Assembly (NCBI RefSeq): GCF_001941845.1
Contig: NZ_CP018870.1
Coordinates: 186,001-250,000 of the forward strand
Length of the DNA: 64,000 bases
DNA from: Streptomyces sp. TN58
GTDB taxonomy: Bacteria; Actinomycetota; Actinomycetes; Streptomycetales; Streptomycetaceae
Direction of reading: 5' to 3'
The position numbers were made by a program, and so were the translations under genes. This document shows positions 1 through 64,000 of the stretch, one piece after another. Below the pieces are notes generated by a model that searched no databases, was not told the DNA's origin, and worked only from the letters and a program-made list of their open reading frames with translations. Within the stretch, counting starts at the first letter, position 1. The number at the start of each line of letters is the position of its first letter.

Positions 1-154
1 GGGGCGGTGTGGTGCGTGGCGCGTCCTGTGCCCGCTGCCCCGCCCGCCGCCGTACGCCGCCGTACGCCGCCGTGCGCCCGCGGGCCCGCGGGCAGCGGCG
101 GGCGGCGTACGGCGGCGAGTGGTGTGCGGGGGGTGTGGTCTTGCCGCGGTGGTG

Positions 155-1252
155 TTACTTCAGGCCGATCTCGTCGCAGGCGGCTTTGAGGGAGTCGGTG
201 CAGATCTCCTCGACGGTGTAGACGCCGTCGAGGACCACGGTGGTGCGGATGTCCTCGCGGGTCACTGGCACGCCGGGGATGAGGACGGCGGGGATGCGCT
301 TGCTGGTCGGGCTGCTGACCACCTGGTTGATGATTCCGTCGATCTTCTCGCCCTGGGCGAGGAGGACGGCGAGTTCGGCGGCGGCTTCGGCCTCGCGGGC
401 GTAGGGCTTGTAGACGGTCATGAACTGCTCGCCCGCCACGATGCGCCGCACGCCGGCGAGTTCGGCGTCCTGGCCGGTGACCGGGGGCAGGGGGGAGACG
501 CCGGCGGCCTTGAGGGCGGTGATGATGCCGCCGGCCATGCCGTCGTTGGCGGAGTAGACGCCGACGATCTTGTCCTTGCCGAGCGCGGAGAGCGCGGACG
601 CCATGTTGGTGTTGGCGTTCTCCGGCTTCCACTCGACGGTGTCGTACTCCTTGCCGACGTTCACCTTGCCGTCCAGGACGGAACGGGCACCGGCCTTGAA
701 GCTGGCGGCGTTGGGGTCGGTGACCGCGCCGTTCATCATGACGATCTTCCCGGTCCTGGCCTTGTCGCCCAGGGCGTCCAGCAGGGCCTTGCCCTGGACG
801 CGGCCGACGTCCTCGTTGTCGAAGGAGGTGTAGGCGTCGATGGGGCCCTCGGCCAGGCGGTCGTAGGCGACCACCGCGATACCGGCCGCCTTGGCCTTCG
901 TCACCGCTGCGGCGATGGCCTTGGAGTCCACCGCGTCGATGACCAGGACGTCCACCTTGTCCTTGATCATCGCATCGGCCTGGGCGCTCTGCCGGACCGC
1001 GTCGCCCGCGGCGTTGGCGTAGAGGACCTTGCCCTTGCCCAGGGTCAGCAGGGCGACCTTCTTCTCCATCAGCGGCTTGTCGAACTTCTCGTAACGCGCG
1101 GTCTCGTTCTCGGGGAGCAGCAGGCCGATCCTGACCTCGCCGCTGCTGTCACCGGAGCCGCCGGAGCCGTCGGAGCCGCCGCAGGCGGTGAGCGTGACGG
1201 CGAGCGCCGTGACGGCCAGAGCAACGGGGGCACGCCCCAGATACGCGTTCAC
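155..1252 (-). CDS. Sugar (xylose-type) ABC transporter substrate-binding lipoprotein
   Basis: This encodes a 365-residue periplasmic-binding-protein-like lipoprotein, most similar in sequence pattern to XylF/ChvE-type sugar receptors that deliver pentoses or related sugars to an ABC importer at the outer face of the membrane. Residues 1-25 form a short basic and hydrophobic leader ending in a lipobox (LTACGG), so Cys24 should be lipidated. The mature part shows the alternating Rossmann-like pattern of type I sugar-binding proteins, including VDVLVIDAVDSKAIAAAV and VGVYSANDGMAGGIITAL. The start is a GTG preceded by AGGGAGG at good spacing. No permease or ATPase gene lies downstream in the remaining 150 bases, so partners would be outside the window. 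The ligand is inferred from resemblance only. Confidence 0.88.
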   Translation of the reverse strand: MNAYLGRAPVALAVTALAVTLTACGGSDGSGGSGDSSGEVRIGLLLPENETARYEKFDKPLMEKKVALLTLGKGKVLYANAAGDAVRQSAQADAMIKDKVDVLVIDAVDSKAIAAAVTKAKAAGIAVVAYDRLAEGPIDAYTSFDNEDVGRVQGKALLDALGDKARTGKIVMMNGAVTDPNAASFKAGARSVLDGKVNVGKEYDTVEWKPENANTNMASALSALGKDKIVGVYSANDGMAGGIITALKAAGVSPLPPVTGQDAELAGVRRIVAGEQFMTVYKPYAREAEAAAELAVLLAQGEKIDGIINQVVSSPTSKRIPAVLIPGVPVTREDIRTTVVLDGVYTVEEICTDSLKAACDEIGLK

Positions 1253-1499
1253 GAGGTGAGCCTCCCTGGTGGGGCCGTGTCGGTACGGCCGAGGGAGGCA
1301 GTCAACGTGCCCGTATCCGCTGCCGTCAAGAAGTGAATCCCTAACGAGATGGCAACGCTGTCACCGCACGGTCACCGCACTCCCGCACCGGGTCCGTGCA
1401 GGGCTTTCCCCGGCCGGCGGCGGCCCGCTTGCCGGTCTGGCGTCAACTCCTGAAGGGTAGGAGGCGGTTTGGTCTTCACCACGTGAGCAGCCCCGCGCC

Positions 1500-1850
1500 G
1501 GGACGGGGGTGCGGGGGCGGGTCGCGTGGGGTGGGCCGGGCAGGACGCGGCGGGGCGGGCCGGGCGCGGCGGGGCGGGCCGGGCGGGGCGGGCCGGACGG
1601 GGCGGATGGCAACGGGCGGCGGGCCGGGCCGGACGCGGGAGGTCGGACGGGGCGGGGCGGGCGCAGCGGGTGGCGGCGGGCCGGGCGCGACAGGCCGGAC
1701 GGGGCGGATGGCAACGGGCGGCGGGCCGAGCCGGGCGCGGGAGGTCGGACGGGGCGGGGCGGACGGGGCGGGCCGGACGGGGCGGGCCGGGCGCGGGAGG
1801 TCGGACGGGGCGGGGGCGCACCGGGTGGCGGGCCGGGCACGGGGTGGTGG
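1500..1850. repeat. G-rich direct-repeat block
   Basis: This non-coding stretch within the 0.9-kb gap between the sugar receptor and the next gene is built from GGGGCGGGCC-like words. A longer unit containing GGACGGGGCGGATGGCAACG occurs at about 1591 and again at about 1693, a 102-bp period, and GCGGGAGGTCGGACGGGGCG recurs three times. All six frames stay open because of composition alone, with arginine/glycine/proline-rich translations. The runs of G on the plus strand could form quadruplexes; that is inference. I see no gene in 1253-2163. Confidence 0.75.
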
Positions 1851-2163
1851 GTGGCCGGGGTGGAGCGGGCCGGGAAAAGAGGGGCGGGCTGGCCGGCCGG
1901 GATCGACCAGGCGGCCGGGCGGGCGGAGCGGGCCGGGGGAATGGGGCCGTACTGCCCACGTTGCGACAAGCCCGGCGCCATCCTCGCCCCGCCATCCTCG
2001 CCCCGCCGGCCGCTCCCCCGAGGCCGCCCGCCCCGCGATGCCGGTCCGCAGACCGGGCATCATCCCGCTGCGAAGGACCCCCTGGGCCCTTGGGCCTGCG
2101 CTGAAGCCCCAAAGGCAAGACCACCTGAACCCCGCAAGGTTCCGACTCGACGAGCCACCGTCC

Positions 2164-2481
2164 TCATGGGCGGTGGTCCGTTGATTTGGGGAGTCGAGAC
2201 AGACCTCGCTCCGCTTCGTCCACGAACTGCTCGTGCACTGTGAGTTCACGGCCTCTGCCCGGACTCGTCAGAACGATGGTCTTCGCCTCACCGAGAGCCT
2301 CAGGCCCCGCCCCGAGGAGCTCGCGTGTGATCATCACCGCATCGAGCACCTCGACCCGGTGCTCGCTCAGCAGCCGCTGCACCGCAGCCATCCCGTCATC
2401 CATGCCCAGCAGCGGTCGGCACTCATCCACGAGCGCCTCAAGCCGGGCGGACCTCTCCGGATGCAGCCCTCTGATCACCAT
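2164..2481 (-). CDS. Small hypothetical protein
   Basis: This is a predicted 105-residue soluble, acidic, mostly helical protein that I do not recognise. It is preceded by a G-rich ribosome-binding stretch (GAGGGGGG), and ATG is preferred over the GTG one codon earlier. It lies 77 bases downstream of another small minus-strand gene with a similar acidic, helical character, so the two may be cotranscribed. It has no membrane segment, signal peptide or catalytic motif that I can see. Third-position GC bias supports coding, but the function is unknown. Confidence 0.55.
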   Translation of the reverse strand: MVIRGLHPERSARLEALVDECRPLLGMDDGMAAVQRLLSEHRVEVLDAVMITRELLGAGPEALGEAKTIVLTSPGRGRELTVHEQFVDEAERGLSRLPKSTDHRP

Positions 2482-2558
2482 CACACCGCCCCCCCTCGCT
2501 CAGTCCCCGGGCCCCAATCGTGGCTCATGTTTGCCTCTGAACCTCGCGGCTAAGCCGA

Positions 2559-2831
2559 TCACTCATCGAGAAGTCCGAAGTCCCCGGGAAAGGCGCTAAG
2601 GAATTCTCGCCTCACGGCGTCCCCCTCCGCCTCAGCCATGGCTCCGAGCACGCCAAGCAGTTCGCTTCGCTGGTCATGCGACAAGCGACCCAACGTGGCC
2701 CCAATGCCTTCCAGGGCCTTCACGGCGTCGTCCGGATCCATCTGCTCGTCGTCCGCGCCGTCAATGAACCAAGCAACGTCCACCAGCGCGTCAGCCAATG
2801 CACGCGTCAGCGACGAGTACGCGGGTGTCAC
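2559..2831 (-). CDS. Small acidic hypothetical protein
   Basis: This is a predicted 90-residue protein, strongly acidic and helical (for example FIDGADDEQMDPDDAVKAL), with no motif I recognise. The GTG start has a good ribosome-binding site (GGAGG five bases upstream), which supports real translation. It appears to be the first gene of a two-gene unit with the 105-residue protein that follows. The small size, acidity and position in a sparse, repeat-rich region would fit an immunity or accessory protein, but nothing in the sequence proves that. Confidence 0.6.
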   Translation of the reverse strand: MTPAYSSLTRALADALVDVAWFIDGADDEQMDPDDAVKALEGIGATLGRLSHDQRSELLGVLGAMAEAEGDAVRREFLSAFPGDFGLLDE

Positions 2832-3169
2832 GGGTCCTCCAACAGATCAGCAGGCACGGGTGGCATGCCATCCCACCACATGCCGATCCGGCCCCACCAC
2901 GCCGATACCACCGGCCCCTCAGAGGTTCCCAGGGGCTGCCGACCTGACGGTCGACAACCCCTCAAACACGCTCACGCTCCCTACCATCCTCGGACGGTCC
3001 AAACCCGGACACCTGAGGAACCGAAGCAGCTGTGGCCGTTTTCAAGGAATCTCATCAACACCCACCCACCACAGCCGGCCACGCGGCCTCAACCACCTCA
3101 GCGACACCCCGGGCCGCAGACGCCGGAAGAGCAGAACAAGCCGACAGGCCGACAGGACGGCAGGGCGAC

Positions 3170-3250
3170 AGGGCGGGCAGCGCGGCAGGAGGCACTGCGG
3201 TACCGGGCCCCACACCGCGCCGCCGACCACCAGACCAGAGCGAGGCAGGC
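3170..3250 (+). repeat. Left arm of long inverted repeat around dioxygenase gene
   Basis: About 61-80 bases here, including GCGGTACCGGGCCCCACACC and CCGACCACCAGACCAGAGCG, recur in inverted orientation at 4401-4481. Over the 61-base core the arms differ by a handful of substitutions and one single-base indel. The dioxygenase gene lies between the arms. The remaining sequence of 2832-3397 is non-coding and contains shorter words (GCTTGCGGGC-like, CTGCGGGGAGGC) also found in the repeat field beyond the other arm. Confidence 0.85.
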
Positions 3251-3397
3251 GGGGCTGCGGGGAGGCCCGCGCACTGGGTCCGCGGACCGGGCTTGCCAGG
3301 AGGCTCGCGGACCGGGGCTGCGGGGAGGCCTGCCGATTGGGCTTGCGGGCAGGGGCCCGGTGCTGGGGTTGAGGGGCCTGCGGGCGTGGGGTGGGGG

Positions 3398-4243
3398 TCA
3401 GGTGATGCCGATGGTGTAGGTGGCGCGGTAGCCGTTGTGGTGGGGGGTGAGGGGGAGGGTCATGGTGTGTGCCGCGGCGCGGTAGCGGCTGTCGCGGGTG
3501 TTGGGGTGTGGGGGTGCGGTGCGGCGGGTGTAGGGCGGGCGGCTGTAGATCTGGGTCAGGAGGTTTTCGGGGAAGAAGAACTGCGAGGTGGTCTCGGTGT
3601 GGGGGTCGGGGCGGACTTTGAAGTGGATGTGGGGGGCGAGGCCTGCGTACCAGCCGGGCACGATGGTGTGGAACACGCATCGTCCGGTGTGGTCGGTGGT
3701 CTGGGTGCCGCGCAGGAAGGTGGTCTGGGCGGTGGAGTAGTTGCCGTCGGCGTCGGCGTGCCAGACCTCGACGGCAGCGGCCGGCAGCGGCCGGCAGTGG
3801 TCGGGGACGCGGACGACGGTCAGGTCCAGGCGTAGCGGTACGCCGTCGCGGCCCTGGGTGATGTCGGAGCGGATCAGGGCGGCGTCGAGGTAGTAGGGTC
3901 CCGCGCCGGCCTGGACGGCGAGGACGCAGGCCGGGGCGGTGGCGGTGGCGGCTGTTGTCGGGGCGGGTGAGGGGGGAGGGGTCGGGGAGGCGGACGGCTG
4001 TGCCGGCGCTCCGCGTGGTGTGGAGGGGGCGGCACATCCGGCGGCGAGTACGGCGGCGGCCCCGGCCGACCCGGCGGCCAGGAGGAGGGCCCGGCGGCTG
4101 GTCGCCTGCGAGGAGACCGCGCCCGTACCGGCACCGGCACCATCACCGGCGCCGGCTCCCGCTCCGCCGCCGGAAGCGGTGCCGGCGCCGGTATCGGTGC
4201 CTCTGCCGGAACCGGTGGCGCGGCTGGTGGTGTCGTCTGCCAT
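3398..4243 (-). CDS. Intradiol ring-cleavage dioxygenase-like exported protein
   Basis: This encodes a 281-residue exported protein of the intradiol (catechol 1,2-/protocatechuate 3,4-type) dioxygenase family, which uses non-haem Fe(III) to cleave catecholic rings. A long Gly/Ala linker precedes a twin-arginine-like leader (TSRRALLLAAGSAGAAAVLA) ending in a lipobox-like AAGCAAP, so it is probably a Tat-exported lipoprotein. The catalytic fold follows: GAGPYYLDAALIRSDI, then PAAAVEVWHADADGNYS with the first Tyr ligand, FHTIVPGWYAG with the second, and PHIHFKV with the two His ligands. The ATG at 4243 is chosen because the upstream extension is repeat DNA and GGGAAGG precedes the ATG. It stands alone between inverted-repeat arms. 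The substrate is unknown; secreted relatives occur widely in Streptomyces. Confidence 0.9.
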   Translation of the reverse strand: MADDTTSRATGSGRGTDTGAGTASGGGAGAGAGDGAGAGTGAVSSQATSRRALLLAAGSAGAAAVLAAGCAAPSTPRGAPAQPSASPTPPPSPAPTTAATATAPACVLAVQAGAGPYYLDAALIRSDITQGRDGVPLRLDLTVVRVPDHCRPLPAAAVEVWHADADGNYSTAQTTFLRGTQTTDHTGRCVFHTIVPGWYAGLAPHIHFKVRPDPHTETTSQFFFPENLLTQIYSRPPYTRRTAPPHPNTRDSRYRAAAHTMTLPLTPHHNGYRATYTIGIT

Positions 4244-4400
4244 ACGGGCCCCTTCCCACGTGCCCCGGGTTCCGTCCGCAGGTGGGGCGGGAGGGCGGTA
4301 CACACGCGCCCACCGTGCCGGACGCGGCCTGTCCGGGCCGGTACCGACACACCCCCGCCCGCCCGGCGAGCCTCGCTCCGCCGGCCCTGCCGGCCTGCCG

Positions 4401-4481
4401 GCCTGCCGCGCTCTGGTCTGGTGGTCGGCCGCCGGTGTGGGGCCCGGTACCGCAATGCCTTCCGCCGCGCCACCGCCCCGC
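4401..4481 (-). repeat. Right arm of long inverted repeat around dioxygenase gene
   Basis: The reverse complement of this stretch matches 3170-3250 nearly base for base over about 61 bases and more loosely for another 20. Together the arms enclose about 1.15 kb holding only the dioxygenase gene. No transposase is present between them. Confidence 0.85.
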
Positions 4482-4486
4482 TGGCC

Positions 4487-5110
4487 TGGCCTCCTCACAA
4501 GCCCGGTCCGCAGGCCCAATCCGCAGGGCCTCCCCGCAGCCACAGTCCGCAAGCCCGGCCGACAGCCTTTCCCTGCAGCCCCGCCGCAGGCCCAGCCCCG
4601 CCGCGGCCCAGCCCCGCAAGCCCAGTCCGCGGGCCCAGTCCGCGCGTCTCCCCGCAGGCCGGTCGGCAGCTTTTCCTCGCAGGCCCACCCCTCAGCCCGC
4701 TCCCCCTCCCCGCTCCGCAAGCCGACCCGCCAGCTCTCCCCGCAAGCCGGTCCGCGAGCCCACCCCGCAGGCCGGACCACAAACCGACCCGCAGGCACAC
4801 ACCGCAGCCCACGGGCCAGACCCCGCAAGCCCGGTCCGCGGACTCTCCCGCAAGCCGGTCCGCAGTCACACCCGGCTGGTGCGGACATCGAGCCGCGCGG
4901 AGTCGCTCCGCGGCATGAGGAAAACCGCACGTGCGCCCGGCCGCTCCCGCAGCCCCCGGGCCGTAAGCCCATCCCGCAGGCCCGGTCCGCAAGCCCACCC
5001 TGAGGCTGATACCGCAAGCCCCGCTCCACGGGCCGGGCCCGCAAACCCCGAACCGCAAGCCCCCTCAGGCCGGACCGCAGCCCCTTTCCCGGCAGGCCCG
5101 GCCCCATGGG
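4487..5110. repeat. Degenerate short-period repeat field (CCCGCAAGCCGGTCCGC words)
   Basis: The sequence repeats variants of CGCAAGCCCGGTCCGC and CGCAGGCCCACCCC roughly every 15-35 bases with no conserved reading frame; the translated frames are arginine/proline/serine-rich nonsense. The same words, inverted, occur at 3250-3370 on the other side of the dioxygenase. I see no gene between 4244 and 5277. Confidence 0.75.
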
Positions 5111-5277
5111 CCACCCTCCCCCGAACCCGGGCGGGCCGGGACCCACCCGCGCAGACGCCCCCCGGCGGGCCGCCCCCACGGCATGCGCCCACCGGGTGCG
5201 GGGCATGCCCGGATCGGAGAAGCTGGGCATGCCCCGCAGCGCCACCAGGCGCGCACAGGGACGGGCGAGGAGGCCAC

Positions 5278-5787
5278 GTGGACGCAACAACAAACGGCCG
5301 CACCCCCCGCAGGCAGCGGACCCGCACACCAATACACACCCGCACCGCGATCCTGCTCAGCACAGCAGCAACCCTCGCGGCAACCACCGCACCAACCCAC
5401 GCCGCACCACCCCCAGCCGCACCCACCCCCGCCCCCGACCCGGTCGTCCTCGACTGCTCCTCCAAACCCCAGATACGCCCCGAGGAATACCTCCTCGCCT
5501 GCGGCGACGGCAACAACCGACTCGTCGACCTCCGCTGGAACACCTGGGGAAACACCGCCACCGCCACCGGAACCGACATGGTCAACGACTGCCGCCCCTA
5601 CTGCGCAGCCGGCCGCTTCCGCCCCTACCCCGTGACCGTCACCCTCAGCCACCCCCAACCCTGGCCCGACCACCCCGACACCCACCGCTACACCACCATC
5701 CGACTCCTCTACACCGACACCGCCCCCACCCCCGTCCCCAAAGACGTCACCTACAAACTCGTCTACGACAGCCCCGACACCCCCTAA
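5278..5787 (+). CDS. Secreted protein of unknown function
   Basis: This encodes a 169-residue precursor with a classical signal peptide: an Arg-rich N-terminus, a hydrophobic core TRTAILLSTAATLAATTAP, and likely cleavage after THA. The mature protein is about 120 residues with four cysteines (LDCSS, LACGDGN, NDCRPYC), probably forming two disulphides, and the word DLRWNTWG. It resembles a small family of secreted actinobacterial proteins with C...CGDGN...W..W...C.P.C spacing; no function is known to me. The GTG start at 5278 sits four bases after GCGAGGAGG. Codon use is unusually C-ending, with little G in third positions, unlike most genes in the window, which may indicate recent transfer. 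It stands alone between repeat fields. Confidence 0.75.
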   Translation: MDATTNGRTPRRQRTRTPIHTRTAILLSTAATLAATTAPTHAAPPPAAPTPAPDPVVLDCSSKPQIRPEEYLLACGDGNNRLVDLRWNTWGNTATATGTDMVNDCRPYCAAGRFRPYPVTVTLSHPQPWPDHPDTHRYTTIRLLYTDTAPTPVPKDVTYKLVYDSPDTP

Positions 5788-6106
5788 CCCCACCCCCACC
5801 CCCACCCCCGCACCCGCACCGCGGCTTGCGTACACACCCGCCCGACACATGCCCTACAACGCCGACCCGCGCACGTGGCATGCCGGGCCGACCCGCGCAT
5901 CGCGCCTGCCCGATCCGGACAGGCACGCAGCGCACCCTGCCACCCGCATGCCGCGCCCCGTACCGCGCCGCCCGCGTGTCGCGCCCCCGTACCGCGCCCT
6001 CCATGCAACGTGCGGGGGCCAGGCCACGTCGCGTGCGGGGGCCAGGCCATGTGGCGGGCGGGGACCGGGCCATGTGGGGCCGGGCCGTGCAGGTGACACG
6101 CCGAGC

Positions 6107-6640
6107 GATGCCGGGTATGCACCCTGCCGTGCGGGGGCGGTCGGACGTGTGGAGTGCGGGGCTGGCCGGTCCCCGCCGTGCACGGGGCGGTCGGACGTGT
6201 GGAGTGCAGGGCGGCCGGTCCCTGCCGTGCGATGCCGGGTATGCACCCTGCCGCACGGGGGGCGGGTGTGCACCCTGCCGTACGAGGGCGGTCGGACATG
6301 TAGCGAGGGGCGGGGCCGGTCCCCGCCGTGCACGAGGCGGCCGGACGTGTGGAGTGCAGGGCGGCCGGTCCCTGCCGTGCGATGCCGGGTATCACCCTGC
6401 CCGTACGGGGGCGGGGTGTGCACCCTGCCGCACGGGGGAGGGTGTGCACCCTGCCGTACGAGGGCGGTCGGACATGTAGCGAGGGGCGGGGCCGGTCCCC
6501 GCCGTGCACGAGGCGGTCGGACGTGTATGGAGTGCAGGGCGGCAGGTCCCGCCATGCGATGCCGGGTATGCACCCAGCCCGTACGAGGGCGGTCGGACGT
6601 GTGGAGTGCGGGGCTGGCCGGTCCCTGCCGTGCGTGCGGC
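6107..6640. repeat. Nested tandem repeat with growing unit length
   Basis: GATGCCGGGTAT-containing units begin at about 6107, 6231, 6381 and 6558, giving periods of 124, 150 and 177 bases. Each unit contains GCGGTCGGACGTGTGGAGTG and GGCCGGTCCCTGCCGTGC words. The growth comes from extra copies of a roughly 26-base subunit around GTGTGCACCCTGCCG. The open frames through it carry unnatural Gly/Arg/Cys-rich translations in several registers, so I treat the block as non-coding. No gene is seen in 5788-6847. Confidence 0.8.
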
Positions 6641-6847
6641 GTGCCGCGGCGGGCGCAGCCCCGTCCGAGCATGTCCCGCCCGCGCAAGGCTGCGCGGGCG
6701 AGCCCGACCTGACCGCCGGACCGGATGACCGCCGGACCGGATGACCGCCCATGGAATGATCACCCCGGGCCGCCCGTAGCACAGCGGCGCACGTGCAAGG
6801 CCGAACCGGGAGGCCGAAAAAAGCTCCCGGGAAGAACAGCGCGGCTG

Positions 6848-7582
6848 GTGGCCGGCAACGACGGCAAGGAACCGCTGGAGCTGACGGTGGAACCCTGGGC
6901 GGACATCCACCACATCCCGCCGAAAGAGACCTGCACCGTCACCACCCACCGGCCGGCCGGAAACGACACCCGGAGCTCAACCCCACACGGCGACGAACCG
7001 TTCCAGGTCCAACACCGGCCCCACGCAGTCACCGTCTGGGCCCACGGCCACTGCCCCCACCCCACCGACCGCAACAGCAACCCCACCCACGCCAACACAT
7101 ACAGGCGGCGGATGCCCCACCCCCAACCCGGCCACCTCAACAACCAACCAACCCCCACACACGAGCAACCCAGAACACCCCCCCCAAGGCCCACACCCCG
7201 CCCGCACCCCGGCCAGGCACCGCCAACACCTAACCCCCGACACAACTCCCCCCGCACGCGACCCCACACCCGGAAACGAGAACCACCCACAGCCACCCCG
7301 AAACAAACCCACCCCCACCCACCCCACCCCACGAAAAGAACCCGAACAACCCGGGCCACACACCAGCCCCACCCCACCGGCCGACCAACGAACCACACCC
7401 AAACCAAAGCCGCACCCCTACACCGGGCGAACGGAACACCACACCCAACAACCGACAACCCCCACCAACCCCACAAAGACCCCCTCAACCCCAAAAAGGG
7501 AACACCAGTTCGATGCGTCGGCCCCACCTCCGAACCAAGCCCCGCCCCCACGGGACCGAAAACACCTGTCACACACCCGTGA
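6848..7582 (+). CDS. Possible small conserved protein with low-complexity tail
   Basis: The first about 75 codons from a GTG at 6848 read like a real small actinobacterial protein (LELTVEPWADIHHIPP, then EPFQVQHRPHAVTVWAHG), a pattern I associate with short hypothetical proteins containing an LEPW...PP...VTVWA core. After that the frame dissolves into Pro/His/Thr/Asn low complexity for 150 codons, in DNA that is almost only C and A. Either the original stop was lost or the true gene ends by frameshift near 7100. No convincing ribosome-binding site precedes the start. Function is unknown and confidence is low. Confidence 0.3.
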   Translation: MAGNDGKEPLELTVEPWADIHHIPPKETCTVTTHRPAGNDTRSSTPHGDEPFQVQHRPHAVTVWAHGHCPHPTDRNSNPTHANTYRRRMPHPQPGHLNNQPTPTHEQPRTPPPRPTPRPHPGQAPPTPNPRHNSPRTRPHTRKREPPTATPKQTHPHPPHPTKRTRTTRATHQPHPTGRPTNHTQTKAAPLHRANGTPHPTTDNPHQPHKDPLNPKKGTPVRCVGPTSEPSPAPTGPKTPVTHP

Positions 7583-7717
7583 CACACCCCCGACAACCCC
7601 GTGAAACACCCCCACCACCATCAAAACAACAACCCAAAACAGGACAAACAACCAAACAACCACCACTCCCAAAGACGCGAGAACCCCATGACCCACCCCA
7701 CCCCCCAAAGGACCCCC

Positions 7718-7939
7718 ATGACCACCACACCCACCACCACCCACACCACCCCCACCCTCGCCCCCCGCGAACAAGAAACACTCCGCCACATCGCCGCCGG
7801 CCACACCTACCACCAAACCGCACGCCACATGGGACTCTCCACCCACACCGTCGACGCCTACCTCCGCCGCATCCGCACCAAACTCAACATCAACACCACC
7901 GCCGAACTCACCCGCACCGCCATCACACTCGGCCTATAA
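7718..7939 (+). CDS. Small LuxR/GerE-type helix-turn-helix regulator
   Basis: This encodes a 73-residue protein made almost entirely of a LuxR C-terminal DNA-binding domain: LAPREQETLRHIAAGHTYHQ, then the recognition-helix region LSTHTVDAYLRRIRTKLNI and the closing TAELTRTAITLGL. It has no receiver or other sensory domain, so it is either a stand-alone binder or a remnant of a larger NarL-type regulator. ATG 7718 is chosen because AAAGGA lies five bases upstream; ATG 7688 is an alternative. The gene lies in C/A-rich DNA and its codons almost avoid G in third position, unlike core genes here. Its targets are unknown. Confidence 0.7.
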   Translation: MTTTPTTTHTTPTLAPREQETLRHIAAGHTYHQTARHMGLSTHTVDAYLRRIRTKLNINTTAELTRTAITLGL

Positions 7940-8121
7940 ACACCTGACCCTGACCCACAAAAAGACCGTCCAGACCAGGCGAAACACAACCTCAACCCGA
8001 CCTGCAGCCCCCTCGACACACATCGACCCGGCACCCGACCGGTGAAGGGTGGGCTACCTCGCCACCATGATCAACATCGCAGCCCACCAGTTCGGCGACT
8101 CAACCACCACCAACCAACCGG

Positions 8122-8500
8122 GCATCACACCAGCCGCAGTGCGCACGAGGCGCCGCCGATGAAAACCACTCGCCGCTCTGCCCCGCAACCTCCCCCAAGG
8201 CGCGGCCCAGAGCCGGCGCCCGGGCAACCAGCAGTCCGATCAGCACATCGCGCCAGTAGCAGAGCGCGGGCTCGGACACCCAGTCCCGCCAGCCATGCCG
8301 GCCAGACGCCGGTCACGGCGCAGCACAGCCAGGACGATCACCGCGATTCCCCCAGCGGCATGACCCGCCACCCAGACCGGACCGCCTTCCAGATACCCCC
8401 TGAACAGATCGGCGAGGTGGCTGACGGTGCGCGCGGAAAGCCGCAGACGGCACTGGTGGACATGCGGGCAGGTGAGTTCAGCGAACTCTTCGGTCTTACG
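8122..8500 (-). pseudogene. Degraded IS transposase fragment
   Basis: Read on the minus strand, fragments in two frames resemble the N-terminal part of IS5/IS112-like helix-turn-helix transposases: LSARTVSHLADLFRGYLEG and AAGGIAVIVLAVLRRDRRLA in one frame, then YWRDVLIGLLVARAPALGRA in another. Known relatives read LSARTV.HLADLIR..., GRIAVIVLAVLRHDQRLA and similar, which supports the assignment. A frameshift near 8290, no start codon and no catalytic C-terminal half show that the gene is dead. I found no intact terminal inverted repeats. Confidence 0.6.
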
Positions 8501-8568
8501 TCACCCAGTTCCACCGGAACTGGATGCGCTCGCGCCCCAGGGCTGGGAGAGGTACCAAGTGGCTCGTC

Positions 8569-9002
8569 TCAATGTGCCCAGGGCAGGCGAACCGCCTCGA
8601 TTTCGGAGTCGTTCAGCAAGGCGTTGATGAGGGCTGGGAAACCGACGGCCTTGGTGGTCCACAGGTCGCAGTCGGTGCACAGGACCCAGGAGCGGTCATC
8701 GGCCCAGAGCTTCGGACTGGCCGTACAGGAATTCGACGTCGCCGAGCCGACCCGCACGCACGTGGAAGGTGTCGCAGTCAGTGGCTCCGAGCGTCATCGG
8801 GTGGCAGTACGCAAGGCGCGGGGCGGAGCAACCAGCCGGTTCCTACGACACTCCGGTCGGCCCCTGCTCGTGCTCGTACATGGAGTTGAGAACCCACACC
8901 GCGTCAGGTATCGGCGGAGGCATGAACCCGGTCAGACCGTCGCCACACAGCGCAGCCGGTCGGCGACCGCAGATGAGGCTTCGAGTTCGGTTGCTCCGGC
9001 AT
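8569..9002 (-). pseudogene. Frameshifted and internally deleted hypothetical gene
   Basis: Four consecutive minus-strand fragments read like one Streptomyces hypothetical protein family: MPEQPNSKPHLRSPTGCAVW from an ATG at 9002; VWVLNSMYEHEQGPTGVS in a second frame beginning near 8905; LAYCHPMTLGATDCDTFHV in the same frame after a TAG stop near 8846; and PKLWADDRSWVLCTD through EIEAVRLPWAH in a third frame after about 8722. Intact relatives, as I recall them, have one frame with an NSMYEHE..GPTG motif and a terminal DRSW...DLW.TK...E.EAV.LP segment. The copy therefore carries two frameshifts, a stop and probably an internal deletion. The function of the family is unknown. Confidence 0.7.
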
Positions 9003-9087
9003 CCGCTCATGGTCCCCGGTGCCGAGCTCCTGTGACGTGGCGCCAGGGGCTGCTGTGGCTGTTGCCCCGGACCGGGCCGTGCCGCGG

Positions 9088-10089
9088 CTACCTCGGTGCC
9101 TCCGCGGCGCTGGTTGGGGCGTCTTCATGCAGGTGGTCAGGGAGGCCGAAGACGGGAAACAGGCGATTGGTGTCGCGGAAGGCCGTGATGCCGGTGATGC
9201 GGTCGCCGGAGAATTCGAGGACCTGCAAGGCCCACGGCTCGTAGCCTGCGCCGTCCGGACCCCGACGGGGGCGGTACTGGCCGAAAGCCGGCGAGCCGTT
9301 CGCCGCGGTCGGGATGAGACGGGAGCCGCGGCAGCCGATGGCCGGGCCGGTCAGCCACGCCCGGATCTCGGGGACGCCACGCATCCACTTCGCGTACGGG
9401 GGCAGGCACAACGTGGCATCGACGTGGAGGAGCATGCTCAACTCCTCCATGTCGTAGCGGGAGAAGGCGGCGGCGTAGCGCGCGGCGAGCACCCGGCGGA
9501 CGTTGTCCGGCGGCTGAACGGCCGGCTCCTCCTCCCGTCGGCGGTCGGCCAGCGTGGCTCGGGCCCGCTGCAGGGCGCTGTTGGCCGAGGCGACGGTGGA
9601 ACCGTGCAGGTCGGCGACATCGCGTGCGGAGAAGCCCAGGACGTCGCGCAGGAGCAGCGTCGCCCGCTGCCTGGGCGGCAGATGCTGCAGCGCGGCGACG
9701 AACGCCAGCCTTACCGACTCGCCCGTCGCCGCCGCGGCCTCGGGTTCACCGCCCGGGCACGGCTCCACCCACAGAGCGGCGTTCTGCGGGGGCCCCGGCG
9801 GCGTGCCGCCGTCCGCCGGTCCGGTCAAGTCCATCGGCAGCGCCCGCCGCCTGCCCGAGGCCAGCGCGTCCATGCAGACATTGGTGGCGATCCGGTACAG
9901 CCAGGACCGCAGCGCCGACCGGCCCTCGAAGCGGCCGATGCCCCGCCACGCCCGGACCAGCGTCTCCTGTACGGCGTCCTCCGCCTCGGCGTACGACCCC
10001 AGCATCCGGTAGCAGTACCGCGTCAGCTCCCCCCGGTACCCCTCCATGCCGTCCACCGCCGCGCCGACCGCCACCCCGGTATCCCCCAT
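9088..10089 (-). CDS. ECF sigma-70 factor with SnoaL-like C-terminal domain (TIGR02960/SigG-like)
   Basis: This encodes a 333-residue ECF sigma factor. Region 2 is near the N-terminus (RYCYRMLGSYAEAEDAVQET, then RSWLYRIATNVCMDAL), a Pro-rich linker follows, and region 4 lies near residues 130-185 (LPPRQRATLLLRDVLGFSARD). The last about 120 residues are a SnoaL/NTF2-like domain, characteristic of sigma groups that carry an in-cis regulatory tail rather than a partner anti-sigma factor. ATG at 10089 is preferred over the longer frame because GGGGAAGGGA precedes it at good spacing. No anti-sigma gene is adjacent, consistent with that group. Target promoters cannot be read from this window. Confidence 0.9.
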   Translation of the reverse strand: MGDTGVAVGAAVDGMEGYRGELTRYCYRMLGSYAEAEDAVQETLVRAWRGIGRFEGRSALRSWLYRIATNVCMDALASGRRRALPMDLTGPADGGTPPGPPQNAALWVEPCPGGEPEAAAATGESVRLAFVAALQHLPPRQRATLLLRDVLGFSARDVADLHGSTVASANSALQRARATLADRRREEEPAVQPPDNVRRVLAARYAAAFSRYDMEELSMLLHVDATLCLPPYAKWMRGVPEIRAWLTGPAIGCRGSRLIPTAANGSPAFGQYRPRRGPDGAGYEPWALQVLEFSGDRITGITAFRDTNRLFPVFGLPDHLHEDAPTSAAEAPR

Positions 10090-10149
10090 GCCGCATCCCT
10101 TCCCCCACACGCGGTCCCCGTCCGTTTACGGGCCTCACTGTAGGACCGG

Positions 10150-10497
10150 TCACGAGGTGCGGCGCCAGCGTGCCTGTTCGCGCATCCTGCGGCTGATCAC
10201 CTTGAGGTCCACCAGGGCCACGAGGGAGAGGAGGAAGCAGCAGACGGCGAGAGTCGTGTAGATGCCCTGCGGCGGGCCCGCCGCGGTCGTCGCCTCGGAC
10301 CCGAGGAACAGCATGAGGACGCCGATCAGCGCGAAGACGGGCGCGAAGATCAGGGACAGCAGGCGGCGGAGCCTGAGATCGCTGCGAGCCCATCGGGGTT
10401 CGCTGCCGTCGTGCCGCCATCGAGCGGCTGCCGCGCGCGTCTGCCGGTCGGCAGAGCGCCCGCTGCGGTAGTGCGGGTGTCGGTGGTCGGATGCCAT
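10150..10497 (-). CDS. DUF6343-type small membrane protein
   Basis: This is a 115-residue protein with a basic, Arg-rich N-terminal half (RSDLRLRRLLSL) and two predicted membrane helices, LIFAPVFALIGVLMLFLG and TLAVCCFLLSLVALVDLKVI. That layout matches the DUF6343 family common in Streptomyces; the function is unknown. It is a single gene 60 bases upstream of the sigma factor on the same strand, so cotranscription is possible. Confidence 0.72.
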   Translation of the reverse strand: MASDHRHPHYRSGRSADRQTRAAAARWRHDGSEPRWARSDLRLRRLLSLIFAPVFALIGVLMLFLGSEATTAAGPPQGIYTTLAVCCFLLSLVALVDLKVISRRMREQARWRRTS

Positions 10498-10628
10498 GGC
10501 GATCGCCCTCCCGCTGTCGAAGGGTCCCCAGACAGGGTCGCCTGCCCCGGAAGGGAGGGCTCACACACTGCCCCCGGCGGGGACGGCTCCGCATCGCTGT
10601 CTACGCGGGGCCGTCCCCACCTGCTCCC

Positions 10629-12899
<2,271 letters not shown>

Positions 12900-12944
12900 T
12901 CACGGACGGCGACCGGATCGTCCGGTCAACCCTGAGGAATCGAC

Positions 12945-13286
12945 ATGAGTGATCTGAACTCGCTGCGCGCGAGCCTGGCGTCGGGTGGGCACGACTTCGC
13001 CGGCACCCTGGCCTTCGTCGCCGCGCACTACGAGTACCGGCCGCAGGCGTTCCGCAACGGAGGCCTGGAGAACGCCGCGGGCGAGAACGAGGGCTCGTGC
13101 AAGACGTTGGGACTCGCCCTGCTGGAGGGGCTGAGCGACCAGGAGGCGCTGCTGGCCTTCGGCGAGCACTACCGCAGCGTGTTGGCGACGCCGGACGGCA
13201 CCGATCACAGCAACATCCGCAACCTCATGGCCCACGGCCTGGCTGGGGTGGAGTTCGCCGGGCAGCCGCTGACCCGCAGGGACTGA
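12945..13286 (+). CDS. HopJ-family (type III effector HopJ-like) protein
   Basis: This is a 113-residue soluble protein matching the HopJ family in its core: YRPQAFRNGGLENAAGENEG, then LALLEGLSDQEALLAFGEHY and TPDGTDHSNIRNLMAHGLAG. The family was named after a Pseudomonas effector but is widespread in free-living bacteria with no secretion system, so the name does not imply virulence. Its biochemical role is unknown. The ATG follows TGAGGAATCGAC, an acceptable binding site. It lies divergent from the DNA ligase with about 270 bases between them. Confidence 0.85.
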   Translation: MSDLNSLRASLASGGHDFAGTLAFVAAHYEYRPQAFRNGGLENAAGENEGSCKTLGLALLEGLSDQEALLAFGEHYRSVLATPDGTDHSNIRNLMAHGLAGVEFAGQPLTRRD

Positions 13287-13431
13287 GCGGCGAAGGGGGG
13301 GGTGGCGCGACGCGTCCACGGCCACGGCGCGGGCGGCGGACTGACCCGGCACGTCCCCGGGTCAGGGCCTTCGCGGCGGCGTTGCGCCCGCCCGCCGCGC
13401 GGGCCGACGGGGTAGGGCCGATGCTGGACGC

Positions 13432-14007
13432 ATGGACAGCATCCACCGCCCGAGAACGGCCCCCGCGGGCAGGCGTGCGGCCGCGTGCTCCGGTATCGCG
13501 AGCATGCTCACGCTCACGCTCACGTTCGGGTTCGGGTTCGGGTTCGCGGCTCACGCCGCGGCCGTTCAGCCCGTTGCCGAGCCGTCGACCCTCACATGGG
13601 GGGAGACGAAAACCTAGGGCGACGGCCTGGCGGTCACGGTCGCCCGGCCCACCACCTTCACCCCCAGCGCCACCTCCGCAGGCCACCGGGCGGGCAACCA
13701 GGCGGTGGCCTGGAAGGTCACCCTGAAGAACGCGACCGGCGAGGCCTTCGAGACGGTGTTGGTCGCCGTGTACGCGAAGTACGGGAAGGCGGGCGAACAG
13801 GCCGAGCGGGTCTTCGACGCCGCGAAGGGCATCGAGGGCGGCTTCGAGGGCAGCGTCAGCCCTGGGCGCTCCGCGACCGTGACCTACATGTTCGACATCC
13901 CCAGGGCCGGCACCGAGATGCTCGACCTGGAGGTCGTGCCCCAGGTCATCACCCACGACGGAACCCACTGGGTGGGGTCCCTGCATCCCCGGGCCGGACG
14001 CGTCTGA
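13432..14007 (+). pseudogene. DUF4352-like secreted protein interrupted by one in-frame TAG
   Basis: A signal peptide (core TLTLTFGFGFGFAAHAAA) leads into EPSTLTWGETKT, then a TAG at 13615-13617. The same frame continues without any shift as GDGLAVTVARPTTFTPSATS, AWKVTLKNATGEAFETVLV and on to THWVGSLHPR, ending at 14007. The whole is about 190 codons and looks like the secreted immunoglobulin-fold DUF4352-like proteins of Streptomyces, in which a Tyr commonly sits at the TAG position (TAC to TAG would be one change). It is therefore a gene killed or truncated by one nonsense mutation, unless the base is a sequencing error or UAG is read through. The signal-peptide core is encoded by hexanucleotide repeats. 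Confidence 0.75.
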
Positions 14008-14133
14008 CGCCCGTACGGGCGGTAGCCGCCTGCGGCCGCCGGAGTCGCAGCCGAGGTGGGTGCGTCTGTCCATCCGCGTTTCCCGACCGGACCGGCCACG
14101 CCGGCGGTGCGGTGGCGTGGCCGGTGCGGGCGG

Positions 14134-16776
14134 TCAGGGCAGGATCTCTACGTAGCCGTCGGTGCCGTGGACGCGGATTCGCTGGCCGTCCCGGATCAGC
14201 CGGGTGGCTCCCTCCACGCCGACGACGGCCGGCAGGCCGTATTCCCGGGCGATGACCGCGCCATGGGTCATCAGGCCCCCCACCTCGGTCACCAGGCCCG
14301 CGATTCCGACGAACAGCGGCGACCAGCTGGGGTCGGTGAAGGCCGTGACCAGGATGTCGCCCGCTTCAAGATCGGCCTGTGCCATGTCGAGGACGACCCG
14401 CGCCCGGCCCTCCACCGTGCCGGACGAGACCGGTACGCCGAGCAGTGCTCCGGCGGGGGCGTCGTCCCGGCGGTAGGCCCCGGTGAGGGCCTCGCCGTCC
14501 GAGGTGAGCACCCGGGGCGGGGTGAGTGCCTGGTGCGCCCGGAAGGCCTCCTTGCGCTGCCCGACGAGCTGCCGGACCGATTGCCGGAGGGTCTGCGTGT
14601 CGGGCTGTGCGCCGCCCTGCCGGTTGGAGCGCACGAGGTCGTGGAGTTCCTGGAAGGTGAGGTGGAAGGCGTCCTCGCGCTCGGCGAGCACCCCTGCCCG
14701 CACGAGGCGTTCGGCCTCCGCCGTCAGGGCCTGCTTGTAGAGGAAGTAGCGGCAGACGATGTCGTACTTCGGGTACTCCCGGTATCCGATGAAGGTGCGG
14801 ACGCGGTCGATCATCCGCTTGGCCTCGTCGGCCTTCCGCGCCCCGTCCGGCAGCGCGTGCAGGCGCGACAGCACGTCCTGTTCCTTCTGCCGGGCCTTCT
14901 GCCGCCCCAGCTCGAAGCGCCGTTCGGCGGCGCCCGGTTCGGAGTTGCGGACGTGGTCGAGGATCACGGGCACCAGTGCCAGGGGGTGTTCGCGCCAGCG
15001 GGGCCTGGTGATGTCGATCTCGCCGACGCAGCGCATCCCGTACCGGTCGAGGTAGGACTCGATGGCGTCACGCGCCTCGGGTCCGCCGTCGACCTTCGCC
15101 AGCCCGTCCAGGAAGCCGTCGTCCTGCACGCCCCCCAGGTACGCCACCACCTCGGGCAGCGGGCGGATGACGTCCGCGACGTCGAGCAGGGCCAGTCCCA
15201 TCTCCGAGGTGACGTTGCCGGGAGCGGACAGCGTCAGCGCGTCGGCGGCGTTCTTCTCCCCCAGCCACTCCCCCAGCTTGTCGTTGAGCCACCACGTGGC
15301 CTCCATGCCCGCCATGATCACCTGCATGCTCAGCGGATCGGCGAGGTGGCGCTTGTGCTCCTCGAAGGCCTCCAGCAGGAAGTCGAACAGCTCGGGCCCG
15401 CTCTTCGCCCGGATGCCGCGTTCCAGGGCGGCGAGGGAGGTCCGGCTGCGCTCGATCAGGTCGGTGACGACGGCCGGGTCGGTCTCGATCGGGTCGGGCA
15501 CGCCGCCGGGCGGCGGACCGGCGGGGCCCGGGCCCGGTTCGGGGAGCGCCGCAACGACGTCACCGCGGTCGAGGACGGTCTCAAGGGCGTCCCGGACCAG
15601 CGGGTCCCCCTTCCCGAGGGCGTCCAGGAGGGCGGCGCGGGTCGCGGGCGAGGCCAGGCGATCGGTGACGTCCACGAACAGCCGGCCGCCGGCCTCGTGC
15701 ATCGCCACCATGGCCGTCAGCTGCCACATCGAGTACCCCAGCGGCTTCATGGGGTCGGTCATCATCTGGGCGTGGCCGACGGAGACGTAGACGCGCTTGC
15801 CTCGGTCCCCGCGTTCCGGCACGGGGAACAGCGTCGTGATCGGCCGGCTCTGCACGATCCGGAAGTCGTCGTCCACCAGGCACCATTCGATGTCCTGGGG
15901 GCGGCCGAAGTGCGCTTCGATGCGCCGGCCGAGCTCGACCAGCCGTACGGCCTGCGCATCGGTCAGCGCCGGCTGGTCCTGCTGCCGTGCGTCGATCGCC
16001 ACCTCGTGCGTGCCGCCGGCCGGCGAAGCCGTCAGGGCGCGCTGCTTGAGGGAGATCTTCCGGGCGACGACCTCGCCGTCGCGCACGGTGAAGACGTCCG
16101 GGTTGACCAGGCCGGAGACCAGCGCCTCGCCGAGGCCGAGTCCGGCGTCCACGGTGGCGACCTCACGGTTGCCGGTGAGGGGGTCGGCGGTGAACAGGAC
16201 GCCGGAGGCGTGCGGGAAGGCCATCCGCTGCACGACCACGGCCATGTGGACCGTGCGGTGGTCGATGCCGCTGCGGTGGCGGTAGGCCACGGCGCGCTCG
16301 GTGAACAGCGAGGCCCAGCACCGGCTGATGTGCCGGAGTACCGCGGCCTGGCCCGCGATGTTGAGATACGTGTCCTGCTGGCCGGCGAAGGAGGCCGTCG
16401 GCAGGTCCTCCGCCGTCGCGCTGGAGCGCACGGCGTAGGCGGCACGTTCGCCGGACCGGGCCAGTGCCCGGGTGATCGCCGCCGCGAGATCGTCGGGGAT
16501 GGCGGTCCCTTCGATGGCGCTGCGGATCTGCGCGCTGAGCGTGCGGATCGCCTCGCGGTCGTCCGCCGGTACGCGCGACAGCCGATCGAGCAGACCGTCG
16601 ACCGCGGGCGCCTGCTCGGTGACCCGCCGGAAGGCCGCCGTCGTCACGCAGAAGCCCCCGGGCACGCGGACCCCTTCGATGCGCGACAGCGCGCCCAGGT
16701 GTGCGGCCTTGCCGCCGACGAGCGCGACCTGCGTCTCGTCCACCTCGTCGAGGTCCCGTACGTACTGCTCGTTCAC
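14134..16776 (-). CDS. rph: Rifamycin phosphotransferase
   Basis: This encodes an 880-residue PEP-synthase-like enzyme that inactivates rifamycins by transferring the beta-phosphate of ATP to the ansa-bridge hydroxyl. The N-terminal ATP-grasp domain carries VGGKAAHLGAL, AYAVRSSATAEDLPTASFAG and DIEWCLVDDDFRIVQSRPIT. The middle rifamycin-binding domain is long and variable, with VYVSVGHAQMMTDPMKPLG at its start. The C-terminal swivelling His domain has GLMTHGAVIAREYGLPAVVG, with the phospho-carrier His after MT. The length matches rifamycin phosphotransferases (about 865-880) and not PEP synthases (about 790). An RAE-type palindrome lies 55-75 bases upstream of the ATG. A related dikinase cannot be excluded, but the box makes rph likely. 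Confidence 0.9.
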   Translation of the reverse strand: MNEQYVRDLDEVDETQVALVGGKAAHLGALSRIEGVRVPGGFCVTTAAFRRVTEQAPAVDGLLDRLSRVPADDREAIRTLSAQIRSAIEGTAIPDDLAAAITRALARSGERAAYAVRSSATAEDLPTASFAGQQDTYLNIAGQAAVLRHISRCWASLFTERAVAYRHRSGIDHRTVHMAVVVQRMAFPHASGVLFTADPLTGNREVATVDAGLGLGEALVSGLVNPDVFTVRDGEVVARKISLKQRALTASPAGGTHEVAIDARQQDQPALTDAQAVRLVELGRRIEAHFGRPQDIEWCLVDDDFRIVQSRPITTLFPVPERGDRGKRVYVSVGHAQMMTDPMKPLGYSMWQLTAMVAMHEAGGRLFVDVTDRLASPATRAALLDALGKGDPLVRDALETVLDRGDVVAALPEPGPGPAGPPPGGVPDPIETDPAVVTDLIERSRTSLAALERGIRAKSGPELFDFLLEAFEEHKRHLADPLSMQVIMAGMEATWWLNDKLGEWLGEKNAADALTLSAPGNVTSEMGLALLDVADVIRPLPEVVAYLGGVQDDGFLDGLAKVDGGPEARDAIESYLDRYGMRCVGEIDITRPRWREHPLALVPVILDHVRNSEPGAAERRFELGRQKARQKEQDVLSRLHALPDGARKADEAKRMIDRVRTFIGYREYPKYDIVCRYFLYKQALTAEAERLVRAGVLAEREDAFHLTFQELHDLVRSNRQGGAQPDTQTLRQSVRQLVGQRKEAFRAHQALTPPRVLTSDGEALTGAYRRDDAPAGALLGVPVSSGTVEGRARVVLDMAQADLEAGDILVTAFTDPSWSPLFVGIAGLVTEVGGLMTHGAVIAREYGLPAVVGVEGATRLIRDGQRIRVHGTDGYVEILP

Positions 16777-16830
16777 TGCGATGCCTCCAGGGCGGTCGTG
16801 GACTCAGGTCGATGATTCTGCGTCAGGACC

Positions 16831-16851
16831 GGGCCCTTGCGGCAAGCCCCC
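16831..16851. promoter_or_regulatory. Rifamycin-associated element (RAE)-like inverted repeat
   Basis: The core CTTGCGGCAAG is flanked by GGGCC and CCCCC, so the element reads on the minus strand as GGGGCTTGC-C-GCAAGGGCCC. It matches the published RAE consensus (GGGGCTTGCGGCAAGGCCC) except for the centre base and one extra G. RAEs precede rifamycin-inactivating genes in actinomycetes and are linked to rifamycin-induced expression; here it lies just upstream of rph. Confidence 0.75.
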
Positions 16852-16873
16852 GGTAGCGCTATAACTTGAGAGC

Positions 16874-16897
16874 GGCAAGGAGAGTGCTCTCCTTGCC
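16874..16897. terminator. Perfect hairpin between CHAT gene and rph
   Basis: Arms GGCAAGGAGAG and CTCTCCTTGCC are perfectly complementary (11 bp) around a TG loop. The hairpin lies 50 bases past the stop of the CHAT gene and about 100 bases before rph, so it probably isolates the two units. On the plus strand it is followed by CTTTTCTCGTTT; on the minus strand it lacks a U-run. Confidence 0.6.
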
Positions 16898-16947
16898 TTT
16901 TCTCGTTTCCGAGGGCGCCCGTGCAAGTGCGACCACCTCGGGCTCTG

Positions 16948-19101
16948 TCAGCCCCGGCCGATGAAGGCGAGGCCGGCCGCGCCCGGGCGGCGGTCCGGGG
17001 GGAGGGCGAGGTGGGCCTGGCGCAGCGCCTGGGGCAGGGGCACACCTCGGCGCAGGTGCCGGTCGTAGGTGTCGGCCAGGAGGTTTCCGGCAAGTTCGTC
17101 GTCGATGGCCCAGAGGCCGCCGACGACCTGTGAGGCGCCGGCCACCAGGCAGGACAGTGCGGCGGCCGTGGTGTCGGCGCGTTCGGTGGACTTGGCCGAC
17201 CAGCAGCAGCCGAGGACGACCACCGGGGGCAGCCCGAGCCGCAGCAGGGCGGCCGGCGAGGAGGGGCCGTCGGGCAGCAGCATGCGGTACTCGAAGCCGT
17301 CGCTCTCCGTGCCGTGGACGCTGATGGTGAGGATGTCGTACGGGGCCGCCTCCAGCGCCTGGCGCAGTTCGGCCAGCGTGTGCACCCGGGTGAAGCGGAT
17401 GTGCCCCTGGGTGTGGAGCCGTTGCAGGGCGTCGGCCTCAAGGCGGGATCCTTCGAGCTCGACCTCGTCGAAGATCCCGATCACGCGCGGCACGGCGGCG
17501 GCGGGGGCCGGCCGGGAACGCAGGGCCGCGCCCGCCGACATGCTGATCGCCAGCTCCGTGGTGCCGTGGGGGGCGAGTTCGTTCCAGGGCATCGCCCAGG
17601 TGCCCGAGTCGGGGACCACGAGGATGCGGGCGCCCGCGGTGTCGGGGCCGATGTCGGCGAAGAAGAGGTCGCGGACGCGTCGGACGGCCTCCTCGGGTGC
17701 GTCCTCGGAGTCCTCGTCCATGCACAGGGCCAGCGCTTTGCCGTCGGCCGCCGAGACGTGGGTGCGCCGTACGAGGGGAACGGGGTGCGAGGGGCGGAGG
17801 GTGACGACGGTGAGGTAGTGCTCGCCGACCCCTGCTCCGGTGAAGTGCACCCAGACGACGTGGTGGGCCGGGAGTTCCCGGGTGATCTCGGCCGGCGTCA
17901 CCGGGGCGGTGGTGCGTGCCAGGAAGTCCACGAGCGTCATGTCGGCGCGGGCGTCGGTGTCGTAGGCGTCGCTGTCCTGGGGGCGGCCGACGGCGGTTCC
18001 GCCGCGGAACTCGCCCAACAGGTCGGCGACTTCGGCGACTATCTGCGGCTCGTGGCCCGCCTCGTGGAGGTCGACGGCCGTCATGAGCAGTCCTGTGAGG
18101 AGCAGTTCGACGTCGGTGACGGTGCGGGCGGCGAAGACGTCGTCGGCGCAGAGCCGGGCCAGGCTCTGGCGCAGGGCGGCAGGTGAGGGCAGCAGGCCGC
18201 CCTGTACCCGTGCCGCTTCGGCGAACAGGCGCATCGACGCCCTCGCGGGACCGGGCGGCAGTTCCCCGGCGCTCTGGCCGTACCATCCGGACGCCCCCAC
18301 GTGGTCGCCGCGGAGGGCGGCCTCGGAGGCATGGGCCATGGGGCTGTCGTGCGGTGCGACGCTCGCGAGGGCCGGGGCCACCATGTCGTGGGCCCGGTCG
18401 TTCCGGCCGATGCCGGCCGCCAGCCGCGAGAACTCCCGCTCCGCGGCCAGCCCCTCGTCGATGCGGCCGTCGGCGATCAGCACGCGCGAGCGGTAGTAGA
18501 CGGCGAGGGCCCGGTAGCCGGGTGTGTCGGCGGCCGCCTCCAGCGGCCCCACCGTGGTCCGGAGGCGTTCGGCGTTGGCCGTGGAGTGCGCGGCGTGGGC
18601 GACGGCGCCCAGGATGCCCGCGCGGCGGATCCGCGGGCCGCTGCGGCCCACTTCGTGGAGCAGCGCGCGCAGGACTGCGTCGACCGTGAGGGATCCGAGT
18701 GCGTACAGCCGCTGCTCGCTGGAGATCGCCGACAGCAGGTACAGGATCGTCCGGTCCGGGCCGTCCGGCGCCAGCTCGGCGGCGATCCGGCGGCACTGGG
18801 CGGCCTCGTGCGTACGGCCCAGTTCCTCGAAGTGCCCGCCGGTCTCGTCCAGCAGCGATGCCAGGAGGCGGCGGGTCAGCGGCTTGGGCGAGGCGCGGGA
18901 GTAGTGCTCGTCGACGGTCTGGACGATGTGGTCGAGTCCGGTCGAGTACACCGGCCGCCGGTCGAGCACCTGGTAAAGACGGGTGACGGCGCGGACGTCG
19001 GTCGCGTCGACGCCCTGGAGGTCGCTCACCAGGTCGACTTCCAGGTTGCGGCGGACCGCGGTGACGACCATCGACTTCAGACGGCTCCGCAGGCTGCCCA
19101 T
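16948..19101 (-). CDS. CHAT-domain caspase-like protease with long helical N-terminus
   Basis: This encodes 717 residues. Residues 1 to about 420 are Ala/Leu-rich helices of TPR-like character (for example SEQRLYALGSLTVDAVLRAL, ALAVYYRSRVLIADGR). The C-terminal about 200 residues form a CHAT (caspase-HetF) peptidase: the first strand region is GARILVVPDSGTWAMPWNEL, the His is in ILTISVHGTE and the Cys in VVLGCCWSAK, both catalytic positions present and properly spaced, followed by GASQVVGGLWAIDDELA. CHAT proteases act as death or defence effectors in several bacterial conflict systems. The start at 19101 lies 11 bases after the stop of an EACC1-like gene, so the two form one transcript. The trigger and the protein it cleaves are unknown. 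Confidence 0.85.
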   Translation of the reverse strand: MGSLRSRLKSMVVTAVRRNLEVDLVSDLQGVDATDVRAVTRLYQVLDRRPVYSTGLDHIVQTVDEHYSRASPKPLTRRLLASLLDETGGHFEELGRTHEAAQCRRIAAELAPDGPDRTILYLLSAISSEQRLYALGSLTVDAVLRALLHEVGRSGPRIRRAGILGAVAHAAHSTANAERLRTTVGPLEAAADTPGYRALAVYYRSRVLIADGRIDEGLAAEREFSRLAAGIGRNDRAHDMVAPALASVAPHDSPMAHASEAALRGDHVGASGWYGQSAGELPPGPARASMRLFAEAARVQGGLLPSPAALRQSLARLCADDVFAARTVTDVELLLTGLLMTAVDLHEAGHEPQIVAEVADLLGEFRGGTAVGRPQDSDAYDTDARADMTLVDFLARTTAPVTPAEITRELPAHHVVWVHFTGAGVGEHYLTVVTLRPSHPVPLVRRTHVSAADGKALALCMDEDSEDAPEEAVRRVRDLFFADIGPDTAGARILVVPDSGTWAMPWNELAPHGTTELAISMSAGAALRSRPAPAAAVPRVIGIFDEVELEGSRLEADALQRLHTQGHIRFTRVHTLAELRQALEAAPYDILTISVHGTESDGFEYRMLLPDGPSSPAALLRLGLPPVVVLGCCWSAKSTERADTTAAALSCLVAGASQVVGGLWAIDDELAGNLLADTYDRHLRRGVPLPQALRQAHLALPPDRRPGAAGLAFIGRG

Positions 19102-19112
19102 CGCGGGGGCCG

Positions 19113-19538
19113 TCAGACGGTGTCGGTGTCGAGGGCGGCGGCCGGGGCGGGCCCTCCGGTCGGGGCCGCACCGGCGCCGGGGCCGGTGCCCTGGGCGGGG
19201 AGGATCGTCCGCCGCAGCAGGCGCTCGATCTCCTCCACGGTCGCCTCGCCGTCGAAGCGGATCTGGCCGTGCGGGCCGATGGCTTCGACGTACATGCGGC
19301 TGCGGTCGTCGGAGCGGTCGGCGCGGCGCCGCGAGGCCAGCGAGCGGATGGCTCCGGCGAGGTAGGCGATGGTCTGCGGGGCCTGCAGCAGGGCGATGAC
19401 CGTCGCGGTCCCACCGATGAAGTCGCCGTCGAGCCCCCACTGTGAGCTGCGCCGGCCGCGGGTGGACGTGGCGTGCCCCTCGGCGACCAGGAGTTCCGCG
19501 AGCTCGCCCGGAACGCTCATCTTGATGGTGTCGCTCAT
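19113..19538 (-). CDS. EACC1-like effector-associated component
   Basis: This is a 141-residue protein immediately upstream of the CHAT protease. Its layout is a short beta-rich start (SDTIKMSVPGELAELL), a hydrophobic helix GGTATVIALLQAPQTIAYLAG followed by a basic RSLASRRRADRSD, then EAIGPHGQIRFDGEATVEEI ending near residue 120, plus a Pro/Ala tail. That layout resembles EACC1 (effector-associated constant component 1), a small companion of caspase-, CHAT- or trypsin-type effectors in predicted actinobacterial conflict systems. Its proposed job is regulatory or scaffolding. The ATG at 19538 has GAGAGGG upstream. The family assignment is from pattern and neighbourhood. Confidence 0.62.
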   Translation of the reverse strand: MSDTIKMSVPGELAELLVAEGHATSTRGRRSSQWGLDGDFIGGTATVIALLQAPQTIAYLAGAIRSLASRRRADRSDDRSRMYVEAIGPHGQIRFDGEATVEEIERLLRRTILPAQGTGPGAGAAPTGGPAPAAALDTDTV

Positions 19539-19722
19539 GTACGCCCTCTCACCGAGCGGGCCGCCCGTACTGCCCCCCGGGTCCGGGCGGATCCCCCAAC
19601 TTGCCTGTTCCGTTTGCAGTATGGCGCGGCGGGCAGCTCGGCATCCGGTGTTCCCGCAATCCCGTTCCGCTTCCCGTGGGCGGCGCTCGCCCGGCACCGG
19701 GCGCCGGGGCGGGGCGCTGCGG

Positions 19723-21072
19723 TCAGGAGTTGGGCAGGCGGCGGAAGCGGCCGTCGGCCTCGTACCCGACCGCGGGGATGCCCAGCAGGTCGTCCACCCC
19801 GGGGAAGCCCTCGCCCGTCTGGAACTGCGCCCCGTGCACGGAGGTGTCGCGCGGCGGGCCCTCGTACATGCCGGTGTGGGCGCTGCCCAGCTCCATGAGG
19901 TAGCCGCCCGCCGCCGAGGGGCGGCGCCGGTCGTTGGCGACGGCCTGGGTGGCGTAGGTGTTCATGGCCGCGACGCGCTGGTAGAGGTCGGCGGCCGGCA
20001 TCGCGGAGCGGCGTGCCGGGCGGCCGTCGACCCCCTTGACGCGGATGCCGTGGGTCCGGGCGGCCTCCAGTACGGCTCGCAGTCCGGTCGCGCCCAGGTT
20101 CATGTTGCTGTCGTAGCGGGTGGCGAACGCGCGCAGTTCGTCGCTCATCGTCCCGGATTCGAGGTACGCGTCGACGTGTGCCTGGTAGCTGTCGTCGCGG
20201 ATGCTCTCCAGGTAGAGGGTGCTCACACCGGCGGCCCGGATCTCCTCCATGTGCGTGCACAGGAACTGCCAGACCGGTGCGCCGGAGTGGCTGCCGCCGA
20301 TGGCCACTCCGTCGTACCGTGCCAGCAGTGCGCGCAGGTCGCCCATCGCGTCCTGGGCGCCGGAACCGGCCAGGGTGTCCTCCACCTCCGCGTGGCGCTG
20401 CTGCCGGTCCTGGGCGGTCTCCGCGTATGCGTCTCGGGCCGCTCGGGCGTCGCGGCCGAGCTGTGCGTCGCGTGCGTCCTGGCCCCTCCAGTAGCCGCTG
20501 GTGCCGGGGTCGGCGCGGCCGATGCCTTCCAGTACGTCGTTGCGCCCCGCTGTCACGGGGGTGCCCGGCGCCAGCCTGCGGAGGTTGCCGAGGTTGTAGT
20601 GGAGCAGTTGGTCGGTTTCCTGGAGCATCTGCGGGTCCGCGTCGACGGCCACGCGCTGCTTGCGGGCGTTCTGGGCGGGCTGCGGCAGGCTCTGCCATTC
20701 GCCCGGCGTGAGCACGTTCGGTGTGCGGTCGCCGGCGCGGGAGGTGCGGGGGCCGCGTACCCGCAGCGCGGGGCCCGGGGGATGCCGGTGCAGTTCGTCC
20801 TGCTCCATGCGCTGGATGGCGGGAGCGGGAGCGGGGGCCGGAGCTGCCGCGGCGCCCTGGGCGCGGGACGTGTGGCCGCGGTCCGCGGTGTGGGCGTGCC
20901 GCTGCGCCTCGATGATGCGGGACACGACCGTGTTGCCGGCGAGACGCTGGAGGTGCAGCACCGACTCCGCCGGGGTCGGGCCCCCGCCGGACCGGGTCTG
21001 GCGCGCGGCCTGTGCGGCTCCCGAGCGCTGCGGCCCTTTCCGCTGCTCGTCACCGGTGTGCTGCGCCCGCAT
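19723..21072 (-). CDS. Putative toxin/effector with LQRLAGN leader and Tiki/PMT-C2-like domain
   Basis: This encodes 449 residues. Near residues 30-52 it has ESVLHLQRLAGNTVVSRII, the short N-terminal helix seen on many actinobacterial secreted or contractile-injection-associated toxins. A disordered Ala/Pro stretch follows, then a C-terminal domain from about residue 260: ARYDGVAIGGSHSGAPVWQF, GVSTLYLESIRDDSYQAHVD, HGIRVKGVDGRPARRS. This resembles the ChaN/Tiki/EreA-like fold found in the C2 part of Pasteurella-type toxins and their bacterial relatives (G..HS...G..TLYLE...HGIRV..VD). GAGGGG precedes the ATG at 21072. It lies upstream of the EACC1-CHAT genes on the same strand with a 184-base gap. 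Toxicity is inferred, not shown. Confidence 0.62.
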   Translation of the reverse strand: MRAQHTGDEQRKGPQRSGAAQAARQTRSGGGPTPAESVLHLQRLAGNTVVSRIIEAQRHAHTADRGHTSRAQGAAAAPAPAPAPAIQRMEQDELHRHPPGPALRVRGPRTSRAGDRTPNVLTPGEWQSLPQPAQNARKQRVAVDADPQMLQETDQLLHYNLGNLRRLAPGTPVTAGRNDVLEGIGRADPGTSGYWRGQDARDAQLGRDARAARDAYAETAQDRQQRHAEVEDTLAGSGAQDAMGDLRALLARYDGVAIGGSHSGAPVWQFLCTHMEEIRAAGVSTLYLESIRDDSYQAHVDAYLESGTMSDELRAFATRYDSNMNLGATGLRAVLEAARTHGIRVKGVDGRPARRSAMPAADLYQRVAAMNTYATQAVANDRRRPSAAGGYLMELGSAHTGMYEGPPRDTSVHGAQFQTGEGFPGVDDLLGIPAVGYEADGRFRRLPNS

Positions 21073-21100
21073 GCGGCGTCCCCTCGTACGACTCGTGACT

Positions 21101-21136
21101 CTTGCGGCTCTTGCGGCTCTTGCGGCTCTTGCGACT
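21101..21136. repeat. Four tandem 9-bp repeats (CTTGCGGCT)
   Basis: CTTGCGGCT occurs three times exactly and once as CTTGCGACT, ending about 30 bases before the start codon of the toxin-like gene, in its leader region. Copy number could vary by slippage. Confidence 0.85.
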
Positions 21137-21270
21137 GCGACGTGGACTGGGAGAGCCGAGTGTCGCCGGACCGAGGTGTCCGGCGGTAGGTCCGCAGGGG
21201 CAGGTACGGGTGCAGCGGCGTTGCCCCGGCCTCCGGCCGAGCCGTGGGTCCGCGCCGGTGGGGGCCGACG

Positions 21271-21975
21271 CTACCCGGGTGCCACGTCCTCGCCGGCGCC
21301 GGCCGCGGCGCGGCGCCTGACCTGGTCCTCCTGGGCGAGGCGGCGCAGCAGCTCGAACACCGGGGCGCAGACCGCGAGGACGACGACCGCCCGCTCCACC
21401 AGCGAGACCGGGTCGTCGATGCCGACGGCGCGCTCCAGGTCCAGGCGGGCCACCGACTCCGCCAGGCGGGCGTAGGCGGCGAGCTCCCCGGGGGCGTACT
21501 GCGCGTCGAGCCTCCGCAGTTCCTTCAGGGCTGCCGTCAGGGCCTCCACGTGCGGTGACGTATCCGGCACCTGCCATTCCAGGGCCGCGAGCAGTTCCGC
21601 CACCTCGGCTCCGGCGGTCGCGTCGCCGCCGTCGGCCGCCTCTCCCGCGCCCGTCTGGCCCTCGCCCGCCTCACCGGGGACTGCCACGGGCCGGGCCGGG
21701 CCCGGTACCGGCAGGGCGTAGCTGACCGCCCCGAGGGCGCCCTCGACGCCGTGGGCCTGGTCGACGGCTCCGAGCACCTCGCGGGTGGCGGCGATCGACA
21801 GGCCGCCGAGCTTGGTCAGGGCCTTGATCAGGCGCAGCCGCTGCGCGTGCTCGTCCCCGTACTCGGCCGAGGTCGCGGCCGTCGCCCGCCCCGCGGGCAG
21901 CAGGCCCTGCCGCAGGAAGTACTTGATGCTGGCGACCGGCACGCCGGTCCGCCGGCTGAGCTCCGAGATCTTCAT
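21271..21975 (-). CDS. MerR-family transcriptional regulator
   Basis: This encodes 234 residues. An N-terminal MerR helix-turn-helix (MKISELSRRTGVPVASIKYF, then LRQGLLPAGRATAATSAEYG) is followed by the second helix region LTKLGGLSIAATREVLGAVD. The C-terminal about 130 residues are Ala/Glu-rich helices without the Cys cluster of metal sensors, so the ligand is not a thiol-bound metal and is probably an organic molecule. It is transcribed divergently from a membrane protein gene, and a perfect 23-bp palindrome in the shared region is its likely operator. The ATG at 21975 is the first Met consistent with MerR alignment. Confidence 0.86.
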   Translation of the reverse strand: MKISELSRRTGVPVASIKYFLRQGLLPAGRATAATSAEYGDEHAQRLRLIKALTKLGGLSIAATREVLGAVDQAHGVEGALGAVSYALPVPGPARPVAVPGEAGEGQTGAGEAADGGDATAGAEVAELLAALEWQVPDTSPHVEALTAALKELRRLDAQYAPGELAAYARLAESVARLDLERAVGIDDPVSLVERAVVVLAVCAPVFELLRRLAQEDQVRRRAAAGAGEDVAPG

Positions 21976-22071
21976 TGAGGCTTCCCTGCTGCTCGTGCGG
22001 TCCGCCGTCCGGCGGCCGGCACGGCGCTTCGGCGATTGGACACCACAACAAGATACTGCCACTATCCAATG

Positions 22072-22094
22072 ACTGGATACTCGAAGTATCCAGT
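22072..22094. promoter_or_regulatory. Perfect palindrome, likely MerR operator
   Basis: Arms ACTGGATACT and AGTATCCAGT are exactly complementary around CGA. A further related half-site (AGATACTGCCACTATCC) lies just to the left. The element is 97 bases before the MerR start and 29 bases before the membrane protein start, the expected place for a divergent MerR operator. Confidence 0.7.
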
Positions 22095-22122
22095 GCAGGA
22101 ACGCAGCCGCACCGGAGAATCG

Positions 22123-23490
22123 ATGCCCCAGTCCACGCCCTCCCCGTCCGTGCTCCGCCGACCCCGGCTGTGGATCGGGACGGGGCTGATCGCCGCAGTG
22201 CTCTCGATGGTCTTCGCCCTGCTCTACGTCGGCGGCAACGTCGACCCCCGGGGCAGTCTGCGCGAGCTGCCCGTGGCCGTGGTGAACTCCGACCGCGGCG
22301 CCGACACGGGCGGCCGCCATGTCAACCTGGGCGAGCAGGTGGTCGCCGGGATCCAGAAGTCGGCCAAGGGCGACCGGAGCATCGACTGGCAGGTCGTGAA
22401 CCGCGCGGAGGCCGACAAGCGGCTCGGCAAGGGGAAGCTCTTCGGCGCCCTCGTCATCCCCGAGGACTTCTCGGCCACGGTGACGGGGCTGACCGCCCCG
22501 CCGTCGGCGTCTCAGGGCAAGGCCGCCGCGCCCACCCTGACCGTGCTGACCAACCAGGCCGCCGGCAGCATCGGTTCCTCCATGGCCTCGCAGGCCGCGC
22601 AGAAGGCGGCCCACGCCGCCTCCGCCCAGTTGGGCCAGGAGCTCCTGAAGCAGGCCGGATCCCAGAAGACCCCGCTCCCCACGGCAGCCCAGCTCATGCT
22701 GGCCGACCCGGTCACCGTGGCCGTCGCCGACGGACACCCCGTAGGGCCGCGCAGCGCCATGGGCCTGAGCGCCTTCTACTACGCGCTGGTCCTGGTCGTC
22801 TGCGGGATGCTCGGCGCCAACGTGGTCAACTCGCAGGTCGACACCGCGCTCGGCTACCTGCACACCGACTTCGGCCCCTTCCGCAAGCGCGAACCCGTCC
22901 GGCACACCAGCCGCGTCCGCACCCTGGCCATCAGCACGGCCCTCATGCTGGGCCTGTCCGTGGTCATGGGCAGCCTGGTGGAGGTCGCCACGGTCGTAAT
23001 CCTCGACATGGACGCCTCGCACCTGGGCCTGCTCTGGCTCTACTCGGTCGCCACCATCGCGGTCGTCGGCATCGGCAGCCTGGCCCTGTTCGCCGCCTTC
23101 GGCACCCCGGGCATGCTGCTGGCCACCATCGTCTTCGTCGCGATGGCCGTCCCGTCCTCCGGCGCGACCGTGCCCGTCCAGGCGCTGCCCGACTTCTTCC
23201 GCGCCCTCGCCGAGTTCGAGCCGCTGCGCCAGATCACCGAGGGGCTGCGCTCCCTGCTCTACTACGGCGCCCAGGCCGACGCGGGGCTTGCCCGGGCATG
23301 GGCCTCGATGGGTGCCGCCCTCGTCGCGGCACTGCTCTTCGGCTTCGCCGTCACCCGCCTCTACGACCGCCGGGGACTGCACCGCATCCCCCGGGCCGAG
23401 GACGACTCCGCGACCGGATCCGCCACCGGCACCGCGGTACCCGGCGGGGCCGCGGACTCCTCCGAGGCGGCAGCCCCGGCCACGGCCTGA
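22123..23490 (+). CDS. YhgE/Pip-like (DUF3533-type) ABC-2 family membrane protein
   Basis: This is a 455-residue integral membrane protein. One N-terminal helix (LWIGTGLIAAVLSMVFALLY) precedes a large extracytoplasmic domain with the LPVAVVNSDRGAD motif typical of YhgE/Pip and ABC-2-like drug-efflux-associated proteins. The C-terminal half has about five further helices (LSAFYYALVLVVCGMLGANV, STALMLGLSVVMGSLVEVAT and others) and a cytoplasmic tail. Such proteins are linked to toxin or phage interaction and export of lipophilic compounds; the substrate here is unknown. GGAGAA precedes the ATG. Divergence from the MerR gene across a palindrome suggests that the regulator controls it. Confidence 0.8.
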   Translation: MPQSTPSPSVLRRPRLWIGTGLIAAVLSMVFALLYVGGNVDPRGSLRELPVAVVNSDRGADTGGRHVNLGEQVVAGIQKSAKGDRSIDWQVVNRAEADKRLGKGKLFGALVIPEDFSATVTGLTAPPSASQGKAAAPTLTVLTNQAAGSIGSSMASQAAQKAAHAASAQLGQELLKQAGSQKTPLPTAAQLMLADPVTVAVADGHPVGPRSAMGLSAFYYALVLVVCGMLGANVVNSQVDTALGYLHTDFGPFRKREPVRHTSRVRTLAISTALMLGLSVVMGSLVEVATVVILDMDASHLGLLWLYSVATIAVVGIGSLALFAAFGTPGMLLATIVFVAMAVPSSGATVPVQALPDFFRALAEFEPLRQITEGLRSLLYYGAQADAGLARAWASMGAALVAALLFGFAVTRLYDRRGLHRIPRAEDDSATGSATGTAVPGGAADSSEAAAPATA

Positions 23491-23627
23491 CGGGGCCCCA
23501 CCGGCCCCGCCCCGGTGCCGCCCCGGGCACTGCCGGGCACCTCCCCGCGCCGGACCGGCTTGACTGGTGGACAGCACGCCAGGTAGGGAGAGGCTGTTCA
23601 TTGCGCAAGGTGTGAAACGGGGGACAT

Positions 23628-25757
23628 ATGAAGCCGCTCGAAGCGGGCGATCCGACCTCGCTCGGCGGGGGCCGCTACCGGCTCGTCGGGCGGCTCGGCC
23701 AGGGCGGCATGGGCGTGGTCTACCTGGGCCGCTCCCAGTCCGGCCGTGCGGTCGCCGTCAAGGTCGTACGCCCCGAGCTGAGCACCGAGCCCGGCTTCAG
23801 GCGCAGGTTCGCCGACGAGGTCGCGGCGGCCCGGCGGGTCGGCGGCTTCCACACCGCGCCGGTGGTCGACGCCGACCCGGACGGGGACCCGGCGTGGCTG
23901 GTGACGGCCTTCGTGCCCGGACCCACCCTGCAGGCGGTACTCGCGCGCGTCGGTTCGCTGCCCGCGGACACCCTCACCGTCCTGGCGGCCGGCCTGGCCG
24001 AGGCGCTTGAGGCCATCCACCGGGCGGGGGTCATCCACCGCGATCTGAAGCCCGCGAACATCATCGTCGCCGAGGACGGGCCGCGCGTCATCGACTTCGG
24101 CATCGCCCGCGCCCTGGACGGCACCGCCCTGACCCAGACCGGCCTGCAGGTCGGCACCCCTGGGTTCCTCGCACCCGAGCAGCTCACCGGCGGCGGGGCG
24201 CTCACCCCCGCGGTCGACATGTTCGCTCTGGGGGTGGTGCTCACCCAGGCGGCGGGCGGCACCCCCTTCGGCGACGGCCCGTCCGCGGCCAGGCACTACA
24301 AGGTGGTGTACGAGGAGCCGGACCTGAGCGCGGTGCCCGGTGAACTCCGCGACGCCATCGGTGCCTGCCTGTCCAAGGACCCGGCCGCAAGGCCCACCCC
24401 GGCCGCCTTCCTCGCCACTCTCACCGTCCGCCACCCCGACGGGGGGTCCTGGCTGCCGGAGGCGGCGACGCAGCTGCTCCCGCCCGCGGAGCCGGCGGCC
24501 CGGCCCACCGCGCGGGACACCGCGCCCCAGACCACGCGGGACACCACGCCCGAGACCGCTCAGGTCACGCCGCCGGACAGCCCGCCGGCCGCCGCGGCGG
24601 AGATCCCGCAGGCCGGCCCGCAGGACGCTCCGGCGGCCGGCACCGCCCGGCCCGCCGTCGCGGAGCCCCTTACGGAACAGGCGCGTACCGTGACGGGGGC
24701 CGCGGCTGGTCCCTCCCCCGCGCCCTTGCCCGTACCCGTACCTGTGCACGAGGGGCAGGCGGGCGCGGCGGGGCCGCGGCGCCGCCGCGCCATGGCGGCT
24801 GCGGTGCTCGTGGCGTCTCTCGCGGCCGTCGGCCTGTTCATGTGGCAGCCCTGGAAGGACTCCGCCAAGGACGACGCCAAGCGCGAAACCGCCACGCCCA
24901 CGGAATCCGCCCCCACCCCCGCCGCGTTCCCCACCGAACCCCTGCTGGTCCGGCAGGACACCGCCCCTGGCTGGCCGGCGACCTGCCACGGCGTCATCGC
25001 CCGGCGGGACGCCGCGGCGGAGAAGCCCGTCCAGCTCATCGCGGCAGGCGCGGGCACGTGTGACACCCTGCCGCAGTGGTCCCCGGACCGGAAGTCGTTC
25101 GCGTTCACCCGCACCACAGCCGAGGGCACGGCGGTCTGGACCGCCAACGCCGACGGTTCGAACGCGCGCCGGATCGCCGCCATCGCCGGCGGCCGGGTGT
25201 CATGGTCACCGGACGGCAGCCGGCTCGCCGTGCTCCGGACGAAGGACGGTGTGCAGCAGCTGTTCGCGGTGACCGTCGCCGACGGCTCCTCGCGCCAGCT
25301 CACCTCGGGCAAGGGCCCGGTCGAGGATCCCGCGTGGTCACCAGACGGCAAGAGCATCGCGGTGTGCCTGCAGACGGAGCCGGAGAACTGGCAGATCCAC
25401 CTCGTGGACCCCGCCGCCCCGAACGGCGCCCCCCGGCAGGTGACCCGGCTGCCCCACCCCGCGCTCGACCCGGTGTGGTCACCCGACGGCGCCACCTTCG
25501 CCTACACGGCGGGCGCCTACGGCACGGCCACCCACGGGGACATCCGCCTCGTGGACGCCGACGGCAGTGACGACCGCGAACTGGTCTCGACGAGCGCCCA
25601 CGAGATGGATCCCGCCTGGTCCGTCGACGGCGCGTGGGTGGCGTTCGTCCGCGGTCCCTACGAGAAGCCCGCGGTGTGGGCCGTGCGTCCGGACGGGACC
25701 GGCGAGCGCGCCCTCACCACCGACGACTCCACCGAGGGGCATCCCGCCTGGCGTTGA
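23628..25757 (+). CDS. Ser/Thr protein kinase with extracytoplasmic beta-propeller
   Basis: This encodes 709 residues. Residues 17-270 form a Hanks-type kinase: the glycine loop is GQGGMGVVY, the catalytic Lys is in AVAVKVV, the loop is HRDLKPANI, the Mg-binding motif is DFG, and GTPGFLAPEQL is the activation segment. A Pro/Thr-rich juxtamembrane linker leads to one membrane helix (AMAAAVLVASLAAVGLFMW) near residue 390. The outer part has TolB/WD40-like repeats marked by WSPDG four times (SWSPDGSRLAV, AWSPDGKSIAV, VWSPDGATFAY, AWSVDGAWVAF), which probably senses a ligand or protein at the cell surface. All catalytic residues are present. It is monocistronic, with MITE-like elements following its stop. 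Confidence 0.93.
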   Translation: MKPLEAGDPTSLGGGRYRLVGRLGQGGMGVVYLGRSQSGRAVAVKVVRPELSTEPGFRRRFADEVAAARRVGGFHTAPVVDADPDGDPAWLVTAFVPGPTLQAVLARVGSLPADTLTVLAAGLAEALEAIHRAGVIHRDLKPANIIVAEDGPRVIDFGIARALDGTALTQTGLQVGTPGFLAPEQLTGGGALTPAVDMFALGVVLTQAAGGTPFGDGPSAARHYKVVYEEPDLSAVPGELRDAIGACLSKDPAARPTPAAFLATLTVRHPDGGSWLPEAATQLLPPAEPAARPTARDTAPQTTRDTTPETAQVTPPDSPPAAAAEIPQAGPQDAPAAGTARPAVAEPLTEQARTVTGAAAGPSPAPLPVPVPVHEGQAGAAGPRRRRAMAAAVLVASLAAVGLFMWQPWKDSAKDDAKRETATPTESAPTPAAFPTEPLLVRQDTAPGWPATCHGVIARRDAAAEKPVQLIAAGAGTCDTLPQWSPDRKSFAFTRTTAEGTAVWTANADGSNARRIAAIAGGRVSWSPDGSRLAVLRTKDGVQQLFAVTVADGSSRQLTSGKGPVEDPAWSPDGKSIAVCLQTEPENWQIHLVDPAAPNGAPRQVTRLPHPALDPVWSPDGATFAYTAGAYGTATHGDIRLVDADGSDDRELVSTSAHEMDPAWSVDGAWVAFVRGPYEKPAVWAVRPDGTGERALTTDDSTEGHPAWR

Positions 25758-25795
25758 CCCCGGCGCCGAGGTGACTGACGGGCCGGACGGGTGTC

Positions 25796-25960
25796 AGGGC
25801 CTGTATCGAGTTGCCCCGTGGAGCAAGGAGCGGCGTTCGGTGCGTGCCCTCGGCGTGCGGGACGAATGTCCTCGTAGCGGAGCTACCAGGGTATTCGGCT
25901 CGTGCGCCGAGGGTGCGTGCCGGGCGTCGCGACGCCGCGGGGCAACTCGATACAGGCCCT
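25796..25960. mobile_element. MITE-like element with perfect 23-bp terminal inverted repeats
   Basis: The 165-bp element begins with AGGGCCTGTATCGAGTTGCC and ends with its exact reverse complement (23 bases in total match, including CCG/CGG). It has no coding capacity. Perfect long terminal repeats and small size fit a non-autonomous transposable element; I recall similar termini in other Streptomyces intergenic regions, but copy number cannot be checked here. Confidence 0.62.
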
Positions 25961-25967
25961 AGGACCA

Positions 25968-26140
25968 GGGGGTGTCGTCGAAGTAGCGTCGGCCGCCCGT
26001 GGGGGCGGGGGTGGCGGGGTCCGGTGCGTGCGCTCGCAAGGCGAAGGAGGGAGTCGGCGCGGGCGTCGGCGACCGACGACAACGCGGCAAGGCGCGGTGC
26101 CGGACCGCCCGGACCCGGCCCTGATCCGCCGGACACCCCC
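25968..26140. mobile_element. Second MITE-like element abutting the first
   Basis: About 173 bp bounded by GGGGGTGTC and its complement GACACCCCC, with CTAG-containing sequence at both outer edges and no open reading frame of its own. It lies seven bases after the first element and ends inside the stop codon of the next minus-strand gene. Confidence 0.5.
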
Positions 26141-26442
26141 TAGCCTTCGATGCCCGTGACCGCGGGCGGCCCCAGAGGAGCGTCCTTCTCCGGGAAGCCC
26201 AGTTCCGCGAGGGTCTCGGTCAGCAGGCGGACCGCGTCGTCCTCGGCCGTCGCCCGGTCGGCGGCCTCGACTTCGAGCCGGACGGAGAAGGTGCCGCCCT
26301 CGTGGACCGTGAGCAGTTCCACGTCTTCCGTCTCGCTCAGGTCGGTGTGGTGGGAGGCCAGCCTCCTGCCCAGCTCGGAGCGCGTCTCGTCGTCGATGTC
26401 GCGCAGGAATGTGCCGGGCACGGTGATGACGTACGTGGTCAC
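26140..26442 (-). CDS. Small conserved hypothetical protein
   Basis: This is a 100-residue soluble protein with a TTYVITVPGTFLRDIDDETR start and alternating charged helices and strands through VELLTVHEGGTFSVRLEVEA; I do not know a function. The GTG at 26442 is chosen because GGAGG lies six bases upstream; the longer frame is not protein-like. Its TAG stop overlaps the outer end of a MITE-like element, so the insertion may have set the present C-terminus. It probably forms a single-gene unit downstream of the serine hydrolase on the opposite side of a 140-base gap. Confidence 0.7.
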   Translation of the reverse strand: MTTYVITVPGTFLRDIDDETRSELGRRLASHHTDLSETEDVELLTVHEGGTFSVRLEVEAADRATAEDDAVRLLTETLAELGFPEKDAPLGPPAVTGIEG

Positions 26443-26582
26443 TGCTGCCTCCAGTCGGTCTTCCGGGGTCGAACTGTGTGGATGCCCCGGTACCGGATTT
26501 CGAATCGCCGCGGCGCGCCTGACCAGCCTGCCGGACGTACGCGGCGCCGGACGGCCCGTCGGCCTCCTGCTCCGGGGCCGGG

Positions 26583-27698
26583 TCATCGCAGTCCGCTGTA
26601 GGCGGCCATGATGATCTCCATGCCGCGGTGGTCCTCCTGCCGGTCGCGATCGAGCATCTGGTTCATGACGTAGGCCACCGTCATGCGCGCCCCGGGGTCG
26701 CTCGCCACCAGCGAACCGCCCCATCCGCCCCACCCGAAGGTGTTGCCGAACCTGCCGAATCCCATGGTCCAGGACATCGGCGTCCGCAGGACGCGGTCGT
26801 CACCGCCGAACACCTCCTGCCACGCGGGCTCACAACCCCCGGCGGACAGCAGCCGCACCCCGCGGGCCGAGCCGTGGTTCGACAGGACCGACTGGACGAG
26901 GGCGACGGACCGGGCGTTGCCGAAGCCGTTGACCGCCGGGATCTGAGCACGGCGCCAGGCCACGGAGTTGACGTCCCTGACCCGGACCGCGGCGCCGGTG
27001 TGCTCCCGGCGGGTGCCGTCCGGCCCGGCCGGCGCTGCGGAGGCGTAGTCGTCGGTCAGCGACGGCGGCGGGAGGAGGGGTGTGACGCGGCGGTCGTGCT
27101 CGGCGGCCAGTCCGATGTGGAAGTCCGCGCCCAGCGGCTCGGCCACCTCCTCGGCGAAGAACTCGGCGAGGCCGCGGCCGGTGATGCGGCGGACGATCTC
27201 GCCGATCAGGAACCCGAAGGTGAGCGCGTGATAGCCGGCGGCCGCCCCGGGCTGCCATTCGGGGGTCTGTGCGGCCAGCGCCGCGGTCACGCTCTCCCAG
27301 TCGTAGAGATCCTCGACCGCCGGCGGCGCGGTCAGGTCCGGCAGGCCGGCGGTGTGCGACAGCACATGGCGTACCAGCACGTCCTCCTTCCCCGCCGCGG
27401 CGAACTCGGGCCAGTAGGCGGCCACCGGCGCGGCGGGGTCGAGCTCGCCCCGGTCGGCCAGGATCAGCGCGCACAGGGCGGTCATGTTCTTGCTCGTCGA
27501 ATTCACGCAGGCGAGCGTGTCGCGCTCCCATCTCACGGAGCGGTCCGCGTCGGCGTATCCGCCCCAGATGTCCACCACCGGCTCGCCGTCGACGTAGACG
27601 GCCGCCGAGGCGCCCACGTCGTCCCTGCCGAGTACATCTGCCAGCGCCTCGCGCACCGCGGCGAACCGCGGCTCACACAGTCCCTCGATGTCGGTCAT
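26583..27698 (-). CDS. Beta-lactamase-fold serine hydrolase (class C/EstB-like)
   Basis: This encodes 371 residues of the serine beta-lactamase/family VIII esterase fold. The nucleophile motif SxxK is STSK at about residues 67-70 (CVNSTSKNMTA), preceded by VVDIWGGYAD. The second motif YxN is changed to YHA (GAAAGYHALTFGFL), as in EstB-type esterases, and WGGWGGS near the C-terminus replaces the KTG box. It has no signal peptide, so it is cytoplasmic and more likely an esterase or D-amino-peptidase than an antibiotic-hydrolysing beta-lactamase. The ATG at 27698 fits the family start. It is divergent from the AraC-family gene, which could regulate it. Confidence 0.9.
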   Translation of the reverse strand: MTDIEGLCEPRFAAVREALADVLGRDDVGASAAVYVDGEPVVDIWGGYADADRSVRWERDTLACVNSTSKNMTALCALILADRGELDPAAPVAAYWPEFAAAGKEDVLVRHVLSHTAGLPDLTAPPAVEDLYDWESVTAALAAQTPEWQPGAAAGYHALTFGFLIGEIVRRITGRGLAEFFAEEVAEPLGADFHIGLAAEHDRRVTPLLPPPSLTDDYASAAPAGPDGTRREHTGAAVRVRDVNSVAWRRAQIPAVNGFGNARSVALVQSVLSNHGSARGVRLLSAGGCEPAWQEVFGGDDRVLRTPMSWTMGFGRFGNTFGWGGWGGSLVASDPGARMTVAYVMNQMLDRDRQEDHRGMEIIMAAYSGLR

Positions 27699-27824
27699 GG
27701 CTGTGAGCCTCGTGCGTCGAGGAGGCTCCCTGCCCGACAATTCCCGCACCGGCTTTGTCGGGCAGGCGCGGTCCGCTTTCCCCTACGGTCCTTGCGACGG
27801 AGACACGAGAAGGGGTGCACAGGC

Positions 27825-28706
27825 GTGCTGGAGCGGCTGAATCGGGCGCTGGACCACTTGGAGGCCTGCCTCGACGGGGACATCGACATGGCCGAGGTGG
27901 CCCGGATCGCGGCCGTGTCGGAGTACCACTTCCGCCGGCTGTTCTCCGCGCTGGCGGGGATGCCGCTGCCGGTCTACGTACGGCGTCGGCGGATGACGCT
28001 CGCCGGGGCCGAGGTGCTGGCCGGGGAGCTGACGCTGCTCGATGTGGCGGTGCGGTACGGCTACGGCTCGGGTGAGGCGTTCGCCCGGGCGTTCCGCTCG
28101 GTCCACGGCATCGGGCCGGGTGAGGCGCGGCGGACGGGTGCGGTGCTCACGGCGCAGCCGCGCATGTCGTTCCGGGTGGTTGTCGAGGGGAGTACGAGCA
28201 TGCGCTATCGGATCGTGGAGAAGGCGTCCTTCCGGGTCGTCGGCAGGAAGGCCACGGTCCCGCTGGTGCACGAGGGGGTCAACGCGGCGGCCGCGGCACA
28301 TGTGGCGAGCCTGGACGAGCGGGCGATCGTACGGATGAAGGCGCTGGCCGGCGGGGAGCCGGCGGGGATCCTGTCCGCGGTGGTGCACCTGAGCGGCAGC
28401 CGGGAGGAGGGTGCCGAGGTGGACTACTGGGTCGGCGTGGCCGCCCACCCCGCGGCGGAAGCCGAGGGGCTGGACACCCTGGACGTGCCGGCCGGGAGCT
28501 GGGCCGTCTTCGACAACCGCGGGCCGTATCCGAGCGGTCTGCAGGAACTGTGGCGGGACGTGTTCACGCAGTGGTTCCCCTCGAACCCGTACGCGAGCCG
28601 GCCGGGTCCCGAACTCCTGCTGACGCAGCCGGTGGAGGTCGGCGCGGAGACCGCCTCCCAGTTGTGGATCCCGGTCGAGCGGACCGGCGGGAGTGCCGCG
28701 GCCTGA
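27825..28706 (+). CDS. AraC-family regulator with GyrI-like effector domain
   Basis: This encodes 293 residues. The N-terminal AraC DNA-binding domain covers about residues 5-105, with helix-turn-helix segments MAEVARIAAVSEYHFRRLFS and LLDVAVRYGYGSGEAFARAF. After the short segment RMSFRVVVEG, the C-terminal about 160 residues match the GyrI-like (SOUL/BmrR-type) small-molecule-binding domain: MRYRIVEKASFRVVGRKATV, EVDYWVGVAAHP and ELWRDVFTQWFPSNPY. Such SoxS/Rob-like fusions respond to amphipathic compounds. The start is a GTG preceded by AGAAGGGG. It is divergent from the serine hydrolase with 126 bases between them. Confidence 0.87.
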   Translation: MLERLNRALDHLEACLDGDIDMAEVARIAAVSEYHFRRLFSALAGMPLPVYVRRRRMTLAGAEVLAGELTLLDVAVRYGYGSGEAFARAFRSVHGIGPGEARRTGAVLTAQPRMSFRVVVEGSTSMRYRIVEKASFRVVGRKATVPLVHEGVNAAAAAHVASLDERAIVRMKALAGGEPAGILSAVVHLSGSREEGAEVDYWVGVAAHPAAEAEGLDTLDVPAGSWAVFDNRGPYPSGLQELWRDVFTQWFPSNPYASRPGPELLLTQPVEVGAETASQLWIPVERTGGSAAA

Positions 28707-28776
28707 GGCTTCCGGACCGTCGGGGCCGCGCTCCGGCGACGCTGACTGCCGCTGCCGCTGCCGCGGTACACGTGCC

Positions 28777-29481
28777 TCAGGGGGTGGTGGCGGTGGCGAG
28801 CGCGGCCCGGTAGCGGGAGGGGGCGGGCAGGTCGGTGAGCTGGTAGCCGGGGACGGCGGCGGGGCGGGTGAGGACGCCGACGTAGGGCTCGGCGAGGCCG
28901 TTGGCGAGACCCGTTCCGGCGGCTTTGAGGCAGGCTTCCTTGCGGGCCCAGCAGCGCGCGAGTGCGGTGACCCGTTCCGAGGCGGGGAGCGCGGTCAACT
29001 CCTGCGTCTCGGCGGGATGCAGGAGGTGCATGACGTCGGTGAGTGTCTGCGGGGTCGGGTGCTCTTCGATGTCGACGCCGACGGGGGTGGTGGCGAGTGC
29101 GATGTACGCATGGTCGCCGCTGTGGGAGAGGGAGAAGTGGACCGGGTTTCCGGGGATGTTGGGGCGGCCGTGCGGGGCGCCGCAACAGGGGCAGTCCTCC
29201 CGGGTGAGCCGGACGGTGTGGGGCGGCCGGTCGAGGTGCAGGCCGAGGAGGATGCGCAGGGCGATGTGGGAGGCGGCGTAGCGGTGGGCCAGGTCCGGGG
29301 TGTGGAAGCGGGCGGCGCGGTCGCGCTCCTCCGCGTCGAGGACGGAGTCCGCGTCGGCGACACGGTGCCCGCCGACCGTGTCGACGGTGGTGTTGAGGGC
29401 CCACACCACCGGGGCGGCGGGGGTGGGCGCGGGACCCGACACGGGCGCGGTCGGTCCGAGTTGGTTCACGTGCTCGATCAC
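28777..29481 (-). CDS. 4'-phosphopantetheinyl transferase (Sfp/HetI type)
   Basis: This transfers the phosphopantetheine arm of CoA to carrier-protein serines of polyketide, fatty-acid or peptide synthases. The 234-residue protein contains FSLSHSGDHAYIALA, then VGVDIEEH with the metal-binding Asp and Glu, and WARKEACLKAAGTGL with the catalytic WxxKEA...K block; the order and spacing match Sfp-type enzymes. A CPCCGAPHGRP segment, frequent in Streptomyces homologues, lies in the N-terminal half. The GTG at 29481 is the best start available; the ribosome-binding site is weak and the GTG at 29469 is possible. No carrier-protein genes occur in the window, so it must act in trans. Confidence 0.88.
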   Translation of the reverse strand: MIEHVNQLGPTAPVSGPAPTPAAPVVWALNTTVDTVGGHRVADADSVLDAEERDRAARFHTPDLAHRYAASHIALRILLGLHLDRPPHTVRLTREDCPCCGAPHGRPNIPGNPVHFSLSHSGDHAYIALATTPVGVDIEEHPTPQTLTDVMHLLHPAETQELTALPASERVTALARCWARKEACLKAAGTGLANGLAEPYVGVLTRPAAVPGYQLTDLPAPSRYRAALATATTP

Positions 29482-30273
29482 GTGTTTGAGGGTAGTCGAG
29501 GCGAGCCGGGGTGTCGGCCGCGGCCGCCCGGTGTGGCGGGACGCGGTCCGGGCGCCGGGCGGTGCCGCTTGTGCGGTTCCGTCCTCCCGGCGGCCGTGTC
29601 GACCGGTGCCGCGGGGTATCCTCGCGCGGCCGCTCACGAAAATTTCACAACCGGGCCCTGAGCGCTTCGGCGGGCGGGCTCCGGCCCGTGGGCGGCGCTC
29701 CCCCGGCGTCCGGGCCGGGCGCCGGCGCCGCCCGCAGGGCCGCTGGACGAGCGCTTCGCGGCCCCCTGATCCGGGCGGTCGGGGCGCTGGCGAGACGCGC
29801 GGTGTGGCGTGAACCCGTTGCCGTCCCGGGAGTCGGCGGGGTACGCCGCCGTGCCGGGCGCGGGGGGAACTGCCCAGGCAGCGGCGGCGACGGACCGGAC
29901 CGCCGCGGCGTGGAGGGCTGCGCGGCCCGTTCCGGAGCGGCACCCGTCTCCGGCGTGAATTCGAGCCCCTCCGGCCGGCGCGGTCCGGGCGGTACGGGAG
30001 GGCCTGTGGTTCGCCGCCGCGCCCGGGATCGGCCTCGCGGGCCGTGCCCCCGTCATGTGCGGTCCGTCTTTGCCCAATCATGGCCGGAGCATGGCAAGGA
30101 TGTCACGCGTTCACCGTCCCCTTGTGGGCGGGCCGGGGGTGGGTCAACCTTTCGAAGGCGGAGGCGAGTTGACGGGTTGTCATGGACATGTGGCGCCAGT
30201 ACGGCCGCGTGCCAGCCGCCCATCGCCCCCGCCCCATCCCCGCAGTGCACCACCTACGAGGAGGACCCCCCAC
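29482..30273. other. Long intergenic region without a supported gene
   Basis: This 0.8-kb gap separates the phosphopantetheinyl transferase from the subtilase gene. Open frames through it are Arg/Gly/Pro-rich and have no recognisable domain. A small AT-rich patch (GAAAATTTC, near 29640) is the only compositional anomaly. The subtilase promoter should lie in its last part, but I cannot point to clear hexamers. Confidence 0.6.
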
Positions 30274-31845
30274 ATGTCCGTGATGCGTCACACCCGCCGG
30301 AGGCTCGCCGGCATCAGCGCGACCGCGGTCGCGGCCCTCGCGCTCGGCGCGGCCGCCGCACTGCCCGCCTCGGCGGCCGACAGCGGCGCGCAGGGCGTCA
30401 TCGAGAACGCCGGCGCCGCCGGAGCCGTCCCCGGCAGCTACATCGTGACCCTGAAGGACTCCGCGGCCCGTTCCACCGCCGACAGCGGCAAGGCCGTGGC
30501 GAAGCGGTACGGCGCCCGGATCGACCGGACCTACACCGCGGCCCTCAACGGCTACTCCGTCAAGGTCTCCGAGGCGCAGGCCAGGAAGCTCGCCGCCGAC
30601 CCGGCCGTCCAGTCGGTCGTGCAGGACCGGGTCTTCACCGTGGACGCGACCCAGCCGAACCCGCCGTCGTGGGGCCTCGACCGGATCGACCAGCGGGCGC
30701 TTCCGCTGAACCAGAGCTACACCTACCCGGACAAGGCCGGCGAGGGCGTCACCGCGTACGTCATCGACACCGGTGTCCGCATCACGCACCAGGACTTCGG
30801 CGGCCGCGCCTCCTACGGCTACGACGCCATCGACAACGACAACACCGCGCAGGACGGGCACGGCCACGGCACGCACGTCGCCGGCACCGTCGCGGGCGGC
30901 GCGTACGGCGTGGCCAAGAAGGCCAAGATCGTCGGCGTCCGCGTCCTCGACAACAACGGCTCCGGCACCACCGCCCAGGTCGTGGCCGGCATCGACTGGG
31001 TGACCCGCAACGCCGTCAAGCCGGCCGTCGCCAACATGTCGCTCGGCGGCGGCGCCGACTCCGCGCTGGACACGGCCGTCCGCAACTCCATAGCCTCCGG
31101 CATCACCTACGGTGTCGCGGCGGGCAACGAGTCGACGAACGCCTCCACCAAGTCCCCGGCGCGCGTCGCCGAGGCCATCACCGTCGGCGCCACCACCAGC
31201 AGCGACGCCAAGGCGAGCTACTCCAACTACGGCTCCGTGCTGGACATCTTCGCCCCCGGCTCCTCCATCACCTCCGCGTGGGGCACGGGCGACACCTCCA
31301 CCAACACCATCTCCGGCACCTCGATGGCCACTCCGCACGTGGTCGGCGCGGCGGCGCTGTACCTGGCGCAGAACCCCTCCAGCACCCCGGCGCAGGTCCG
31401 CGACGGCCTGGTGGCCGCCGCGACCCCGAACGTGGTCACCAGTCCCGGTACGGGCTCCCCGAACCTCCTGCTCAACGTCGGTGAGGGCGGCACCGTCCCG
31501 CCCGGCGACCGCTTCGAGAACACCGCGGACTTCGCGATCCGTGACAACGCGACCGTCGATTCGCCCGTGACCGTCAGCGGGGTCGCCGGCAACGCCCCGG
31601 CGGCGCTGACCGTCGCGGTCGACATCAAGCACACCTACATCGGCGACCTCAGGGTTGACCTGGTGGCGCCCGACGGCACCCTGTACAACCTCCACAACCG
31701 CTCGGGCGGCAGCGCGGACAACATCATCAGGACCTTCACGGTGAACGCCTCCTCCGAGGTCGCCAACGGTGTGTGGAAGCTGCGGGTGAGGGACAACGCG
31801 AGCCTCGACACCGGGAAGATCGACTCCTGGGCGCTGCAGTTCTGA
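30274..31845 (+). CDS. Secreted subtilisin-like (S8) serine protease with propeptide and P-domain
   Basis: This is a 523-residue preproprotein. A signal peptide ([20 protein letters not shown], cleavage after ASA) is followed by an I9 inhibitor propeptide ([36 protein letters not shown]). The proteinase-K-like catalytic domain has Asp in [10 protein letters not shown], His in [15 protein letters not shown] and Ser in [12 protein letters not shown], with the oxyanion Asn in VAAGNEST. The C-terminal about 110 residues are a proprotein-convertase P-type jelly-roll ([40 protein letters not shown]). It should autoprocess and be active outside the cell, probably in protein nutrition. GAGGAGG precedes the ATG. 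A strong hairpin follows the stop. Confidence 0.95.
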
Positions 31846-31887
31846 GCAAGCCGGGAGCGCGCGTGACTTCTGAGCCGCGATGAACAG

Positions 31888-31917
31888 GCGGGGGCGACCG
31901 GGGGCGGTCGCCCCCGC
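31888..31917 (+). terminator. Strong hairpin after the subtilase gene
   Basis: GCGGGGGCGACC pairs perfectly with GGTCGCCCCCGC around a six-base loop (12-bp stem). It sits 43 bases after the stop and before the convergent B12-binding gene, so it may work in both directions. Confidence 0.7.
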
Positions 31918-31953
31918 CGCACGTCCCCGCCGCACGTCCCCGCCGCACGTCCC
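31915..31953. repeat. Three tandem 13-bp repeats
   Basis: CGCCGCACGTCCC is repeated three times head to tail directly after the terminator stem, in the non-coding gap between convergent genes. Confidence 0.85.
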
Positions 31954-31966
31954 CGCCCGTGTGACC

Positions 31967-33079
31967 TCAGGCGCGCGGCTCCGGGCCGGCGGAAGGGGCG
32001 GCGGTCAGGCGGGCGGCTCCCGACCGCAGGGTGGCGGTCGCGCGGGGGAAGTCGTGCAGCTCCCGCTGCAGCAGCTCCAAGGCGGGCAGCATCGAGGCGG
32101 CCGGAACGCCGCGGGCCTCCAGCACTGCGGCGGTCCACAGCAGGAAGTCCCGGAAGAGGTCCTCATCGCCCGTGTAGAGGGCGGCCCCGAGGAAGTCGAC
32201 GATGTGGGCGAGGTCTTCGGCGGTGCGCTCGCGCTGCACTTCGGTGTAGTCGCGCATCGCCGGGTACGCGTCCTCCAGTCCCGCGAAGACGGCGCGGACG
32301 AGCCGCGGGCGGCTGCGGGCGACCAGCGTGTACTCCTGGTCTCTCAGGTGGGGCAGGTCGTCCACGGCCTGGTGGCCGGGCCGGGGCCGCGGGAGCGGTC
32401 CGCGGGCCAGTTCGTCGGCGGCGGCCCGCGCGTCGGGTGCCCAGGAGTCCGCGCCGAGCAGGCGGGCGTATCGGCCCCCGGGCCCGAAGGCGGCCCCGCC
32501 CACGATCACCGGGATCCCAGCGGCCTGGCATGCGGTGACGGTCGCGTGGGCGGCGGGCAGCCGGGTCGCGAGGGAACCGGAGAGCGCCACGGCGTCCGGG
32601 CCGGTGCGGTGCAGGTGCGCGACCAGGTGTGCGGCGCTCACCTGCGCCCCGAGGTAGTCCACGCGCCACCCCCTGATGCGCAGCACCTCGGCCAGGAGCC
32701 GGGCGGGCAGGGCGTGCCATTCGCCGTCCACGCAGGCCACCGTGACCCGGCCGCGCGTAGCCGCCTTGCGCACCGAGGGGTGCAGGGCCAGGGCGGCCAC
32801 GGCCCGTTCGTTGATGGCGGTCGCGGCGTGCTCCTGGGCGACGGTGATGCGGTTCGCCGCCCACTCCCGGCCGACCCGGCCCTGTACGGAGGCGATGACG
32901 TCGAGCAGCAGGTCCTCCGCGTCCGTGCCGGCGTCCAGTGCGCGCAGCACCGTACCGACCGCGGCCGCCTCGTCGAACGCCATCACCGACTCCCACACGT
33001 GGGCGCGTAGCTCCTCCGGCGCAGGTGCCGCTGCGGGTGCCGCTGCCGGTCCGGGTGACGGGGTGTCGTACGGGCTCAC
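31967..33079 (-). CDS. Cobalamin (B12)-binding domain sensor protein
   Basis: This is a 370-residue soluble protein. Residues about 20-115 are the helical cap that precedes B12 domains (VWESVMAFDEAAAVGTVLRA, AANRITVAQEHAATAINERA), and residues about 120-250 are the Rossmann-like cobalamin-binding domain. The lower-ligand signature appears as VDGEWHALPARLLAEVLRIR, where His is kept but the usual DxHxxG reads ExHxxP; GAQVSAAHLVAHL and VGGAAFGPGGRYARLLGAD follow. The C-terminal third is helical and may be an output or dimerisation part. It starts with a GTG that overlaps the stop of the SpoIIE phosphatase gene by four bases, so the two are translationally coupled. This suggests a light- or cobalamin-dependent input to the phosphatase. 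Confidence 0.85.
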   Translation of the reverse strand: MSPYDTPSPGPAAAPAAAPAPEELRAHVWESVMAFDEAAAVGTVLRALDAGTDAEDLLLDVIASVQGRVGREWAANRITVAQEHAATAINERAVAALALHPSVRKAATRGRVTVACVDGEWHALPARLLAEVLRIRGWRVDYLGAQVSAAHLVAHLHRTGPDAVALSGSLATRLPAAHATVTACQAAGIPVIVGGAAFGPGGRYARLLGADSWAPDARAAADELARGPLPRPRPGHQAVDDLPHLRDQEYTLVARSRPRLVRAVFAGLEDAYPAMRDYTEVQRERTAEDLAHIVDFLGAALYTGDEDLFRDFLLWTAAVLEARGVPAASMLPALELLQRELHDFPRATATLRSGAARLTAAPSAGPEPRA

Positions 33080-34731
33080 GCGGTGAACCGCCCGCGGGTG
33101 CGGCCGTCCCCCGCGCCGAGGTGGTTGGTGCGCGGGGCCGCGATCACGACGACGGCCATGTCGTCGTGGCGGCCCGCCCCCACCCACTGCGAGGTGAGCA
33201 TCTGCACGTGCTCGACGACCGCCTCGGCGGGCATCGCCGCGCACTGGGACAGGGCGCGGCGCAGTCGCTCCTCCCCGAACATCGCGCCGCCCATGGGTCC
33301 TCCCCGTGCCTCGCTGATCCCGTCGGTGTACAGCACGCAGGTGTCGCCGGGGGCCAGTGTCACGCGGGCCGTCTCCGTGGTCATCTCGGGCAGGGCCCCC
33401 ACCAGCGTTCCCTTCGTACGGGCCTCCTCCACCCGGCCGTCGGAGCGCAGGATCAGCGGGGCGGGGTGTCCTGCGCTCGTCAGGCGCAGCCGCACGGCGT
33501 TGCCGTCCCGGGCGGCGGAGGCCAGCACCATGGTGGCGAAGCGGGCGTTCTCGGAGTTCAGCAGTGAGGCGTTGAGGAGGCTGAGCATCCGGTGGTGGTC
33601 GTCGGCCATCGGCAGGAGGGCGTGCAGCGTGTTGCGGATCTTGCCGGTCATAACCGCCGCCTGCAGCCCCTTGCCGCACACGTCGCCGAGGACGACGAGG
33701 GACGCCTCGCCCTCGCCGGCGGCGGGGTGCACGTCGTAGAAGTCACCGCCGACCCGCTCGTGGTCCTTCGACGGCCGGTAGCCGCCGGCGTACTCCACCC
33801 CTGCAACCTGGTGCAGCAGGGGAGGGAGGAGTTCACGCATCAGGGTGTCGGTGATCGACGCCTGCTCCGCGTAGAGGCGGGCTGCCGACATGGCGGCGCC
33901 CGCGCGGGCGGCGAACAGCCGCGCGAACACCTCCTCGCCCTCGGTGAACGCGTTCGCGCCGTCGGCGCGCAGCAGTACCAGGGCGCCCGCGGGCACGCCC
34001 TGCCCGGGCAGGGGGGTGATGACGATGGACCCCAGGGCGTCGAAGCCGTCCGGCACCAGCCAGGCCGGTGCGGCGGACGGATCGAGCCACCGGGAGGGGA
34101 CGGGCGGGAAGCCCTGGAGCGCCTCGGCCAGCCCGGGCACGTCCTCGGGGTCGACGAGGGCGCGTGAGACGGAGGGGCTGCCGCCGCGGACGCAGGTCAC
34201 GACCGGCAGCTCGGGGCCGTGCGCGGGGGCGATCACCAGGGCCGCGTCGGCGAGGTGGTCGGCCGCCATTTGGGCGGTGACGTCCATGCACCGGTCGAGG
34301 TTCAGGGAGGACAGCAGGAGGTTGGAGGAGCGGACCAGGAACTCGGTGCGGTCCCGTTCCTTCCGCAGCGCCTCCCGGGCCAGCCGGTGGTCGGTGTCGT
34401 CGACGAGCCACCACGCGACGGTGCCGTCTTCGAGGGGGGTCGGGTGCGCCTCGTACGAGCGGTCGCCGACGGGCCCCTCGACGGCGGCGGTCCCGGCGGG
34501 CGGGAGCCGGTCGGACGCGGGCGCGGTGCAGCGTGCGTGCGCCGCCACCAGCCACCCGGGAACAGCGTCCGCCATCGCCGAGCCGGGGCGGGCGTCCGGG
34601 AACACCAGCCCGGCCGCCGCGTTGGCGTGGACCACGACCGCACGGGCGTCGGCCACCAGCACCGGATAGGGGGCCTGACTCCACGGGGGGCCCGTGGCGG
34701 GCGATCTCGGTGTTTCGGTGGAAGGAAGCAA
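33076..34731 (-). CDS. PAS-GAF-SpoIIE (PP2C-type) serine phosphatase
   Basis: This encodes 551 residues. A PAS-like domain (PYPVLVADARAVVVHANAAA) comes first, then a GAF domain (about residues 150-310, SIVITPLPGQGVPAGALVLL), a helical linker and a C-terminal SpoIIE/PP2C phosphatase with all metal-binding acidic residues: VGGDFYDV, LGDVCGKG, VLYTDGISEARGG and DDMAVVVI. These proteins dephosphorylate STAS anti-sigma antagonists and so release alternative sigma factors. It is the first gene of a two-gene unit with the B12-binding protein. The divergent plus-strand STAS and HATPase genes just to the right are plausible partners. Confidence 0.9.
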   Translation of the reverse strand: MLPSTETPRSPATGPPWSQAPYPVLVADARAVVVHANAAAGLVFPDARPGSAMADAVPGWLVAAHARCTAPASDRLPPAGTAAVEGPVGDRSYEAHPTPLEDGTVAWWLVDDTDHRLAREALRKERDRTEFLVRSSNLLLSSLNLDRCMDVTAQMAADHLADAALVIAPAHGPELPVVTCVRGGSPSVSRALVDPEDVPGLAEALQGFPPVPSRWLDPSAAPAWLVPDGFDALGSIVITPLPGQGVPAGALVLLRADGANAFTEGEEVFARLFAARAGAAMSAARLYAEQASITDTLMRELLPPLLHQVAGVEYAGGYRPSKDHERVGGDFYDVHPAAGEGEASLVVLGDVCGKGLQAAVMTGKIRNTLHALLPMADDHHRMLSLLNASLLNSENARFATMVLASAARDGNAVRLRLTSAGHPAPLILRSDGRVEEARTKGTLVGALPEMTTETARVTLAPGDTCVLYTDGISEARGGPMGGAMFGEERLRRALSQCAAMPAEAVVEHVQMLTSQWVGAGRHDDMAVVVIAAPRTNHLGAGDGRTRGRFTA

Positions 34732-34990
34732 ACGTCGAAGGCCCGCTGCGCGGGCCCCTCACCTCATCGCGTTCATCACGTACGTCGGAAAAACCTCGGA
34801 CCAGACAGTTGTCCTCCGGCAACCATCCTCCATGGGCCGTACACCTCGCAACCGCGCCACAGGGGGCGCGGTGCCGCAGGCCCGTACCCGTAGGGCGGCC
34901 CGGGAGGGACCTCTGCCCTGCCAGGGAGGGAACGCTGCCTTTGCGGGTACCCGGTCACCGTGCCCGTACGCGATGTAGGAGGATGTCCCG

Positions 34991-35338
34991 GTGATGGGAG
35001 AGGAAGCGGTCGTCACCACGACCACAACACGCGACGCGACGGTCATCCGCCTGCGCGGCGAGGTCGACGAGGACAGCGCACCGTCCCTGGTCGGCGCCCT
35101 CGCGCGGGCCGCGGCGTGCGGCCTGCCCCGCACGGTGGTGGACCTCTCCGGCACGCCCTTCGTCGACTCCTCCGTGCTGCACGCGCTGCTCGACGCGCAG
35201 CGGGCCCACGCCGACGCCGGGTCGGTGCTCGTCCTCGCCGGCCCGCTGCACACCGCCGTCCGGCGGCTGTTCGAGGTCACCGGGACCGCGGCGGCGTTCC
35301 GTACGGCGGACAGCCTGGCGACCGCGATGACATGCTGA
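34991..35338 (+). CDS. STAS-domain anti-sigma factor antagonist
   Basis: This is a 115-residue single STAS domain: VIRLRGEVDEDSAPSLVGAL, then VVDLSGTPFVDSSVLHALLD with the phosphorylatable Ser in the DSS motif. In its unphosphorylated state it should bind an anti-sigma kinase; phosphatases of the SpoIIE type reactivate it. AGGAGG precedes the GTG start, and an ATG follows at once. It lies 62 bases upstream of a HATPase anti-sigma-like gene on the same strand and is divergent from a SpoIIE phosphatase, giving a complete partner-switching set. Confidence 0.86.
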   Translation: MMGEEAVVTTTTTRDATVIRLRGEVDEDSAPSLVGALARAAACGLPRTVVDLSGTPFVDSSVLHALLDAQRAHADAGSVLVLAGPLHTAVRRLFEVTGTAAAFRTADSLATAMTC

Positions 35339-35400
35339 CCCCCCACCCCCCGTCCCCGAACGGGTCGTCACGGCACGGACCGGGCGGCCATGGGCAGGCG

Positions 35401-35841
35401 ATGAGTATGAACCCACCCCCGCCGTCCGAGGCGCCTCCGGGCCCGCAGCGGCACCGCGCGGACGCCGTCGGCGGACGCCGGCACGACGCGCCGCCCGGGT
35501 CGGCGGCCGAGGCCCGTGAGCGTGTCCGCGAACTGCTGCTCCTGGCGGGTGTCAGCCTCGACAGCGTCATCGCCGCGGACGCCCTGCTCGTCACCTCGGA
35601 GCTGGTCACCAACGCGATCCGGCACGGGTACGGTGTGAGCGCCTTCCAGGCCGACATCGCGGGAGACGTCCTGCGGCTGACCATCGCCGACGCCAACCCC
35701 CGCCTGCCCGCGGCCCGTACGGGCACGGTCGAGCACCCCGGCGGTTACGGCTGGCCGCTCATCCAGCGCCTGGCGGAGCACGTCGACTGCCGCACCCGCC
35801 CCGACGGGAAGACCATCACGACGGCGCTCCGCCTGAGCTGA
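35401..35841 (+). CDS. HATPase (RsbW-like) anti-sigma/regulatory kinase
   Basis: This is a 146-residue GHKL ATPase domain protein. After a Pro/Arg-rich start it shows the N box DALLVTSELVTNAIRHG, the strand LRLTIADANPRLP and the lid/G box GGYGWPLIQRLAEHVD. In Streptomyces such short proteins bind STAS antagonists or sigma factors in alternative-sigma control. The ATG at 35401 leaves 62 bases after the STAS gene. Its domain closely resembles that of the protein encoded at 43961-44425, which suggests duplication. Confidence 0.86.
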   Translation: MSMNPPPPSEAPPGPQRHRADAVGGRRHDAPPGSAAEARERVRELLLLAGVSLDSVIAADALLVTSELVTNAIRHGYGVSAFQADIAGDVLRLTIADANPRLPAARTGTVEHPGGYGWPLIQRLAEHVDCRTRPDGKTITTALRLS

Positions 35842-35874
35842 GCGCCGTAGCCGGCACGGCGGGCCGGGGGCTAC

Positions 35875-35930
35875 GGGCTTGCGGGCTTGCGGGCTTGCGG
35901 GCTTGCGGGCTTGCGGGCTTGCGGGCTTGC
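35875..35930. repeat. Seven perfect tandem copies of GGGCTTGC
   Basis: The 8-bp unit GGGCTTGC is repeated seven times without error between the HATPase gene and the PAP2 gene, ending 40 bases before the PAP2 start. The unit length is not a multiple of three, so changes in copy number would shift any frame read through it. Confidence 0.95.
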
Positions 35931-35970
35931 GGGGCGCATCATCGGGCGGGGCCGGGCAACAAGGGCCTCC

Positions 35971-37443
35971 ATGACGACGGAGAAGGGCGGGGCCGCCCGG
36001 CACTTCCGGCTGGTGTGGCTCCTGGCGGCGCAGACCGCCCTGATGGTGCTTCTGGGCTTCTGGGTGACCCGTGTGGCGGTCGGCCATTGGCCGTTCACCC
36101 TGGAGGACCGCCTGGCGCAGGACCTGGCCGCGCATCGCAGCCCGGTCTGGAACGGCGCCACCGCGGTGCTGTCGCTGCTGGCCGGCACGGAGGGCATCGT
36201 CACAGTGACGTTGCTCTGCGTCGTCGGTCTGCTGGCGCTGCCGCCCGCCCCGCGCTGGGGGGAGGCCCTGTTCCTGGGGGCGTCGGTCGCCGTCCAGTCG
36301 GCGGTCTTCCTGGTCGTCACCTTCTTCGTGGAGCGGCCGCGGCCCGACGTTCCCCAGTTGGACGGGGCGCCGCCCACGTCGGGCTTCCCCTCAGGGCACG
36401 TCGGCGCGTCCGTCGCCCTGTACGGAGGGCTGGCGGCCATCGTGCTGAGCCGTGTGCGCGGACCGTGGCGGTACCCGGCGGCCGGGGTGCTGCTGCTCGT
36501 GCCGCCCGCGGTCGCGCTGTCCCGCGTGTACCGGGGCATGCACCATCCGTCCGACGTGCTGGGCGGTCTGCTCAACGGCGCCGCGGTGCTGCTCGTCCTG
36601 TGGTCCGCCGTGTCCGCCGGGGCCCAGCGCACCGCCGGTACCCGCAGCCTCGGTACGGTCGGTGCCGTCGGGGCGCTGCTCGCCCGGCATTCGGGGCCGG
36701 ACGCGGCGTTCGGCCGCAGGCTGGTCCTGGCGTCCACGGCCACGGCCGCGGTGTCGGTGCCGTTCGCCCTGGCCCTCGTACTCGTCGAGTCCCGCTGGCC
36801 ACCGCTGTACCGGCTCGACCGGGGCACCGCGGAGCGGCTGCACCGCACCGCGCTCGAACACCCCGCCTGGGTACGCGTCCTGGACTTCTTCACCGGCGTG
36901 GTGTGGGACCCGGTGACCATGCGGCTGCTGGTGGCGGGCCTGGTGGTGTGGCTTCTGACGCGGCGGGCGTGGCGGTTGGCGGCATGGGCCGGTGTCACGG
37001 CGGCGTCCGGGGCGGTGATCGGGTTCCTGGTCAAGAACGTGGTGGAGCGGGCCCGCCCGCACCTTCCGGAACCCGTCGCCCATGCGCCCGGCTTCTCCTT
37101 CCCCTCCGGGCATGCCATGACGGCTGTGACCTCGTGCGCCGTCCTGCTGCTGGTCCTGCTGCCCCTGGTGCCCCGCGCCTGGCGGCCGTTGCCCTGGGCG
37201 CTGGCGGCGGTGGCGGTGGTGGGGGTGGGCTACACCCGGGTCGCGCTGGGGGTGCACTGGGTGAGTGACGTCGTCGGGGGCTGGCTCCTCGGCCTCGCCG
37301 TGGTCACGGCGACCACCCTGGCCTTCGAGGCCTGGCGCGCCGACACCGGACGTCCGAGGACGGCGGTGAGCGAGGGCCTGGAGCCGGAGATCTCCGGCGC
37401 CGACGACCCCGAAGCCCTCCCCTCCGGCACGGCGCCGGAGTAG
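35971..37443 (+). CDS. Two-domain PAP2 membrane phosphatase
   Basis: This is a 490-residue integral membrane protein with two complete PAP2 (phosphatidic-acid/undecaprenyl-diphosphate phosphatase-like) units in tandem. Unit one has FVERPRPDVPQ, SGFPSGHVG and SRVYRGMHHPSDVLGG; unit two has VERARPHLPE, FSFPSGHAM and TRVALGVHWVSDVVGG. Each contains the KX6RP-like, PSGH and SRX5HX3D blocks, although the first Lys position is Val in both. About ten or more hydrophobic segments alternate with these blocks. Most family members have one unit, so this is an internal duplication or fusion. It would dephosphorylate lipid phosphates at the outer membrane face. The ATG at 35971 has only a weak AAGGGC binding site upstream. 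Confidence 0.9.
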   Translation: MTTEKGGAARHFRLVWLLAAQTALMVLLGFWVTRVAVGHWPFTLEDRLAQDLAAHRSPVWNGATAVLSLLAGTEGIVTVTLLCVVGLLALPPAPRWGEALFLGASVAVQSAVFLVVTFFVERPRPDVPQLDGAPPTSGFPSGHVGASVALYGGLAAIVLSRVRGPWRYPAAGVLLLVPPAVALSRVYRGMHHPSDVLGGLLNGAAVLLVLWSAVSAGAQRTAGTRSLGTVGAVGALLARHSGPDAAFGRRLVLASTATAAVSVPFALALVLVESRWPPLYRLDRGTAERLHRTALEHPAWVRVLDFFTGVVWDPVTMRLLVAGLVVWLLTRRAWRLAAWAGVTAASGAVIGFLVKNVVERARPHLPEPVAHAPGFSFPSGHAMTAVTSCAVLLLVLLPLVPRAWRPLPWALAAVAVVGVGYTRVALGVHWVSDVVGGWLLGLAVVTATTLAFEAWRADTGRPRTAVSEGLEPEISGADDPEALPSGTAPE

Positions 37444-37467
37444 TACGGCGCGGGGCGGTCTGCCGCG

Positions 37468-37968
37468 TCAGGCCGTCCTGGAGGTAACGGAGTCCGGGGA
37501 GGGCAGCCGCAGCGGCTTCGCGACCGCGGCGCAGAAGTCGGCGAGCCCCGTGGCCAGGGCGGCCCGGGAGGCTTCCGGCATCGCGGCCATCGCCTCGGCC
37601 AGCGCGGCCTCCCTGCGGGCGCGCAGGCGTTGGAGGTACGTCCGGCCCGCGGGTGTCAGCCCCAGCAGGACCTCACGGCGGTCCTCGGCCCCGGGGTGGC
37701 GTTCGAGGAAGCCCACGGCCTGCAGGCGGTCGCACAGCCGGGTGACCGACGGCGGTGCCGCGTCCAGCAGTCTGCCGAGGTCGCGCAGGTTCAGCCGGTC
37801 GTTCGCCTCGACGAGGAACAGCACCCGCGCCTGCGCGGAGGAGACGGGCGCGGAGCCGGCCGTGTCCCGGCCCCGCTCCCAGACCACTTCCAGCAGCTCG
37901 ATCAGTTCGCTCATCTCCGCGACCGCCGACACGGTCGGCCGCGCGGAGCCGATCGACCGCTGACTCAT
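37468..37968 (-). CDS. MarR-family transcriptional regulator
   Basis: This encodes 166 residues with a winged helix: SSAQARVLFLVEANDRLNLR, then LGRLLDAAPPSVTRLCDRLQ as the recognition region, and EDRREVLLGLTPAGRTYLQR as the wing. It is transcribed divergently from the SpoIIE-like gene at 38069 with 100 bases between starts. It shares the unusual PPSVTRLCDRL helix with the second MarR protein encoded at 39331-39858, so the two are probably paralogues. The ligand is unknown. Confidence 0.88.
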   Translation of the reverse strand: MSQRSIGSARPTVSAVAEMSELIELLEVVWERGRDTAGSAPVSSAQARVLFLVEANDRLNLRDLGRLLDAAPPSVTRLCDRLQAVGFLERHPGAEDRREVLLGLTPAGRTYLQRLRARREAALAEAMAAMPEASRAALATGLADFCAAVAKPLRLPSPDSVTSRTA

Positions 37969-38068
37969 GTGACACTCCCTACCGGACGTACGCGCAGCCG
38001 TTCCCGGCGGGACCGGCGGCTTCGTCGTCCACCATTTTGGCAGTTGCGAGAGAACAGGGTCGGGGCCG

Positions 38069-39283
38069 GTGACGACGGACGTACGCGGCGAAGGTACCGG
38101 GGGCGGCGGGAGCATCGAGCGGGCGCTGCGCGGGGCAGCCCCGCACGCGCTGTTCGAGGAGGTACGGGCCGTCCTGTGCCGCGACCACGGGGCGGCGGGG
38201 GCCGAACTGCTGATGGCGGACTACGCCTCGGCGCGGCTCCAGCCGGTCACGGCGCAGCCGTTCACCGCCGACTCGGTCTCGGCGTACAACAGCGCCGCGG
38301 GCCGGGCCTTCGGTGCGCAGGAGGCGCACGTGGTCCCCGTGGAGGGTGGTGTGACCGTGCACCTGCCGGTGACCGTGCGCGGGGACCGGCTCGGGGTCCT
38401 GAGTGTCCGTTACCCGTCCGGGGCGCCGGTCGGTGTGCACATCGGCCCGCTGCAGGACGTGGCCGACGCGCTGGCCCACGAGATCCTGGTCGCCGACCGC
38501 GACACCGACTTCTTCCTGCAGGCGCGCCGGGCCCAGAGGCTCACCCTGGCGGCGGAGATGCAGTGGCAGCTGCTGCCGGGGCGCTCGTGCTCCCGTCCCG
38601 AGTACGACCTCGGGGCCCAGCTGGAGCCCGCGTACGCCGTCTTCGGCGACAGCTTCGACTGGTCGGCCTCCGCCGACCATCTGACGCTGACCGTCAACAA
38701 CGGCATGGGCGAGGGCATCGACGCGGCGCTGCTGTCCAGCCTCGCCGTCAGTGCGCTGCGCAACGCGCGGCGGGCGGGCCTCGGCCTCGCGGACCAGGCG
38801 GCACTGGCGGACCAGGCGCTGTACGGCCAGCACCAGGGGCGGCTGCACCTGCCGATGCTGCTGCTCCGCTTCGACCTCGACACCGGCGAGGCCGAGGTCG
38901 TCGACGCCGGGTCGCCCCGGGTGTGGCGGCTGCGCGGGGGCACCCTGGAGCCGTTCGAGCTGGAGGCGCAGCTGCCGCTCGGCATGTTCGAGGACACCGT
39001 CTACACCTCCCAGCGCTTCCGGGTGCTGCCCGGGGACCGGCTGTTCTTCCTCAGTGACGGCGTCTACGGCGCCCTCTCCCCCGCCGGCGAGCCGTACGGC
39101 CTGCACGCCCTGACCCGGGCGGTCATGAACACGCGGCTGCTGCCGCCCTCGCAGGTGCCGCGGGCGCTGCTGGAGGACCTGCCGGGGCACCGGGGCGGCG
39201 TGGACGCCGCCGACGACGCGCTGGTGGTCTGCCTCGACTGGCACGGCCGGCCCGGTACCGGGGCCGGCGCGGGCACACCGTAG
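38069..39283 (+). CDS. SpoIIE-like phosphatase with altered metal-binding motif
   Basis: This encodes 404 residues. A GAF-like N-terminal half (ALFEEVRAVLCRDHGAAGAE, PVTVRGDRLGVLSVRYPSG) is followed by the linker RAQRLTLAAEMQWQLLPGRS and a SpoIIE/PP2C-like domain. In the catalytic part GDSFDW stands for the usual GGDWYD, and VNNGMGEGIDAALLSS stands where active enzymes have GDVxGHG, so one conserved Asp is Asn; the later FFLSDGVYG and DDALVVCLDW keep their acidic residues. It may be a weak enzyme or a pseudophosphatase that sequesters STAS proteins. The GTG start follows GAGAGAACAGG. It is divergent from a MarR gene. Confidence 0.85.
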   Translation: MTTDVRGEGTGGGGSIERALRGAAPHALFEEVRAVLCRDHGAAGAELLMADYASARLQPVTAQPFTADSVSAYNSAAGRAFGAQEAHVVPVEGGVTVHLPVTVRGDRLGVLSVRYPSGAPVGVHIGPLQDVADALAHEILVADRDTDFFLQARRAQRLTLAAEMQWQLLPGRSCSRPEYDLGAQLEPAYAVFGDSFDWSASADHLTLTVNNGMGEGIDAALLSSLAVSALRNARRAGLGLADQAALADQALYGQHQGRLHLPMLLLRFDLDTGEAEVVDAGSPRVWRLRGGTLEPFELEAQLPLGMFEDTVYTSQRFRVLPGDRLFFLSDGVYGALSPAGEPYGLHALTRAVMNTRLLPPSQVPRALLEDLPGHRGGVDAADDALVVCLDWHGRPGTGAGAGTP

Positions 39284-39330
39284 CGGTCGGTGCCGGGCCC
39301 CGCGGCGCGGGACGGTGGCACAGTGGTGGC

Positions 39331-39858
39331 ATGCCCCGTCCCGGCCGCCCCGGCGCCCACGAGGACCCGGCCGCGGCACTCGCCGCCGCGGCGGATGTCC
39401 TCGCTGTGCTGCATGCCAGAGGCCAGGACGGTGTGTCACCGGCGGTGTCACCGTCGCAGCTGCGGGCGCTGCTCGCCGTGGAGGGTGCAGAGGGAGCCAA
39501 TCTGCGGACCCTGGGCGATGTGCTCGGATCCCGTCCGCCTTCGGTCACCCGCCTCTGCGACCGGCTGGAGGCCATGGGGCTGCTGACTCGTTCGCCCCAT
39601 CCGTCCCGGCGGCGCGAGGTGGAGGTGCGGCTCACGCCGCGGGGGCGCGCGGTGCTGGACGAGCGGCGGGCCCTGCGGATGCGGGAGTTGTCGGCGGTGC
39701 TCGGGCGGATGGCACCCGAGGCGGTGGAGTCACTGGTGGCGGGCCTGGCGGCGTTCCGCGAGGCAGCGGCTGCCGCCCGTCCGGCCGGGCCGCCGTACAC
39801 GGACGCCGGCCCCTCCTCCGCGGTGCAGCGCCCGGGCACCGTGCCAGGCGGGGCCTGA
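39331..39858 (+). CDS. MarR-family transcriptional regulator
   Basis: This encodes 175 residues with a winged helix (VSPSQLRALLAVEGAEGANL, DVLGSRPPSVTRLCDRLEA, SRRREVEVRLTPRGRAVLDE) and a Pro/Ala-rich C-terminal tail. Its recognition helix is almost the same as that of the MarR protein encoded at 37468-37968. It sits 47 bases after the SpoIIE-like gene on the same strand and upstream of two short palindromes that lead into the RR-phosphatase/kinase operon, which it may control. Confidence 0.85.
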   Translation: MPRPGRPGAHEDPAAALAAAADVLAVLHARGQDGVSPAVSPSQLRALLAVEGAEGANLRTLGDVLGSRPPSVTRLCDRLEAMGLLTRSPHPSRRREVEVRLTPRGRAVLDERRALRMRELSAVLGRMAPEAVESLVAGLAAFREAAAAARPAGPPYTDAGPSSAVQRPGTVPGGA

Positions 39859-39921
39859 CAGGCGGGGCGCGACGGCCGCTCCCGATTCCGGGGATGGTCG
39901 CCGGTGGGTCGGCAAAGATGG

Positions 39922-39960
39922 CACACTCATTGAGTGTGTGAAATATTGCCTGACGGCAAT
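39922..39960. promoter_or_regulatory. Two adjacent inverted repeats upstream of the RR-phosphatase operon
   Basis: CACACTC-ATT-GAGTGTG (39922-39938) and ATTGCC-TGAC-GGCAAT (39945-39960) are perfect palindromes in a locally AT-richer patch about 80-120 bases before the operon start. Their position downstream of a MarR gene suggests operators; that link is inference. Confidence 0.45.
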
Positions 39961-40040
39961 GATCATTCCTGCTGGTCCGACGCAACCCGGCGTCCGTGGG
40001 GCGTCCGCCGCCCGAGATCCGAAGGGACAGACGCGACGCC

Positions 40041-41333
40041 ATGGCGAGCATTCCCGGCCTGGGGGCCCAGCGCCCGGCCGCCCGGCCACCGCAGCATCCG
40101 GTCGTCCGGCCCCGGCAGGCGTCCTCCGCCACGCCGGACGACTCGCTGGCCCTGTGGAACGGCGTACCACCGTACGTCCTGCTCATCGAGGACGACGAGG
40201 GCGACGCCCTGCTCGTCGAGGAACTCGTGGAGGACAGCGGGATCGAGGTCCGCCTCGGCCGGGCCCGCTCCCTCGACGACGCCCTGCACCTGCTGCGGGC
40301 CGAGGCCCCCGAGTGCGTCCTGCTGGACCTGCACCTGCCCGACGCCCAGGGCCTGGAGGGGCTGAGGAGGGTCCTGGACGTGTCCGCCGAGGCCGCGGTC
40401 GTCGTCCTGACGGGCCTGTCGGAGGAGCGGGCGGGACTGACCGCCGTCACGGCCGGCGCCCAGGACTACCTGGTCAAGGGGCGTGTGGAGCCCGACGTCT
40501 TCATGCGGGCGATCCGCTACGCGATCCAGCGCAAGCGCACCGAGCTGGCGGCCGTCGCCCTCCAGGCGGGCAAGCTGCGCGCCGAGGAGAACGCGCGCCT
40601 CGAACGCGGCCTGCTCCCGACGCCGCTGCTCCTCGACGACGCACCCGACGCCGTCTCCGTCTGCGCCCGCTACCACCCCGGACGTGCCCAGACGCTGCTC
40701 GGCGGGGACTTCTACGACGTCGTCCAGACCCCCGACGGAGCCACGCACGCGGTCGTCGGCGACGTGTCGGGTCACGGCCCCAGCGAGGCGGCCCTGGGTG
40801 TGTGCCTCCGCGTGGCCTGGCGGTCCTTCGTCATGGCGGGCGCCCGCGGCGCCGAACTCCTCGGCCTTCTGGAGCGGATCCTGCTGGCGGAGCGCTCCGG
40901 CCCGGAGATCTTCGCCACCCTCGTCTCCCTCACCCGTCCCGCCGGCACCCGTACGGTCTCCGTGCAGCGCGCCGGCCACCCCGGTTTCCTGGTCCGCTCC
41001 GCGGCCGGGGTGGAGCTGCGCACCGTACCGGGCGGGCCCGCGCTGGGCATCCTGCCCGGCTGGGGCGCCGGATGGCCCGTGAAGGAGGTGGCGGTGGAGG
41101 CGGGGGGCGCCGTGATGCTCTTCACGGACGGCCTGATCGAGGGGCGCACCGGCCCCGGCTCCGACCGCCTCGACGAGACGGGCCTCCTGGAGATCGCCCG
41201 CAAGCACGCCGACCTGCCCGCGGAACCGTTCGTCGACACGCTGATCCAGACGGCGCAGGGCCTCGCCGCGGACTGGGGCGGCCTGGCCGACGACGTCGCC
41301 GTCCTCCACCTGGAATGGAACTCCCCCACGTGA
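40041..41333 (+). CDS. Response regulator fused to SpoIIE phosphatase
   Basis: This encodes 430 residues. The receiver (about residues 45-165) has the acidic pair in LLIEDDEGDALL, the phosphoacceptor Asp in CVLLDLHLPDAQG, the Thr in VVLTGLSEER and the Lys in DYLVKGRV. A coiled linker (RKRTELAAVALQAGKLRAEE) leads to a complete SpoIIE domain: LGGDFYDVV, VVGDVSGHGPSEAAL, VMLFTDGLIEGRTG and ADDVAVLHLEW. Phosphorylation should switch the phosphatase on STAS proteins, as in RsbU/RssB-type regulators. Its stop overlaps the GTG of the histidine kinase by four bases, so the kinase is the likely phosphodonor. Confidence 0.9.
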   Translation: MASIPGLGAQRPAARPPQHPVVRPRQASSATPDDSLALWNGVPPYVLLIEDDEGDALLVEELVEDSGIEVRLGRARSLDDALHLLRAEAPECVLLDLHLPDAQGLEGLRRVLDVSAEAAVVVLTGLSEERAGLTAVTAGAQDYLVKGRVEPDVFMRAIRYAIQRKRTELAAVALQAGKLRAEENARLERGLLPTPLLLDDAPDAVSVCARYHPGRAQTLLGGDFYDVVQTPDGATHAVVGDVSGHGPSEAALGVCLRVAWRSFVMAGARGAELLGLLERILLAERSGPEIFATLVSLTRPAGTRTVSVQRAGHPGFLVRSAAGVELRTVPGGPALGILPGWGAGWPVKEVAVEAGGAVMLFTDGLIEGRTGPGSDRLDETGLLEIARKHADLPAEPFVDTLIQTAQGLAADWGGLADDVAVLHLEWNSPT

Positions 41334-43039
41334 CCTCCCCCATACCGTCTCCCGAGACGGCTCCCCAGCAGGCCCCGGTCCGCCATGGAGTGAGCCTGCG
41401 GGTCTGGCTGACCGCCGTGCTGGCGGCGCTCGCCCTCATGGTCGTCGGCACGGGCGCGCTCGGCGCGGCCCTGCTGTCCCACACCACGACGGCCGGCAAC
41501 CGGCTCGTCGACGGCATCCTGCCCGCCCAGCGGGACGCCCTGCGGCTGGAGACGGCCCTGCTGGACCAGGAGACCGGGGTCCGCGGCTATCTGCTGGCCG
41601 ACGAGCCGGCCCTGCTGGAACCGTACGAACGCGGGCTGGCCGACGAGGCCGCGGCCGCCCAGCGCCTGGCGGCGGTCCTCTCCGCCGACATCGGCGACGA
41701 CGGCGTACGTGAGGACCTGGCGGCCGTGCGGGAGGCGGCCCGGGCCTGGCGCGAGCAGTTCGCGGCTCCCGCCGTCGCCTCCGTGCAGAACGGCACGCCC
41801 CCGCCGTCGCTGCAGGCCGGCAAGGACCGCTTCGACGAGGTCCGTCGGCGGATCGCCGCCCAGCAGGCACGTCTGGACCGCATCCAGGCCGACGCCCGCG
41901 CCACCTTCGGCGACGCGCGCTCAGAGCGCGACCACATCCTGCTGGCGGTCGGCGTGGCCTTCCTACTGGCCGGCGCGGCGCTCGCCGTGCTGCTCCACGT
42001 GGGCGTGCTCCGGCCGCTGGCCGTGGTGCGCACCGCCTCCCGGCGTGTCGCGGACGGGGCCTTCGAGGAGGAGATACCCCTGCGCGGCCCCTCCGACCTG
42101 CGCGCCCTGGCGGAGGCCGTGGAGGCCATGCGGCACCGGACCGTGGCCGAGCTGAAGGCATCGCGGCGCAATGCCGAGCGGCTCGACCGCACGGCCGCCG
42201 AACTGGATGCGCAGGCGGTGGAGCTGCGCCGCTCCAACGCGGAGCTGGAGCAGTTCGCGTACGTGGCCTCGCACGACCTCCAGGAGCCGCTGCGCAAGGT
42301 GGCGTCCTTCTGCCAGCTGCTGGAGAAGCGGTACGGGGACCAGCTCGACGAGCGCGGCGCCCAGTACATCGGCTTCGCCGTCGACGGCGCCAAGAGGATG
42401 CAGGTGCTCATCAACGACCTGTTGACCTTCTCCCGGGTGGGCCGGGTCCAGGACGCGCGCGAGAGGGTCGGGCTGGACGGCACGCTGGACCGGGCACTGC
42501 GGAACCTGGCCGCCGCCGTGGAGGAGAGCGGCGCGGAGATCACCCGGCCCGAGCGGCTGCCGGAGGTGGTGGGCGACCCGACGCTCCTGACGATGCTGTG
42601 GCAGAACCTGGTGGGCAACGCGGTCAAGTTCCGTTCGCCGGAGCGTGCTCCGCGCGTCGAGGTGGCCGTGGCCGACGGCCCCGAGGCGGAGGCGGGCTTC
42701 CACACCTTCACCGTGACCGACAACGGCATCGGCGTACCGGCCGAGTTCGCCGAGAAGGTGTTCGTCATCTTCCAGCGGCTGCACGGCCGGGAGGTCTACG
42801 GCGGCACCGGGATCGGCCTCTCGCTCTGCAAGAAGATCGTCGAGCACGCCGGCGGACGCATCCGGATCGACACCGGGCACCGGGACGGCACCCGGATCGT
42901 CTTCACCCTGCCCGTCGCCAGTGCCGCCACCGCCGACACCGGCGCGGTCACCGCCTCCGCCCCCGCCACAGCCACCGCCGAGACCGGCGCCGATGCCGGG
43001 CCGCACGCTCCCGTACCCACCGAAGGAAGCCCACGATGA
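41330..43039 (+). CDS. CHASE3-HAMP sensor histidine kinase
   Basis: This is a membrane sensor kinase of about 569 residues. A first helix (VWLTAVLAALALMVVGTGAL) is followed by an extracytoplasmic CHASE3-like helical domain (LLDQETGVRGYLLADEPALL), a second helix (ILLAVGVAFLLAGAALAVLL), HAMP (LRPLAVVRTASRRVADGAFE), a coiled coil, HisKA with the phospho-His in YVASHDLQEPLRKVASF, and HATPase_c (MLWQNLVGNAVKFR, VTDNGIGVPAEFAEKVFVIF, GTGIGLSLCKKIVEHAGG). The phytochrome-like DLQEPL box is typical of kinases paired with stand-alone receivers. The GTG overlaps the preceding stop, and the ATG at 41315 is an alternative start. The gene ends overlapping the next response regulator. Confidence 0.9.
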   Translation: MTSPIPSPETAPQQAPVRHGVSLRVWLTAVLAALALMVVGTGALGAALLSHTTTAGNRLVDGILPAQRDALRLETALLDQETGVRGYLLADEPALLEPYERGLADEAAAAQRLAAVLSADIGDDGVREDLAAVREAARAWREQFAAPAVASVQNGTPPPSLQAGKDRFDEVRRRIAAQQARLDRIQADARATFGDARSERDHILLAVGVAFLLAGAALAVLLHVGVLRPLAVVRTASRRVADGAFEEEIPLRGPSDLRALAEAVEAMRHRTVAELKASRRNAERLDRTAAELDAQAVELRRSNAELEQFAYVASHDLQEPLRKVASFCQLLEKRYGDQLDERGAQYIGFAVDGAKRMQVLINDLLTFSRVGRVQDARERVGLDGTLDRALRNLAAAVEESGAEITRPERLPEVVGDPTLLTMLWQNLVGNAVKFRSPERAPRVEVAVADGPEAEAGFHTFTVTDNGIGVPAEFAEKVFVIFQRLHGREVYGGTGIGLSLCKKIVEHAGGRIRIDTGHRDGTRIVFTLPVASAATADTGAVTASAPATATAETGADAGPHAPVPTEGSPR

Positions 43040-43494
43040 GCACTGCCGCAGACCGGCCCCAGGCCACCCCCGCCGAAGTCCTGCTGGTCGAGGACGACGC
43101 GGGCGACGAGCTGATGACCCGCGAGGCCTTCGAGGACAACAAGATCGGGAACGTGCTGCACGTGGTGCGGGACGGCCTGGAGGCCCTGGACTTCCTGTAC
43201 CGCCGCGGCGAGCACGCCCACGCCCCGCGCCCCGATCTGATCCTGCTCGACCTGAACCTGCCCAAGTACGACGGACGGCAGGTCCTCGAACAGATCAAGA
43301 CCGACCCGGAGCTGAGCCACATCCCCGTGGTCGTGCTCACCACCTCGGCGGCCGAGGAGGACATCCTGCGCAGCTACAAGCTGCACGCCAACGCCTACGT
43401 GACGAAGCCGGTCGACCTCGACCAGTTCATCAGGGCGATCCAGCAGATCGACGACTTCTTCGTCACCGTGGTCAAGCTCCCCCGGGCCCGATGA
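43036..43494 (+). CDS. Single-domain response regulator (Rcp1-like)
   Basis: This is a 152-residue receiver with no output domain: VLLVEDDAGDELMTREAFED, phosphoacceptor Asp in LILLDLNLPKYDGRQVLEQI, Ser/Thr in VVVLTTSAAEEDIL, and Lys in YVTKPVDLDQFIRAIQQ. The long DGLEALDFLYRRGEHAHAPR insert is characteristic of receivers that pair with phytochrome-like kinases. The ATG overlaps the kinase stop (ATGA) and GAAGGAAG lies upstream, so it is the third gene of a tightly coupled operon. It probably shuttles or drains phosphate between kinase and RR-phosphatase. Confidence 0.92.
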   Translation: MSTAADRPQATPAEVLLVEDDAGDELMTREAFEDNKIGNVLHVVRDGLEALDFLYRRGEHAHAPRPDLILLDLNLPKYDGRQVLEQIKTDPELSHIPVVVLTTSAAEEDILRSYKLHANAYVTKPVDLDQFIRAIQQIDDFFVTVVKLPRAR

Positions 43495-43564
43495 GGCCGA
43501 CGGCCGGCCGGGGAGGGGACGCAGTGGTTCGGGAATGTGAACGGGAAATGTGGGGAAGACGGAC

Positions 43565-43936
43565 GTGAGCAGCATGGACAGGCACGACGCCGGGGCACGC
43601 AGCCGCGTGGAGACCCGCTCCCACGGGGACGTCCGCGTCGTCGTGATGGCGGGTGAGTTCGACATGGACAACGTGGCCGACCTGCGGACCGCGATGGATC
43701 CCGCGGCACCCGGCGTGGCCCGGTTCGTCCTGGACGTCGCCGGGGTGACCTTCGCGGACTCGACGGCGCTCAGCGTCCTGCTGCAGCCCGCGCTGGACCG
43801 GCCGGTGGTCCTGGCGGGTACCGTCCCGGGCCGGCTGGCCCGGCTGCTGGAGCTGACCGGTGCCGAGCTGGCCTTCGCCACCGCGCCCAGCGTGGCCGAG
43901 GGCATGACCATGGCCGTCCCGCCGCGGAAGGTCTGA
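43565..43936 (+). CDS. STAS-domain anti-sigma factor antagonist
   Basis: This is a 123-residue STAS protein: RVVVMAGEFDMDNVADLRTA, then FVLDVAGVTFADSTALSVLL with Ser/Thr in the DST motif. The GTG at 43565 is chosen because GGGAAG lies six bases upstream; the GTG at 43550 would add five residues. It is followed 24 bases later by a HATPase gene, repeating the STAS-HATPase order seen at 34991-35841, and stands 70 bases after the two-component operon, so the RR-phosphatase may act on it. Confidence 0.86.
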   Translation: MSSMDRHDAGARSRVETRSHGDVRVVVMAGEFDMDNVADLRTAMDPAAPGVARFVLDVAGVTFADSTALSVLLQPALDRPVVLAGTVPGRLARLLELTGAELAFATAPSVAEGMTMAVPPRKV

Positions 43937-43960
43937 AGGCGTTCCCCGAGGAGGTGGACG

Positions 43961-44425
43961 GTGCTGTACCACGCCGAGACGAGCGGCATCGACGTCGGGA
44001 CGGGCCCGTGCGGACCGCGGACCGCCATGCAGGCACGTGACCGCGTACGGGCCCTCCTGGAGTCCTCCGGGGTCGTGCGGGCGGGGGGCAGCGCCGGCGG
44101 GGAGGCGGTGCTCACCGACGCGCTGCTGGTGACCTCGGAGCTGGTCACGAACGCCATCCGGCACGGCGGCGGGCTGCTCGGCTTCGACGCCTCCCTGTGC
44201 GCGGGCGGGGCGAGCCTGCGGATCGCCGTCAGCGACGCCACCCGTATCGCTCCCCCGAACCCGCCCGCCCGTACCGCGGGGGCGGCGTCGGGCCAGGGCG
44301 GCTTCGGATGGCCGCTGGTCCACAGCCTCACGCGGAGCGTGACGATCACCCCGGACGCGCGCGGCGGCAAACGCATCGAGGTCGTCGTCCCCCTCGAACG
44401 CGCGGCGGATCCCCGACGGTTTTGA
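43961..44425 (+). CDS. HATPase (RsbW-like) anti-sigma/regulatory kinase
   Basis: This is a 154-residue GHKL domain protein with DALLVTSELVTNAIRHGGG as N box and QGGFGWPLVHSLTRSVTITP as lid region, nearly the same words as in the protein encoded at 35401-35841. The N-terminal 20 residues and the Gly/Ala insert near residue 50 differ. GAGGAGG precedes the GTG start. As the partner of the adjacent STAS protein it should phosphorylate it and bind a sigma factor or another target; no sigma gene lies nearby. Confidence 0.86.
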   Translation: MLYHAETSGIDVGTGPCGPRTAMQARDRVRALLESSGVVRAGGSAGGEAVLTDALLVTSELVTNAIRHGGGLLGFDASLCAGGASLRIAVSDATRIAPPNPPARTAGAASGQGGFGWPLVHSLTRSVTITPDARGGKRIEVVVPLERAADPRRF

Positions 44426-44519
44426 GCCCCCCACCGGTTTGAGCCCTGGGTTTTCGGCCATACGGGCGTCGAACAGGCTTCGGCGTCCGCGGGGTGCCGG
44501 GGCGGGAGGGGGAACCGGC

Positions 44520-45320
44520 ATGACGACTTCGGACGAGGGCGCGCCCGCGTCGGTACGCGGCAGCGGGGCGGCGGGCCGTCCAGGGCTGAGGCGTTCGGGG
44601 AGTGGCGGCCTGGGTCGCGACGCGGGGCTCGCGCTCGGGCTGGTAGGGGCAGCCGTCGCGGGGGTGGCGGCATTCGTGAAGGCCGTCCCCGCGGACGGAA
44701 GCGGCCTCCCGGTGGTCCCGATCGCCGTCCTGGCCGTACTACTGCTGGGCGCGTTCGTGGCGAAGCGGGGTTTCGCGCCGGTCCGGCGCCGGGCCGGCGC
44801 CGGACCGCAGCCCGTGGGTCACGCGCAGGCGCCGCTGGAACTCCCCGACATCGGTGGTGACGCCCTGGACCATGCCGCGGTCGACGCCGACGGCTTCGAG
44901 CACGCGGTGGCCGCCCTGTGCGCACGGGACGGCTGCACCTCGGTGGAGGTGGTCGGCGGCGCGGGCGACCTGGGAGCCGACGTCCTCGCGACGACGGCGG
45001 ACGGGCGGCGCGTCGTGCTCCAGTGCAAGCACTACGCCGAGGACAACCGGGTCGGCTCGCAGGACCTCCAGCGCTTCGGGGGCACCTGCTACGCGGTCCA
45101 CGAGGCCGACGTCGCCGTCCTCGTGACGACCAGCTCCTTCACCGCGCCCGCCGCCGAGTACGCCGACACCTGCGGGATCGTCCGCGTCGACGGCGAGGCC
45201 CTGGCCGCCTGGACCGAGCAGCAGGCGCCTCCCCCGTGGGAGTCCCCCGCCGGCGCGCCCGCATCCGGTCCGCCCGCCCCGGCCGCCCCGCCCGCCCCGA
45301 CCCGAGGAGCCGCGCCATGA
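44520..45320 (+). CDS. Membrane-anchored Mrr-like restriction endonuclease domain protein
   Basis: This encodes 266 residues. Two N-terminal membrane helices (GLALGLVGAAVAGVAAFV and VPIAVLAVLLLGAFVA) precede a cytoplasmic PD-(D/E)xK-type Mrr domain at about residues 115-230. It contains DGFEHAVAALCARDGCTSVE, GGAGDLGADVLATTADG with the catalytic Asp, and RRVVLQCKHY with the QxK pair, followed by VLVTTSSFTAPAAEYADTCG. A Pro-rich tail closes the protein. GGAGGGGGAA precedes the ATG. Its stop overlaps the ATG of the phospholipase D gene. Mrr-type enzymes cut modified or foreign DNA; the membrane form suggests surveillance of incoming DNA, but that is inference. Confidence 0.82.
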   Translation: MTTSDEGAPASVRGSGAAGRPGLRRSGSGGLGRDAGLALGLVGAAVAGVAAFVKAVPADGSGLPVVPIAVLAVLLLGAFVAKRGFAPVRRRAGAGPQPVGHAQAPLELPDIGGDALDHAAVDADGFEHAVAALCARDGCTSVEVVGGAGDLGADVLATTADGRRVVLQCKHYAEDNRVGSQDLQRFGGTCYAVHEADVAVLVTTSSFTAPAAEYADTCGIVRVDGEALAAWTEQQAPPPWESPAGAPASGPPAPAAPPAPTRGAAP

Positions 45321-46555
45321 CGACCTCCGACACCACCACCCCGGCCGACGCCACCACCCCGGCCGACGCCACCACCTCGGCCGACGCCGGCGGACCGGCC
45401 GCCGAGCGCATACAGCGCATCCGCCGCCGTCTCGAACGCCTCATCGGCATCGCGGCGACCGAGGGGAACTCCGTACGCCCGCTGCGCAACGGCGACGAGA
45501 TCTTCGCCGCGATGCTCGAAGCCATCGCCTCCGCACGGCACACCGTGGACATGATGACCTTCGTCTACTGGAAGGGCGACATCGCCCGCCGGTTCGCCGA
45601 GGCCCTCGCCGACCGCGCGCGCCACGGTGTGCGCGTGCGGCTGCTGCTGGACGGCTTCGGCAGCCGCCTGATCGAACAGGACCTGCTGGACCGGATGAGC
45701 GCGGCGGGGGTGGACGTCGCGTGGTTCCGCAGGCCCTTCCTGCTCTCGCCGCTCAAGCAGAACCACCGCTGCCACCGCAAGGTCCTCGTCGTCGACGAGC
45801 GGACCGCGTTCACCGGTGGCGTCGGGATAGCCGAGGAGTGGTGCGGTGACGCCCGCAATCCGCACGAGTGGCGCGACACGCACGCCGAGGTGCGCGGGCC
45901 GGCCGTCGACGGGATCGCCGCGGCGTTCGCGCAGAACTGGGCGGAGTGCCATCCCGAGCTCTTCGACGACCGTGACCGCTTCGTCGCCCACGAGCCGGCC
46001 GGCTCCGCCGTCGTCCAGGTGGTGCGCGGCTCGGCCGCCTTCGGGTGGCAGGACATGCAGACCCTGATGCGGGTGGTCCTGGAGTCGGCACAGGAGCGTG
46101 TGCGCCTGGCGACGGCGTACTTCGCGCCCGACGACTACTTCGTCGAGCTGCTGTCCGCGACCGCCCTCCGGGGCGTGACCGTGGAGATCCTGCTGCCCGG
46201 CCCGCACACCGACAAGCGGGTGTGCCAGCTGGCAGGGCAGCACCACTACGAGGCGCTCACCGCGGCGGGGGTGCGCATCCACCAGTACCAGCCGACGATG
46301 ATGCACGCCAAGATCATGACGATGGACGGGGTGGTCTCCCTCGTCGGCTCGTCGAACTTCAACCGCCGCTCCCTCGACCACGACGAGGAGGTCATGCTGG
46401 CCGTCATGGATCCGGCCGTCACCCGTACGCTGGACGAGCACTACGACGAGGACCTGCGGGCCAGCACGCTCATCGCACCGGGCCGCTGGCGCGGCCGCTC
46501 CGCACTCCAGCGCGCCCGGGAACACGCGGTCCAGCCGCTGCGCCGCTTCCTGTGA
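45317..46555 (+). CDS. Phospholipase D family (cardiolipin synthase-like) protein
   Basis: This encodes 412 residues with two HKD motifs: NHRCHRKVLVVDERTAFTGG in the first half and MMHAKIMTMDGVVSLVGSSN in the second, with both His, Lys, Asp and the following Gly-Ser-Asn present. MMTFVYWKGDIARRFAEAL and VRLATAYFAPDDYFVELLS match ClsB-type cardiolipin synthases, though no membrane helices are seen. The N-terminal 25 residues come from three tandem 15-base repeats coding for TTPADA-like words. The ATG overlaps the stop of the Mrr-like gene by four bases. It could modify phospholipids or, in this pairing, act as a nuclease-like effector; lipid activity is the usual assignment. Confidence 0.9.
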   Translation: MTTSDTTTPADATTPADATTSADAGGPAAERIQRIRRRLERLIGIAATEGNSVRPLRNGDEIFAAMLEAIASARHTVDMMTFVYWKGDIARRFAEALADRARHGVRVRLLLDGFGSRLIEQDLLDRMSAAGVDVAWFRRPFLLSPLKQNHRCHRKVLVVDERTAFTGGVGIAEEWCGDARNPHEWRDTHAEVRGPAVDGIAAAFAQNWAECHPELFDDRDRFVAHEPAGSAVVQVVRGSAAFGWQDMQTLMRVVLESAQERVRLATAYFAPDDYFVELLSATALRGVTVEILLPGPHTDKRVCQLAGQHHYEALTAAGVRIHQYQPTMMHAKIMTMDGVVSLVGSSNFNRRSLDHDEEVMLAVMDPAVTRTLDEHYDEDLRASTLIAPGRWRGRSALQRAREHAVQPLRRFL

Positions 46556-46615
46556 GACGGCGCGGCGGCGGCCGGCGGAACCGCCGTGGGCCGTGGCGCA
46601 CGACCCACGGCCGTG

Positions 46616-46657
46616 ACCGGGAGACCCGACCGGTCCCCCGGTAGGGCCGACCGGCCC
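46616..46657. promoter_or_regulatory. Two DosR/OsdR-like palindromes upstream of the alcohol dehydrogenase
   Basis: A 27-base imperfect palindrome begins ACCGGGAGACC and ends GGTCCCCCGGT (11 of 13 positions pair). It is followed at once by GGGCCG-AC-CGGCCC. Both resemble the GGGAC/GGGCC...GGCCC/GTCCC boxes bound by DosR-type regulators, and the downstream genes are of the kind found in hypoxia regulons. Assignment is by resemblance. Confidence 0.42.
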
Positions 46658-46739
46658 AAGCGGGACGGGGACGGGCGGGCACATCCTGGCTGTGGGCCTT
46701 CCTCCACACGCCCGCGTGAAGCACAGAGAGGCGGCAGCC

Positions 46740-47816
46740 ATGAAGGCACTCGTCTTCCACGCCCCCGGCCGGGTCGCCTGGCAGGACGTCCCGGACCCCT
46801 CGGTCAAGGACGCCGCCGACGCGGTCGTCAAGGTCGACGCCGTCACCATCTGCGGCACCGACCTGCACATCGTCAAGGGGGACGTCCCCGAAGTGACCCC
46901 GGGACGGATCCTGGGCCACGAGGCCGTCGGCACGGTGGTCGAGACCGGCGGCGAGGTCCGCGGCGTCCGCCCCGGGGACCGGGTCCTGGTCTCCTGCATC
47001 TCCTCCTGCGGCCGCTGCCGCTTCTGCCGTGAGGGCCGTTACGGCCAGTGCCGCGGGGGCGGCGGCTGGGTCCTGGGCCACACCCTCGACGGCACCCAGG
47101 CGGAGTACGTACGCGTTCCCTTCGCGGACCTCTCCGTCCACCCGCTGCCCGCCGCCGTGGACGGCCTCGAAGCGGTCCTGCTGGCGGACATCTTCCCGAC
47201 GTCCTACGAGGTGGGTGTGCTCAACGGGAAAGTGGGCCCGGGCGACACCGTGGTGGTGGTCGGCGCCGGGCCCATCGGCCTGGCCGCCATCGCCACCGCG
47301 CGGCTCTACAGCCCCGGTCGGACCATCGCCGTCGACCGCGCGCCCTCCCGCCTCACGGCGGCACGCGATTTCGGCGCCGACGCCACGGTCGATGTACGGG
47401 AGGAGCCCGAGCGGCTGGTAGAGGACCTGACCGACGGACTCGGCGCCGACGTGGCCATCGAGGCCGTCGGCGTGCCCGAGGCGTTCGAGATGTGCACCCG
47501 TATGGTCCGCCCCGGCGGCCGGGTCGCCAACATCGGCGTCCACGGCAGGCCCGCCACCCTGCACCTGGAAGACCTGTGGATCAAGGACGTCACGATCACC
47601 ACCGGTCTCGTCGACACCCACTCCACCCCCATGCTCCTGCGCATGATGGCCGCGGGCCGCCTCCCCGGGGCCGCGATGATCACCCACCGCTTCGAGCTGG
47701 ACCAGATGGAGGAGGCGTACGAAGTCTTCGCCCAGGCCGGCCGGACCGGCGCCCTCAAGGTCGTGCTCGGCGGACCCCGGCACGACGCCGTCGCCGTACC
47801 GCGACAGGAGCAGTGA
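46740..47816 (+). CDS. Zinc-dependent alcohol dehydrogenase
   Basis: This is a 358-residue medium-chain dehydrogenase. The catalytic zinc ligands are Cys in VTICGTDLHIVKGDVPEV, His-Glu in GRILGHEAVGTV, and a later acidic position. The structural zinc site has Cys residues in CISSCGRCRFCREGRYGQC. The NAD(P)-binding Rossmann motif is VVVVGAGPIGLAAIA. It matches the zinc ADH common in actinobacterial stress and hypoxia gene sets and would reduce aldehydes or oxidise alcohols to balance redox. AGAGAGG precedes the ATG. It is followed after five bases by the XRE-flavin domain gene, so they form an operon. Confidence 0.9.
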   Translation: MKALVFHAPGRVAWQDVPDPSVKDAADAVVKVDAVTICGTDLHIVKGDVPEVTPGRILGHEAVGTVVETGGEVRGVRPGDRVLVSCISSCGRCRFCREGRYGQCRGGGGWVLGHTLDGTQAEYVRVPFADLSVHPLPAAVDGLEAVLLADIFPTSYEVGVLNGKVGPGDTVVVVGAGPIGLAAIATARLYSPGRTIAVDRAPSRLTAARDFGADATVDVREEPERLVEDLTDGLGADVAIEAVGVPEAFEMCTRMVRPGGRVANIGVHGRPATLHLEDLWIKDVTITTGLVDTHSTPMLLRMMAAGRLPGAAMITHRFELDQMEEAYEVFAQAGRTGALKVVLGGPRHDAVAVPRQEQ

Positions 47817-47821
47817 GAGCC

Positions 47822-48508
47822 GTGAAGAGCACACCGGGCACCCGCCACCAGCCGTCCGGCGGCAGCGCCGGGCGGACCGACATCGGCCGCCGCATGGCGG
47901 CCCGCCGGACCGCCCTCGGCCTCAGCCGCGAGGAGCTGGGCCGCAGGTGTGGTGCCGACGCCAACTACATCGCCTACCTGGAGGACCGTGCGGCCTCTCC
48001 GGCCGTCGGGACCCTCGTGCGCATCGCCGACGTACTCGGCGTCACCGTCGACGACCTGACCGGCGCGAGCGCCGACCGGGTCCGCGGCCGCTCCGGCGCC
48101 CGCCGCGACACCGCGCTCATGCCACTCGGCGAGGACGAGTGCCGGTCGCTGCTGGGCACGCACGGGGTGGGACGCATCGCCGTCTTCACCGCCGAGGGCC
48201 CGGCCGTCCTCCCGGTCAACTACCTGGTCGCGGGCCCCGACATCGCCTTCCGGACCGCCGCGGAGGCCGTGGCGGCCAGGGCGGCGGGCACGGAGGCCGC
48301 CTTCGAGATCGACAACATCGACGACGTCACCGCGGGCGGCTGGAGCGTGCTGGCGGTGGGTGGACTGGCAGCCGTCACCGACCCCGAGGAGATCCGCCGC
48401 CTCACCGCCGCGGCCCGCTCCCAGCCGTGGGCCGGAGGGCCGCGCACCCACTGGATGAAGATCACCCCGGCCCGGCTCACAGGCCGCCGTGTCACCCACG
48501 AGTGGTGA
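47822..48508 (+). CDS. XRE helix-turn-helix fused to pyridoxamine-oxidase-like flavin domain
   Basis: This encodes 228 residues. An XRE helix-turn-helix lies at about 20-80 (IGRRMAARRTALGLSREELG, ANYIAYLEDRAASPAVGTLV) and a split-barrel FMN-binding domain of the pyridoxamine 5'-phosphate oxidase type at about 95-225 (MPLGEDECRSLLGTHGVGRI, VLPVNYLVAGPDIAFRTA, GGWSVLAVGGLAAVTDPEEI). Such fusions are common next to hypoxia and stress genes in Streptomyces and may act as redox-responsive regulators or F420/flavin proteins. The GTG start lies six bases after the ADH stop. Its DNA target is unknown. Confidence 0.86.
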   Translation: MKSTPGTRHQPSGGSAGRTDIGRRMAARRTALGLSREELGRRCGADANYIAYLEDRAASPAVGTLVRIADVLGVTVDDLTGASADRVRGRSGARRDTALMPLGEDECRSLLGTHGVGRIAVFTAEGPAVLPVNYLVAGPDIAFRTAAEAVAARAAGTEAAFEIDNIDDVTAGGWSVLAVGGLAAVTDPEEIRRLTAAARSQPWAGGPRTHWMKITPARLTGRRVTHEW

Positions 48509-48598
48509 CCGGGCGTGACGAGGGGCGGCCGCTTCGCGTGGCGGGTCGACCGTGCCTCGCACAAGGTGGAGGTACAGCCTTCGGAAGGATGAGACGGG

Positions 48599-49045
48599 AT
48601 GGACAGTCAGGGTGTGGCCCCGCGGATCGTGGTGGGTGTCGACGGATCGCCTTCGTCCCAGGCCGCGCTTCGCTGGGCGGTCAGGTACGCGGGTCTGGTG
48701 GGCGGCAGGGTGGAGGCGGTCACCGCCTGGGACCTGCCCGGCGCCGGAACGTGGTCGGCGCCGGCGGTCGACGCCGACTTCGACGAGGAGGAGGCCGAGC
48801 GGCGCCTGGTCGAGGAGGTCCGCACGGTCCTCGGCGAAGGTGCCTCCCAGGTCCACCAGCGCCTGGTACGGGGCAATCCCGCCGAGGTCCTGGTCGAGCA
48901 GGGACAGGGCGCCGACCTGATCGTCGTGGGCAGCCGCGGCCACGGCGGCTTCCGCCGGGCCCTGCTCGGTTCGGTGAGCCAGCAGGTGGCGCAGCACGCT
49001 GCCTGCCCGGTCACCATCGTCCGGCCGGACGCCGCCCCCGAGTAG
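48599..49045 (+). CDS. Universal stress protein (UspA family)
   Basis: This is a 148-residue single Usp domain. The N-terminal strand IVVGVDGSPSSQAALRWAVR is followed by an ATP-binding signature near the C-terminus, GADLIVVGSRGHGGFRRALL, then GSVSQQVAQHAACPVTIVR; this is the G-2x-G-9x-G-(S/T) pattern of ATP-binding Usps. GGAAGGATG precedes the ATG. In mycobacteria and Streptomyces such genes belong to DosR/OsdR-type regulons, and the surrounding genes fit that. It is followed by a hairpin shared with the convergent nitroreductase. Confidence 0.92.
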   Translation: MDSQGVAPRIVVGVDGSPSSQAALRWAVRYAGLVGGRVEAVTAWDLPGAGTWSAPAVDADFDEEEAERRLVEEVRTVLGEGASQVHQRLVRGNPAEVLVEQGQGADLIVVGSRGHGGFRRALLGSVSQQVAQHAACPVTIVRPDAAPE

Positions 49046-49049
49046 CCCC

Positions 49050-49110
49050 CTGAGGGCTGTCCCGTCATCCCCCGGGCGCGCGGTGCCGGGTGCTGCGTGA
49101 CGGCCCTCAG
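49050..49110. terminator. Imperfect hairpin between convergent usp and nitroreductase genes
   Basis: CTGAGGG...CCGTCA pairs with TGACGG...CCCTCAG (13 bp with one 5-base bulge and a 30-base loop). It lies directly after the usp stop and overlaps the stop codon of the nitroreductase gene, so it may terminate both transcripts. Confidence 0.42.
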
Positions 49111-50144
49111 TCCCGGATCTCCAGGACGTCGGCGACCGGACGGCGCGGCGTCTCGGGTCCGAGGGGCCCGTATCCCACGCGCAGGACCATCTGTACGTGG
49201 CCCATGGCCTCCAGCGGGTCGCGGGCTGCCCAGCGCAGTTCCGACCATTCGAGGGGCTGGGAGGTCATCGAGGTGGCCAGGCCGTCGGTGGTGGCCTGGA
49301 GGAGGACGCGTTCCAGTGCCTGGCCGGCCCGCAGCCAGTCCGCCCGGGTGTCGTTCGACGTGCCGAGCAGGGCGAGCTGGGGCCGCTTCTCGAACGCGGC
49401 CCAGCCGCGATCCGCCACCCTGTGGTCCCGGTCGAAGTCCCGGACGGGGGCAGTTCCCGCGGAGCTGCGCGGGCCGAACGCGGCGGCGGGAACGCCGTCG
49501 CCGCGGGTGTCGGCCGGGTCCGGTGCGGAGGAGGTCCAGGCGGAGGTCTCCGCCCGGGCCAGAGGGTCGGCGTCCTCGCGGTGTTCCGCGTCGCGGACCA
49601 GCCCGAGCACGGTCTCCAGGTGCCAGTCGCCCGGCAGGGTCAGGCGGCAGCCCTCGCGGCGTGCGGCGCTCCGCAGGCCGTCCCAGAGGGCGTCCGGCAC
49701 CGGCTCGTCGCTGAAGGGGAAGCGGCAGGTGTGCCGCCGCCGCAGGGCCGCGTACAGGACGGCCAGATCGCGGTCCCCGTCGCGGTCCGCGTCGTAGTCC
49801 GCGTCATGGTCCGCGTCATGGCCGTCAGGCGGCCTTTCGAGGGCTGCCGAGGCCAGCAGCCAGGGTTGCGACGCGTCGGGCAGCAGCCGTACGTCTGCTT
49901 GCAGGCCGTACTGTGCGGCGGACACGCGGAGGTTGAACAGGGCCGCGGCGCAACCGAGGTGGAGGGCCCGGTGGTCCGGATCCGTCCGTGTCATGGCCCG
50001 CTCCGGATCCCCGTACAGCTCGATGACGCCGCCGGCCGGTCGGAAGACGAACTTCCAGGGCTGGGCGTTGTGCATGGACGGGGCGGTGACGGCGTCGCCG
50101 ACGAGCCGGGCGGCGGTGTCTGGGTCGAGATGTGCTGGGGCCAT
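49107..50144 (-). CDS. Acg-type FMN-binding nitroreductase-like protein
   Basis: This is a 345-residue protein of the Acg (Rv2032-like) nitroreductase family: VGDAVTAPSMHNAQPWKFVF at the start, YAALRRRHTCRFPFSDEP, and QALERVLLQATTDGLATSMT near the C-terminus. Acg proteins have an incomplete flavin pocket and may store FMN under hypoxia rather than reduce nitro compounds. An odd Asp-rich stretch (DADHDADYDADRDGDRD, about residues 115-131) is encoded by short tandem repeats. GGACGAGTCC surrounds the start. It lies downstream of the CBS-BON gene on the same strand with a 94-base gap. Confidence 0.86.
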   Translation of the reverse strand: MAPAHLDPDTAARLVGDAVTAPSMHNAQPWKFVFRPAGGVIELYGDPERAMTRTDPDHRALHLGCAAALFNLRVSAAQYGLQADVRLLPDASQPWLLASAALERPPDGHDADHDADYDADRDGDRDLAVLYAALRRRHTCRFPFSDEPVPDALWDGLRSAARREGCRLTLPGDWHLETVLGLVRDAEHREDADPLARAETSAWTSSAPDPADTRGDGVPAAAFGPRSSAGTAPVRDFDRDHRVADRGWAAFEKRPQLALLGTSNDTRADWLRAGQALERVLLQATTDGLATSMTSQPLEWSELRWAARDPLEAMGHVQMVLRVGYGPLGPETPRRPVADVLEIRD

Positions 50145-50238
50145 GGGACTCGTCCTGTCTGTGCGGGGCCTCACCTGTGCGCCGTGCGGCGACCGGCGGG
50201 ACGGCGTCGTGCTCGCGGGAGGCCGGCCGACTGCCCGG

Positions 50239-50898
50239 CTACCACGGAATCGCACGGCGGCCGGGGTGGGTGGCGGTGTCGTCGGTCCGGGCGGTGACGT
50301 GGGACACCACGGCGACGACTCCGTCGAGCTGTTCGACCAGGCTGACGAGGGAACGGAGCTGGCTTCGCAGCTCCATGTGCCCGTCCAGGGTGACGATGCC
50401 GTCCACCACATGGACCTCGACGTGGCCCCGGGGTACCCCGAGCACCTCGTCGAGGACCTCGTCGTCCACCCGCCGGCGTATTTCGGAGTCGGGGCGGACG
50501 AACAGGCGCAGCAGGTCCCTGCGGGTGACGATGCCGACGAGCCGGTTCTCCTCGTCCACGACGGGCAGCCGCTCGATGCCCCGGCGTGTCAGGAGCCGTG
50601 CCGCGTCGGCGGCGGTCTCCTCGGCACGGATGGTGACGGCGGGTGCGGACATGACGTCGCGTGCGGTGAGCGGTTCCGTGCTGGTGCTGTCCGCCCTGGC
50701 GGGGCGGGTGGCCTGCAAGGTCCGGGCCAGGAGGTCGGTCTGCGAGACGATGCCCAGCACGCGGTCCTCGTCGTCCAGGACGGGAAGTCCGGAGATGTCG
50801 TACTGGGCGAGGAGCTTGGCGGCATCCTTGAAGGCGGTGCCGGGCGCCACCGAGACGACCTCGTCGGTCATCAGGTCCGCGACGCTGATGTGCTTCAT
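50239..50898 (-). CDS. CBS-pair and BON domain protein
   Basis: This encodes 219 residues. Two CBS domains occupy about 1-130: VADLMTDEVVSVAPGTAFKD with LPVLDDEDRVLGIVSQTDLL, and ARDVMSAPAVTIRAEETAAD with LPVVDEENRLVGIVTRRDLL. A BON domain follows (GHVEVHVVDGIVTLDGHMEL). CBS pairs bind adenine nucleotides and report energy state; BON domains often contact membranes. Genes of this kind are DosR/OsdR-type regulon members, and a DosR-like palindrome lies about 90-100 bases upstream. GGAGGACGGC precedes the ATG. Confidence 0.9.
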   Translation of the reverse strand: MKHISVADLMTDEVVSVAPGTAFKDAAKLLAQYDISGLPVLDDEDRVLGIVSQTDLLARTLQATRPARADSTSTEPLTARDVMSAPAVTIRAEETAADAARLLTRRGIERLPVVDEENRLVGIVTRRDLLRLFVRPDSEIRRRVDDEVLDEVLGVPRGHVEVHVVDGIVTLDGHMELRSQLRSLVSLVEQLDGVVAVVSHVTARTDDTATHPGRRAIPW

Positions 50899-50986
50899 GC
50901 CGTCCTCCCGGTCCGCCGTTCGGTGAAAGTCCCGGTCTGTCGCAGGGCGTGCCCCCACCATCCGTCCGGTGCTGCCCGCCGGGCGA

Positions 50987-51001
50987 GGGCCGAACGGTCC
51001 C
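50987..51001. promoter_or_regulatory. DosR/OsdR-like box between divergent CBS and usp genes
   Basis: On the minus strand the site reads GGGACCGTTCGGCCC, which fits the GGGAC...GGCCC pattern of known DosR sites. It is centred between the CBS-BON gene and the broken usp gene and could serve both. Confidence 0.45.
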
Positions 51002-51089
51002 GAACGTGGCCCGGGCGGCCCTCTCCCCGACGCGCCGCGGGTGCCGGCGTGAGCGGTGTCCCTCATCGGATTCTCGGTTGGGCGGAACC

Positions 51090-51470
51090 GTGGACAGCAC
51101 CTTCCCCACTCCGGACACGAGTCCGGTGGCCGTGGGCGTGGACGGCTCGGACGCGGCCCGGGAGGCCGCCCTGTGGGCGGGCGCGGAGGCCGTGCGCCGC
51201 GAGCGTCCGCTGCGCGTCGTCCACGCGGCGGACACCGAGGGCAGGGCCCTCTACCTGCCGGCGCTGACCGTCGAGCAGGTCTGCGCCGCCGGCCGGAGAC
51301 TGCTGGACGAGACGGCGAAGGACCTGGCGGACGAGTACCCCGGCCTGCGCGTGACCACGGAGCTGAGCCGGGCGGAACGCCGTCACCGCCCTGCGCGGGG
51401 CCGGGGCCCCGCACGGCACGATCGTGGTGTGGGATGGCTCGTCGTGTGCTGCTTCCGGCACCTGCATTGT
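51090..51470 (+). pseudogene. Frameshifted, truncated universal stress protein gene
   Basis: From a GTG at 51090 the frame reads like a Usp domain (PVAVGVDGSDAAREAALWAG, LTVEQVCAAGRRLLDETAKD). At LRVTTELSRA the frame breaks, and the family sequence continues one frame over as AVTALRGAGAPHGTIVV. A single extra A near 51376 would explain the shift. After TIVVWDGSS even that frame loses similarity, so the ATP-binding GSRG...GS segment is missing. It is divergent from the CBS gene. Confidence 0.72.
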
Positions 51471-51497
51471 CTCAGCAGGCGGTGGGCGGCACCCCCC

Positions 51498-51529
51498 GGG
51501 CCGGGCCGCACGGTGGTGCGGCCCGGCCC
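51498..51529. terminator. 14-bp perfect hairpin between convergent genes
   Basis: GGGCCGGGCCGCAC pairs with GTGCGGCCCGGCCC around a GGTG loop. It sits between the broken usp gene and the 3' end of the DUF1152 gene and should stop transcription from both sides. Confidence 0.75.
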
Positions 51530-51540
51530 CGGCGTGCGGT

Positions 51541-52602
51541 TCAGGTGAGCCGGAGCAGCGGGGTCGCGCTGCCGAGGAGCTTCCTGAGGGCCGGGATGTC
51601 GGTCCATGCCAGGCCGAGGGAGCGGGCGGCGTACCGGAGGGTTACGTGGTCCGCGCCGGGGGCCGCCTCGCGCAGCGCCTTCATGGCGACGTCGCGGTCG
51701 GGGAAGGCGGCCGTGCCGGGCGGCGGGTCCTGCCGGGGTGTGCGGGCGTGCTCGGGCGCCAGGCCGTGTATGCCGGTGAGCCGGTGGGAGAGGTCTGCGG
51801 CGTCCTCCAGGGTCTCGGGACGCTCGTCGAGCAGGACGCGCGCGACCGGGTTGTGGCCTACGGCTTCGTGCAGGGGCAGGTGGAACAGCTTCGGTGAGAC
51901 CGCGGTGAGTTCGGCGGTGTGGTTGACCGCGCGTACGCTGCCGCGGGCGCCGTGGACGGCGGCGGCCCACAGGGCCGAGGCCTCCGAGGGGTGCCAGGCC
52001 AGGGCTCGGGCGGCCGCCGATGCAGCGGCCGTTCCGGGGGTGAGGGGGTGGTACCCGGGGAGCCGTGCGAGCAGGGTCGGTTCGTCGATCTCCCCGTCGA
52101 GGCCCGGCCCGGCGACGTGGACGGTGGTGGGGATGCCGGTGAGGTGGCAGGCGGCGAGGGTGAGGGCGTCCCCGAAGGGGCTGCACAGGCCCGGTTCATC
52201 GCCGTGGGTCAGGATGTCGCCGCCGATGTCGACGACGTGGATCCAGCCGCCCGCGGACCGGGCCATGGCGCTGATCTGCGCGGCCAGCGCGGTGAGTCCC
52301 TGGGACGGGTCGAGCAGCAGCAGCAGACGGGCCGGCAGGTCGGCGGCGAGGCCGGGCAGGGTGGATCCGGCGGGCGGCCGGGCTCTGGTGTCGGGGGTGA
52401 AGGCCGGGGCGCCGCCGGCGCCGCGGGCGAGGCGGGTGAAGTGGTGTTCCCCGAGGGGGCCGGGGGGATCGCTGATCTCGGGACGCTCCCACGCGTAGGT
52501 GGCGATCAGTGGCGGGTCCGGGGCCTCGCTGACGGTGCGTGCGGCGATCAGGGTGCCGATGGGATCCCCGCCCCCGCCGGCCGCGACGTACAGGTCGCTC
52601 AC
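51541..52602 (-). CDS. DUF1152 family protein
   Basis: This is a 353-residue soluble protein whose N-terminus LYVAAGGGGDPIGTLIAART and later WIHVVDIGGDILTHGDEPGL match the DUF1152 family (AAGGGGD...IDxGGD pattern), a nucleotide-binding-like fold of unknown activity found in archaea and actinomycetes. It has no signal peptide or membrane segment. The GTG start overlaps the stop of the upstream radical SAM gene by four bases, so both are made together. Its place beside ATP-grasp, exporter and acyltransferase-fold genes suggests a biosynthetic or self-protection role, which is inference. Confidence 0.8.
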   Translation of the reverse strand: MSDLYVAAGGGGDPIGTLIAARTVSEAPDPPLIATYAWERPEISDPPGPLGEHHFTRLARGAGGAPAFTPDTRARPPAGSTLPGLAADLPARLLLLLDPSQGLTALAAQISAMARSAGGWIHVVDIGGDILTHGDEPGLCSPFGDALTLAACHLTGIPTTVHVAGPGLDGEIDEPTLLARLPGYHPLTPGTAAASAAARALAWHPSEASALWAAAVHGARGSVRAVNHTAELTAVSPKLFHLPLHEAVGHNPVARVLLDERPETLEDAADLSHRLTGIHGLAPEHARTPRQDPPPGTAAFPDRDVAMKALREAAPGADHVTLRYAARSLGLAWTDIPALRKLLGSATPLLRLT

Positions 52603-54062
52603 GCCGCTCCCTCGCGCAGGTCGACGCCGGTGATGCGCACGGGGGTGGCCCCCATGTTCCTGCGGGCGCGCGCGTTGGCCGCGTGCAGGTTCTCGTAGTA
52701 CTCGCGGTCCAGGGCCTTGACGGTGTCGGAGTAGAACATCCAGGACAGGACGTCGCGGTACTTGAATCCCTTGGGCGTGAGCTGGACGCGCCGGCCGAGC
52801 CGGTGGAGGAGGCCGTTGGCCTCGGCGGCGTCCAGGACGGGTTCGAAGTCGGCGGCGTGCTTCCGGTAGCCGAAGCGGTCCAGTTCGCCGAGGTCGAGGT
52901 CGAAGCAGTCGAGGACGAGGCGCTTGCGGACGATCTCCTCGGCGGTCAGCTCGATACCGGTGACCGGGACGATCTCGTGACGGCCGGCCTTCCTGATGTA
53001 GTCGGCCACCTCGGCCGTCGAGGGCTTCACGCTGCCGGTCATGTAGTCGAGGACGCTGGTGTAGGAGCGTGCGCCGACGCCGAGGCCCAGCAGCGGCACG
53101 CCGTGGAAGGTGAGCACCTTCTGTACGTAGCCGCCGCGGCCCGGGGTCTTGTAGCGGACGGAGCCCTCCTGGACGTAGCCGTGGTCGAGGAAGACCTGGC
53201 GGGCGTAGTCGTAGCGGTCGTAGAGCTCGGGCTGCCACATGTACTGGTAGGCGCCGGTCTTGGAGAACCACGCGTCCGGCCGCACCGTGAGGAAGTAGGT
53301 GCTGATGGTGGTGGGCTTCAGCGCGGCCAGCTCGTCGACGCTGTGGCGCCAGGTCTCGGGGGTCTGGCCGGCGAAGCCCATGATCAGGTCCGTGGACAGG
53401 TCGGGGAGGCCGAGTTCGTGTGCGGTCCGGATGGCGCGGCGGATGACGTTCTCGTCCTCGCCGCCGCGGCCGGCCTCGCGGATCTCGCGCGGGACGAGGG
53501 ACTGGATGCCGACGTTGGCGCGGGTGAGGCCCATGTCGATGAGGGCCTTGAACTCGTGGGGCGCGTCGGCGATGGAGGACGGTGTGGCCTCCACGGCGAC
53601 CTCCTCCACGGTCGAGCGCCAGTTGGGGTAGACGCGGGCCAGGGTGGTGAAGATCTGCTCGAAGTGGCGGGGTTTGAGGAGGGCAGGGGTCCCGCCTCCG
53701 ATGTAGACGGTACGCAGCCGGCGGGCCTGGATGATCTCGGCGTGGTCCTCGATCTGCGTGCACAGGGCGTCGGTGTAGGCGTCGAAGACGTCCTCGTCGG
53801 TGCTGATGATCGTGTAGAGGTTGCAGAAGCCGCACTTGCGGTCGCAGAAGGGGACGTGGAGGTAGAGGTTGAGTTCGGGGACCTGGTGGTGGGCGAGGTC
53901 CGCGGCCCAGATCTCGGGGATGCTCCACCGGCCCTCCGGGAGGGGGCGGTAGGTGGAGCGGGGCGGGTAGGAGTACTGGTAGGGCGGTATGACGCCCTGG
54001 GCGATCTGGTCGGCGATCTGGTCGGTGAGCCGGTCGGTGAGCTGCTGGCGCGGGCTGGTCAC
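52599..54062 (-). CDS. HemN/HemW-like radical SAM protein
   Basis: This encodes 487 residues with the radical SAM cluster-binding motif CDRKCGFC (CxxxCxxC), preceded by ELNLYLHVPF and followed by VYIGGGTPALLKPRHFEQIF and LSTDLIMGFAGQTPETW, the signature order of coproporphyrinogen oxidase-like HemN/HemW proteins. The C-terminal winged part (RKRLVLDCFDLDLGELDRFG) is also HemN-like. It is not next to any haem gene; HemN-like enzymes in secondary metabolism perform methyl transfer, cyclopropanation or other C-H chemistry. The GTG at 54062, with GGGGAA upstream, is preferred over the long Thr/Arg-rich extension. It is divergent from the ATP-grasp operon. Confidence 0.88.
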   Translation of the reverse strand: MTSPRQQLTDRLTDQIADQIAQGVIPPYQYSYPPRSTYRPLPEGRWSIPEIWAADLAHHQVPELNLYLHVPFCDRKCGFCNLYTIISTDEDVFDAYTDALCTQIEDHAEIIQARRLRTVYIGGGTPALLKPRHFEQIFTTLARVYPNWRSTVEEVAVEATPSSIADAPHEFKALIDMGLTRANVGIQSLVPREIREAGRGGEDENVIRRAIRTAHELGLPDLSTDLIMGFAGQTPETWRHSVDELAALKPTTISTYFLTVRPDAWFSKTGAYQYMWQPELYDRYDYARQVFLDHGYVQEGSVRYKTPGRGGYVQKVLTFHGVPLLGLGVGARSYTSVLDYMTGSVKPSTAEVADYIRKAGRHEIVPVTGIELTAEEIVRKRLVLDCFDLDLGELDRFGYRKHAADFEPVLDAAEANGLLHRLGRRVQLTPKGFKYRDVLSWMFYSDTVKALDREYYENLHAANARARRNMGATPVRITGVDLREGAA

Positions 54063-54321
54063 TGTGCTCGTTCCCCGTTCGGGTCGCGGATGCGGTTTGC
54101 GTGGTGCCGTTGGTGTTGTGCGGTGTGTTGTACGGTTCGCGGTTCGCGTGGCGATCGGACCACGGGACGCTTGTGCGATTCCATGGGCGATGCGCACCAA
54201 ATGCCGCTCTGCTACTGGCGAGTTGCTTGGCTCTTGCTCCAAGTCGGCCTGCTCGGCAGGGAGTTATTTTCGTCTGTCAGGCCGATAGCCGCTGCCCTCC
54301 ACCTGCGGCTTTGCTGGTCGA

Positions 54322-55578
54322 ATGACTATCGGGGCGGGCCTGCGCGGCCCGGGAGTGCTGGTGATCGAGCCGATGGGAAACGCGGGGCGTTTCCTGGTGG
54401 AAGCCGCCGACCGGCTGGGACTGCGGCTGTACGCCGCGACCCACAAGGAGGTCCACGACGCCTATCCGGACCGGCTGCGCTCCGCCCTCGCGGGGGTGTG
54501 CGCGACGGACCTGACGGACACCCCTCGGGCACTGGCGGACATGGAGGCGTTCTGCCGGCGGCACGCCGTGGCGGGTGTCGCGGCCTGCTTCGAGCTCTTC
54601 ACCCCGCTCGCCGCACTGCTGGCCGAACGGGTCGGCCTGCCCGGCAACGACCCGCGGCTCGCCCGGGCGGCCAGGAACAAGATCCTGATGGGTGAGGCCT
54701 TCGCGGCGACCGGTATCCCCGCGCCCCGCTGGGCTGTGGCCCGTGACGCCGCCGAGGCGCGGCGGGTCGCGGAGACGGGCGGGCTGGGGTGGCCCCTGGT
54801 GGTCAAGCCGGCCGAGCAGGGCGGTTCGTGGGGCGTGTCCGTCGTGGAAGGCCCCGGCGACGCACTGGCCCACGCCGTCGCCGCCGCACAGCGCTTCACG
54901 CACGCCCGGCCGCACGGGCTGGAGCTGGACACCACCGCCCTGCTGCAGGAGTACGTGCGCGGGGCGGAGTACTCCTGCGACACGGTGGTCGCGGACGGGG
55001 TCGCCCATCCGCTGCCGGTCGTACGCAAGGACACCACCCGGGGCCGGTACCGCATCGAGACCGGGCACACCTGCCCGGCCGGTCTGGACGACGAGCTGGC
55101 CGGGATCGTGCAGCGCACGGCGGCGCGCGCCGCGCTGGCCGTCGGTGTCCGCAACGGCATCGCGCACACGGAGCTGAAGATCCCCCCGGGGACGCGCACG
55201 CCGTTCGTGATCGAGACCGGGGCCCGGCTGCCCGGGGACAACCTGTGCGAGGTGGTCGAGGCCGCCACGGGCGTCAGCGAGGCCGGAGCCCATCTCCAGG
55301 CCGTGCTGGGGCGGGTGCCCGACACCGCCCCCGCCTTCGCGGGCGCCGCCTCGATCCGCTTCCTGCTCCCGGAGCGCGGCGGGGTGCTGCGCCGGGCGTC
55401 CATCCCCGAAGCCCCCTGCACGCACGGCGAGTTGCACCTGTGGCCCGGCGACGCGGTGCCGGAGCCGGCCGACTCGGCCTGCCGGATCGGCCACGTCGTC
55501 GCCCGCGCGGCGACCGCCGACCGGGCGCGCGAGCTGGCGGCCGGGGTCGTCGCCCGTTCCCTCGTGGAAGTGGGGTGA
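54322..55578 (+). CDS. ATP-grasp ligase (first)
   Basis: This is a 418-residue ATP-grasp enzyme of the carboxylate-amine ligase type. An N-terminal Rossmann-like domain (GVLVIEPMGNAGRFLVEAAD) precedes the ATP-binding part: LGWPLVVKPAEQGGSWGVSV (ATP-grasp Lys and flexible loop), LLQEYVRGAEYSCDTVVADG, and the metal site TPFVIETGARLPGDN. It should activate a carboxylate as acyl-phosphate and couple it to an amine. It is the first gene of a four-gene unit, and its stop overlaps the next GTG. The start ATG has no clear ribosome-binding site and could be leaderless; the GTG at 54355 is another option. The substrates are unknown. Confidence 0.88.
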   Translation: MTIGAGLRGPGVLVIEPMGNAGRFLVEAADRLGLRLYAATHKEVHDAYPDRLRSALAGVCATDLTDTPRALADMEAFCRRHAVAGVAACFELFTPLAALLAERVGLPGNDPRLARAARNKILMGEAFAATGIPAPRWAVARDAAEARRVAETGGLGWPLVVKPAEQGGSWGVSVVEGPGDALAHAVAAAQRFTHARPHGLELDTTALLQEYVRGAEYSCDTVVADGVAHPLPVVRKDTTRGRYRIETGHTCPAGLDDELAGIVQRTAARAALAVGVRNGIAHTELKIPPGTRTPFVIETGARLPGDNLCEVVEAATGVSEAGAHLQAVLGRVPDTAPAFAGAASIRFLLPERGGVLRRASIPEAPCTHGELHLWPGDAVPEPADSACRIGHVVARAATADRARELAAGVVARSLVEVG

Positions 55579-56834
55579 CACCGGTGCGGAAGATCGCGTT
55601 CCTGCGGTCGGTGGGCATCCGGCGCGCCGATCCCCTCATCCAGCAGGCCGTACGCTCCCTCGCCGCCGAGGGAATCGAGGCGGGCCTGTTCCACACGAGC
55701 GGCAGCCCCGGTGACGAGGACTTCCCCGGACACCGGCAGCGGCTCGACCCGGACATCACGCCCCGGCGGCTCGCCGGCGTGGTCGCCGCCTGGGGAGCGG
55801 ACGCGGCGGTGTCGATCTCGCTGCCCTGCGAGAACGCGCTGCGCGACGCCGCCGCCGCGGCGCACCTGGAGGCCTGCGGCATCCCGACGGTCGTCACCCC
55901 GCTCGCGTCGACGATGCTGCTGGTGGACAAGTGGGAGACCAAGCAGCTCTGCCGGCGCGCCGGCCTGGACGTCCCGGACGGCGTACGCGCCGACTGCGGA
56001 CTGCTGGCGGGCCGCGGCCTGCCGGTGCCCGGGTACCGGGACGCGCTGCGGGCGGAGGCCGCGCGGATCGGCTACCCGCTGATGGCGAAGCCGGTCTGGG
56101 ACTCCACGAGCGTGGGCATCCGGACGCTGCGCACCCCGGCGGAACTGGACGCCTGGCTCGCCGGCCCGCCGGAGGCGTCGGCGGTCGTGGAGGAGGTCGT
56201 CGAGGGCGACCTGTGCAGCGTCGACATCGTGGGACGGCCCGGCGCCTACCGGGTCCTCCCCCTGTGCTGGACCGGGCGGGCCGGCGCGGAGCCGGTGTTC
56301 ACCTTCGCCGACCTGCGGTGGTGCGGGCCGCGGCCCGAGGCGGACGCCGCGTTCGCGGACGTGGCCCGCACGCTGGCCGCACTGTGCGGGGAACTCGGCG
56401 TGCACGGGTCCGTCAACGTCGACATGGTCCACACGGGCGGCCGATTCGTGGTCCTGGAGGTCAACCCGCGCGTCGGCGGAGCCACCACCCTGTCGTGCGC
56501 CGCGTCGGACACGAACACCTATGCCACGCTCGCCCGTATGGCGCGCGGCCTCCCGCCGGCGGCCGGTCCGGTACAACGCACCGGCTGGGCCCTTGAGTTC
56601 CTCGTCGAGGAGGGTGTCGGCCCGGCGGCGACGCACGGGCTTCGGAAGATCGCCACGGTGGTCACCGCGCACGAGCTGGTCATCGACGGGGTCTCCCGCG
56701 GCGACATCGTCGTCCTCACCCTCCGCGAGGGCGAGGAGGCCGCCGTGGTGAAGGGCCTGGCGGACCTGCACGCGACGACCGGCTTCCCCGCGGCCGCCCT
56801 CCTGGGCAAGATCACTTCGTTGTTGGGCCGATGA
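55575..56834 (+). CDS. ATP-grasp ligase (second)
   Basis: This is a 419-residue ATP-grasp protein, distinct from its neighbour. It has an N-terminal RKIAFLRSVGIRRADPLIQQ, a linker VVTPLASTMLLVDKWETKQL, ATP-binding IGYPLMAKPVWDSTSVGIRT and VVEEVVEGDLCSVDIVG, and the metal/catalytic segment GRFVVLEVNPRVGGATTLSC. The EVNPRVGG block keeps the Glu and Asn magnesium ligands. The GTG start lies inside the stop of the first ligase gene (GTGA). Two dissimilar ATP-grasp enzymes in one transcript suggest two successive amide bonds or two building blocks. Similar pairs make small peptide antibiotics and metabolites. Confidence 0.88.
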   Translation: MTPVRKIAFLRSVGIRRADPLIQQAVRSLAAEGIEAGLFHTSGSPGDEDFPGHRQRLDPDITPRRLAGVVAAWGADAAVSISLPCENALRDAAAAAHLEACGIPTVVTPLASTMLLVDKWETKQLCRRAGLDVPDGVRADCGLLAGRGLPVPGYRDALRAEAARIGYPLMAKPVWDSTSVGIRTLRTPAELDAWLAGPPEASAVVEEVVEGDLCSVDIVGRPGAYRVLPLCWTGRAGAEPVFTFADLRWCGPRPEADAAFADVARTLAALCGELGVHGSVNVDMVHTGGRFVVLEVNPRVGGATTLSCAASDTNTYATLARMARGLPPAAGPVQRTGWALEFLVEEGVGPAATHGLRKIATVVTAHELVIDGVSRGDIVVLTLREGEEAAVVKGLADLHATTGFPAAALLGKITSLLGR

Positions 56835-58096
56835 GCGCGCTCCCCGAAACCGGCCGGCGTACCGGGGTCGCGGCGCGCCTGGGCGTGCCCGCGCTGCGGG
56901 GCCGCGGCCGGTTCATCACCGGCAACCTGGTCGACTCCGTCGGCAACGGCATGCTCCTGCCGCTGGGGCTGCTGTACTTCACCGACGTGCGGGGCCTGCC
57001 GGTCGCGCAGGTCGGCATGGCGATGACGGCGGGCCAGGCCGCCGCCCTGCCCGTCACCTTCCTCGCGGGCCGCCTGATGGACCGTGTCGGCCCGCGGGCG
57101 GTGGTCGTCGCGGCGAACGTCGTCGCCGCCGTCGGGTTCACGCTGTTCCTGTTCGCGGACCGGCCGTGGCATGTCGCCGCCGTCCACCTCGTGGTGCAGG
57201 CCGGCATCAACATGTACTTCACCGCCCAGCGCACGCTGATCACCCACGTCACCGAACCCGGGGAGCGGCGCGCGTGGTTCGCCTTCACCGGCTCGCTGCG
57301 CAACGTCGGCCTGGCTGCCGGCGCGGCCACCGCGGCCGGTTCCCTGGCGGTCTTCGGGAAGGGCGCGCTGTCGTGGCTGATCGCGGTCGACGCCGCGACC
57401 TACCTGCTGGCCGCCCTCTGTTTCGCGACGCTGAGGACCACCCCGCCCGGGCCCGGGCAGATGCCGCCGGGCGGCCCGGTCGGGCGGACCGATCACACGC
57501 GCCGCTACCTGCTGCTCATCGCCGTGAACCTGCCCTACGTCCTCGCCCAGGCCGCCCTGTCCGTGCTCGTCGCCCTCTACGCCACCCGCGCCCTGGGACT
57601 TCCGGCCTCGGCGGCGAGCGTGATCTTCGTCGTCAACACCGTGATCGTGTCGGGGTGCTCGACGGTGGTCACCGCCCATCTCGCGCCGAAGGCACCGGCT
57701 CGTGCCGTGGCGGCCGGGTACCTCGTGATGGCCGTCGGCATGGCGGCGTTCATGCTGCCCGCGCTGCCGTCCCTCGCCTTCACCGCGTGGGTGGCCCTCC
57801 TCACAGCGATCACCCTGTTCAGCGTGGCCGAGATCCTTCTCGGCCCGGCGTTGAGCGAGCTTTCGGTGAGCCTCACCCCCGGAGCGGCCGGGGGCTTCAC
57901 CCAGGGTCTGTACCAGTTCTCGTGGGCCATCGGCATGGTCGCCGCCCCCGCCCTGTTCACCCGGCTGCTGGAGGCCGGGCCGCTGCTGCCGTGGGGCGCC
58001 GAGGCCGTGGCCTGCCTGCTCGCCATGGCAGCCGCTCCCGCCCTGACGGCATCCGACCGCCACCGCCCCCGCCACCGCCGGAGGAAGCCCCGTTGA
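56831..58096 (+). CDS. MFS transporter
   Basis: This is a 421-residue transporter with about 12 membrane helices. GNLVDSVGNGMLLPLGLLYF begins helix one, and the family-typical loop FLAGRLMDRVGPRAVVVAAN follows helix two. A second set of six helices begins at YLLLIAVNLPYVLAQAALSV. The Met start overlaps the stop of the second ATP-grasp gene (ATGA), and its own stop overlaps the TTG of the next gene. In a biosynthetic operon it is most likely the exporter for the product and may give self-resistance. Confidence 0.9.
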   Translation: MSALPETGRRTGVAARLGVPALRGRGRFITGNLVDSVGNGMLLPLGLLYFTDVRGLPVAQVGMAMTAGQAAALPVTFLAGRLMDRVGPRAVVVAANVVAAVGFTLFLFADRPWHVAAVHLVVQAGINMYFTAQRTLITHVTEPGERRAWFAFTGSLRNVGLAAGAATAAGSLAVFGKGALSWLIAVDAATYLLAALCFATLRTTPPGPGQMPPGGPVGRTDHTRRYLLLIAVNLPYVLAQAALSVLVALYATRALGLPASAASVIFVVNTVIVSGCSTVVTAHLAPKAPARAVAAGYLVMAVGMAAFMLPALPSLAFTAWVALLTAITLFSVAEILLGPALSELSVSLTPGAAGGFTQGLYQFSWAIGMVAAPALFTRLLEAGPLLPWGAEAVACLLAMAAAPALTASDRHRPRHRRRKPR

Positions 58097-59118
58097 TCAC
58101 TACGCTTGTCGAGTCCGTCCACGCCGTCCCGGCCGCCGAGTGGGAGCGGCTCGCCGCCCCGGCCGGCCTGTACCTGTCGCACCGGTGGCTCGCCGGGGAG
58201 GAGGGGGACCCGACCGCCGACGCCTCGTACGCCCTCGTCCGCGACGACGACGGCACGCTGCTCGCCGCGACACCGCTCTACCTGGTGCACGACGAGCCGA
58301 ACGACGCCTACCGGCCAGCCGGCCTGCTGCCCGCGGGGCTGCGGCCGCGTGTGATCGCGGGGGCTCGGCGCGGCTACCACAGCAGTCCGCTGACCGCCCC
58401 CGCCCTGGACCGCGTACGGCGCGACGCCTGCCTCGCCCTGCTGCGGGACGCGGCCCGCGCGCTGGCCGACCGCAACGGCACCACGCACTGGTGGCCGTAC
58501 CTCACCGCCGAGGCCGCCGCCCGGCTCGCCCCCCTCTATCCCGGGGACCCGGTCCGCCTGGAGGACGACGCCGTCATCCCGCTGCCGGGCATCGACTTCG
58601 GGGCGTACGTCGCCTCCCTGCCGTCACGGCGCCGCGTCGGCGTGCGCCGCGAGCGGCGGGAGTTCGCCGCCGCCGGACTCGACGTACGGCACCTGGCGCT
58701 CGCGGACTGCGCCGAGGAGGCCGGGGTCCTGCTCTCCGGGCACCAACGGGATCACGGCCACGACCGCGACGGCGTCGACGCGATGACCGGCCTGCTCCGG
58801 CGCCAGGCGGCGTCGATGGGCGGCGCGGCCCGGGTGGTGGCGGCGTACGAGGGGCGGCGGATGGCGGGCTTCTGCCTGTACTACCACTACGCGGCCACGA
58901 CGTGGATCCGCGCGGTCGCTGTCGACCGCACCCACCCGGCGCCCCACCTGTACTTCAACCTCATGTACTACCTGCCCGTCCAGGACGCCTACGCCCACGG
59001 CACGAGGGCTCTGCACGCGGGCATGACGACGATCGAGGCGAAACGCCGCCGCGGGGCGGAGGTGTCGGGCCTGTACGCCCTGGCCGACCGCCTCCCCGGT
59101 CCTGGGTCGGGGCTCTAG
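58093..59118 (+). CDS. GNAT-fold protein (peptidogalycan-biosynthesis/FemAB-like)
   Basis: This encodes 341 residues resembling the GNAT-fold group that includes FemAB-like and peptidogalycan biosynthesis proteins: LYLSHRWLAGEEGDPTADAS at the start, PSRRRVGVRRERREFAAAGL in the middle, and AGFCLYYHYAATTWIRAVAV then LYFNLMYYLPVQDAYAHGTR at the end. These transfer amino acids or acyl groups, often from aminoacyl-tRNA or acyl-CoA. The start is TTG, chosen because GGAGGAAG lies five bases upstream and the TTGA overlap repeats the coupling seen at the other junctions. It is the last gene of the unit, followed by a hairpin. Confidence 0.76.
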   Translation: MITTLVESVHAVPAAEWERLAAPAGLYLSHRWLAGEEGDPTADASYALVRDDDGTLLAATPLYLVHDEPNDAYRPAGLLPAGLRPRVIAGARRGYHSSPLTAPALDRVRRDACLALLRDAARALADRNGTTHWWPYLTAEAAARLAPLYPGDPVRLEDDAVIPLPGIDFGAYVASLPSRRRVGVRRERREFAAAGLDVRHLALADCAEEAGVLLSGHQRDHGHDRDGVDAMTGLLRRQAASMGGAARVVAAYEGRRMAGFCLYYHYAATTWIRAVAVDRTHPAPHLYFNLMYYLPVQDAYAHGTRALHAGMTTIEAKRRRGAEVSGLYALADRLPGPGSGL

Positions 59119-59137
59119 GGCGTCGGACACTCCCCAA

Positions 59138-59155
59138 GGGCCTGTGGACAGGCCC
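59138..59155. terminator. Hairpin closing the ATP-grasp operon
   Basis: GGGCCTGT pairs with ACAGGCCC around a GG loop, between the ends of the GNAT-fold gene and the convergent MscS gene. It is short but perfect and can serve both. Confidence 0.62.
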
Positions 59156-59165
59156 GGGGCCTGGG

Positions 59166-60275
59166 CTACCGGTCGCTGTCCGTGAGGATCGAGGGGGACG
59201 GCCCGCGCTGGTGGGGGACGGCGGCGGGTGGAGGTGGTGCCGGGGCGTCGCCCTGGCGGAGGGCGATGGTGTGGGTCGGCGCCGGGATCGAGATGCCCTC
59301 CGCCCGGAAGCGCCGGTGCAGGCGCTTGATGAACTCGTGCTTGATCCGGTACTGGTCGCTGAACTCCCCGACGCCCAGGATCACGGTGAAGTTGATGCGG
59401 GAGTCCGCGAACGTGTGGAAGCGGACGGCGCCTTCGTGGTCGGGGACCGCGCCGTTGATGTCGGCCATCACGCCGTCGACGACCTCCAGGGTCACCCGCT
59501 CGACGTGCTCCAGGTCGCTCTCGTAGCCCACGCCCACCTGGACCAGGATCGAGAACTGCTGTTCCGGCTGGGTGTAGTTGGTCATGTTGGTGCGCGCGAG
59601 GCGGGCGTTCGGGATGATGACGAGGTTGTTGGACAGGTTGCGCACCACGGTGTTGCGCCAGTTGATGTCGACGACGTAGCCCTCCTCGCCGCTCGTGAGC
59701 CGGATGTAGTCCCCGGGCTGCACGGTCTTCGAGGCGAGGATGTGCACTCCGGCGAAGAGGTTGGCGAGGGTGTCCTGGAGTGCGAGCGCGACCGCCAGAC
59801 CGCCCACGCCGAGGGCGGTGACCAGCGGTGCGATGGACACTCCGAGGGTCTCCAGGGCGACGAGTACGCCCATCACGAGGACCACGATCCGCGTGATGTT
59901 GACGAAGATGGACGCCGACGCCGCCACCCCGGTCCGCGTGCCCGCCACGGACTGGACGAGGCCCGCGACGACGCGCGCCGTGCTGAGCGTGGCGATGAGG
60001 ATGAGCAGCGCGGTCAGGGACTGGTTCACGAAGCCCGAGACGCGCGCGGTGAGCGGCAGGGTCGTCGCAGCCACCGCGGCGCCCGCGATCAGCGCGGCGC
60101 CGGGGGCGATGGTGCGCAGTGCGTCGACGATGATGTCGTCGCCGCGCCAGCGGGTCCGTGCGGCGTGCCGCCCCAGCCACCGCAGCAGGGCGCGCAGCAG
60201 CAGTCCGGCTGCTGCGCCCGCCGCCAGGGCGATACCCGCGGCGAGCCAGTCGTGCAGGACGAGGTCCCGGTTCAA
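59166..60275 (-). CDS. MscS-family mechanosensitive channel
   Basis: This is a 369-residue small-conductance mechanosensitive channel. Four or five N-terminal hydrophobic helices are followed by the pore helix and MscS beta domain signature: GVGGLAVALALQDTLANLFA, then GVHILASKTVQPGDYIRLTS and NLVIIPNARLARTNMTNYTQ. The C-terminal domain ends in a Pro-rich tail. It protects against hypo-osmotic shock by releasing solutes. The start is TTG with GAGGGGGG just upstream. It is convergent with the ATP-grasp operon and upstream of nothing on its own strand, so it is probably monocistronic. Confidence 0.9.
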   Translation of the reverse strand: MNRDLVLHDWLAAGIALAAGAAAGLLLRALLRWLGRHAARTRWRGDDIIVDALRTIAPGAALIAGAAVAATTLPLTARVSGFVNQSLTALLILIATLSTARVVAGLVQSVAGTRTGVAASASIFVNITRIVVLVMGVLVALETLGVSIAPLVTALGVGGLAVALALQDTLANLFAGVHILASKTVQPGDYIRLTSGEEGYVVDINWRNTVVRNLSNNLVIIPNARLARTNMTNYTQPEQQFSILVQVGVGYESDLEHVERVTLEVVDGVMADINGAVPDHEGAVRFHTFADSRINFTVILGVGEFSDQYRIKHEFIKRLHRRFRAEGISIPAPTHTIALRQGDAPAPPPPAAVPHQRGPSPSILTDSDR

Positions 60276-60372
60276 CGGCCCCCCTCGGCTGCGCGGCGTC
60301 GGCCCGTGGGCGCGGATGAGGCGGCGGGCGTCGCCGTCCGCCGTATGTGGTGTGTCGTCACCTTTTTACCTG

Positions 60373-61788
60373 TCAGTTCGTGTTGCTGGAGGCCGCGTTC
60401 GGGCGTGTGTACGCAACCGGGGCGGGCTGCCATCCTGCCGCACAGCGCGGGGACGCATCGCAGCCGGGCACCCCCTGGTGCCGGACGGCGGCGTGTTCGA
60501 CGACCGCGCGGACCTGCGCGGTGATCGCGCTCTCGTTGTGTTCGAACTCGGGCCCGGTCAGCTGCTGCGGGTCGGCCGGCAGGCCGGTGAGCACCGGTGT
60601 GTGGAGGTGGCCGCCGGGCAGGTGCGGGGCGAGTTCGGCGCGCAGCCGGTTGGAGCGGTAGGCGACCTCGTTGGACAGGTAGCCGCCCCCGCCTCCCGCC
60701 ACGGCGCGCGAGCCCGGCGTCGGGCCGTCGGTCCGGTCGACGGGAGCCGTGCCGCCGGCCGGGATCTCGGTGACGTCGCTGTTGAGGAGGACCGGGTACG
60801 GGCTTTGCACGGCGGCGGTCACCGCGTCGGCGGGCAGCGTGGTGCGGATGAACTCCGGTCCCGGGCCGAGGCCGGGGGCCGTCACCGGGTGCTCGCGGGT
60901 GCCGCCGGAGAGTGCGCGCGCGTTGTCGGGGTAGGGGTCGGCGGACCGCGCCCGGCCGGCCCAGTCCTCCAGGGTGAAGATGCCGGGGTAGCCCTGGCTG
61001 ACGGTGGTGATGACGTCGGCCGCGGCGGGTCCTGCGGCGAGGTGCGGGGCGAACGCCCGCTCGACCATGCCCGCGTCGAAGTCGGCGTACCGGACGGGGA
61101 GGACGACGGCGCGGATCTCGGCGGGGCTGCCGTCGGCGAGGGTCACGCGGCGGCCGTTGAGCTGGAGGGCGGCCGATCCGGACGGGTTGGCGCGGCGTAT
61201 CTCGGCATCCAGCCCGAAGGGGTCGAACCCGCTGATGAAGATCCTCCGTACGCCCGGTGCCGTCCGGAAGGCGTTGCCGGTGAGTCCGCGGGAGGCGTCC
61301 TCGAAACGGGCGCGGAGCGCCGCCCGGTCGACGGTGAACCGCGGCTGCCAGCGCGCGAGGTCGGCGGTCATGGCGAGCCGCGCCCAGTACAGCGGCCGGT
61401 CGTCGCCGGGGGCGAGGTCTCCGCCGGGGCGTTGCCCCTGGGCACGCCGTACGGAGGCCTGCCAGAGGCCCTCGCCCCAGGCGTCGAGGAGCCGTCCGGC
61501 CTCGGCGGGCCCGCGTGTGGTGCACAGGGCGGCGGGGAGCCGGCGTACGAAGTCCCCGAGTCCGCCCCGCTCGACGAGGGCGGTGGTACGGGCGTCCGCG
61601 AGCCGGGACTGTTCGGGGTCGAGCGGCGCCGGCGCCGGGGGGCGGCAGCCGGAGGCGCCGTCGGCGGAGTGGGCCGGGGCGGAGTGGGCCGGGGCGGCGA
61701 CCGCCACGGGGAGGACGGTGGCGAGGAGGGCGGCGGCTGATGCCGCACGGCGTAAGACCATCATGCGAGGCGTCATGCGATGTGACAT
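60373..61788 (-). CDS. Secreted pyroglutamyl-peptidase (C15)-like protein, catalytic Cys replaced
   Basis: This is a precursor of about 471 residues with a signal peptide (MMVLRRAASAAALLATVLPV, cleavage near APA). The C15-like part begins at IFISGFDPFGLDAEIRRANP, the GFxPFG...NPS hallmark, and continues through VISQ-like ITTVSQGYPGIFTLEDWA and YPDN. The catalytic Cys of C15 enzymes lies in a YxCN segment; here it reads GGYLSNEVAYRS, a Ser. The His region may be GGHLHTPVLTG. A long N-terminal region (about 170 residues) before the fold is extra compared with the usual 215-residue enzymes. It may be inactive, use Ser, or bind rather than cut. The start could also be 61776. Confidence 0.8.
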   Translation of the reverse strand: MSHRMTPRMMVLRRAASAAALLATVLPVAVAAPAHSAPAHSADGASGCRPPAPAPLDPEQSRLADARTTALVERGGLGDFVRRLPAALCTTRGPAEAGRLLDAWGEGLWQASVRRAQGQRPGGDLAPGDDRPLYWARLAMTADLARWQPRFTVDRAALRARFEDASRGLTGNAFRTAPGVRRIFISGFDPFGLDAEIRRANPSGSAALQLNGRRVTLADGSPAEIRAVVLPVRYADFDAGMVERAFAPHLAAGPAAADVITTVSQGYPGIFTLEDWAGRARSADPYPDNARALSGGTREHPVTAPGLGPGPEFIRTTLPADAVTAAVQSPYPVLLNSDVTEIPAGGTAPVDRTDGPTPGSRAVAGGGGGYLSNEVAYRSNRLRAELAPHLPGGHLHTPVLTGLPADPQQLTGPEFEHNESAITAQVRAVVEHAAVRHQGVPGCDASPRCAAGWQPAPVAYTRPNAASSNTN

Positions 61789-61960
61789 TACAAAGGGCCC
61801 GCTGCCCCCACCAGGCACACGGGCCGCGGCCGCCATGTCTGGCTCAACTCATATACGCGCGCGTCCGGTTCGGCTCTCCCGGCACCGCCGGCCTGGTCGG
61901 CCGCCCCCAGCCCAAACTGGTGATCGATTTTCGGCCATGGTGTGGGTATGATCGCCGACA

Positions 61961-62036
61961 GCAAGGCCGTAGCGCAGAGGTCGTCGCGCCCACGCATCGA
62001 GCTGGAGGACGTCGGTTCGAATCCGACCGGTCTTGC
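61961..62036 (+). ncRNA. tRNA-like RNA with degenerate anticodon arm
   Basis: The sequence folds as an almost complete tRNA. Acceptor AAGGCCG (61963-61969) pairs with CGGTCTT (62028-62034), extended by GC/GC outside. T8-A9 is followed by D stem GCGC/GCGC with loop AGAGGTCGTC, and the T arm is GTCGG-TTCGAAT-CCGAC. The 17 bases where the anticodon arm should be (CACGC, ATCGAGC, TGGAG) do not form a proper 5-bp stem with a normal T-N3-A loop, so no anticodon can be assigned, and CCA is not encoded. A good extended -10 (TGTGGGTATGAT) lies just upstream. It may be a decayed tRNA or a functional tRNA-like RNA. Confidence 0.6.
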
Positions 62037-62120
62037 GTATCCTTCCGCAGTTCTGCAGTACTCGTCTTCTTCAAGTCGTGATGGACGCCGGGCACCGGCG
62101 AAGAAACCGGTGGAGTGGTG

Positions 62121-63260
62121 ATGACACAGCCGACACCCGTACGGTGCCCCGCGATCGAGCACCCCGACCTGCCGCCGGCCGACCCGGCCGGCCTCGACCC
62201 GCTGCTCGCCCGGCTCGCCGCGGACCGCCCCGTCGAGGTTGACGAGACCTTCCCGCTCGGCACCCTGCGCACCGACGGCCGCGTCGACCTCTGCAAGCAG
62301 GGCCTCGGCCCGGTCGGGGCCGCCCGGCTGCTCCCGGCCGCGGCCGCGTCCCCGCACGCCACCCACCTGCTGCTCGGCACGAACGCCATCGGCGACACGG
62401 GCGCCGCCACCCTGGCCGACGCCCTGACCGCCGACGGCCACGGCCTCCACACCCTCTACCTCGGCTGCAACCGGATCGGACCGGCCGGGGTGGGCTCCCT
62501 GACCGGTGTCCTCGCCGAGGACACCACCGTCCGGGCCCTCTGGCTCAAGCGCAACCCCCTCCACGCGGACGGCGCCCGCACGCTCGCCGCGCTGCTGCGC
62601 CGCAACACCGGCCTGCGCACCCTCGACCTCGTCAACACGGGGATCGGCGCCGAGGGCGTACGCCTCCTGCTCGACGCCCTCGTGGAGCGCGAGCAGCCCC
62701 TGGAACGGCTCTTCCTCGGCGGCAACGGCCTCGGCCCCGACGCCGCGCCGCTGCTCTGCGACCTGATCCGGCTGGCCGGGGTGCGCGAGCTGTACGTACC
62801 GGCCAACCACCTCGGCGACGAAGGCGCCGCGGCCCTCGCCACCGCCGCGGCCGACTCCCCGCACCCGGTCCGCCTCGGGCTCGGCGGCAACGGCATCGGC
62901 GCCGCCGGGGCCCGTGCCCTGGCCGCCTCCCTCGGCGGCATCGAAGCGCTCGACCTCGGCCGGACCCTGTCCGAGCGCAGCCTCGGCGCCCCCGGCAACC
63001 ACCCCGGCGACGAAGGGGCCTACGCCCTGGCCGCCGCCCTTCCCGGCAGCCCCCTGCGCCGGCTGGAGTTGCGCCACACCGGCCTGACCGGTCGCGGCGC
63101 CAAGAACCTGCTCGCCGCGGTGCCCGACGACACGCCCCTGGAGTACGTCGGCCTGGGCCCCGGCCTCCCCCGCCGCGTGAAGCGCTCCTTCACCGAACGG
63201 CTCCGCCCCGCCCGGGCCGCCCACCCGGACGTACGCGCCATCGGCAGCGTGTACCGGTGA
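62121..63260 (+). CDS. Leucine-rich repeat (ribonuclease-inhibitor-like) protein
   Basis: This is a 379-residue cytoplasmic protein built of about nine RNI-type leucine-rich repeats: LLLGTNAIGDTGAATLADAL, LYLGCNRIGPAGVGSLTGVL, LDLVNTGIGAEGVRLLLDAL, LFLGGNGLGPDAAPLLCDLI, LYVPANHLGDEGAAALATAA and LGLGGNGIGAAGARALAASL. Each has the LxLxxNxIGxxGAxxLAxAL pattern. Such repeats bind proteins; no catalytic domain is attached. The ATG at 62121 is preferred, with GGTGGAG upstream, over the two GTGs just before. Its stop overlaps the GTG of the next gene by four bases, so that product is its likely partner. Confidence 0.86.
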   Translation: MTQPTPVRCPAIEHPDLPPADPAGLDPLLARLAADRPVEVDETFPLGTLRTDGRVDLCKQGLGPVGAARLLPAAAASPHATHLLLGTNAIGDTGAATLADALTADGHGLHTLYLGCNRIGPAGVGSLTGVLAEDTTVRALWLKRNPLHADGARTLAALLRRNTGLRTLDLVNTGIGAEGVRLLLDALVEREQPLERLFLGGNGLGPDAAPLLCDLIRLAGVRELYVPANHLGDEGAAALATAAADSPHPVRLGLGGNGIGAAGARALAASLGGIEALDLGRTLSERSLGAPGNHPGDEGAYALAAALPGSPLRRLELRHTGLTGRGAKNLLAAVPDDTPLEYVGLGPGLPRRVKRSFTERLRPARAAHPDVRAIGSVYR

Positions 63261-64000
63261 GGCGATCGAACGCCGAACCGCCTGGCGGTTTCCGGCAGGA
63301 GGACGGCCCCGCGTGGCAGCGGATCCGCCGCTACGCGGTGCCCGGCTGGATGATCGAGCAGGCCACCGCGCACCGGCTGGCCGGCGACTGGCGGGCGGCC
63401 TGCGCGGCCGCAGCCGTGGACGTCGCCTTCGAGCTGCCCGAGCTGGAGGCCCGCTACGGCGCCGGCGTGGCCGGGGCCGTGGCGGAGGACCTGCGGCACC
63501 TGGCCCCCGACCTGCTGCGCTGGCACCTGCCCCGGCTCCTGGGCGGCCGCACCACCATCGCCCCCGACCTGCGGATCGTGCTCGCCACCTACGACGGGCC
63601 CGGAGGGCCGGCCCTGTCGGTCACCACGCCCGTCATGACCGAGGCCTCGCAGCGGCTGCGCCTGCACTGCGCACCCGTCGTCATCGAGCGGAACAAGTAC
63701 ACGGGGCGCGGCTTCGTCCCGGAGATCTGGACGGCGATCCGACCGTTCTGGGACGCCCGCCACGCCGAGGAGCTCGGCACACGCTTCGCCCACCCGCAGG
63801 ACCTGGCCGCCCGGACAGCCGGGCTGCGGGAGGCCGGGGACACGGTCGGCGCGTACGGGGCCGCGGGCATCACGTGCGACCTGACCGTTCCTCCCGCCCG
63901 GGAGTACCAGCGCCCGGCGGACCCGGAGACCCTCCTCGCGCGGCTGCCCGTCGACCTCACGCGGATCGCGCCGGAGGTGACCCGGCTCGTGGCGGCCGGA
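63257..64000 (+). CDS. Unknown protein, partial at window end
   Basis: At least 248 codons are open from a GTG inside the preceding stop (GTGA) to the window edge. The N-terminus reads WQRIRRYAVPGWMIEQATAH, then LAGDWRAACAAAAVDVAFEL, with a helical pattern, and later VVIERNKYTGRGFVPEIWTA. No membrane helix or motif I can name is visible in this part. Coupling to the leucine-rich repeat gene suggests that the two products act together. The C-terminal part lies outside the window. Confidence 0.75.
   Translation, partial: MRRSNAEPPGGFRQEDGPAWQRIRRYAVPGWMIEQATAHRLAGDWRAACAAAAVDVAFELPELEARYGAGVAGAVAEDLRHLAPDLLRWHLPRLLGGRTTIAPDLRIVLATYDGPGGPALSVTTPVMTEASQRLRLHCAPVVIERNKYTGRGFVPEIWTAIRPFWDARHAEELGTRFAHPQDLAARTAGLREAGDTVGAYGAAGITCDLTVPPAREYQRPADPETLLARLPVDLTRIAPEVTRLVAAG

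Follow-up and report, generated by a model that had tools for sequence, protein, structure and literature searches.

Several described systems come close to the locus analysed here. A precedent for assembly by ATP-grasp enzymes is given by a beta-lactone peptide, as the accessible part of its description has it (PMC11427300), and in the phosphonoalamide cluster, according to the available sections of the source, two distinct ATP-grasp ligases (PnaC/PnaB) and transporters surround one unusual amino acid, the head group being a C-P amino acid from PepM and an aminotransferase (PMC11867202). HemN-like radical SAM enzymes include the class C methylases NosN and NocN (PMC12871812, from the text available) and C10P/C10Q, a cyclopropanase in which, in the excerpted account, the radical SAM enzyme requires a partner protein that is a methyltransferase (PMC6050322). 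Here we describe six genes that are probably a biosynthetic cluster complete in itself, for a small peptide that is assembled without an NRPS and exported.

Six genes form a conserved divergent unit

All coordinates are positions in the window, the whole 64,000-nt stretch of DNA that was analysed. The sequence-only reading had proposed six genes in two divergent units, an arrangement that we found as described. On the minus strand, gene A (51541..52602), which encodes a DUF1152 protein (PF06626) of 353 amino acids and has a GTG start, overlaps by 4 nt with gene B (52599..54062), which encodes a HemN-like radical SAM enzyme of 487 amino acids. On the plus strand lie gene C (54322..55578), encoding an ATP-grasp enzyme of the L-amino-acid-ligase type (418 amino acids), gene D (55575 or, likelier, 55584..56834), encoding a second ATP-grasp ligase (∼416 to 419 amino acids), gene E (56831..58096), encoding an MFS transporter (421 amino acids; MFS_1, 93.6 bits), and gene F (58093..59118), encoding a FemAB_like protein (341 amino acids, TTG start). 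There is no regulator or known resistance gene among the six genes, nor any NRPS or PKS gene.

When open reading frames were predicted with a codon-usage gene caller, 4-nt overlaps were obtained for A/B in 17 of 21 loci, for D/E in 13 of 21, and for E/F in 16 of 20. The three consecutive overlaps postulated for the plus strand hold with one reservation: the GTGA at C/D is present as letters but is not the probable start of D. The C/D overlap occurs in 0 of 18 loci and the alignment of D with its relatives begins at residues 1 to 5, so that the start is unsure, and GTG at 55584 appears likelier than 55575.

The unit had also been placed between two hairpins, and here the two borders differ. The hairpin directly 3′ of A (51489..51537, minus strand; inner 14-bp stem at 51498-51529) is strong and a terminator candidate, the fold of 51485-51545 reaching −47.8 kcal/mol with a z score of −3.7 (1 of 200 shuffles equally good). 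The hairpin directly 3′ of F (59138..59155, plus strand) is a genuine 7-bp palindrome, GGGCCTG/CAGGCCC, but the fold of its stretch is not better than that of shuffles (z −0.6); it is a weak terminator candidate. The divergent intergenic region between B and C (54063..54321) is a promoter/operator candidate; an alignment of 17 regions (the window and 16 loci) contains the blocks GATCsGAnCACG, GCACCAAAT, and TTTTCGT..GTCAGGCC.ATAG, each present in most, not all, of the nearer relatives.

A search for conserved synteny, which had been suggested as a check, showed that other Streptomyces carry the same gene set: of 22 further loci that were examined, 20 have all six genes together, which exceeds chance. 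The neighbours of the unit differ from genome to genome. The cluster was present in 20 of 392 sampled Streptomyces genomes (∼5%), and in a sample of 394 genomes of the class, B was found in 5, all of them Streptomyces, so the unit does not look like primary metabolism. The idea of a discrete biosynthetic cluster thus survives the co-occurrence test. The six form one set, have diverged jointly, and retain the residues expected of working enzymes. In one locus (L089), the sequence of E is distributed over two frames, and the gene caller therefore gave only part of it. Two loci with radical SAM relatives (L044, 49%; L045, 35 to 37%) contain none of the other cluster genes and were left out.

For the flanks, 49107-51420 and 59119-61300, compared in 41 genomes (its own and 40 relatives), the best matches among those listed lie apart in other genomes, which leaves insertion versus loss undecided. 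A plasmid search with B gave 13 records, all of <60% identity; there was no cluster at the two annotated plasmid loci inspected, and a Nonomuraea record carries no annotation there. A search of genome contigs for related loci with A returned only 2 loci.

C, D, and F are predicted amide-forming enzymes

C scores above the cut-off for PF18130 (ATPgrasp_N, 46.5 bits), PF13535 (ATP-grasp_4, 51.5 bits), and PF18603 (LAL_C2, 35.8 bits). In the PDB it matches the L-amino acid ligases BL00235 (3vot, 9e-21), to which residues 24 to 328 align, and BacD (9e-13). Its named relatives, the best 120 of 158, are all from Streptomyces except for one from Kitasatospora. D matches ATP-grasp_3 (PF02655, 41 bits), and its K172, E295, and N297 are invariant in the complete loci compared. 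PDB matches of D are weak, all five relatives at E < 0.001 being D-Ala-D-Ala ligases (best, 6e-8), and it lies below the Ddl cut-offs (PRK01372.1, 38.5 versus 243 bits; TIGR01205, 32.9 versus 245.65 bits); Pfam, NCBIfam, and PDB comparisons assign it to no clear ligase class.

The sole Pfam match of F at E ≤ 0.01 is FemAB_like (PF04339, 48 bits). F does not match the Pfam FemAB family (PF02388) by sequence and has no PDB match by sequence. Fold comparison revealed a FemX-like tandem GNAT fold, with FemX as the single best match and the streptothricin-type enzymes Sbb17 and Sba18 tied in Z (within ∼1) at lower rmsd, although F is only 11 to 16% identical to these proteins. The proposal of a GNAT/FemAB-like gene can thus be refined: F is best read as a predicted aminoacyl-tRNA-dependent peptide synthase.

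The D-Ala-D-Ala ligases close to D, FemX as the best fold match of F, and the name "peptidogalycan biosysnthesis protein" given by NCBI to many F relatives would also suit a unit for cell envelope (peptidoglycan) modification or self-protection, in which D would resemble a D-Ala-D-Ala ligase, F would act like FemX on a wall precursor, and the rest would supply or export the altered block. We consider this unlikely, since D falls far short of the Ddl family cut-off, C is of the free-amino-acid ligase type, and the small-molecule synthases Sbb17 and Sba18 fit F at a tied Z; moreover, neither a radical SAM enzyme nor an exporter of the MFS type would be expected in a wall unit, and occurrence in ∼5% of the sampled genus suits an accessory metabolite at least equally.

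RiPP clusters can contain both ATP-grasp and radical SAM genes, which raises the question of whether a gene-encoded precursor is the substrate of F and the ATP-grasp enzymes, in a graspetide-like pathway or in peptide tagging. This appears improbable: Pfam detects neither a recognition domain of the RiPP kind nor a protease domain in the six proteins, C belongs to the free-amino-acid ligase family, and the unit offers scant room for a precursor, with ∼80 to 140 bp between the divergent genes in one locus (L036), depending on the start of B, and gaps within the two divergent units mostly of <60 bp outside one rearranged clade (L040-L042).

The DUF1152 protein and its radical SAM neighbours

A matches PF06626 with 172 bits. 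Of its 353 residues, 66 are invariant in 21 complete loci, including G9-G12, D13, D125, G127, G128, D129, W203, H204, P205, and E207. Its AF2 model is confident (pLDDT 93, pTM 0.92); a Foldseek search with it gave no significant fold (best E, 0.081). AHPDDE is the zinc motif of LmbE/PIG-L de-N-acetylases; in DUF1152, the first strand is instead followed by AAGGGGD in 40 of 40 aligned sequences, and a function as an LmbE deacetylase is only a weak lead.

The Pfam model finds DUF1152 in 183 of 392 Streptomyces genomes. Outside the cluster, a radical SAM gene adjoins it in 14 of 26 loci (L078-L087 and L100-L115, with flanks; in L114, the contig stops within DUF1152), which is not an unbiased rate because 11 of the 14 were chosen for genomes matching both families. 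These radical SAM proteins belong to another subfamily, occur without ligases, and are accompanied by EamA in 9 of the 14 loci. A universal pairing was rejected: none of 11 DUF1152 loci of other Actinomycetota genera has a radical SAM neighbour within flanks of ∼1.5 kb, and the five top-scoring Streptomyces DUF1152 loci that were opened (L078-L082) all adjoin a GntR gene in integrative-element surroundings (Pfam run on L078 only). In the DUF1152 tree, the row for L115 is of odd composition. The sequence-only reading knew no characterised cluster with DUF1152 in such company. In the literature collection searched, no paper has the words DUF1152 or STM4012, or HemN-like and ATP-grasp together. 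The protein is not confined to this cluster, being paired also with the other HemN-like subfamily.

The existence of those ligase-free pairs could mean that A and B are a stand-alone radical SAM module that merely adjoins an independent peptide cluster, C to F. We regard this as quite improbable, given that no B ortholog without C to F was seen among the 22 loci examined, save where a contig ends, that A and B codiverge with C, D, E, and F (r = 0.90 to 0.98), and that the rearranged clade has kept all six genes with C placed on the A/B side.

B scores 80 bits against Radical_SAM, with HemN_C under its Pfam cut-off, and its best NCBIfam model is the STM4012 family (NF006067), at 260.6 bits below the cut-off of 380. 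In 21 loci, 262 of its 487 residues are invariant, including GGGTP (G122-P126), and the CX3CX2C motif (C73/C77/C80) is present in 23 of 23 cluster radical SAM proteins. In the radical SAM tree, these form a clade of their own (100/99) far from STM4012 proteins; long branches lead to L045, L116, L044, L117, and L098.

All six residues with which NocN binds two SAM molecules (Tyr34, Tyr96, Arg153, Arg171, Asp196, and Ser225) are present in 23 of 23 cluster proteins. As a sharp class test, this was downgraded by a HemW control: in MAFFT alignments, the HemW of the same genome and Escherichia coli HemN each have five of the six, so the signature is weakly diagnostic, and only Y120 separates B from HemW (F) and HemN (H) at these positions. 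R230 of NocN corresponds to T259 in B.

A heme- or tetrapyrrole-related housekeeping unit is highly improbable: B has PDB relatives at E ≤ 0.001 only in HemN (1olt, 5e-23) and NocN (9p2u, 1e-19) and scores 135 bits against HutW, 127 against HemW, and 121 against HemN, yet these lie far under the curated cut-offs of 400, 205, and 325, the genome has a separate HemW (C1:2434076-2435080; 243 bits, above the cut-off), and the cluster is accessory.

A proposed route to a small peptide and its relation to known systems

The gene set seems suited to producing, elongating, and exporting a small peptide with an unusual radical-modified building block. Judged from families and folds, C, the amino acid ligase, and D would form amide bonds at the expense of ATP, F would append another residue, supplied by a charged tRNA, in the manner of streptothricin-type and FemX-type enzymes, and E may export the product. 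A bolder proposal, which we hold to be speculative and rather doubtful, is that the locus encodes a HemN-like radical SAM system of a new kind, in which DUF1152 would be an indispensable second component. B would transfer a one-carbon unit from SAM to a small amino acid; the adduct would then be resolved by DUF1152, in place of a methyltransferase, to, e.g., a cyclopropyl or C-methyl amino acid; the six-gene cluster would mask that amino acid in a peptide through three mechanistically different amide-forming enzymes, and the loci with DUF1152, an STM4012-like protein, and EamA would export the free form.

The cluster is small and sharply bounded, it combines radical chemistry with ATP-dependent and predicted tRNA-dependent amide formation, and only six genes are required for a test for a product. 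It also provides a functional handle on DUF1152, widespread as this family is in the genus.

Compared with known systems, B is nearest among NCBIfam models to STM4012, of which a distant subclass is likewise paired with DUF1152. With NosN and NocN it shares the HemN-like type and the two-SAM residues of NocN but not R230 (PMC12871812, in part), and with C10P/C10Q, as far as the excerpts of that report describe it, the association with a partner, which here would be DUF1152, with no methyltransferase among the six genes (PMC6050322). In contrast to both, the substrate here would be small rather than a thiopeptide or a large aromatic scaffold. The two ATP-grasp ligases and the transporter recall the phosphonoalamide cluster, for which the accessible sections of the source name no radical SAM, DUF1152, or tRNA-dependent enzyme (PMC11867202).

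A conserved six-gene cluster in Streptomyces

All six genes placed at 51541 to 59118 by the sequence-only reading were recovered by open reading frame (ORF) listing and Pfam scan. They form a leftward pair, A (DUF1152; 52602..51541, −) and B (a HemN-like radical SAM enzyme; 54062..52599, −), and a rightward group of C (ATP-grasp with L-amino-acid-ligase domains; 54322..55578, +), D (a second ATP-grasp; 55575 or 55584..56834, +), E (MFS; 56831..58096, +), and F (FemAB_like; 58093..59118, +). None of the six carries a TTA codon, and their GC3 is 0.92 to 0.96; the 7.59-Mb genome is a single contig, with the window at 186 to 250 kb. Of the two hairpins thought to flank the genes, the left is strong and the right weak. 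The proposed 4-nucleotide (nt) overlaps recur, on starts picked by a codon-usage gene caller, for A/B (17/21 loci), D/E (13/21), and E/F (16/20), but that of C/D is found in 0/18, and for D itself, whose start is uncertain, GTG 55584 is favored over GTG 55575, which would overlap C.

A Usp-family frame (51090-51548, +) abuts the left edge of the cluster and covers only positions 5 to 68 of the 141 in the PF00582 profile; by eye, the remaining similarity lies in another frame and ends near the cluster edge, and the frame may be a gene remnant. To the right, at 61963-62036 (+), ARAGORN predicts a tRNA-Asp (anticodon ATC), which Rfam also scores as tRNA-like, but at only 38 bits. Asp tRNAs with A34 are uncommon in bacteria, and so this one may be a pseudogene. 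It adjoins a gene for a leucine-rich-repeat protein (LRR_6; 62115-63260, +).

A six-frame search of 392 Streptomyces genomes with B (E ≤ 1e-60) gave 22 places in 21 genomes, 20 of them, one each in 20 genomes, at 69 to 100% identity. Surroundings (≤20 kb) were taken for 18 of these 20; the remaining two are the window and one genome read only as a 4.5-kb locus with A, B, and C (L003), whose identities are the same as those of L024. The 22 loci compared comprise these 18, L024 (S. virginiae NRRL ISP-5094), L025 (Streptomyces sp. NRRL F-2664), and L088 and L089 from a search of the class. Conserved synteny was borne out, with the complete six-gene set in 20 of the 22 loci outside the window; the contig of L031 ends 20 residues into F, L043 is a 4.3-kb contig with B, D, and part of a variant oxygenase, and E of L089 is broken across two frames. 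Because the commonest noncluster families in L024 to L043 reach only 4/20 loci (the left neighbor of L032 to L035 and the oxygenase specific to a variant clade), the cluster boundaries are sharp.

Among 394 genomes of the class (137 genera), B was matched at E ≤ 1e-60 in five, each a Streptomyces. Protein searches gave a matching picture: where an organism is named, the relatives listed for C (best 120 of 158) and F (84) belong to Streptomyces, except one Kitasatospora C at 44%; a plasmid of Streptomyces sp. CA-294286 supplies one relative of each. Relatives of A (best 120 of 309) include a few additional genera at 39 to 41% identity.

Pairwise distances correlate for all 15 protein pairs (r = 0.86 to 0.98; P = 0.001 each, 999 permutations, 21 complete loci). 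Across the same loci, invariant residues are strikingly numerous in B (262/487), with 66/353 in A, 103/418 in C, 94/419 in D, 90/341 in F, and 33/421 in E, a figure depressed by the split E of L089.

The radical SAM enzyme and its putative DUF1152 partner

The top NCBIfam match of B is the radical SAM family STM4012, at 260.6 bits against a cutoff of 380, and its scores for the HemN, HemW, and HutW families are far below cutoff. In the PDB, only HemN and the class C methylase NocN are related to it at E ≤ 0.001. According to PMC12871812, NocN contacts two SAMs through Tyr34, Tyr96, Arg153, Arg171, Asp196, and Ser225. All six residues are kept in B and in 23/23 cluster enzymes; the Tyr96/Ser225 positions are Ala/Tyr in 14 STM4012-type enzymes paired with DUF1152 and in 11/14 of the remaining enzymes compared. 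The match is tempered as evidence by a control: in a MAFFT alignment, the genome's own HemW (C1:2434076-2435080) and E. coli HemN diverge from B, among these six positions, at Tyr96 only (Phe and His, respectively), and in a HMMER alignment HemN additionally has Asn at the Arg171 position. Dual-SAM, class C-like chemistry would thus be compatible with B.

A radical SAM enzyme 49% identical to B (L044, 6159-14100) is encoded alongside a homologue of adenylosuccinate synthetase and proteins that resemble a dNMP kinase, an HD/YfbR phosphohydrolase, and a nucleoside phosphorylase, a group resembling a nucleotide or DNA-base modification set. Another, at 35 to 37% (L045, 7961-13393), stands beside Nudix, cytidylate-kinase-like, and 967-amino-acid metallophosphatase/NTPase genes, possibly a defense or signaling island. 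On Rhizobium tropici plasmid b (L116, 5992-8309), a class I methyltransferase gene comes immediately after an STM4012-family gene, with cbb3 oxidase/pseudoazurin genes on one side of the two and a carbonic anhydrase gene on the other, recalling radical SAM-plus-methyltransferase pairs.

DUF1152 is present in 183/392 Streptomyces genomes. The five top-scoring loci opened (L078 to L082) have integrative-element surroundings; there and in L114, where DUF1152 is truncated by the contig end, it adjoins a gene for a GntR-UTRA regulator, and the elements also carry FtsK/SpoIIIE and DUF2637 genes (Pfam scan on L078 only). At 14 further loci (L083 to L085 and L100 to L110), it adjoins a divergent STM4012-type radical SAM gene (family scans on three of these and one EamA). 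An EamA transporter gene lies on the far side in nine, forming a trio without ligases (L083, L085, L101, L103, L104, L106, L108, L109, and L110), and the contig ends there in L102 and L105. In L084, L100, and L103, the pair adjoins GTP cyclohydrolase I, SLOG, Nudix-like (by eye), and MFS genes. In the radical SAM tree, the cluster enzymes (100/99) and the DUF1152-paired STM4012-type enzymes (100/100) are distant from each other and form separate clades, the latter grouping with canonical STM4012 proteins. Tree and pairings together indicate that, in Streptomyces, two different subfamilies of HemN-like enzyme are coupled to DUF1152. DUF1152 was found near canonical STM4012 in 0/10 loci (L090 to L099, ∼1.5-kb flanks), and a radical SAM gene within ∼1.5 kb of DUF1152 in 0/11 loci outside Streptomyces. 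The gene comparisons suggest that A and B work jointly. The precedent for a HemN-like enzyme that requires a second protein is C10P/C10Q, described in PMC6050322.

Predicted amide-forming enzymes and product

C aligns to the L-amino acid ligases BL00235 and BacD, and its E284 and E298, invariant among the loci, match BacD glutamates that we take to be magnesium ligands. D retains E295 and N297, presumably the ATP-grasp metal pair, and exceeds the cutoff of none of the characterized ligase families. In the divergent clade L040 to L042, C is placed next to A and B, and extra genes encode an amino-acid-hydroxylase-type 2OG-Fe oxygenase (PF10014, 203 bits; weak against the L-isoleucine dioxygenase family, 29 bits of 350), an additional MFS protein, and a 448- to 502-residue protein, the one scanned copy of which matches nothing in Pfam or NCBIfam. 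These extras point to amino acids as the building blocks.

The cluster probably encodes a discrete pathway to a predicted exported small peptide; it would draw on radical chemistry for one building block and on three types of enzyme for amide formation. That it processes a ribosomal precursor instead, as in RiPP pathways, appears quite improbable, if slightly less so given the room for such a gene between B and C in L036. No description of the cluster was found in the openly licensed literature. The phosphonoalamides offer a parallel: according to PMC11867202, two ATP-grasp ligases act there around an odd amino acid to yield tripeptides, and the cluster likewise has two ATP-grasp ligases and would use one unusual building block.
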